DNA of 23,659 bases. It comes from a virus. The notes beneath the pieces are model-generated. The model did not search any database. It had not been told where the DNA came from and saw only the letters and a program-made list of their open reading frames with translations. The stretch's first letter is position 1, and each line of letters begins with the position of its first letter. Of this stretch, positions 1 to 23,659 are shown piece after piece. Made by a program: the position numbers and the translations under genes. The DNA lies in IMG/VR virus record IMGVR_UViG_3300006916_000391, positions 1 through 23,659 of that record; one strand, 5' to 3'.

Positions 1-135
1 AAGACTGGTGCGACTTCTACACCACATGCAGTTGAAGATGCTTCACCGATTACTATTGTTGATTCTGACTTCAAATGTTTGAATGACTATCGAGATTCAC
101 TACTTAAAGCGACATCAGAAAAGGTGATGCAATGA
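1..135 (+). CDS. Hypothetical protein, C-terminal end only
   Basis: Frame 1 is open from the left edge to a TGA at 133-135, giving 44 residues of the C-terminus of an unrecognised protein. The TGA overlaps the next start codon (ATGA), the coupling seen all through this operon, so the frame is very likely real. The last residues (SLLKATSEKV) resemble the C-terminus of the protein ending at 3112 (SLLKETSKGV), and the DNA there is also similar. Function unknown. Confidence 0.65.
   Translation, partial: KTGATSTPHAVEDASPITIVDSDFKCLNDYRDSLLKATSEKVMQ
96..125 (+). repeat. Direct repeat copy 1 (partner at 3079-3108)
   Basis: Ungapped alignment of this segment with 3079-3108 gives 25 of 30 identical bases, including a perfect 14-base run (TTCACTACTTAAAG). 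Both copies encode the last residues of a protein, in the same reading frame, just upstream of the next gene's ATG. Confidence 0.5.
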
Positions 136-713
136 AACAACTATCTGAAATGAACTGGACTGACGGTACGGCTAAGGCACTCAAGGCTGCTGCGTCTCAA
201 ATTGAGAAGCGAGAGAAGTCTATGCACACTGCCGAAGAAGATTACTATTCCGACCCACAGGTGATGGTGACGGACTTACTGACTGGCTCCACTGTTATGC
301 TGGTGACTGAACCGCACACTGGTGGAAAGACTCACGGGCATGGTTATCGAAACTGTTCACAAGTTGAGCAACGCATACCAAGGAAGTTGCCTATGAAAAG
401 AATCATGCGACGATTACTCAGTATGGCTATCCGCAACTTCGTACCTGAGGATGCAGACCCCAACACCATAGGTCCAGTAGTCGAGAAGGCACTCAAAGAC
501 ATCGCTGCTTTCATCGCAGACGAGTCTATTGAAGATGATGATAAACATGAGGCTGCTCTTAACTCAGCCCTTGAAAAAATACTCGGTCACACGATGACCA
601 CACGAGCAGGAGACACACTGCTCAAGATGCAAGCCATTCCACTCAGTACAGCATACATGGATGTGAATGCTATCAAAACTGAGATGGACAAACAATTGGA
701 GGTAGAAATATGA
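132..713 (+). CDS. Hypothetical protein, 193 aa
   Basis: I recognise no family. The ATG overlaps the upstream stop (ATGA) and is preceded by GGTGAT, a partial Shine-Dalgarno match. The protein has an acidic N-terminal region with a His/Gly-rich stretch (HTGGKTHGHG, about residues 62-71). A basic segment follows (RIPRKLPMKRIMRRLL, about 81-96), then a largely helical, acidic C-terminal half. I see no membrane segment or catalytic motif. It ends in a 4-base overlap with the SANT-like gene downstream, so the two are probably co-translated. Confidence 0.8.
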   Translation: MKQLSEMNWTDGTAKALKAAASQIEKREKSMHTAEEDYYSDPQVMVTDLLTGSTVMLVTEPHTGGKTHGHGYRNCSQVEQRIPRKLPMKRIMRRLLSMAIRNFVPEDADPNTIGPVVEKALKDIAAFIADESIEDDDKHEAALNSALEKILGHTMTTRAGDTLLKMQAIPLSTAYMDVNAIKTEMDKQLEVEI

Positions 714-1123
714 CAAAAAGAAAAATAAGAAAATGGACAGAAGCAGATGATACAAAACTGGTAGACAGATGGAATGACGGGGCAAGAATATCAGAAATTT
801 CTGAAGAGTTGAAGCGTACACCTGCTGCGGTTAGCATGAGGTTAAGTAAACTGAGAAAGAGTAATGGTCCTCATTTCATTTGGGAAAGAATCAAAGCACC
901 TGTGGCTCCTAAGCCTAAAGCAAGCCCTAAGCCCAAAGCAAAGCCTAAGCCGACTACTAAGAAAAACGATAAGGCTGTTGTTGATAAAACCAAATTAGAT
1001 ATAGGTCTGAAATTGTATAAAGAGTACACTCAGCAACTTGAGCGTGAGAACAAAGCACTTCTTCAAGCACTCAATGCAGCGAATGCTGTTATCAAAGTCT
1101 ACAGTAAAAGAGATGAGGATTGA
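710..1123 (+). CDS. SANT/Myb-like DNA-binding protein with Pro-Lys linker and coiled coil
   Basis: Residues 8-50 fit a SANT/Myb or GcrA-like helix-turn-helix. A tryptophan and acidic residues open helix 1 (KWTEADDTKLVDRW), and a recognition-helix-like RTPAAVSMRLSKLRK follows. Residues 64-83 form a Pro-Lys repeat linker (PKPKASPKPKAKPKP), and residues about 100-133 form a charged, leucine-rich predicted coiled coil. This suggests a DNA-binding head, a flexible basic linker and an oligomerising tail. A regulatory or genome-organising role is inferred. The start overlaps the previous stop and has a clear GGAGGT six bases upstream. The gene is more A-rich than its neighbours. Confidence 0.8.
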   Translation: MTKRKIRKWTEADDTKLVDRWNDGARISEISEELKRTPAAVSMRLSKLRKSNGPHFIWERIKAPVAPKPKASPKPKAKPKPTTKKNDKAVVDKTKLDIGLKLYKEYTQQLERENKALLQALNAANAVIKVYSKRDED

Positions 1124-1125
1124 TT

Positions 1126-1461
1126 ATGAGTGAGAAGGCTGATGCTTTGATGCGTTCTGTTCAGGCACATTCTGAGGATAGAGCACTTGAGTTAGCAAGC
1201 AGTCTTGGATTAACGGTTGAACAGTTTGCCTCGGCAAAGATGATGCAGATGCGTATAGAACAATCACCTAAATGGTTTGCACCAAGAAGTCCTCATGGAC
1301 TAATGGTTGATTGTATCTATCTCGTCGCTAAGAAAAGTGGGATGAAGATAAGTGCTGTTAAGATGAGAAACCATACAATGAAGATTTTTGGTGTAGGTAC
1401 TCAACCACGAGCGAGCGTATGGCAAGATGATTTCACAGATGTCATCGAGGAATATACATGA
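1126..1461 (+). CDS. Small helical protein with a faint TFB cyclin-box-like segment
   Basis: A 111-residue protein. I chose the ATG at 1126 because GAGG at 1115-1118 lies seven bases upstream; a TTG at 1120 would be too close to it. Residues about 50-88 contain RSPHGLMVDCIYLVAKKSG followed by a basic KMRNHTMKIFG. This resembles the second cyclin repeat of archaeal TFB (RSP.G...AA.IY.A followed by an RN helix). There is no zinc ribbon and no second cyclin repeat, so it could not be a complete TFB. It might be a decoy or remnant, or the likeness may be chance. Its stop overlaps the ligase-like gene (ATGA). Confidence 0.7.
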   Translation: MSEKADALMRSVQAHSEDRALELASSLGLTVEQFASAKMMQMRIEQSPKWFAPRSPHGLMVDCIYLVAKKSGMKISAVKMRNHTMKIFGVGTQPRASVWQDDFTDVIEEYT

Positions 1462-2684
1462 AGTTCTCAGTGCTTGCTGACATTCATGAACGCTTGAGGT
1501 TGGGTTCTCAGAAACGCTCTCAACTACAACGGCTGATTACAAAAGAAGAAGCCTTGTACTTCTATGAGTTTTTCTTCCCTGACAAAGCGAGAGTGTCAAC
1601 AAGCACTGCTATTGGAAAAGTGGCACATGAACTTTCATTGTTCTATGATGTCGCAAAGAGTATGTTGCCTGATGAAGAGGTATGGTATGCTCTTGCGTCT
1701 GAAAGTAATAAGTCAGCATCTCGTGCTCTCTCATGTCAACAGGTACTCGACCTTCCCTTTGAGTCGATGACATTCACAGACATCGCTTACAGGTTCAATG
1801 AAGTCGAGGCTCGTCTTGTATGGAGGTATTTGATGAAGGCTCAACCTCAGATTAGTAAGAGGTCTTTCTTCGGTATCATGTCGATGATAATGAATCTCCC
1901 TGCGAGATTGGTGAAGCAAAGTATGACTCGTGATACATTGATTAAAATGTTCGATGACCCTAACAGCATTCAATCACTTGAAGAGTGGTGGAAGCACAGT
2001 GCTTTCCCATCACCTGCTCGATGGCGACCTTGGATGAAACTTGTACCACCTGAGGATGATTACATTGCAGTGGTTATACCGAATGGTCAGTTGTACTTTA
2101 CTTGGAAAGGAGAAGCAAGGACTCGCTCAGGTGAGCGTATAAGTTCAACTCTCTCAAATGATTATCTCATTGAGTGGTCAGGCGAGACGATGATTGACCG
2201 CATCGCTATATCTAATCCAACTGAAACATGGGAGTCGAGGCTACCGAAAGAAGTTGAATCTTTCAGACTACAAGAGCACGGAGCGTGGGAACAAATTATG
2301 TTGCGACTTAATGATGAAGATGTTCAGTGCGTGAGGCTCGTGCGAGCATCGAGTCACTACGAGCCGGATGAAATCATGGGTTTCACAATCTATCCCCATC
2401 GCTCTCGTGTTTTCTTACGACTACACTCAATTGATGAGAGTCGCTGGACATTGTCGGCTCTTGATGGTCTTGATGATTTTGAACCAGTGGCTAACATCTT
2501 GGACCCGAATGTCGGCGTTAGAAGTGTTGATGAAGATTCATGCGTGGTAATTGAGGTTGCTGTGTTAGCAGTCGACGGTGAAGGCTACATCAACCAGTGT
2601 CTTTTTATCGACACAAGACCGGATTTAGGTATAGGTGATGTCGCTCAGTTAACTGATTTAATCGAAAGGGGGTTGGAAAGTTGA
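1458..2684 (+). CDS. Divergent, probably catalytically dead ATP-dependent DNA ligase-like protein
   Basis: A 408-residue protein with the order of an archaeal/eukaryotic ligase. The N-terminal MKFSVLADIHERL resembles archaeal ligase starts, and EARLVWRYLMKA (117-128) resembles the DNA-binding-domain motif EAKYLVRLILG. A nucleotidyltransferase-like stretch follows (203-250, with TRSGERI), then a motif V-like region (303-322) and an OB-fold-like CVVIEVAVL (362-370). However, no KxDGxR adenylation motif exists anywhere, the motif V lysine is absent and the motif VI region lacks its basic residues. If the homology holds, it can bind DNA but cannot be adenylated; a structural or nick-binding role is conceivable. 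GAGG six bases upstream supports the start. The family call is tentative; the gene itself is secure. Confidence 0.85.
   Translation: MKFSVLADIHERLRLGSQKRSQLQRLITKEEALYFYEFFFPDKARVSTSTAIGKVAHELSLFYDVAKSMLPDEEVWYALASESNKSASRALSCQQVLDLPFESMTFTDIAYRFNEVEARLVWRYLMKAQPQISKRSFFGIMSMIMNLPARLVKQSMTRDTLIKMFDDPNSIQSLEEWWKHSAFPSPARWRPWMKLVPPEDDYIAVVIPNGQLYFTWKGEARTRSGERISSTLSNDYLIEWSGETMIDRIAISNPTETWESRLPKEVESFRLQEHGAWEQIMLRLNDEDVQCVRLVRASSHYEPDEIMGFTIYPHRSRVFLRLHSIDESRWTLSALDGLDDFEPVANILDPNVGVRSVDEDSCVVIEVAVLAVDGEGYINQCLFIDTRPDLGIGDVAQLTDLIERGLES
2667..2672 (+). promoter_or_regulatory. Shine-Dalgarno sequence deciding a TTG start
   Basis: AGGGGG lies eight bases upstream of TTG 2681 but 20 bases upstream of the first in-frame ATG (2693). 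The TTG also overlaps the ligase-like gene's stop (TTGA), matching the coupling used elsewhere in this operon. Confidence 0.5.
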
Positions 2685-3112
2685 ATGAAGATATGATGCT
2701 CGGTCTTGGCTACATATTAGGTGGCATTCGTTTCAGTGTAAACATATCTAAAGCGAGTGATAGACCCTCAGGTTATCGAGTTAGACCTTGTGTTAGGTGG
2801 CAAAAGACACCACCACTATATGCCGAGCAGGTTGTTAATGAAGCACTATCGGTCGTCGGGCTTGAAGTTCAAGATGTGTATGATACGAAGAAAGAAGTTC
2901 TTGCATGGATTACATTCATACTACGAATGGATGACGCTTACAAGGTGCGTAAATTATTTGCAGACCAAGATGGACTCGGTGCTCTCCTGTGGGTACATGA
3001 TAACCCTGCTCCTAAAACCTACGAGAATTTCATTCAATGGGCTGAAAGATATGACAATGAAATCGAAAGACTGGAGAGTTCACTACTTAAAGAAACATCA
3101 AAAGGGGTCTAA
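2681..3112 (+). CDS. Hypothetical protein, 143 aa; possible LAGLIDADG-like remnant
   Basis: The start is probably TTG 2681, supported by AGGGGG eight bases upstream; ATG 2693 is the alternative. The N-terminus LGYILGGIRFS, followed by a basic beta-rich stretch (GYRVRPCVRWQKTPP) and helices, faintly resembles the fold order of a LAGLIDADG endonuclease (YLLGL..DG then YRVR). The catalytic acidic residue expected at the end of the first motif is missing, so this would be a non-cutting relative at best. The C-terminus is acidic and helical and ends with a segment shared with the partial gene at the left edge. It lies between the ligase-like and clamp-loader genes. Function unknown. Confidence 0.7.
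   Translation: MNEDMMLGLGYILGGIRFSVNISKASDRPSGYRVRPCVRWQKTPPLYAEQVVNEALSVVGLEVQDVYDTKKEVLAWITFILRMDDAYKVRKLFADQDGLGALLWVHDNPAPKTYENFIQWAERYDNEIERLESSLLKETSKGV
3079..3108 (+). repeat. Direct repeat copy 2 (partner at 96-125)
   Basis: This is the partner of the repeat at 96-125. The perfect core lies at 3079-3092 and a second matching block (ACATCA) at 3095-3100. The reading frame is the same in both copies (SLLKETSKGV here). Confidence 0.5.
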
Positions 3113-3114
3113 TC

Positions 3115-4044
3115 ATGTTTGAACCATTGACATTCTTGGAGATTGTAGGGCAACCTGAATTTGTATCAGATGCTTTAGAATGGAGTTCAAAAGATAAATA
3201 CCCAAATGCTGTACTACTCTACGGACCACCGGGCACTGGTAAGACTACTGGTGGTAAAGTAATCGCTCGTGAAATGTTGAAAGATTTCTTTGACCCCATG
3301 AATTTCACCATGACTAATGCCAGTGACGATAGAGGTATTGATTTCATTCGTCATGAACTAAAGAACTGGGCTTCCATGAAAGCAATCGGTGCTGACCGTC
3401 GAGTCATATTACTGGATGAGGCTGACGGTCTAACACCTGCTGCTCAAGATGCACTGCGTCAAGTCATAGAGTTGAATGCAGACAATACGCTGTTTGTTCT
3501 TACAGCAAATGACATTACAAAGATTAGACCTGCTATCAAAAGCAGATGTGCCACCTATGAATTTGGACCTATTACACCCGAAGATGGTGCTTCACGCTTA
3601 ATGCAGATTCTCCCTGAATTAGATAGAAAGCGTACTGATGAATGGTACGACGCTGCTCTTTACCTTATGCATCACTGTGGTGGTGATATGAGAAGAGCAA
3701 TACAGAAGTGGGCTTATTCAGATACCCCACAAAAAATACTCGACATTCGTATTTCTGAGGCAAGTGGCTCAAAGGCAGCCCTCGCAGCAGTAGGCGGTGA
3801 GTGGATGAACATGCGTTCATCGTTATATTCCATGTTGGACAATGGCATGACGATTCATCAAGTCATGCGTTCATTCCATCAAAACCTTACATCCTTCTTT
3901 GAGATGGATGCTGATACAACATTCACAGTGATGGCTGTGCTTGGCGAGATGATACCACACATGTATGAGTGGTCGCTCGGTTCCTATTCCTTCGTTGACT
4001 GCCTTGTGGCACGATTGAAGAAGGAGGTGCAAAAAAATGAATGA
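3115..4044 (+). CDS. rfcS: Clamp loader ATPase, replication factor C small subunit type
   Basis: An AAA+ ATPase of 309 residues, close to the usual archaeal RFC small subunit length. It shows the RFC signatures in order: N-terminal VGQPEFVSDAL, Walker A GPPGTGKT (37-44), Walker B VILLDEADGL (97-106), sensor 1 VLTAND (128-133) and the SRC arginine-finger motif IKSRCATYEF (141-150). A C-terminal helical collar domain follows. RFC loads the ring-shaped clamp onto primed DNA using ATP; the clamp is encoded 2.7 kb downstream at 6787. No large RFC subunit is seen here, so the loader is either homomeric or uses a host subunit. It ends in an 8-base overlap with the next gene. Confidence 0.95.
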   Translation: MFEPLTFLEIVGQPEFVSDALEWSSKDKYPNAVLLYGPPGTGKTTGGKVIAREMLKDFFDPMNFTMTNASDDRGIDFIRHELKNWASMKAIGADRRVILLDEADGLTPAAQDALRQVIELNADNTLFVLTANDITKIRPAIKSRCATYEFGPITPEDGASRLMQILPELDRKRTDEWYDAALYLMHHCGGDMRRAIQKWAYSDTPQKILDIRISEASGSKAALAAVGGEWMNMRSSLYSMLDNGMTIHQVMRSFHQNLTSFFEMDADTTFTVMAVLGEMIPHMYEWSLGSYSFVDCLVARLKKEVQKNE

Positions 4045-5377
4045 TGAATATGAAGAAGTTTATGAAGAAGAAACAGAAGAAACAAGCCAAAACACAGGGC
4101 TTCCCGCCGGTGTCATGGAAAGACTTAGTGCATACGCTGAGCGAACTAAGAAAGAGTTAGCCAGTGTTAAGCAAGAGTTCTATGATTACATAGCCAAAGA
4201 ATACTTGTGTGAAGATGCTTCAAACGAAGATGAAGATTTGCTTGAAGATTGGGCAGAACAAATGCTTGTAGAAACCCGTAATGTGAGCAGTGGTGGAAGT
4301 AGCGGTGCTTATGCAGGTGTACCATTCGTTGGTATGTTTGTAGGTGTCGAACCAAACTCCCGTGACCGCCGTGGTGGACTTGTAAAGAGAGCAAAGCGTG
4401 ATTTCACACTCGATGCTGGTGCTGCTGTAGGCAGTGGATTTGTAGGTCATTTCACAAAGGGCGATGGTGTTTGGATGCTGAATACATCTAACGGTGAAAA
4501 GCGTACAGAATTTTCAGTAGATGAAATTCCTGACCACTCTTTCTTAGCAGACGGTGAGCGTATTTGTTTACTAACAAAACAAGGTCGAGCAAAAGCGATG
4601 AGCATGATTGGAAGAAATTACTTCTTCCTCGGTGCTCCTGAAAGTGAATTTACAAATGACAATGCTATCCAACTATGGAGACTTGATTGTCAAGGTGAAG
4701 ATGCTAACATGGTAGTCCGTATAGGTGAACCTTGTAGGATAGAAGCAAAACTCCCAAGCGACAATGCACCTGAGGGATTCAAAGATGTACTCAGCACTAA
4801 CCTTGGTATTAAAGACAACATTACATACACTGATGAGTTCGTATCTGAATCAGTTAGACCTTTACTCAATCCAATGAAGATGTGGGTAGATTCTGAATTA
4901 CATGGCTATTACGCTTCATTAGAAGATTTAGTAGAAGCCTTTGAATCAGGTAGCAGGTCGTTTACAATCAACGGTGAGCAAGGCAAGTCAGGTCCAGTGA
5001 TATTCACCAAGGGAACAGTCAACAGATTATCTTCTGAGGCTCGTGAAAGTGAATATGATGAAGGCAACAGGTCTTATTCTTTGTCCCTATCATCCAGTGC
5101 TCTACAAAGTATGCATAGTCAACAAGACTTGCGTGAAGTCATGTGTTGGATAGGTAGTGCTTGTAATGATTTGACTAACCCCTTCGTAGCATTTGAAAAT
5201 GGTGAAGAAATTCCATACGCTGAGAACTCAACTGTATTGGTTTGCGGTAGAATAGCAGTCAAGAGAAAAGATGGAGTCGACATTCCTAATCTGAAAGTAA
5301 TGGGTGTCTTTGCTCACCCTCGTCGCATTCGACGCAGGGCTACTGGTGGAGACACTGGTCGAGGACAATTCGAGTGA
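4037..5377 (+). CDS. Probable ssDNA-binding (RPA-like) protein, OB-fold candidate
   Basis: A 446-residue protein with no strong signature. The N-terminal 80 residues are very acidic and helical. The rest is beta-rich with Gly-rich turns, including GVPFVGMFVGVEPN (about 94-107) and a late STVLVCGRIAVKRKD, resembling OB-fold strands. The C-terminal tail is basic (RRIRRRATGG). A replication protein A-like role is inferred from this make-up and from its place between the clamp loader and the RadA-like ATPase. The start has a strong GGAGGTG seven bases upstream. I see no zinc finger, which some archaeal RPAs carry. A structure prediction would settle the fold. Confidence 0.85.
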   Translation: MNDEYEEVYEEETEETSQNTGLPAGVMERLSAYAERTKKELASVKQEFYDYIAKEYLCEDASNEDEDLLEDWAEQMLVETRNVSSGGSSGAYAGVPFVGMFVGVEPNSRDRRGGLVKRAKRDFTLDAGAAVGSGFVGHFTKGDGVWMLNTSNGEKRTEFSVDEIPDHSFLADGERICLLTKQGRAKAMSMIGRNYFFLGAPESEFTNDNAIQLWRLDCQGEDANMVVRIGEPCRIEAKLPSDNAPEGFKDVLSTNLGIKDNITYTDEFVSESVRPLLNPMKMWVDSELHGYYASLEDLVEAFESGSRSFTINGEQGKSGPVIFTKGTVNRLSSEARESEYDEGNRSYSLSLSSSALQSMHSQQDLREVMCWIGSACNDLTNPFVAFENGEEIPYAENSTVLVCGRIAVKRKDGVDIPNLKVMGVFAHPRRIRRRATGGDTGRGQFE

Positions 5378-5388
5378 GGTGATAAAGA

Positions 5389-6375
5389 ATGGCTGGTTTC
5401 GGTAAAACAAAAGAGGCTGAGAAAAAAGAGGTAGAAGAAGAAAAACTCGAATCTACTCCTGCTCACAAACGCACTGATGATGATGCGTTTGCTTCACTAC
5501 AGAAAGAACTAATGATGATGGACAATACCCCACAGACTCACATCTTTATGGGTATTGCAGGTCATGACAACACAGGTAAAACTGCGATAGTCACTGACGC
5601 ATTCGTTAAGGATGATGCAGCGAAAGAACGCAATGAAGAATTGTGGATTATAGACTTTGAAGGTGGAGGGGCTGCTAACAAATCAGCATTCCACTCACAC
5701 GAGGGTCGAATCAAATGTTGGGAACCGTGGGTAATGCATCGTGGTGATAGAACTGCTTATGACTACCCTGCTACTCACGATAGAGTCATGTCGATATTTC
5801 AGTTTGCAGTTGATATAGCACACAAACAGCGTGACCCTGAATACACAGGTACTCGCCTTTGGGGTGTTCATGTCACTGGTGTTGACCTATGGGACAGTGT
5901 TTGTGTAAACTGTATGCGAATCGTAGACTTGAACATCGCTAAAGATGGTATTGAAGCAGCCGACTGGAATAAGAAGGTCGGTCATCAATGGGACTGGGCT
6001 ATTCGTAAGACTCGATTCCATCAACTAACTGGTTTGTGTCGTGCTCTTGTTAAAGCAGGCGTTAGAGTCTTTTGGGAGACTCACCTTCGTCTGACAAACT
6101 ACACATGGGGTAATGCTGAAAACAGCGACCCTAAGTGGCGACCTGATTGGGAGAAGGCAAGTAATAACTTCGTCTATCAAATCCTAATCTGTGAGCGTAA
6201 AGACACTATTGATGATGAAACTGGAGATGTCATACGAAGCGAGTATCAAGTCACCTTCGACAAGAGTAAGACTAACGCTAAACTTCAAGGACAGAAAAGA
6301 ACTACACTGATTACGGAGGCAGGACAAGAGCCACAATGGTTCGGACTACCCGAACTGTACGATGGCTCACTATGA
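5389..6375 (+). CDS. RadA/Sak4-like RecA-family ATPase
   Basis: A 328-residue P-loop ATPase. After a charged N-terminal tail (1-45), Walker A is GHDNTGKT (58-65), and a strand ending in aspartate, WGVHVTGVDLWDS (about 158-171), fits Walker B of the RecA fold. An acidic WIIDFEGG strand lies between them. There is no N-terminal HhH domain as in cellular RadA, which matches shortened viral recombinases of the RadA/Sak4 type that anneal or exchange DNA strands. A clear GAGGTGAT (5376-5383) precedes the ATG by five bases. The neighbouring clamp loader and ssDNA-binding candidate support a recombination or replication role. Whether it has strand-exchange activity cannot be read from the sequence. 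Confidence 0.85.
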   Translation: MAGFGKTKEAEKKEVEEEKLESTPAHKRTDDDAFASLQKELMMMDNTPQTHIFMGIAGHDNTGKTAIVTDAFVKDDAAKERNEELWIIDFEGGGAANKSAFHSHEGRIKCWEPWVMHRGDRTAYDYPATHDRVMSIFQFAVDIAHKQRDPEYTGTRLWGVHVTGVDLWDSVCVNCMRIVDLNIAKDGIEAADWNKKVGHQWDWAIRKTRFHQLTGLCRALVKAGVRVFWETHLRLTNYTWGNAENSDPKWRPDWEKASNNFVYQILICERKDTIDDETGDVIRSEYQVTFDKSKTNAKLQGQKRTTLITEAGQEPQWFGLPELYDGSL

Positions 6376-6548
6376 TTAATTTACACACCATGGGGGTTTG
6401 CACAGTAAAAACGACAAAGTGTTCCTTCGTATTCTCTCTAACATCCCAAGGCTGCTATATTCCTCGGCAGTCGAGAATCCAAAGGCAAGGTGGAGTTTGC
6501 AGGCAATTTCCTTCACCCGTCGTTCCCCCGCCGTGTGTCATTAGGTGA
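6372..6548 (+). CDS. Possible 58-aa ORF filling the gap after the RadA-like gene
   Basis: The ATG at 6372 overlaps the upstream stop (ATGA), and the ORF ends at 6548 inside the Shine-Dalgarno of the next gene, so its placement mimics a real gene here. The composition argues against it: Cys-, Pro- and Gln-rich with few acidic residues, unlike every neighbour, and no domain is visible. A second frame (48 codons from TTG 6398 to the stop at 6544) is also open. The stretch may instead be non-coding. Confidence 0.25.
   Translation: MINLHTMGVCTVKTTKCSFVFSLTSQGCYIPRQSRIQRQGGVCRQFPSPVVPPPCVIR
6489..6517 (+). other. Possible RNA hairpin in the 178-base gap
   Basis: GGTGGAG (6489-6495) can pair with CTTCACC (6511-6517), a 7-bp stem with one G-U pair and a 15-base loop. 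In the same gap GGGGG (6392-6396) and CCCCC (6525-6529) could close a larger structure. The gap is visibly richer in G and C than its surroundings. It could be a structured leader for the downstream clamp and polymerase genes, but no known RNA class is recognised. Confidence 0.25.
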
Positions 6549-6553
6549 TTATT

Positions 6554-6787
6554 ATGACTAAGAAGTGGAAATTTTGGAAGAAAGTCATGCAAGACAAACC
6601 ATCCACTAAACCTGTGGTTAATGCGTGTGCTCACTGCGGTAAGCATGTACTCAGACAAAGTAAACTATCTGAGTTTGGAGACACGACTGGACTATTACAA
6701 AGTAAACTACCAATTGATTTTGATGAGCAAATGACTGAAAGCATAGGATTTGATTCAAAACCTCGTAAGTACAGGGGGATGATTTGA
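6554..6787 (+). CDS. Small basic protein with CxxC motif
   Basis: A 77-residue protein with an aromatic-basic N-terminus (KKWKFWKKV) and a single CAHCGKH motif at about residues 25-31. One CxxC plus the nearby histidine could make a small metal site or dimeric zinc knuckle. I chose ATG 6554 over GTG 6545 because AGGTGATT overlaps the GTG and sits at the right distance from the ATG. Its stop overlaps the clamp start (TGATG), so it is probably co-translated with the clamp. Function unknown. Confidence 0.65.
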   Translation: MTKKWKFWKKVMQDKPSTKPVVNACAHCGKHVLRQSKLSEFGDTTGLLQSKLPIDFDEQMTESIGFDSKPRKYRGMI

Positions 6788-7542
6788 TGACTGAGGTTTC
6801 TATAGACCGTAAGCAAGCATTGCAGTTTTTGTCATCTTTTGGTAAGAATGTCGGTGACCTAAAAGTGACCTTCGCTATAGATGGTAAGATGACAGCAACA
6901 GTTGCTTTCATGTCGCACTATTTTCATAAAGAGCGTCAGGTACAGGGTATCGTTAGAACGGCAGGTACAATCGACATTAGCGAATTGGAGAAGGCATGTA
7001 AGTTCCTCAAGAGTGCGAAGAGTGACAATGTGACTCTCAAGCAGTTAGGAAGTGGTAAGACACTTTACATCAATGCAGGAACAACTAAAGTTCAATTCCC
7101 AAGTAGCACTGCTATTGTATCATACAGCAAGGTACCATTGATTGAGCGACTCATCAATGATAGTAAAGATTCACAGTGGACTAAGTGGCACAACGCTGAG
7201 TTAGAGATTGGCGGTGTTGTCAACATTACTGACCTTTTGACTGTATCAAAGATGCGTGGCATCCTTAACGCCAGTCCGATATTCAAGGTCATAGCCAATG
7301 CAGAAGAAGGAGAATTGAGTATTACTGCCGGTAAGCGTCATGAGGCTCGACTCTTTAACACAGTGACTCTAAGTGACCCTGTGGGACCTAACGCTTCTAT
7401 TGAGTCCACTTACGGACCGTGGTTGATGGAGAACATAGGATTGCTAAGTGAAGGTAATGCGGAAGTTCATTTCGGCTCCAACACTATTCTCGCTGTTGAA
7501 CAAGATAATGATTTACTCATTGTAGTGGACCAACGGGCGTGA
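6787..7542 (+). CDS. pcn: DNA sliding clamp, PCNA-like
   Basis: A 251-residue protein, the usual length of archaeal PCNA. It shows the expected pattern of two similar beta-rich domains joined midway: domain 1 ends near the strand TTKVQFPSS, and domain 2 has SPIFKVIANAEEGELSITAG. A typical clamp C-terminus follows (AEVHFGSNTILAVEQDNDLLIVVDQRA region). A homotrimeric ring tethering the polymerase to DNA is the known role. It sits directly upstream of the polymerase and downstream of the loader. ATG 6787 overlaps the previous stop; an alternative TTG lies one codon earlier. Sequence identity to cellular PCNA is low, so the call rests on length, end motif and context. Confidence 0.8.
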   Translation: MTEVSIDRKQALQFLSSFGKNVGDLKVTFAIDGKMTATVAFMSHYFHKERQVQGIVRTAGTIDISELEKACKFLKSAKSDNVTLKQLGSGKTLYINAGTTKVQFPSSTAIVSYSKVPLIERLINDSKDSQWTKWHNAELEIGGVVNITDLLTVSKMRGILNASPIFKVIANAEEGELSITAGKRHEARLFNTVTLSDPVGPNASIESTYGPWLMENIGLLSEGNAEVHFGSNTILAVEQDNDLLIVVDQRA

Positions 7543-7546
7543 GTCT

Positions 7547-9916
7547 ATGATTGTAGACTGGTATTATCCTGAGTGGTCTGATTCCTTCGGCTCTCCCTCG
7601 TTGTATTTGAGAACAAGAGACAAAGATGGGAAACTTACGACTCGCACAATTCATCCTGAGGATGATGATTACATGCGACCATTCTGTTGGATTCCATCAA
7701 ATACACCAACATGGAGGATAAACAGATTACAGAATCGTATTCCTGATGCTACTATCCATTACGAAGAGAAAGCGACTGGGCGTGACGGTCGACCCTTAAT
7801 AAAGTTAGAAGTTGACAAACCCAATGACCTTTGGGAAGTCAAGGACTTAATGCCTACCTACGAAGCAGACTTAAATTATCTCGACCAAATCTTACTTCAC
7901 TTCTATCCTGATGAAGTCCCTGAATTTCATCCTCGTGTGTGGTACTTTGACCTTGAGTGGGACCCTAAAGAAGATTTCACTACAGTCATGGCTGTTGTCG
8001 ACACTCATGCTGATGTTCCCGTGGTATTCGCTTGGAAGCCTGACATCGACACAATGCAAGTCAATTTCATTGAGCGTGAGGGTGGGTACATACTACACGA
8101 GTACGGTAGTGAGGCAGCGATGCATGAGGGATTTATTCAACACATGGAAGCCTGTGACCCTGATATTCTCGTGGCTCACGCTATCATGTGGGCTGACTTA
8201 CCCCATCTTATGCGTCGTTTAGATGACCCTAACAGATTATCACCACTTGGTCGTGTGAGCAAGCCATTCAAAGAAAATGGCTACAAGGACACTCAACAAC
8301 CTATCAAGGGTCGTCTATGTTGGGACTCAGCAGCACACTGGAAGAGCGGTAGTGGATTTGAAACACTATGGCAAAAGTCAGGGCGTGGGCAATTACCTAA
8401 CCGTAAATTGAATACTATCGCTGGTTTATTGGAACTGGGTTCTAAGTTGACTGACGAAATTGAAGGTATGACTGTTCACAATGGGTGGTACGACTACTAT
8501 GAGCACTTCGTAGATTACTGTTTACGGGACACCACCTTATTAAGCAGCATCGCTGAGAGACTCCATGCTATCGAGTTCTTCGTTGCTATGCAGAAATTAT
8601 GCGGTGTGTCGTGGGGTAGTACCCACAAAGTGACACGATACTTCCGTGGGCTTGTAGGTCGAAGGACTGATGAAAAGGCACCGAGTGCTCGTAATCAAAA
8701 CCGTGAACATATGCAAGCAGCCCACATACCTGACCCAATTCCCGGCAGGCACGAAGGCGTGGCTCTTGTGGACTTCGCTTCACTCTATCCTAATATCATT
8801 CTCTCAGACAATCTCTCTTACGAGACGAAGCGTGATGGACCCGGACCCGGCATCAAAAGTCTTGGCAACGGTACTCACTGGGACCAAACTAAGAAAGGAT
8901 TGCTACCTTCTATCGTAGAAGAAATGCTCGACCTCAGAAGAGAGTACAAGCGTAAAATGCGTGAGGCTGAGACAGAAGAAGAAAAGTTGGGCTACAACAT
9001 GCTCCAAACAGCAGCAAAGGTTGCAGTCAATGCTCTTTACGGTATGTGTGGGATGAAGGCTGTCGACGGTATGTGGATTGACAATGATATTGCATCGTCA
9101 ATTACATTCCGTGGGCGTGAGGCTATTCGCCATCTGATGAGTGAGAGTGAGGAGATGGGCTACAAGTCTCTCTTTGGTCACACTGACTCGGCATTCATCC
9201 AAGTACCGTTTGATGAGGCTGAGGCTTTGGCTGAGCATTTGACAAAGACGGCTCAAGAGAAGTTAGACATGAGTCACATGGATGTAGAACTGGAAGCCTA
9301 CTTCGATTACTGGACCACTGCTCCAGTTAAGAATCGTTATTTCGGCTACAAAGTATATCCTGAAAGCGATGCTGGTCAATTGAAAGTTTCAGGCTATGAA
9401 TTGAAGGCATCGAGTTCAGCACCGATTACAAAACAAGTACAGGAGACAGCCATGGATTTAATAGGGCACGGTGCAGATGAAAATGAAGTCACTGAAACTC
9501 TCAGAACCTTATCACTTTCAGTAAAGAATGGCGATGTACCTATGATGCACGCCGTTTCTTCCACTCGATTAACAAAGGACCCTGACTCTTACGATTCACC
9601 TACACCCGGTGCCAAGGCTGCGATGTATTACAATCAGCATTGCGAAGGCGAGAGGTGGAGAAAGGGAGACAGCGTCACTTGGACCTATGTCAAAGGAGTC
9701 AAAAACGGTGTACCTGACTATGTCACTATCAAGGGTGAAGATGTACCTGTTCGCTTCGTAGCATTCAGGGAAGTAGAAGAGTTGGCTAATTACATTGTTG
9801 ACTGGGATAAAGTGCTTGATGTACTTGTTAAATCTAAACTAAAGCGACTTTACGAAAGTGTAGGATGGGACATATCAGCAGCAGCAGGAGATGTTGTACC
9901 TAAAGCATATTGGTGA
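7547..9916 (+). CDS. polB: B-family DNA polymerase with 3'-5' exonuclease domain
   Basis: A 789-residue replicative polymerase. Exo I is YFDLEWD (D135, E137) and Exo II is a divergent HAIMWADLPHL (D217). Exo III is YCLRD (Y324, D328), so proofreading residues are kept. Polymerase motif A is VDFASLYPNII (D409), motif B is KVAVNALYG (491-499) and motif C is FGHTDSAF (543-550). In motif C the first aspartate of the usual DTDS is histidine (H545), while D547 remains. Motif A is intact, so the enzyme is probably active. No intein interrupts it. It needs a primer, presumably from the primase at 12468, and would work with the clamp just upstream. The usual family length is 750-900 residues. No PIP box is evident at its C-terminus. 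Confidence 0.97.
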   Translation: MIVDWYYPEWSDSFGSPSLYLRTRDKDGKLTTRTIHPEDDDYMRPFCWIPSNTPTWRINRLQNRIPDATIHYEEKATGRDGRPLIKLEVDKPNDLWEVKDLMPTYEADLNYLDQILLHFYPDEVPEFHPRVWYFDLEWDPKEDFTTVMAVVDTHADVPVVFAWKPDIDTMQVNFIEREGGYILHEYGSEAAMHEGFIQHMEACDPDILVAHAIMWADLPHLMRRLDDPNRLSPLGRVSKPFKENGYKDTQQPIKGRLCWDSAAHWKSGSGFETLWQKSGRGQLPNRKLNTIAGLLELGSKLTDEIEGMTVHNGWYDYYEHFVDYCLRDTTLLSSIAERLHAIEFFVAMQKLCGVSWGSTHKVTRYFRGLVGRRTDEKAPSARNQNREHMQAAHIPDPIPGRHEGVALVDFASLYPNIILSDNLSYETKRDGPGPGIKSLGNGTHWDQTKKGLLPSIVEEMLDLRREYKRKMREAETEEEKLGYNMLQTAAKVAVNALYGMCGMKAVDGMWIDNDIASSITFRGREAIRHLMSESEEMGYKSLFGHTDSAFIQVPFDEAEALAEHLTKTAQEKLDMSHMDVELEAYFDYWTTAPVKNRYFGYKVYPESDAGQLKVSGYELKASSSAPITKQVQETAMDLIGHGADENEVTETLRTLSLSVKNGDVPMMHAVSSTRLTKDPDSYDSPTPGAKAAMYYNQHCEGERWRKGDSVTWTYVKGVKNGVPDYVTIKGEDVPVRFVAFREVEELANYIVDWDKVLDVLVKSKLKRLYESVGWDISAAAGDVVPKAYW

Positions 9917-9920
9917 TAAA

Positions 9921-10388
9921 ATGATGAGCAAAAAACGGATAAATAAAATGATTGACAAAGGAGAGGTGCTTTTTGTAGAGAGTAGAAACTTTACAAAATA
10001 TGCTTTTAGAGATGGAAGTAAGAATGAAATATGGATAGAGTGGCATAACGATTTTGAGCATGTTCATCCGAAATCACAATGGTTAGTCAAACTCTTAGTA
10101 GACGCTCGTAAAGAACTAACAAGTCTAATGTTTTATAGAGCATGGAGACATCGTAATGCTCGAATAAAAGGTAAAGAGAAGCCTAAGACATTTGAAGAAG
10201 CGGAAGGTCGTATTGCTTTTCTTGAGAAGCAAGTATCTAATTTTGAAAAAGCAGAAAAAGCACGACTGAAAACTCAAATAACCATGAATAATTTAGTAAG
10301 AGAAGATGTCTTTAAAGAGAATTATAAACTTAGGAAAGAACTCCATGAATTTAAATTACAAAAATGGTTGAAAGGTGAAGAGGAATGA
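9921..10388 (+). CDS. Hypothetical Lys/Glu-rich coiled-coil protein, 155 aa
   Basis: I recognise no family. The first 60 residues look like a small mixed domain (GEVLFVESRNFTKYAFRDG, then EIWIEWHND). Residues about 75-150 are a charged helix with heptad-like leucines and many Lys/Glu, a probable coiled coil. GGTGAT (9912-9917) precedes two adjacent ATGs; 9921 and 9924 are both possible. The gene is much richer in A and T than the polymerase before it. The stop overlaps the next small gene (ATGA). Confidence 0.75.
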   Translation: MMSKKRINKMIDKGEVLFVESRNFTKYAFRDGSKNEIWIEWHNDFEHVHPKSQWLVKLLVDARKELTSLMFYRAWRHRNARIKGKEKPKTFEEAEGRIAFLEKQVSNFEKAEKARLKTQITMNNLVREDVFKENYKLRKELHEFKLQKWLKGEEE

Positions 10389-10498
10389 GATGGGGATTTT
10401 TGAAAAACTGGTTTAAAAAAGAAGAGAAAGAAAATGAAAGTGCAAATGAAAGTATCTATGATAAAGCAAAACGATTGTATGGAGTTGAAGAAGAATGA
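10385..10498 (+). CDS. 37-aa micro-protein
   Basis: A short ORF bridging two genes. Its ATG overlaps the upstream stop and its TGA overlaps the next ATG (ATGA at both ends), strong positional evidence that it is translated. It has an aromatic-basic N-terminus (MRWGFLKNWFKK), an acidic middle and a helical end (IYDKAKRLYGVEEE). The amphipathic start could touch membrane or another protein. Its opening recalls the CxxC protein at 6554 (MTKKWKFWKK). Function unknown. Confidence 0.6.
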   Translation: MRWGFLKNWFKKEEKENESANESIYDKAKRLYGVEEE

Positions 10499-10677
10499 GT
10501 AAGATAGAAGACAAAGTATGTGAGAAGATTCAGCAACGGGCTGAGGTTGGTAAGGTCAAGTACGGAGTGACGATGGAAGAAGAAGTCCTATCTATCCGTG
10601 AATGGTTGAACCATCTCCAACAGGAACTGATGGATGCAGCAGTCTATGTTGAGAAATTATTGGAGTTGGTCGAATGA
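10495..10677 (+). CDS. Short MazG-like NTP pyrophosphohydrolase family protein
   Basis: A 60-residue all-helical protein matching the short phage form of the MazG-like/dUTPase-superfamily fold. The pattern is R..xG..KYG (residues 15-24), then a REWLNHLQQELMDAAVYVEKL segment, with the E..D pair typical of the metal-binding helix. Related phage proteins are thought to hydrolyse non-canonical or excess dNTPs, acting as dimers or tetramers. It is shorter than full MazG and lacks the first EExxE helix pair, so activity is uncertain. It overlaps both neighbours by four bases. Confidence 0.7.
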   Translation: MSKIEDKVCEKIQQRAEVGKVKYGVTMEEEVLSIREWLNHLQQELMDAAVYVEKLLELVE

Positions 10678-11174
10678 GTAAAGATTCCCCTACAATACAC
10701 AAACCTGATGAGATGAGAGAAGCCTATGAAGCATATAGAGAAGAAAAACAGGAAAGTGAATACTTAGAAGGTATGAGAAGGAAAGGATATACTTCAAAGT
10801 TTTCTACTGAAGATACAAGATATGAAATTATAATAGTACCCTTACCGGGTTGTATATCCTACGCACTTATGTTTCAAGGAGAGGTAGTAGTAAATGAAAT
10901 AATACACCCTCCCGAATACCCAACATGGAATCAAGGTTTTCCCGATTATAATCTTATAGAAATTTTATCTCAAAGTAAATACTTCAATCTTGCTTGTGAT
11001 GTGGCTCGTAGGGCTAATGGAAACGGACAATCGAAAAGGGCTATTGGAAGTAAAAAACAATGTAATGTAACTAACTCTAAAGGTAATCCTTGTAAAAATT
11101 ATAGAATGAAAGGCTACGATAAATGTGTCACTCACAATACGGAGTATTTGAAATCTAAAGGTGAAAAACAATGA
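10674..11174 (+). CDS. Hypothetical protein with C-terminal Cys3-His zinc motif
   Basis: A 166-residue protein. The N-terminus is charged and helical, the middle is beta-rich (YEIIIVPLPGCISYALMF), and the C-terminus has CNVTNSKGNPCKNY followed by GYDKCVTHN. This C-x(8)-C...C-x(2)-H arrangement with a central G.PC is a common small zinc-binding module in phage proteins (compare tails ending in C..H). It suggests nucleic-acid or protein contact, but no enzyme domain is seen. The gene is AT-rich like its left neighbours and overlaps the nuclease gene downstream (ATGA). Confidence 0.75.
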   Translation: MSKDSPTIHKPDEMREAYEAYREEKQESEYLEGMRRKGYTSKFSTEDTRYEIIIVPLPGCISYALMFQGEVVVNEIIHPPEYPTWNQGFPDYNLIEILSQSKYFNLACDVARRANGNGQSKRAIGSKKQCNVTNSKGNPCKNYRMKGYDKCVTHNTEYLKSKGEKQ

Positions 11175-12145
11175 GATTCAATCCTAATCCCGAAGGGGGC
11201 AACAACGAGCGTGACGGCTATCAACACAAGGACTTACTCAAGTCTTATGACAAGAGCACATACGCTTGGGACCCTGATATGAAAGATAAGATTCTTCGTG
11301 TCACTAAGTCATCAGTTGGCACATTCGATTGGTGTCCTCAACAATATTATTTTCAAAACATCCTCGGCTTGCGTGGTGAAGAGCAAGACTATCACATTCG
11401 TGGGTCTAATGTTCACGATGCTGTAGAATACTGGTGGAAGGCTATGGAAGAAGTCGTAGAAGAAGTCTACGACTTGATTGAGGCTGGTGATAAAGACACA
11501 GCACTCGGCTTATGCATCGACACTTTGCCAACTCCTCCTGAACCTTACATCTACGGTGAGCCGGAGCAACTACGCCTTTATGTCAAGTGGCAGTTTGAAA
11601 GGCTGTGTAATTGTACTCGTGATGAAATCAAAGACTGGTTTCCAGTCGGTAATGAGACTGAGATACACGCTACAAGAACTGTGACTGCTTCTGATGGTAC
11701 CGAAGTACCTATACACATGAAGGGCTACATTGACCGAATGTTCACTGATGATGACCGAATGGGCATCATTCTCATGGAATTAAAGACTGGTAAGTGGAGC
11801 AAGTACAAGCCTGCTCAAATGCGTGCTGAAATGCAGTTCTATCGCATGATGTTGGAGCACAGCCCTCACATGGAATACTTACCAGTGATAGGTTGGGGGT
11901 GGCAATTCCCCGGCGGAGGCATTAACGGTGGCGACGGTCCTATGTGGGACTATGAACCAATCAAAGGACCCGGTGGTCGATATGCACCGAAAACCGTAGA
12001 AAAACGGATAAAGGCTCTTGTCGACGCACATTTGAAACGAGATTTTCCAGCCGATAAGAACGAGCGTAAGTGTGCTTATTGCGACTTTATGGAACGCTGT
12101 CCTGCTTGGATGGGAGACTACAAAATTGGAGATGATGAATTATGA
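11171..12145 (+). CDS. Cas4/RecB-like PD-(D/E)XK nuclease with Fe-S cluster
   Basis: A 324-residue nuclease with the full Cas4/AddB-type layout. C55 sits in SVGTFDWCPQQYYF, and IRGSNVHDAVE supplies H82. KGYIDRM supplies D188, ILMELKTGK supplies E203 and K205, and QMRAEMQFYRMML (217-229) is the QxxxY-like helix. The C-terminal C301, C304 and C310 (CAYCDFMERCP) with C55 fit a 4Fe-4S cluster. All catalytic residues are present, so it is probably an active exonuclease resecting DNA ends for recombination or packaging. No cas1 or cas2 lies nearby, so a CRISPR role is not suggested. It is larger than stand-alone Cas4 (about 200 residues) because of an insert around residues 95-160. Confidence 0.9.
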   Translation: MRFNPNPEGGNNERDGYQHKDLLKSYDKSTYAWDPDMKDKILRVTKSSVGTFDWCPQQYYFQNILGLRGEEQDYHIRGSNVHDAVEYWWKAMEEVVEEVYDLIEAGDKDTALGLCIDTLPTPPEPYIYGEPEQLRLYVKWQFERLCNCTRDEIKDWFPVGNETEIHATRTVTASDGTEVPIHMKGYIDRMFTDDDRMGIILMELKTGKWSKYKPAQMRAEMQFYRMMLEHSPHMEYLPVIGWGWQFPGGGINGGDGPMWDYEPIKGPGGRYAPKTVEKRIKALVDAHLKRDFPADKNERKCAYCDFMERCPAWMGDYKIGDDEL

Positions 12146-12462
12146 AATCAAGAAAAGAATTGAGAAGAAAAATAGACGAAGTTGAAGAGCGACTACGAGA
12201 AGAAAGACCCCATGATGGCTTTACTGTCACCTATGGTTTACCAACGGGTCCTTTCACTATTGTAGCCTCTCGACCGATGAGACAAACAACGCTGGATGAG
12301 TTTATGGAATTAAGTGAGCAACCACTTACTATACTACCTGATAAGGTGTATGACTTCCATATTACTATCCATCCATCTCAATTATCGAGCGGTGAACTTG
12401 ACAAAACTATTGACACTATTCTCACTACTATTAGAACAAACTATCCGTCACACAAGGAGTGA
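12142..12462 (+). CDS. Small protein with a PCNA-interacting (PIP-box) motif
   Basis: A 106-residue protein of unknown family. Residues 48-55 read QTTLDEFM, fitting the archaeal PIP box (Q-x-x-L-x-x-F-aromatic/hydrophobic; archaeal examples often read TLDSFF). The N-terminus is a charged helix (RKELRRKIDEVEERLREE). The C-terminal half is beta-helical with YDFHITIHPSQL. It lies between the Cas4-like nuclease and the primase, in an operon that also encodes the clamp. A clamp-binding adaptor or regulator is inferred. GGAGATGAT precedes the start, which overlaps the nuclease stop. Confidence 0.75.
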   Translation: MKSRKELRRKIDEVEERLREERPHDGFTVTYGLPTGPFTIVASRPMRQTTLDEFMELSEQPLTILPDKVYDFHITIHPSQLSSGELDKTIDTILTTIRTNYPSHKE

Positions 12463-12467
12463 ACTTC

Positions 12468-13577
12468 ATGTCCTTCATTCGCTTAGACTTCCCACGAGAA
12501 GTCTTAGAAATCGGTAGCAATGGAGCACAGGGCGGTCGATTTATTGTACGGTCTTGGAGTGAATTAGAGCGATATTGGAAAGGAAAGAACGGAAGCGGAA
12601 ATGCATACTTTACAGCCTACGGTTATCGTGCCACTAAGCCTCCTCGTAATCACCGTGTAGATTATGACACACCAGTAATTCATCATTTCATTATGGACTT
12701 TGACTGTAAGGATTTCAAACAACGAGGTGCAGATGTAGAGTTCTCATACATGCACGAACAGGTTAAAAGGCTGCATCGTTTTTTATTGAGCGAAGATATT
12801 CGACATTTTGTATGGTTCAGTGGTGGAGGTTTTCACATTTGGGTAGCCCTATCTGAAACTTACATGCCTACATCAGCACAAGAGGTTCGTCGCATCAAAG
12901 AAGGTGGGCGTAATCTTATGGCTCAATGGCATAAGAAGTTGGAACTGGGATGTAATGACCCTGCTGTAGCATTCGATACAAGCGGTATGATTCGCATTCC
13001 TAATTCATACAACGCTCGTCGTGGGTGCTGGAGCATACCACTGATGAGTAGAGAAGTTCTTGAACTAAATCACGATGGTTTAATGGAACTGGCTCAAGAG
13101 GCTCGTAAAGGATATATTGAACATGGTAGCAAAGGTGCTGATATTAAATTACCTGAGCGTAAGAACTTCTTCAAGCGAGATGTAGAAAAGGTTGACCATC
13201 TTCCCGATGTCACTCTTGATGACATTGTCGTTTTGCCGTGTTTATCGTCAGCACTTGGAGTAGGAAACCCTACTCATCGTCATCGTTTACATCTCGCATC
13301 GTATCTCGCTGCTCGTTTCAGATGGTTCTTTAGACCTGAGGCAATTAGTAATGAAGATAGAGCGGAGCATGTAGAAAGATTATGCGACATCATTGCCAAA
13401 CAAGGTTGGGTTGATTTCAAAGAAGAGATGACGAGAATACAAGTTGAAAGCATTATTTACGGTGGTGACGGTAAATGTGGACTGGATGCTCCACGATGTT
13501 CTACCATAGAGCGAGATGGGTTTTGCGTAGGTCGATGTAGATACTACGACGGTACAATACAGGAGATAGAAGCATGA
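12468..13577 (+). CDS. Archaeo-eukaryotic primase, PriS-like with Fe-S-like C-terminal region
   Basis: A 369-residue primase. Motif I is FIMDFDCKD (D77, D79), motif II is WFSGGGFHIWV (S118-H123) and motif III is AFDTSGMIRIP (D170), the metal- and nucleotide-binding set of the AEP superfamily. The C-terminal 120 residues carry PCLSSALGVGNPTHRHR and a cluster of cysteines (C258, C337, C344, C353, C357), like the Fe-S domain of PriL. Both primase subunits therefore appear joined in one chain. It would prime the polymerase encoded upstream. I chose ATG 12468 because AAGGAGTGA ends five bases before it; GTG 12459 would overlap that site. Confidence 0.93.
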   Translation: MSFIRLDFPREVLEIGSNGAQGGRFIVRSWSELERYWKGKNGSGNAYFTAYGYRATKPPRNHRVDYDTPVIHHFIMDFDCKDFKQRGADVEFSYMHEQVKRLHRFLLSEDIRHFVWFSGGGFHIWVALSETYMPTSAQEVRRIKEGGRNLMAQWHKKLELGCNDPAVAFDTSGMIRIPNSYNARRGCWSIPLMSREVLELNHDGLMELAQEARKGYIEHGSKGADIKLPERKNFFKRDVEKVDHLPDVTLDDIVVLPCLSSALGVGNPTHRHRLHLASYLAARFRWFFRPEAISNEDRAEHVERLCDIIAKQGWVDFKEEMTRIQVESIIYGGDGKCGLDAPRCSTIERDGFCVGRCRYYDGTIQEIEA

Positions 13578-13897
13578 AAAAATACGAATATAAAACAACT
13601 AAAGGATTTCTAAGAGGAATAAAAATAACAACTGAGGAACATATTAGAACAGACAACTGGGAAGTGACTTGGTTAGATTCTGAATTTATTGAATTGCTAC
13701 TACACCTCGATGAAGTTTGGAAGACACCAAGGCGACTAATGAAGCATATGTCAATAAAGAAATCGTCGTCTGAAATAAAAGCATTCTTGAAATATCTACT
13801 TGAAGAGGGATTCATAGAGAAAAGAAAGATAGCACACAAGCATATTGAGTACAGAAGAGTCTTTCAAAACCCAACTCACTACGGTGGTGATGTCTGA
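13574..13897 (+). CDS. Probable winged-helix DNA-binding protein
   Basis: A 107-residue basic protein. Residues about 36-95 fit a winged helix: FIELLLHLDEVWKTPRRLMKHM, a recognition-helix-like KKSSSEIKAFLKYLLEEGF, then a beta wing (IEKRKIAHKHIEYRRVF). This is typical of archaeal MarR/ArsR-like single-domain regulators. No metal- or ligand-binding residues stand out. It overlaps the primase stop (ATGA) and is preceded by AGGAGAT. A role in timing viral gene expression is inferred only from the fold. Confidence 0.7.
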   Translation: MKKYEYKTTKGFLRGIKITTEEHIRTDNWEVTWLDSEFIELLLHLDEVWKTPRRLMKHMSIKKSSSEIKAFLKYLLEEGFIEKRKIAHKHIEYRRVFQNPTHYGGDV

Positions 13898-13899
13898 CA

Positions 13900-14598
13900 A
13901 TGCCGAAGCCTGACCTCATTATCGACAGCAATGAAAGAGGTTCATTATGTGACTCTATCATTCGTAAAGCACAGAAAGCAGGCTTAGCAGTAGCAAGACA
14001 ATCATTAGTTGTAGGTGATTACCTTCTTGGTTCAGCCTGTGTTGAGGCTAAGAGCATAAGTGATTTGTTTCAGTCCAGCCATAGTGGTCATCTGTGGCGA
14101 CAGTTAGAGAACATGGATGCCAACTACGAGCGATTCTTTTTACTCATACACGGGAGCGTAGCAAAGCATGTAGCGTTAGCCCAAAGAAATGGTAAGAAAT
14201 TATCACACAGTAGAGTACAGAATGAATTGACTGGCACGATTGCTCGGATTATGGCTGATTTCGATTGTCAGGTATTCTACACCCCTAACATCAGCGAGGC
14301 TGCTCTTTTCGTGACTAAGTTGCACGACAAATTACACAAACCAGCGAGTAGTCATGGAGCGAAAGCAGTGCGTCGAGTTTCTACAAATGATGTTAGAAAG
14401 GATGTCTTACTCTCTATACCCGGTATCGGACCTGACCTTGTAGAACGATTACTGGATAAATGCGGTAATATCGAAGAGATGATGTTTCCTGAGGCTCTCA
14501 AGCAAGTTAAGGGATTAGGTGAGCAGAAACGCCGGATGATTATCGAAGTTTTGACCAGTGAAAGTCCCGTTCACATACAACGCACTGTTCGCAGGTAG
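13900..14598 (+). CDS. XPF/ERCC4-type structure-specific nuclease with HhH2 domain
   Basis: A 232-residue protein with an N-terminal ERCC4 nuclease fold: DSNERGS (10-15), VGDYLLGSACVEAKSISD (38-55) and the following helices. A C-terminal tandem helix-hairpin-helix follows (LSIPGIGPDLVERLL and VKGLGEQKRRMI, about residues 170-216). The family motif is ERKxxxD; here it is EAKSISD, so the arginine is replaced by alanine while E49, K51 and D55 stay. Relatives cut branched or forked DNA, so this one could process replication or recombination intermediates. It has no helicase domain and no PIP box. GGTGGTGAT lies upstream of the ATG. It is the last gene before the 89-base promoter gap. Confidence 0.9.
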   Translation: MPKPDLIIDSNERGSLCDSIIRKAQKAGLAVARQSLVVGDYLLGSACVEAKSISDLFQSSHSGHLWRQLENMDANYERFFLLIHGSVAKHVALAQRNGKKLSHSRVQNELTGTIARIMADFDCQVFYTPNISEAALFVTKLHDKLHKPASSHGAKAVRRVSTNDVRKDVLLSIPGIGPDLVERLLDKCGNIEEMMFPEALKQVKGLGEQKRRMIIEVLTSESPVHIQRTVRR

Positions 14599-14624
14599 TT
14601 TTTAAAGCAGCATCATAACTGTAT

Positions 14625-14642
14625 AGGTTGTAAAGGTTGTAA
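14625..14642 (+). repeat. Tandem 9-base repeat upstream of the promoter
   Basis: AGGTTGTAA occurs twice head to tail, ending 14 bases before the TATA-like box at 14657. Two direct 9-mers at this spacing are a plausible binding site for a regulator, such as one of the small DNA-binding proteins encoded in this operon. Confidence 0.4.
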
Positions 14643-14656
14643 AGCATTTAGTTTAG

Positions 14657-14664
14657 TTTATATA
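14657..14664 (+). promoter_or_regulatory. Archaeal TATA box for the helicase-chaperonin operon
   Basis: TTTATATA is a good archaeal TATA box in the largest clean gap of the second half of the operon. Archaeal transcription usually begins about 25 bases after the box centre, which falls at about 14684-14690. The transcript would then begin at or very near ATG 14688, giving a leaderless message. A GAGGT at 14677-14681 is also present, so readthrough transcripts from upstream could use it as a Shine-Dalgarno. No convincing BRE is seen. Confidence 0.5.
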
Positions 14665-14687
14665 CAGGTAGTTGATGAGGTAGAATT

Positions 14688-16094
14688 ATGCGAGTAGCGA
14701 CGGATTATCAAGCGGTGAAGAAATTCGATTTCTTCAAAGGTTATGTAGAGCAGTTTGGACAAGTGAGTATTGACAATGACATCCCTGCGATGTTATCGTT
14801 CTTCTTTATTCAAGGTCAGGTAGCAGCACCTTATGTGAGAATACCTTGGGGTAATACCCATCTTGACCCCCGTGTTCATTGTTTCATTATTCAGCCATCG
14901 AGAACTGGTAAGTCGATTGCATGGGAGTTTGTGGGTGATGTATTGAAAGATTGCGGTCTTGATAGCGACGCTTACACGAGTGGGTCTGATGCAGGTCTTA
15001 TCGGAGGTGTCACTACTGAAACAATAGTGAATGATGAAGGGAAGAAAGAGCAGATAACAGTACAGACTGATGGTATGCTCGCTGGTCAGAAAGCACTCAA
15101 TTTTGATGAAGGGAGTATTATTCTCAATCCCGGTAAACATTCACAAGAGACAGTATTGTATCTTCAATCAGCCTGTAATCCGATAGGTAGCAACTCAAAC
15201 ATTCTTGTCAAGCACTTGAGCGGTAGGCGTATTGAAACAGAATCATTAGTATCGCTTTGGATTACAACCTACCCGCCTAAAGGAGTTAAAGAGTATGTTT
15301 TGACTAAGGGTATTTTCCAAAGAGTCCTACTTTATTGGTCACACTGGGACATGGACCGTAGAAAACAAGTGTCTCAAATTCGTATGCAAAGAGCCTTTAG
15401 AAAAGGAGAAGAGTCCACAGTTTCTTATGATGATATTGTCGACTATTTTACTACTCTTGAGAAGCGACTGGCTGAGCGTGTTCGTGCTCTCACTGAGACA
15501 ACATTCACTGAATGGGATAGCATGACTCGTGAGCAACAAGAGGAACTCGTTCAGTCTTGCATGTATGATATGTTCACTGTCGATGAGTCCTTCCATGTTG
15601 CTACTTACGATGTGGTTGATGATTTTTACAGTCTGCTTAATGATTTAAATTTCGCAATCGCTGATGTCGTTGCATCATTCATACCCGCTATGGAAAATTA
15701 TTCTGTCATTCTTGCTACTCACATTGCGATGATGGATGACTCGTGGGTAATCACAGGTGAGCATCTTGATATGGCTAAGGACATTCTTTATGACCTCTTC
15801 AAGAATCTCATTCAATGGCTTGAAGGTGAAGTTGAAGTTGGTGCTAAGAAGGTCGAGAAAGAGCAACACAAGAAGGACTGGATGGCTGCTTTCAATAGCG
15901 TTTCATCAGTTGAACTGGACAAGCGTGGTGATGGCTGGCGTAAGAAATCAGCAATTATCAAACAATATTGTCTGCAACAACATGTCACTAAAGCCACAGC
16001 ATTCAAGAAGTTCAATGACTGGGCTGCACATATGTTTAACGCAGCGAAAGATGGTGCAGTAGTTTACATTCGTTTGAAGGAGGCGGAAGCCTGA
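14688..16094 (+). CDS. P-loop ATPase, probable replicative helicase
   Basis: A 468-residue ATPase. Walker A is a variant QPSRTGKS (69-76) lacking the first glycine, and Walker B is ALNFDEGSII (136-145). A sensor-like SLWITTYPP (189-197) and an arginine-finger candidate IFQRVLLYW (209-217) follow. A leucine-rich helical region comes next, then a C-terminal helix-turn-helix-like segment (IIKQYCLQQHVTKATAFKKF). The pattern fits DUF3987-type or MCM/SF3-like replication helicases of mobile elements. With polymerase, clamp, loader and primase present, a helicase is the missing replisome part. Strand-unwinding activity is inferred. It is the first gene after the promoter at 14657. Confidence 0.8.
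   Translation: MRVATDYQAVKKFDFFKGYVEQFGQVSIDNDIPAMLSFFFIQGQVAAPYVRIPWGNTHLDPRVHCFIIQPSRTGKSIAWEFVGDVLKDCGLDSDAYTSGSDAGLIGGVTTETIVNDEGKKEQITVQTDGMLAGQKALNFDEGSIILNPGKHSQETVLYLQSACNPIGSNSNILVKHLSGRRIETESLVSLWITTYPPKGVKEYVLTKGIFQRVLLYWSHWDMDRRKQVSQIRMQRAFRKGEESTVSYDDIVDYFTTLEKRLAERVRALTETTFTEWDSMTREQQEELVQSCMYDMFTVDESFHVATYDVVDDFYSLLNDLNFAIADVVASFIPAMENYSVILATHIAMMDDSWVITGEHLDMAKDILYDLFKNLIQWLEGEVEVGAKKVEKEQHKKDWMAAFNSVSSVELDKRGDGWRKKSAIIKQYCLQQHVTKATAFKKFNDWAAHMFNAAKDGAVVYIRLKEAEA
16078..16083 (+). promoter_or_regulatory. Shine-Dalgarno for a non-ATG small gene
   Basis: AGGAGG lies inside the end of the helicase gene, seven bases upstream of CTG 16091. A full Shine-Dalgarno here has no ATG, GTG or suitably spaced TTG downstream, and supports initiation at the rare CTG of the zinc-ribbon frame. 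TTG 16096 is 12 bases away and in another frame. Confidence 0.45.
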
Positions 16095-16174
16095 TTTGTA
16101 TAGGGTGCGAAGAATACTTCAAGGGTGTATGGGGAGACTCATATTGCCCAAGATGTTGGGAGGCAGTAAGATGA
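16091..16174 (+). CDS. 27-aa zinc-ribbon mini-protein, probable CTG start
   Basis: A tiny frame between the helicase and exonuclease encodes two knuckles, CIGC and CPRC, 12 residues apart, with aromatic residues between them. It has no ATG, GTG or TTG start; CTG 16091 sits seven bases after AGGAGG. Its TGA (16172-16174) overlaps the exonuclease ATG in the ATGA form used across this operon, which argues that ribosomes read it. It resembles the zinc ribbon at 18250 (WCIDCWDE there, YCPRCWEA here). The CTG overlaps the helicase stop region by four bases. The alternative is that this is a remnant or is reached by frameshifting from the helicase. Confidence 0.5.
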   Translation: MICIGCEEYFKGVWGDSYCPRCWEAVR

Positions 16175-16779
16175 GTAAAGTAATGGCATTAGATATTGAA
16201 ACTGGGAATTATTCGTATGAAATCGGAGGTTGGGATAAACACAGCCTGTTTGAACCTACAGTTGTAGCAACATGGGATGGTGAAAAAGGCGATGTCTTTA
16301 GTAAAGAAAACATTGACATGGCTATCGCTGATGTGCATGAACTACACCCTCGTACACTGGGTGACCACCTACAAAAACACATAGACAACGGTGGTGTTAT
16401 ACTCGGACATAACATTAAGAAATTCGATTTACCAGTGCTAAACGCTGCACTGGACTGCTGGACTGCTGGCGATTTGATGACTAAGGCGGAGAGTGTTATT
16501 GACACTAAACTCCTCATCGCTAAGGCTGGTGGGACTAACATAGCGACGAGTCTTGAAATGCTCGCTCGCAACACTTTGAACATCGGTAAAAGTATGACAA
16601 GTGCCGATGCTCCTGAATCATGGAGAGCAGGTCGTTATCTTGAGGTAGCGGAATACTGCTTAAAAGACGCTCAATTGACTTATGATTTGTACCAATACGG
16701 TAAAGAAAACGGAGTGATAAAAAGTCGCTCTCTCGATGATGGGTCAATTGTAGAAATAGAGGTAGATTGGAATGACTGA
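16171..16779 (+). CDS. DEDDy 3'-5' exonuclease (polB-exonuclease-like)
   Basis: A 202-residue protein with all DEDDy residues: LDIETG (D8, E10), GHNIKKFDLPVL (D86) and YCLKDAQLTYDLY (Y162, D166). It resembles stand-alone RNase H-like exonuclease domains that trim DNA or RNA 3' ends; a repair or editing role beside the proofreading polymerase is likely. I chose ATG 16171 because GGGAGG lies seven bases upstream and the family begins about five residues before DIE. A longer frame from TTG 16096 would cover the zinc-ribbon gene and add a segment with no family match. It ends in an 8-base overlap with the chaperonin gene. Confidence 0.9.
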   Translation: MSKVMALDIETGNYSYEIGGWDKHSLFEPTVVATWDGEKGDVFSKENIDMAIADVHELHPRTLGDHLQKHIDNGGVILGHNIKKFDLPVLNAALDCWTAGDLMTKAESVIDTKLLIAKAGGTNIATSLEMLARNTLNIGKSMTSADAPESWRAGRYLEVAEYCLKDAQLTYDLYQYGKENGVIKSRSLDDGSIVEIEVDWND

Positions 16780-18250
16780 AAACAAAAATCATAATGCACA
16801 ACGATTGAACATAGAGGCGGTAAAGCGTATCGTAGGAACAGTGAGAACTACACTTGGTCCTATGGGTATGGATAAGATGATGGTCGACGGTGGCGGTAAT
16901 GTCATCGTCACAAACGACGGTGCTACTATTCTTCGTGAATTAGATAGTGCTCACCCTGCTGCGAAGATGATAGTAGAGGTGTCAAAAGTCCAAGAGACAA
17001 ACTGCTATGATGGTACTACCAGTAGTGTAGTGCTTGCTGGACAACTTCTAAGCAACGCCGAAGGATTATTTGACAAAGGTCTGCACCCTAATGTAGTCAA
17101 CAAAGGATATACTAAGGCTCAAGCAATGGTGCTTGAGGAACTTCCTAATCTCATAGTTGAAGGTGACCGCTCATTACAGGCTATTGCTCGCACTGCTATT
17201 ACTGGTAAATCATTAGAAGCATCAGAAGATAGAGTGGCTCAACTATGCGTAGATACAATTCGTGCCGTTGGTGACGCAGCAGATGTCCGTGTGCTCGCTG
17301 CTCCCGGTGGCTCATTGAATGACTCTTATCTGTTTGAAGGAGTAGTAGTCAACAAAGATTTCGTTTCTACTGATGGGGTCTTTGACGGTAAATCTGAGGT
17401 TGAGGTTCTTTTCATCAACAGTGGTTTAGAGGAAGAAAAGCAAGACGGTAATGTTCAAGTTCAAGTTGATGCATCTTCATACAGCAGTTTGAAGAAAGCA
17501 AGCCGTGAAGAAATGCTTGAATCAGCAAAGCACATTGTAGCAAGTGGTGCTAAAGCAGTGTTTGTGCGTGATGGAGTGCATGATACTATTGTGCAATATC
17601 TGCATAAGCGTGGTATCTTTGTTTGCCGTCGTGTACCTTCGAGCACAATGAAAAGATTAAGCAATGAGTTTGGTGTAAAGCCATACCACATCCCCGAAGA
17701 AGATATGGATGTTAGTAAGGCAGTTATTGAGCGACGAAAGTACAATGATGTTGACTATCTCTTTGTGAGCAGCAGTCTTGCGTCAAGTGAGGCTACTCTT
17801 GTTTTATTTGGTGCTACTCAATCCACTCTCGATGAAGTTCAGCGTGGGTTTGATGATGCTCTCGGAGTAGTATCATTAGTTGCTAATGGTGATGACATAT
17901 GTTATGGTGGTGGTTCTACCTACCTTGCTCTTGCTTCATCGCTAAGAAGTAGAGCAGCCGAAGTAGGAGGTCGTGCTCAGATGGCTATAGAATCTTATGC
18001 TGATGCTCTTGAGTCTATACCCGGTACAATTGCTGAAAATGCAGGTCACGATGCTTTAGATACAGTTCTCGCTATGCGACACGCAGGTCTACCTTTTGGT
18101 CCTGATGTTGAGTCAGGCGGTATCATGGACATGGGTGAATCCCAAGTGTTTGAACCAATGTCACTTATTCGCAGTGCTATTACCAGTGCAACAGAAGTCA
18201 CTACTGCTATCCTAAGAATTGATGACATCATAGGTAGGCGTGGTGAATAA
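16772..18250 (+). CDS. Group II chaperonin (thermosome) subunit
   Basis: A 492-residue chaperonin, somewhat shorter than cellular thermosome subunits (about 540). Group II signatures are clear: [10 protein letters not shown] (28-37), NDGATIL (48-54) and DGTT (80-83). A large middle domain follows, with [17 protein letters not shown]. The C-terminal part has [21 protein letters not shown] (NAGHD 423-427) and [10 protein letters not shown] near the end. The ATP-binding aspartates look intact, so folding activity is plausible; the usual GDGTTT is YDGTTSS and the usual GGGA.E is GGGSTY. There is no C-terminal GGM-like tail. Cellular thermosomes form two eight- or nine-membered rings. Its gene overlaps viral genes on both sides, so it belongs to the virus. 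Confidence 0.96.
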
Positions 18251-18369
18251 TGGCTGAATGTATAATTTGTAAACGCTCTTTCATGCGGTCGCATCTTGTA
18301 GATGGTGATTGGTGCATAGATTGTTGGGATGAAGATAATGGGTCGGCTACTGGACAAAATGAAAGTTAA
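18250..18369 (+). CDS. 39-aa zinc-ribbon mini-protein
   Basis: The ATG overlaps the chaperonin stop by one base (TAATG), with GGTGA just upstream. The protein has two knuckles, CIIC (4-7) and CIDC (22-25), spaced by 14 residues, followed by an acidic, polar tail. It is probably a single zinc ribbon that contacts nucleic acid or protein. It closely parallels the 27-residue ribbon at 16091. It overlaps the next zinc-ribbon gene by 32 bases in another frame. Function unknown. Confidence 0.6.
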   Translation: MAECIICKRSFMRSHLVDGDWCIDCWDEDNGSATGQNES

Positions 18370-18505
18370 GTGTCGCCGTTGTGAGCACGAGCATATTCCT
18401 CGTCGCTTGCAGGCTCGCTTTCTTGACGGTGACAAAGAGCGTGTAAGCCTTTGGTGTTGTAAAGAATGCAGCCATCTATGGATTGATAGTGCTTTCAAAT
18501 CCTGA
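18338..18505 (+). CDS. TFS-like zinc-ribbon mini-protein
   Basis: A 55-residue protein with CRRC (12-15) and CKEC (41-44) knuckles. The residues between resemble the C-terminal ribbon of archaeal TFS/eukaryotic TFIIS: LQAR at the place of LQTR, acidic D30-G-D32 near the place of the catalytic DE, and C..C.HLW at the end. The 25-residue gap is one more than the usual 24. TFS enters the RNA polymerase secondary channel and stimulates transcript cleavage; a ribbon-only form might modulate the host polymerase. GGGATGA lies a few bases before ATG 18338; an internal ATG at 18359 (48 residues) is the alternative. It is the last rightward gene, ending six bases before the tail-fibre stop. Confidence 0.65.
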   Translation: MGRLLDKMKVKCRRCEHEHIPRRLQARFLDGDKERVSLWCCKECSHLWIDSAFKS

Positions 18506-18511
18506 GCATCA

Positions 18512-21496
18512 TCATGGTATAGCACCGTGTTGTGCTGCTACAACTGCTGCTATTCTTTGGATGGCTTGTTCTATTGTGAGAGGTGGAGCACCTACCCAAT
18601 TGGCGGGATTAGCAGGATTGTAAACATCTGCTCCTGCTTGACCCGATAATACATAAGCAACATCAGCAAGAGTCGAGGCTGCTGTTAAATCTCCATTACT
18701 GTCAGCAACCAATACTGCACTTGTCACGGCTGATTGACGGATAGTTCCTGTCACATCTAAGGCTTGAGCGGGAGAAGTAGTTCCAATACCCACATTACCA
18801 TCCATTGTCATTTTGTGGTCTGTGCCGTCTTTATCAGAATAAACATGAAGAACAGAATCAGTAGTTCCGACTCTAAGAATCCTAAAATTACCATCAACTG
18901 ATGTATCTGAATCTCTAAAGATTCTAAGTAGTTGTTCGGTTCCTGTTGCGGTGGAAACAGGACTTATATCGAATGTTACAGGTTCAGATGCAGTATTATT
19001 AATCGCTTTTAATCTTGCTTGAGAATCAACAACCGCAGTTAATTCTGCATGTCCTGTTTGCCCTGTTTCTTGCACTCTTATTGTAGGATTAGAAGCCCCT
19101 TCAATATGTAATTCCGCAGAAGGAGAAGTAGTTCCAATACCCACATTTCCATTTCCGTCAATTCTCATCTTTTCGCTAATAATATCTGTTGAAATGGTAG
19201 CATCATGAGTAAAAAATGCTAATCCTCCAACATCTGCATCCGAACCTGTTTGAACACCTGCGATAGAACCGAATGGTCTTCCCGAATTGATTTTAGTAAA
19301 AGTCATACCAACAGATTCATTATCATCGGCTTGAGTTCCACCTGCTTGTTCAAGAATAAGTGTAGCGGTATTGATTGCACTTGTAGGGTCAAAATTTGCA
19401 CTTGATTTAATATGCAAATCAGCAGAAGGAGCAGTTTCACCAATACCGACTTTTTTATTCCCATCAATTCTCATTACTTCATTTAATGGGTCATTATACA
19501 AATCGCTTGGACCTTTTGTTTTGAAAGCAATATATCCCTCAAAATTATTAGAATTTGCACCCGCCATAGCAATTTCACTTAATGAAGTAGTGCTACCGCT
19601 ATTTCTTAATTTAAGGACTCTTTCAGTTGTTCTATCAGTAGTGGTTAAAGAAATATTACCATCTTCAACATCTAATCTCTCATCAGCAGTAACATTTTGA
19701 TTTAGTCGAATACCTACATTTCCTGTTGAACCATCAATACGCAATACTTCGGTTGGAGTTCCACCATCGTTAATTTTGAAAATAATATCTTTATCTTGTG
19801 CTGTATTTTCAACAATAGCATCATTAGATGATGTTGAAAAATCTAACCCTGCTTCTGTTTCAACTGCGGCAACGGCATCTGCATCAGCGTAAGCAGTAGC
19901 ACTGGGTGCTACACCATCTAACTTAGTTTTATCAGCACCTGTCATTAAACCTGAATCACCACCAGCAACTACTTCCGTGATAACGGCATTAGTACCTGTG
20001 CTACTACTAACTGTTCTTGTACCCGCATCGTAAGCAAGGTCTGTAGAAGGAGCAGCAGCAGCAGCCCCGGCAGCGTCTACGAAGCCTGCATCGTTGTTGA
20101 GTTCACTGATGTCATCATTCTCACGCATGACACTCAATGCACCATGCTTGAGCCGGTCACTGTCATTATCGTCAAGCCATAGTGTGTTGGCATCAACAAC
20201 ACCTGCATCAGCAGCAGCCGGATTGCTCGTTTGTGGGGTCAACTCAAGCCCAGTAGGGTCAATTAGACCAGTCACTGTCAACTTACCGTCGACGGTAAGT
20301 TCGTTGGCTGCTGTGTCGTATGATAGCGTCGAGTCACTGGTAAATCCACCGGCACCGTCAGATAATTGCACAAGCCCACTGGTTCCACTTGAAGTAGTAG
20401 CAACTGTACTACTGAATAGTACCCGCTTCCAATTAGTACCATCGTATGCGAACATAATAGCATCACCAGCAGTGATAGCCTGATTCAAACCAGTGCTGTC
20501 AAATGTCACTGTACTACCACTCGGTACTGAAACAAATACACTATGTCCGGGCGGGAAAGTACCGCTTGGGTTTAGATTGATAGTTGTTGATGGCGTTAAA
20601 ACAAATACACGGTCACCATCAAAAGTAAAAGTTTGATTTGACCCCGGACTCGATACATCAATGTTAGTAGGTCCAAGTAAGTGTGTATGACGGTTTGCAC
20701 CTGCTTTAGCACTGTAGTACAACATGGATTCACCATCACTGTTGAATGATTGCCAAATAATACCGTTGTCACCAAAGGTACCAGTCTGTCCTGTGTGAAC
20801 TTGAGACAACGCCGTATGACCATTTATTCCAGTAGTCGATGAAATAGTGCCATCACGAACAGGCGATAAGTAAAGAGGTGTAGGTCGGACAAACACTCTT
20901 TTGTCGTTAAATTCACTAAGCGATTCAATGTTCAAAGTACCTACTGTGCTACCACCAGCATTTGTAGCACGAACAGTACCGAGCACTACCGATTGACGAT
21001 TGTCACCAGCACCACTACCTGTCTTTAGATAAGCAGTAGCACTACCTGTGATAGATGGATAAGCACCCACGGCAGTGGTAATGTTTGTAGTCTGAGATAC
21101 TTTCAAGCCATCAGGTGTAGCGATGACGACAAATAGACACTCTTGACCACTACTTAGTGCTGTAAAACTACCTAACATCTCAGCAGTGCCAGTCAAGTTT
21201 AGAGTGACGGTAATGTCGCTACCACCACCTATAGCGTAAAGTACACCATCGAGAATGACATCACACGCCTTGACGACGAACTGATTAGCAGCAGCACCAG
21301 CACTAATTGAGCCGGGTAAATCAGGAGGGTCATTACGGTCAGAATCACCATAGGCAGTGTCATGAGGAAGTAATATACCATTACCATGTACCCCTTCGTA
21401 AAGATTTGTAAGTGATGGTGATAGTATATGGTCGCCGTCTTTTAGTCCATCATTAGTTCCATCTGTATGCCCCGAAATAGGATTGTTTGTACTCAT
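18512..21496 (-). CDS. Tail fibre / receptor-binding protein
   Basis: A 994-residue protein rich in Ser, Thr, Gly, Asp and Ala with a low-complexity, beta-repeat character. Motifs recur: MRIDGN..VGIG.T.PSA.LHI appears in four more or less decayed copies in the C-terminal 40 percent. GLMTGADKTKLDGV, then ATAYADADAVAAVE, is a sequence type common in phage tail fibres and linkers. The N-terminus (GHTDGTNDGLKDGDHI) is probably the virion-attachment end. The C-terminus ends in an alanine-rich helix (TIEQAIQRIAAVVAAQHG), which may trimerise. The likely role is host recognition. GAGGTGA precedes the ATG. The stop lies six bases from that of the opposing operon. Confidence 0.85.
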   Translation of the reverse strand: MSTNNPISGHTDGTNDGLKDGDHILSPSLTNLYEGVHGNGILLPHDTAYGDSDRNDPPDLPGSISAGAAANQFVVKACDVILDGVLYAIGGGSDITVTLNLTGTAEMLGSFTALSSGQECLFVVIATPDGLKVSQTTNITTAVGAYPSITGSATAYLKTGSGAGDNRQSVVLGTVRATNAGGSTVGTLNIESLSEFNDKRVFVRPTPLYLSPVRDGTISSTTGINGHTALSQVHTGQTGTFGDNGIIWQSFNSDGESMLYYSAKAGANRHTHLLGPTNIDVSSPGSNQTFTFDGDRVFVLTPSTTINLNPSGTFPPGHSVFVSVPSGSTVTFDSTGLNQAITAGDAIMFAYDGTNWKRVLFSSTVATTSSGTSGLVQLSDGAGGFTSDSTLSYDTAANELTVDGKLTVTGLIDPTGLELTPQTSNPAAADAGVVDANTLWLDDNDSDRLKHGALSVMRENDDISELNNDAGFVDAAGAAAAAPSTDLAYDAGTRTVSSSTGTNAVITEVVAGGDSGLMTGADKTKLDGVAPSATAYADADAVAAVETEAGLDFSTSSNDAIVENTAQDKDIIFKINDGGTPTEVLRIDGSTGNVGIRLNQNVTADERLDVEDGNISLTTTDRTTERVLKLRNSGSTTSLSEIAMAGANSNNFEGYIAFKTKGPSDLYNDPLNEVMRIDGNKKVGIGETAPSADLHIKSSANFDPTSAINTATLILEQAGGTQADDNESVGMTFTKINSGRPFGSIAGVQTGSDADVGGLAFFTHDATISTDIISEKMRIDGNGNVGIGTTSPSAELHIEGASNPTIRVQETGQTGHAELTAVVDSQARLKAINNTASEPVTFDISPVSTATGTEQLLRIFRDSDTSVDGNFRILRVGTTDSVLHVYSDKDGTDHKMTMDGNVGIGTTSPAQALDVTGTIRQSAVTSAVLVADSNGDLTAASTLADVAYVLSGQAGADVYNPANPANWVGAPPLTIEQAIQRIAAVVAAQHGAIP
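18771..18796 (-). repeat. 26-base direct repeat in the tail-fibre gene, copy A
   Basis: This segment is identical over 26 bases to 19122-19147. Both encode the NVGIGTTSP part of the fibre repeat in the same frame. The DNA identity suggests recent duplication or recombination between fibre repeats. Confidence 0.8.
19122..19147 (-). repeat. 26-base direct repeat in the tail-fibre gene, copy B
   Basis: This is the partner of copy A, 351 bases away, an exact number of codons (117). A loss or gain by recombination would therefore keep the reading frame. Confidence 0.8.
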
Positions 21497-21840
21497 TATT
21501 TCACCTCAATTAATATCTGTATTCTCAACTCGTTTTGACTTGTTTTTAAGACTGGTAATATTGTATGTCGTGCTACTGGGATAAACGAATCAGCACCACG
21601 AAATTGCACATAAACTTCTTTTAGAGTGTCGCTAAAAGATTCTGTCGCTGGTATAAATCCTTCAACAAGAATTGTACTGTCATCGACAATACGGACTGTT
21701 GGATTTATTGTTATTGCCGGTCGACCAGCAGAACCGTCTGAACTTGTTGAAGGTGTACCATCGAATCCAATAACCATTTCATTGATATTACTCACTATTG
21801 TATCAAGCAATGTTCTTTTTATGTGGTCGCTTACTGGCAT
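21496..21840 (-). CDS. Hypothetical structural/tail-associated protein, 114 aa
   Basis: I recognise no named family. After a helical start (SDHIKRTLLDTIVSNINEMVIG) the protein is beta-rich (TVRIVDDSTILVEGFIP, KEVYVQFRG, NELRIQILIEVK), resembling small phage tail or fibre-connector proteins. It lies between the hub-like protein and the fibre, which supports a virion role. Two tandem ATGs are possible; I prefer 21840 because GAGGTGAT then lies five bases upstream, while at 21843 the gap is only two. The stop overlaps the fibre start (TAATG). Confidence 0.8.
   Translation of the reverse strand: MPVSDHIKRTLLDTIVSNINEMVIGFDGTPSTSSDGSAGRPAITINPTVRIVDDSTILVEGFIPATESFSDTLKEVYVQFRGADSFIPVARHTILPVLKTSQNELRIQILIEVK
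21500..21507 (-). promoter_or_regulatory. Shine-Dalgarno of the tail-fibre gene
   Basis: GAGGTGAA on the minus strand, three bases before the fibre ATG, inside the end of the 114-residue gene. It supports the 21496 start. Confidence 0.6.
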
Positions 21841-23255
21841 CATGTATCACCTCGTTGTACTATTGGTGTAGTTTTACTTCCACCCACTGTTTCTTCTTCA
21901 CTACTACCACCGATAACACCCCTATTCATTGCTCTTCCTATTATAAAGCCTGATGTACCGTGTCCTTGAATGGTAATGATTGGCACAGTGACGATTTTAA
22001 TTTCACCGAATAGAGACAAATTTTCTTCACTGATTTGCTCAACAATTTCAGGTCTACTTCCAGTGTTTTGAGCACCTTCAATAATACCTTGAAGCACTCC
22101 CTCTATACCACTGTCTACTGTTAAGAATACAAGGTCAGCACTGTTATTCGTTAGATTATGTCTAACCTCAGTGAGAATGCGTCTTTGACCTTCATACTCA
22201 ATAATTTTACCGGGGCGTAAGTCCCATGCATTTGGGTGACCTGAACTTGTTTTGTTCCCGCTCAAAAGATTGTTTGCTTTCAAAATACTTCGTGCAACTC
22301 TTCTCGCTGATTCATTATTACGGACAGTAAAATCTTCGATAACTTGCGGGTCTTGTTGAACATCGTTTTTGCTTTGACGCTCAGCATCTTTAACCTCAGC
22401 ATAGGCTATATCGTTAACAGAAAGTGGCTGACCTTGTACTACTATGACATTGCTTGTGTTTTCAATTGGGTTTGTGCCAGCAGGTCCTCCTCTTTCGTTT
22501 GCGTTAACGAATCGACCTGCCTCACTAAAGTTGAATGGAACATATAACAAGTTCCCAAATCGCTCAAAGTAGACAATATGACCGTCATGTCTACCAAGGA
22601 ATCTTAAGGCAGTGACAAGATTAACACCGTAGAAATCAGTAGCAACAAATCTTGTAGTGTAGCGACGACGGTCACTACCTGAATTAGATGGAGAAAGAGG
22701 TAGTGCTATGTTGACTGATGTTAAGGAGTCAGCAACATCTCGACCGAGACGCATAGCCATGTCAGTAGTTCTAAATCCAACATCAATAGGTTGGGCTGCA
22801 TACCCTGCTGTAGAGCCAAATCCTAACTCTTTGAGTGTTCTACCTTTCATATTACGAATTGAGAATGTAGAACCTTTATTTCCAGTGGAATGAGCACCTA
22901 TTGATAGCCTTTCAGTTTGCGTATCTATAGAATAAAGCATCTTCAAATTATTTAAAGCAACATCGTTTTGAAAATCTGTTCCCATATAGAAGATAGAAGA
23001 TGTCGATGAGTGACCGGGAGTGGCTGTATGAGTCAAAATTATGTTGTCCTCTCTTTCGTCTATTGTGTAGGAATGAGTAGATGCTACTGCGTAAGTTGTA
23101 GTCTTACGCTTGTTGATAGTGACTTTGGCTTGAGTTGTACCTTGCATAGCAATCTCACCAAGATGGAGTGCGTTGTCTATGAATACAGGCTTACGCACTT
23201 GCTTCATAACTACATTACTGTCACCAGTTGTGCGTTGCTGTGCGAGATAAGGCAT
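21840..23255 (-). CDS. Probable tail hub / baseplate protein
   Basis: A 471-residue protein with a beta-rich N-terminal half and a GRHDGHIVYFERFGNLLYVPFN region (about 221-242). A segment typical of phage tail-hub/late-control proteins follows: ARRVARSILKANNL (317-330), then WDLRPGKIIEYEGQRRIL and TEVRHNL (344-368). In contractile and siphovirus tails this RPG...Y.I..V.H pattern lies in the hub domain that caps the tube. The C-terminus is glycine-rich and flexible. Its place just before the fibre genes fits. GGTGAT lies five bases before the ATG, which overlaps the upstream stop (TGATG). The exact hub subtype is not determinable. Confidence 0.85.
   Translation of the reverse strand: MPYLAQQRTTGDSNVVMKQVRKPVFIDNALHLGEIAMQGTTQAKVTINKRKTTTYAVASTHSYTIDEREDNIILTHTATPGHSSTSSIFYMGTDFQNDVALNNLKMLYSIDTQTERLSIGAHSTGNKGSTFSIRNMKGRTLKELGFGSTAGYAAQPIDVGFRTTDMAMRLGRDVADSLTSVNIALPLSPSNSGSDRRRYTTRFVATDFYGVNLVTALRFLGRHDGHIVYFERFGNLLYVPFNFSEAGRFVNANERGGPAGTNPIENTSNVIVVQGQPLSVNDIAYAEVKDAERQSKNDVQQDPQVIEDFTVRNNESARRVARSILKANNLLSGNKTSSGHPNAWDLRPGKIIEYEGQRRILTEVRHNLTNNSADLVFLTVDSGIEGVLQGIIEGAQNTGSRPEIVEQISEENLSLFGEIKIVTVPIITIQGHGTSGFIIGRAMNRGVIGGSSEEETVGGSKTTPIVQRGDT
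21846..21853 (-). promoter_or_regulatory. Shine-Dalgarno choosing between two adjacent ATGs
   Basis: GAGGTGAT on the minus strand. Its five-base spacing to ATG 21840 equals that of the RadA-like gene (5376-5383 to 5389). The two-base spacing to ATG 21843 is too tight. Confidence 0.5.
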
Positions 23256-23659
23256 CAGGCATCACCACTGTGGTCAGATGTATTGTAGGTCACATCGCCC
23301 TTATGCCCTTTACTATGTAAAGACTGACTAAAACGAGGTTTGATTCCATAATCCTTACCGCTACCAGTACGACGAGGAGCATCGCTACGGTAATGTTGTA
23401 GTGTATTTTCACTAACAAGTAGTCGAGTGACGGTACTTTTGAGTGTGTTAACATCGAAACCAGTCACCCCTGCTCCGGGCAACTTAGGACCCTTAGAGAC
23501 AGGAACAGTATCGCTACTACTCTCCATGAGATATACCGGCTGATAAGGAGCATTACCATCGGGAATAGTAGCACGCATGTAAGAACCTGCCCCACCGTTA
23601 GTTGACTCATATGTAAATAGACCATACTTACCACCAGCAGTAGCAGTGTAGTATGTACT
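23255..23659 (-). CDS. Structural protein, partial, open at the right edge
   Basis: The frame is open without a stop from 23255 to the last base of the window (134 codons). The methionine at 23578 is therefore probably internal: the upstream 27 codons (GGKYGLFTYESTNGG and around) look coding. The visible part is Ser/Gly/Thr-rich, with PKLPGAGVTGFDVNTLKSTV and a basic, polar C-terminus (KPRFSQSLHSKGHKG). No family is recognised. A tail or virion role is inferred from the hub and fibre genes downstream. The stop overlaps the hub ATG. Confidence 0.7.
   Translation of the reverse strand, partial: STYYTATAGGKYGLFTYESTNGGAGSYMRATIPDGNAPYQPVYLMESSSDTVPVSKGPKLPGAGVTGFDVNTLKSTVTRLLVSENTLQHYRSDAPRRTGSGKDYGIKPRFSQSLHSKGHKGDVTYNTSDHSGDA

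Follow-up and report, generated by a model that had tools for sequence, protein, structure and literature searches.

A predicted complete LigI-type pseudo-ligase is conserved beside the clamp-loader gene in most magroviruses

The open reading frame at 1458..2684 of the window, that is, the whole 23,659-base record analyzed here, almost certainly encodes a pseudo-ligase, a protein with the build of an ATP-dependent DNA ligase that has lost the catalytic residues. The gene lies on the plus strand, as do the 143-aa, clamp-loader, clamp, and polymerase genes described below, and belongs to a run of co-directional genes. It begins with ATG and specifies 408 amino acids; it is a real gene with the start and end given in the first-pass annotation. 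Gene content and the relatives found suggest that the window derives from a magrovirus-type virus of marine Poseidoniales, a group treated in passages of PMC10768690. We see about an even chance that the protein serves the viral replisome as a subunit without catalytic function, binding DNA or acting as a scaffold.

Searches of Pfam, PHROG, and PDB sequences with the 408-aa protein gave no match, and Pfam gave no trustworthy ligase match. No relatives were detected in bacterial and archaeal genomes with the patterns used, and none in the INPHARED phages, although diverged relatives could escape both searches. Four close copies were obtained from IMG/VR. The clamp-loader and P-loop proteins encoded nearby served as queries to gather distant magroviruses, whose ORFs were then searched with profiles and in further scans. 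Pseudo-ligase matches were found in 152 loci, some of them overlapping on the same contig, which provided 78 distinct full-length sequences. Fifty-five of these, with identities down to 17-18%, were combined in alignment A9. Five residues, E82, W122, D336, G337, and G391, are kept in all 55 sequences, S83 in 54, and Q397 in 52, while E239, D247, R261, and R293 are each present in 50 or 51.

A first AF2 run with only the four close relatives resulted in a pLDDT of 46 and was discarded. The prediction based on A9, calculated without templates, had a mean pLDDT of 90.2 and a pTM of 0.67, with no residue below 50. When the model was compared with the PDB by Foldseek, the best 50 matches were all ATP-dependent DNA ligases (LigI, LigIV, and archaeal). 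The archaeal ligases 9dfa (E 2.2e-12), 2cfm, and 3rr5 ranked at the top, followed by human LIG1, LIG3, and LIG4, and 78 matches had E values below 1e-3. VIA-align superimposed the model on 2hiv with a Z score of 17.1 over 400 of the 408 residues and on 3rr5 with a Z score of 17.0 over 402. The rmsd values of 6.7-12 Å and TM scores near 0.5 probably reflect a domain arrangement that differs from that of the ligases. The best viral fold matches in BFVD were likewise DNA ligases. An unrelated fold, the outcome that the first-pass annotation had named as refuting its reading, is thus ruled out by the Foldseek, VIA-align, and BFVD matches. Model, Foldseek, and VIA-align agree on a DNA-binding, an adenylation, and an OB domain over residues 1-408, which is the domain order that had been read from the sequence. 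Sequence profiles alone further back this order and the homology to ligases: hhalign aligned A9 end to end with 16 archaeal ligases over 424 columns (E 5e-6), whereas two unrelated profiles from the window, used as controls, gave E values of 0.58 and 0.44 over only about 20 columns.

The DNA-binding-domain equivalent is helical and covers approximately residues 1-185 (1458..2012; boundary approximate), as judged from the DSSP assignment of the model, A9, and residue tallies. It carries the conserved E82-S83, E117-A118, and W122. The stretch EARLVWRYLMKA (aa 117-128) had been listed as a ligase framework motif. It turned out to lie in this domain, where it corresponds to no recognised ligase motif and forms a signature of the pseudo-ligase family itself, with the invariant W122 inside it. 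The adenylation (NTase) domain equivalent, about residues 186-316 (2013..2405), was delimited with the model and the profile alignment with archaeal ligases. It is shrunken, being far shorter than that of a 555-aa archaeal ligase. The T-R-S-G-E sequence at aa 222-226 (2121..2135) aligns as a motif Ia-like element that is deleted in some subgroups. A remnant of motif III/IIIa, E239...D247...R261 (2172..2240), was recognized from the profile alignment and the tallies; 50 or more of the 55 sequences retain each of these residues. The motif IV/V equivalent follows at aa 290-323 (2325..2426) and includes Y-x-P in many members. The OB-domain equivalent, about residues 317-408 (2406..2681), contains D336-G337, G391, and Q397 according to A9, the model, and the tallies. 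Within it lies the motif VI equivalent at aa 362-397 (2541..2648), which runs from the VVIEV strand (aa 363-367) to TRPDLGIGDVAQ.

Motif I of DNA ligases reads K-x-D-G-x-R and contains the nucleophilic lysine. As the first-pass annotation had stated, K-x-D-G is absent from the window protein. Its motif I equivalent is I-P-N-G-Q-L (aa 207-212; 2076..2093), in a register assigned manually from the order of the strands and the variants among subgroups. The hhalign alignment shifts this register by a few residues, and either register leaves the window protein without a lysine at the nucleophile position. Other subgroups have P-M-S-G-V-T, L-A-K-G-A-T, or P-K-N-G-I-T at this site. The glycine is often kept and the lysine never, its position being occupied by P, S, V, I, E, or L in the relatives. 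None of the relatives examined carries K-x-D-G at the aligned motif I, and the loss, whose conservation the annotation had proposed to check, is family-wide; five members contain K-x-D-G strings, all of them outside motif I. The best-kept lysine column of A9 reaches 30 of 55 sequences, in contrast to three invariant lysines in the control ligase alignment. As no relative has a motif I K-x-D-G and lysine occupies no column in more than 30 of the 55 sequences, lysyl-AMP chemistry appears very unlikely on the basis of the sequences.

Neither E-G-x-x-x-K of motif IV (E-G-V-M-x-K) nor K-x-K of motif V was found in the alignment with archaeal ligases or in the residue tallies. The R-x-D-K signature of motif VI is also missing. 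Its lysine position, L390 in the window protein, is occupied by L in 33, M in 15, K in 5, and A in 2 of the 55 sequences, and its arginine position by R in 22. The earlier claim that motifs V and VI had been stripped of lysine and arginine therefore holds for the lysines of motif V and for the majority of the basic residues in motif VI. In the subgroup of the window, however, R387 and D389 survive, while the other arginines of motif VI have disappeared. The conserved motif III/IIIa remnants E239, D247, and R261 could indicate that the protein is still a nucleotidyltransferase, working with an unusual nucleophile or on a non-DNA acceptor. Yet no lysine is conserved at any position, the motif IV and V residues are gone, and motif Ia is wholly deleted in some subgroups, which makes this explanation highly improbable.

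Low similarity to true ligases might also be expected of a decaying ligase gene, or of an assembly or frameshift artefact. This reading is refuted by the 78 distinct full-length open homologues, by dN/dS values of 0.07-0.22 (for pairs with an estimable synonymous distance), and by an identical gene order in all 152 loci that contain both the pseudo-ligase and the clamp-loader gene, and its likelihood is practically nil. In each of these loci the pseudo-ligase gene is located upstream of the gene for an RFC small-subunit-like protein (RFC-S), at a distance of 56-1353 nt that mostly amounts to either ~60 nt or ~410-500 nt. Twenty-six of the 28 long records searched contain the pseudo-ligase. The exceptions are G021, with non-magrovirus-like gene content around RFC, and G017, where other genes fill the place upstream of RFC-S. 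A retained non-catalytic role, as suggested in the first-pass annotation, fits the purifying selection and the near-universal synteny with the clamp loader.

The constant downstream neighbour of the pseudo-ligase gene in the window, at 3115..4044, encodes an RFC-S-like AAA+ clamp-loader small subunit (Pfam AAA, 2.7e-15; DNA_pol3_delta2, 3e-13), assigned also by synteny. A 143-aa gene at 2681..3112 overlaps the pseudo-ligase stop. It fills the larger gap in the subgroup of the window and is present in close relatives; where the gap measures ~60 nt, there is no room for it. A family B DNA polymerase (PolB) is encoded at 7547..9916 (PF00136, 2.9e-40). The gene at 6784..7542 probably encodes a PCNA-like sliding clamp, judged from its size, its position, and the usual magrovirus gene order, and its product had no Pfam match at 0.01. 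Passages of PMC10768690 include PCNA among the magrovirus genes. Other neighbours in the window are a PD-(D/E)XK nuclease, an ERCC4 nuclease, and a thermosome. Downstream of RFC-S, in the loci read, lies a well-conserved 446-aa protein (4037-5377 in the window; ~84% to L002). Pfam gave nothing for it at 0.01, and PHROG nothing credible. It is possibly an RPA-like single-strand binder, which is a guess.

The hosts of magroviruses are abundant ocean archaea, and according to published descriptions the viruses encode almost everything that they need for replication, including an ATP-dependent DNA ligase. We found a second, PF01068-like ligase domain in 26 of the 28 long records, where it is part of a giant ORF of 1732-2147 aa. 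In G003, the portal and prohead-protease genes flank this ORF, and the capsid gene comes next. Its motif I reads x-x-(D/E)-G-x-R or a variant thereof. None of the 23 sequences read has the nucleophile lysine in place, although a lysine occurs one residue too early in four of them and one residue too late in two. Activity of this domain is therefore unlikely, as far as the sequences can tell. The published magrovirus "ATP-dependent DNA ligase" is probably this giant head-module ORF. It resembles the pseudo-ligase in occurring in the same viruses and in having a ligase-like domain without the motif I lysine. It differs in being partly recognized by Pfam, in mostly keeping D/E-G-x-R, and in embedding the ligase domain in a giant protein encoded between portal and prohead-protease genes, rather than being a syntenic replication gene. 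Two records, G008 and G009, contain an extra small ligase (PF01068, E 2.5e-21 and 1.9e-22) and retain the pseudo-ligase as well. The small ligase of G009, with RKFDGVR as motif I, adjoins a helicase-like gene. No intact own ligase was found in 26 of the 28 long records.

Most magroviruses are nevertheless expected to need nick sealing, and the pseudo-ligase might accordingly be a partner subunit of an active ligase, recruiting the host enzyme to the viral fork or forming a heterodimer with it. We know of no such ligase heterodimer. Dead ligase IV retains structural roles in NHEJ complexes, according to passages of the literature, which speaks for a function of this kind. However, the two records with an intact-looking ligase of their own keep the pseudo-ligase anyway, and we consider a partner subunit improbable.

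A structural role in replication is suggested because the ligase architecture is kept and the catalytic residues are gone, while the gene is under purifying selection and strictly linked to the clamp loader. The protein retains the three domains of an archaeal/LigI-type ligase but has lost motifs I, IV, V, and VI and has a shortened adenylation domain, and in nearly every magrovirus purifying selection keeps its gene in the replication module next to that of the clamp loader. In the mechanism that we propose, the C-shaped ligase body would dock on primed or nicked DNA. It may also dock on the clamp, the clamp loader, or PolB and position them, by analogy with the inactive-ligase middle domain of A20 in the poxviral polymerase holoenzyme. 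The mean net charges bear on these contacts. Compared with archaeal ligases, the adenylation domain has -2.9 instead of +5.4 and the OB domain -9.6 instead of -3.1, whereas the DNA-binding domain has -3.1 versus -3.9 in true ligases. The acidic adenylation and OB parts argue against ligase-like encirclement of DNA, with the reservation that other replisome proteins of the virus are acidic too. We infer that the lower charge makes encirclement of nicks less likely and scaffolding of proteins more so, and that DNA would be contacted mainly through the DNA-binding domain. Against a scaffold, the virus apparently has a PCNA-like clamp and so would not need an A20-type processivity factor. Moreover, gene adjacency indicates co-regulation at most and does not imply contact. 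On inspection by eye, the conserved C-terminal LGIxDVxQxTDLI could not be matched to a canonical PIP box, because the two terminal aromatic residues are missing.

The same charge data bear on a regulatory nick or end binder, which would shield nicks, Okazaki junctions, and DNA ends from host ligase, nucleases, and recombination until packaging. The DNA-binding domain is the best-kept part of the protein and its net charge is like that of true ligases. With no intact own ligase in 26 of the 28 long records, controlling the host ligase could matter. Nick specificity is, however, made doubtful by the acidic adenylation and OB domains and the lost nick-contacting motifs, and the constant RFC-S linkage points to a replication assembly. 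Shielding of nicks and ends is possible but rather unlikely in our estimation.

Among known systems, the archaeal/LigI-type ligases (PF04675-PF01068-OB; 3rr5, 2hiv, 9dfa) are similar in their three-domain order, full-length fold, and profile match (E 5e-6). They share with the pseudo-ligase the framework residues E239, D247, and R261, the VVIEV strand and, in part of the family, a C-terminal R-x-D. In contrast to these enzymes, the pseudo-ligase lacks the motif I lysine and D/R, the motif IV E and K, the lysines of motif V, and the majority of the basic residues in motif VI, has a much shorter adenylation domain and acidic adenylation and OB parts, and falls below Pfam detection. Among archaeal viruses in BFVD, the fold is matched most closely by the ligase of Halogranum tailed virus 1 (HGTV-1; gene 223, 475 aa), which is also an archaeal tailed virus. 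This ligase has an intact RKVDGYR and no clamp-loader gene annotated within 6 kb. HGTV-1 was thus rejected as a syntenic active ancestor, as the ligase is intact and the neighbourhood differs. Several uncharacterised nudivirus proteins (GrBNV gp37-like and gp48-like; BFVD ranks 13, 18, 26, 30, 32, 34, and 40) also match the ligase-fold model, and they may be further pseudo-ligases.

A20 of poxviruses offers the clearest precedent for a structural role. PMC11142717 describes the middle domain of vaccinia A20, which is part of the polymerase holoenzyme, as an inactive ligase made up of a catalytic subdomain and an OB fold. Like A20, the pseudo-ligase has an inactive ligase fold and belongs to a viral DNA-replication module. 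In BFVD the model also weakly matched two poxvirus processivity factors (ranks 23 and 43; E 1.6e-4 and 1.5e-3), a similarity that the general ligase fold alone could produce. As described, the ligase part of A20 comprises only the catalytic subdomain and OB fold and is flanked by terminal domains for binding D4 and E9, whereas the magrovirus protein comes from an unrelated virus group, keeps the DNA-binding domain, and is encoded next to clamp-loader and probable clamp genes. We tentatively extend the proposal to the whole virus order, in which a LigI-type ligase may have become, independently of A20, an essential adaptor coupling clamp loader, clamp, and PolB, with the host sealing nicks. The single RFC-S-like gene detectable with the profile used, in each of the 18 records searched, is cited for this adaptor reading.

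Inactive ligase domains in viral replication are already known from A20. What is new is a complete LigI-type pseudo-ligase that most of a virus order has retained and that the family libraries searched do not recognise. The passages of the magrovirus literature covered here, which do not include the 2017 discovery paper, make no mention of the gene. On this evidence, most magroviruses have no intact ligase but two derivatives without the lysine, of which the first is encoded next to the clamp-loader gene and the second within the head module. This alters the picture of host dependence of abundant marine viruses. It also provides, with A20 of poxviruses as the earlier example, a second and more complete instance of a ligase that has probably been converted to a replication scaffold.

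At the other end of the window, a 994-aa ORF is encoded on the opposite strand (18512-21496, minus strand). It contains repeated fibre-like motifs (MRIDGNGNVGIGTTSPSAELHI) and is probably a tail-fibre protein; the change to the structural module occurs here.
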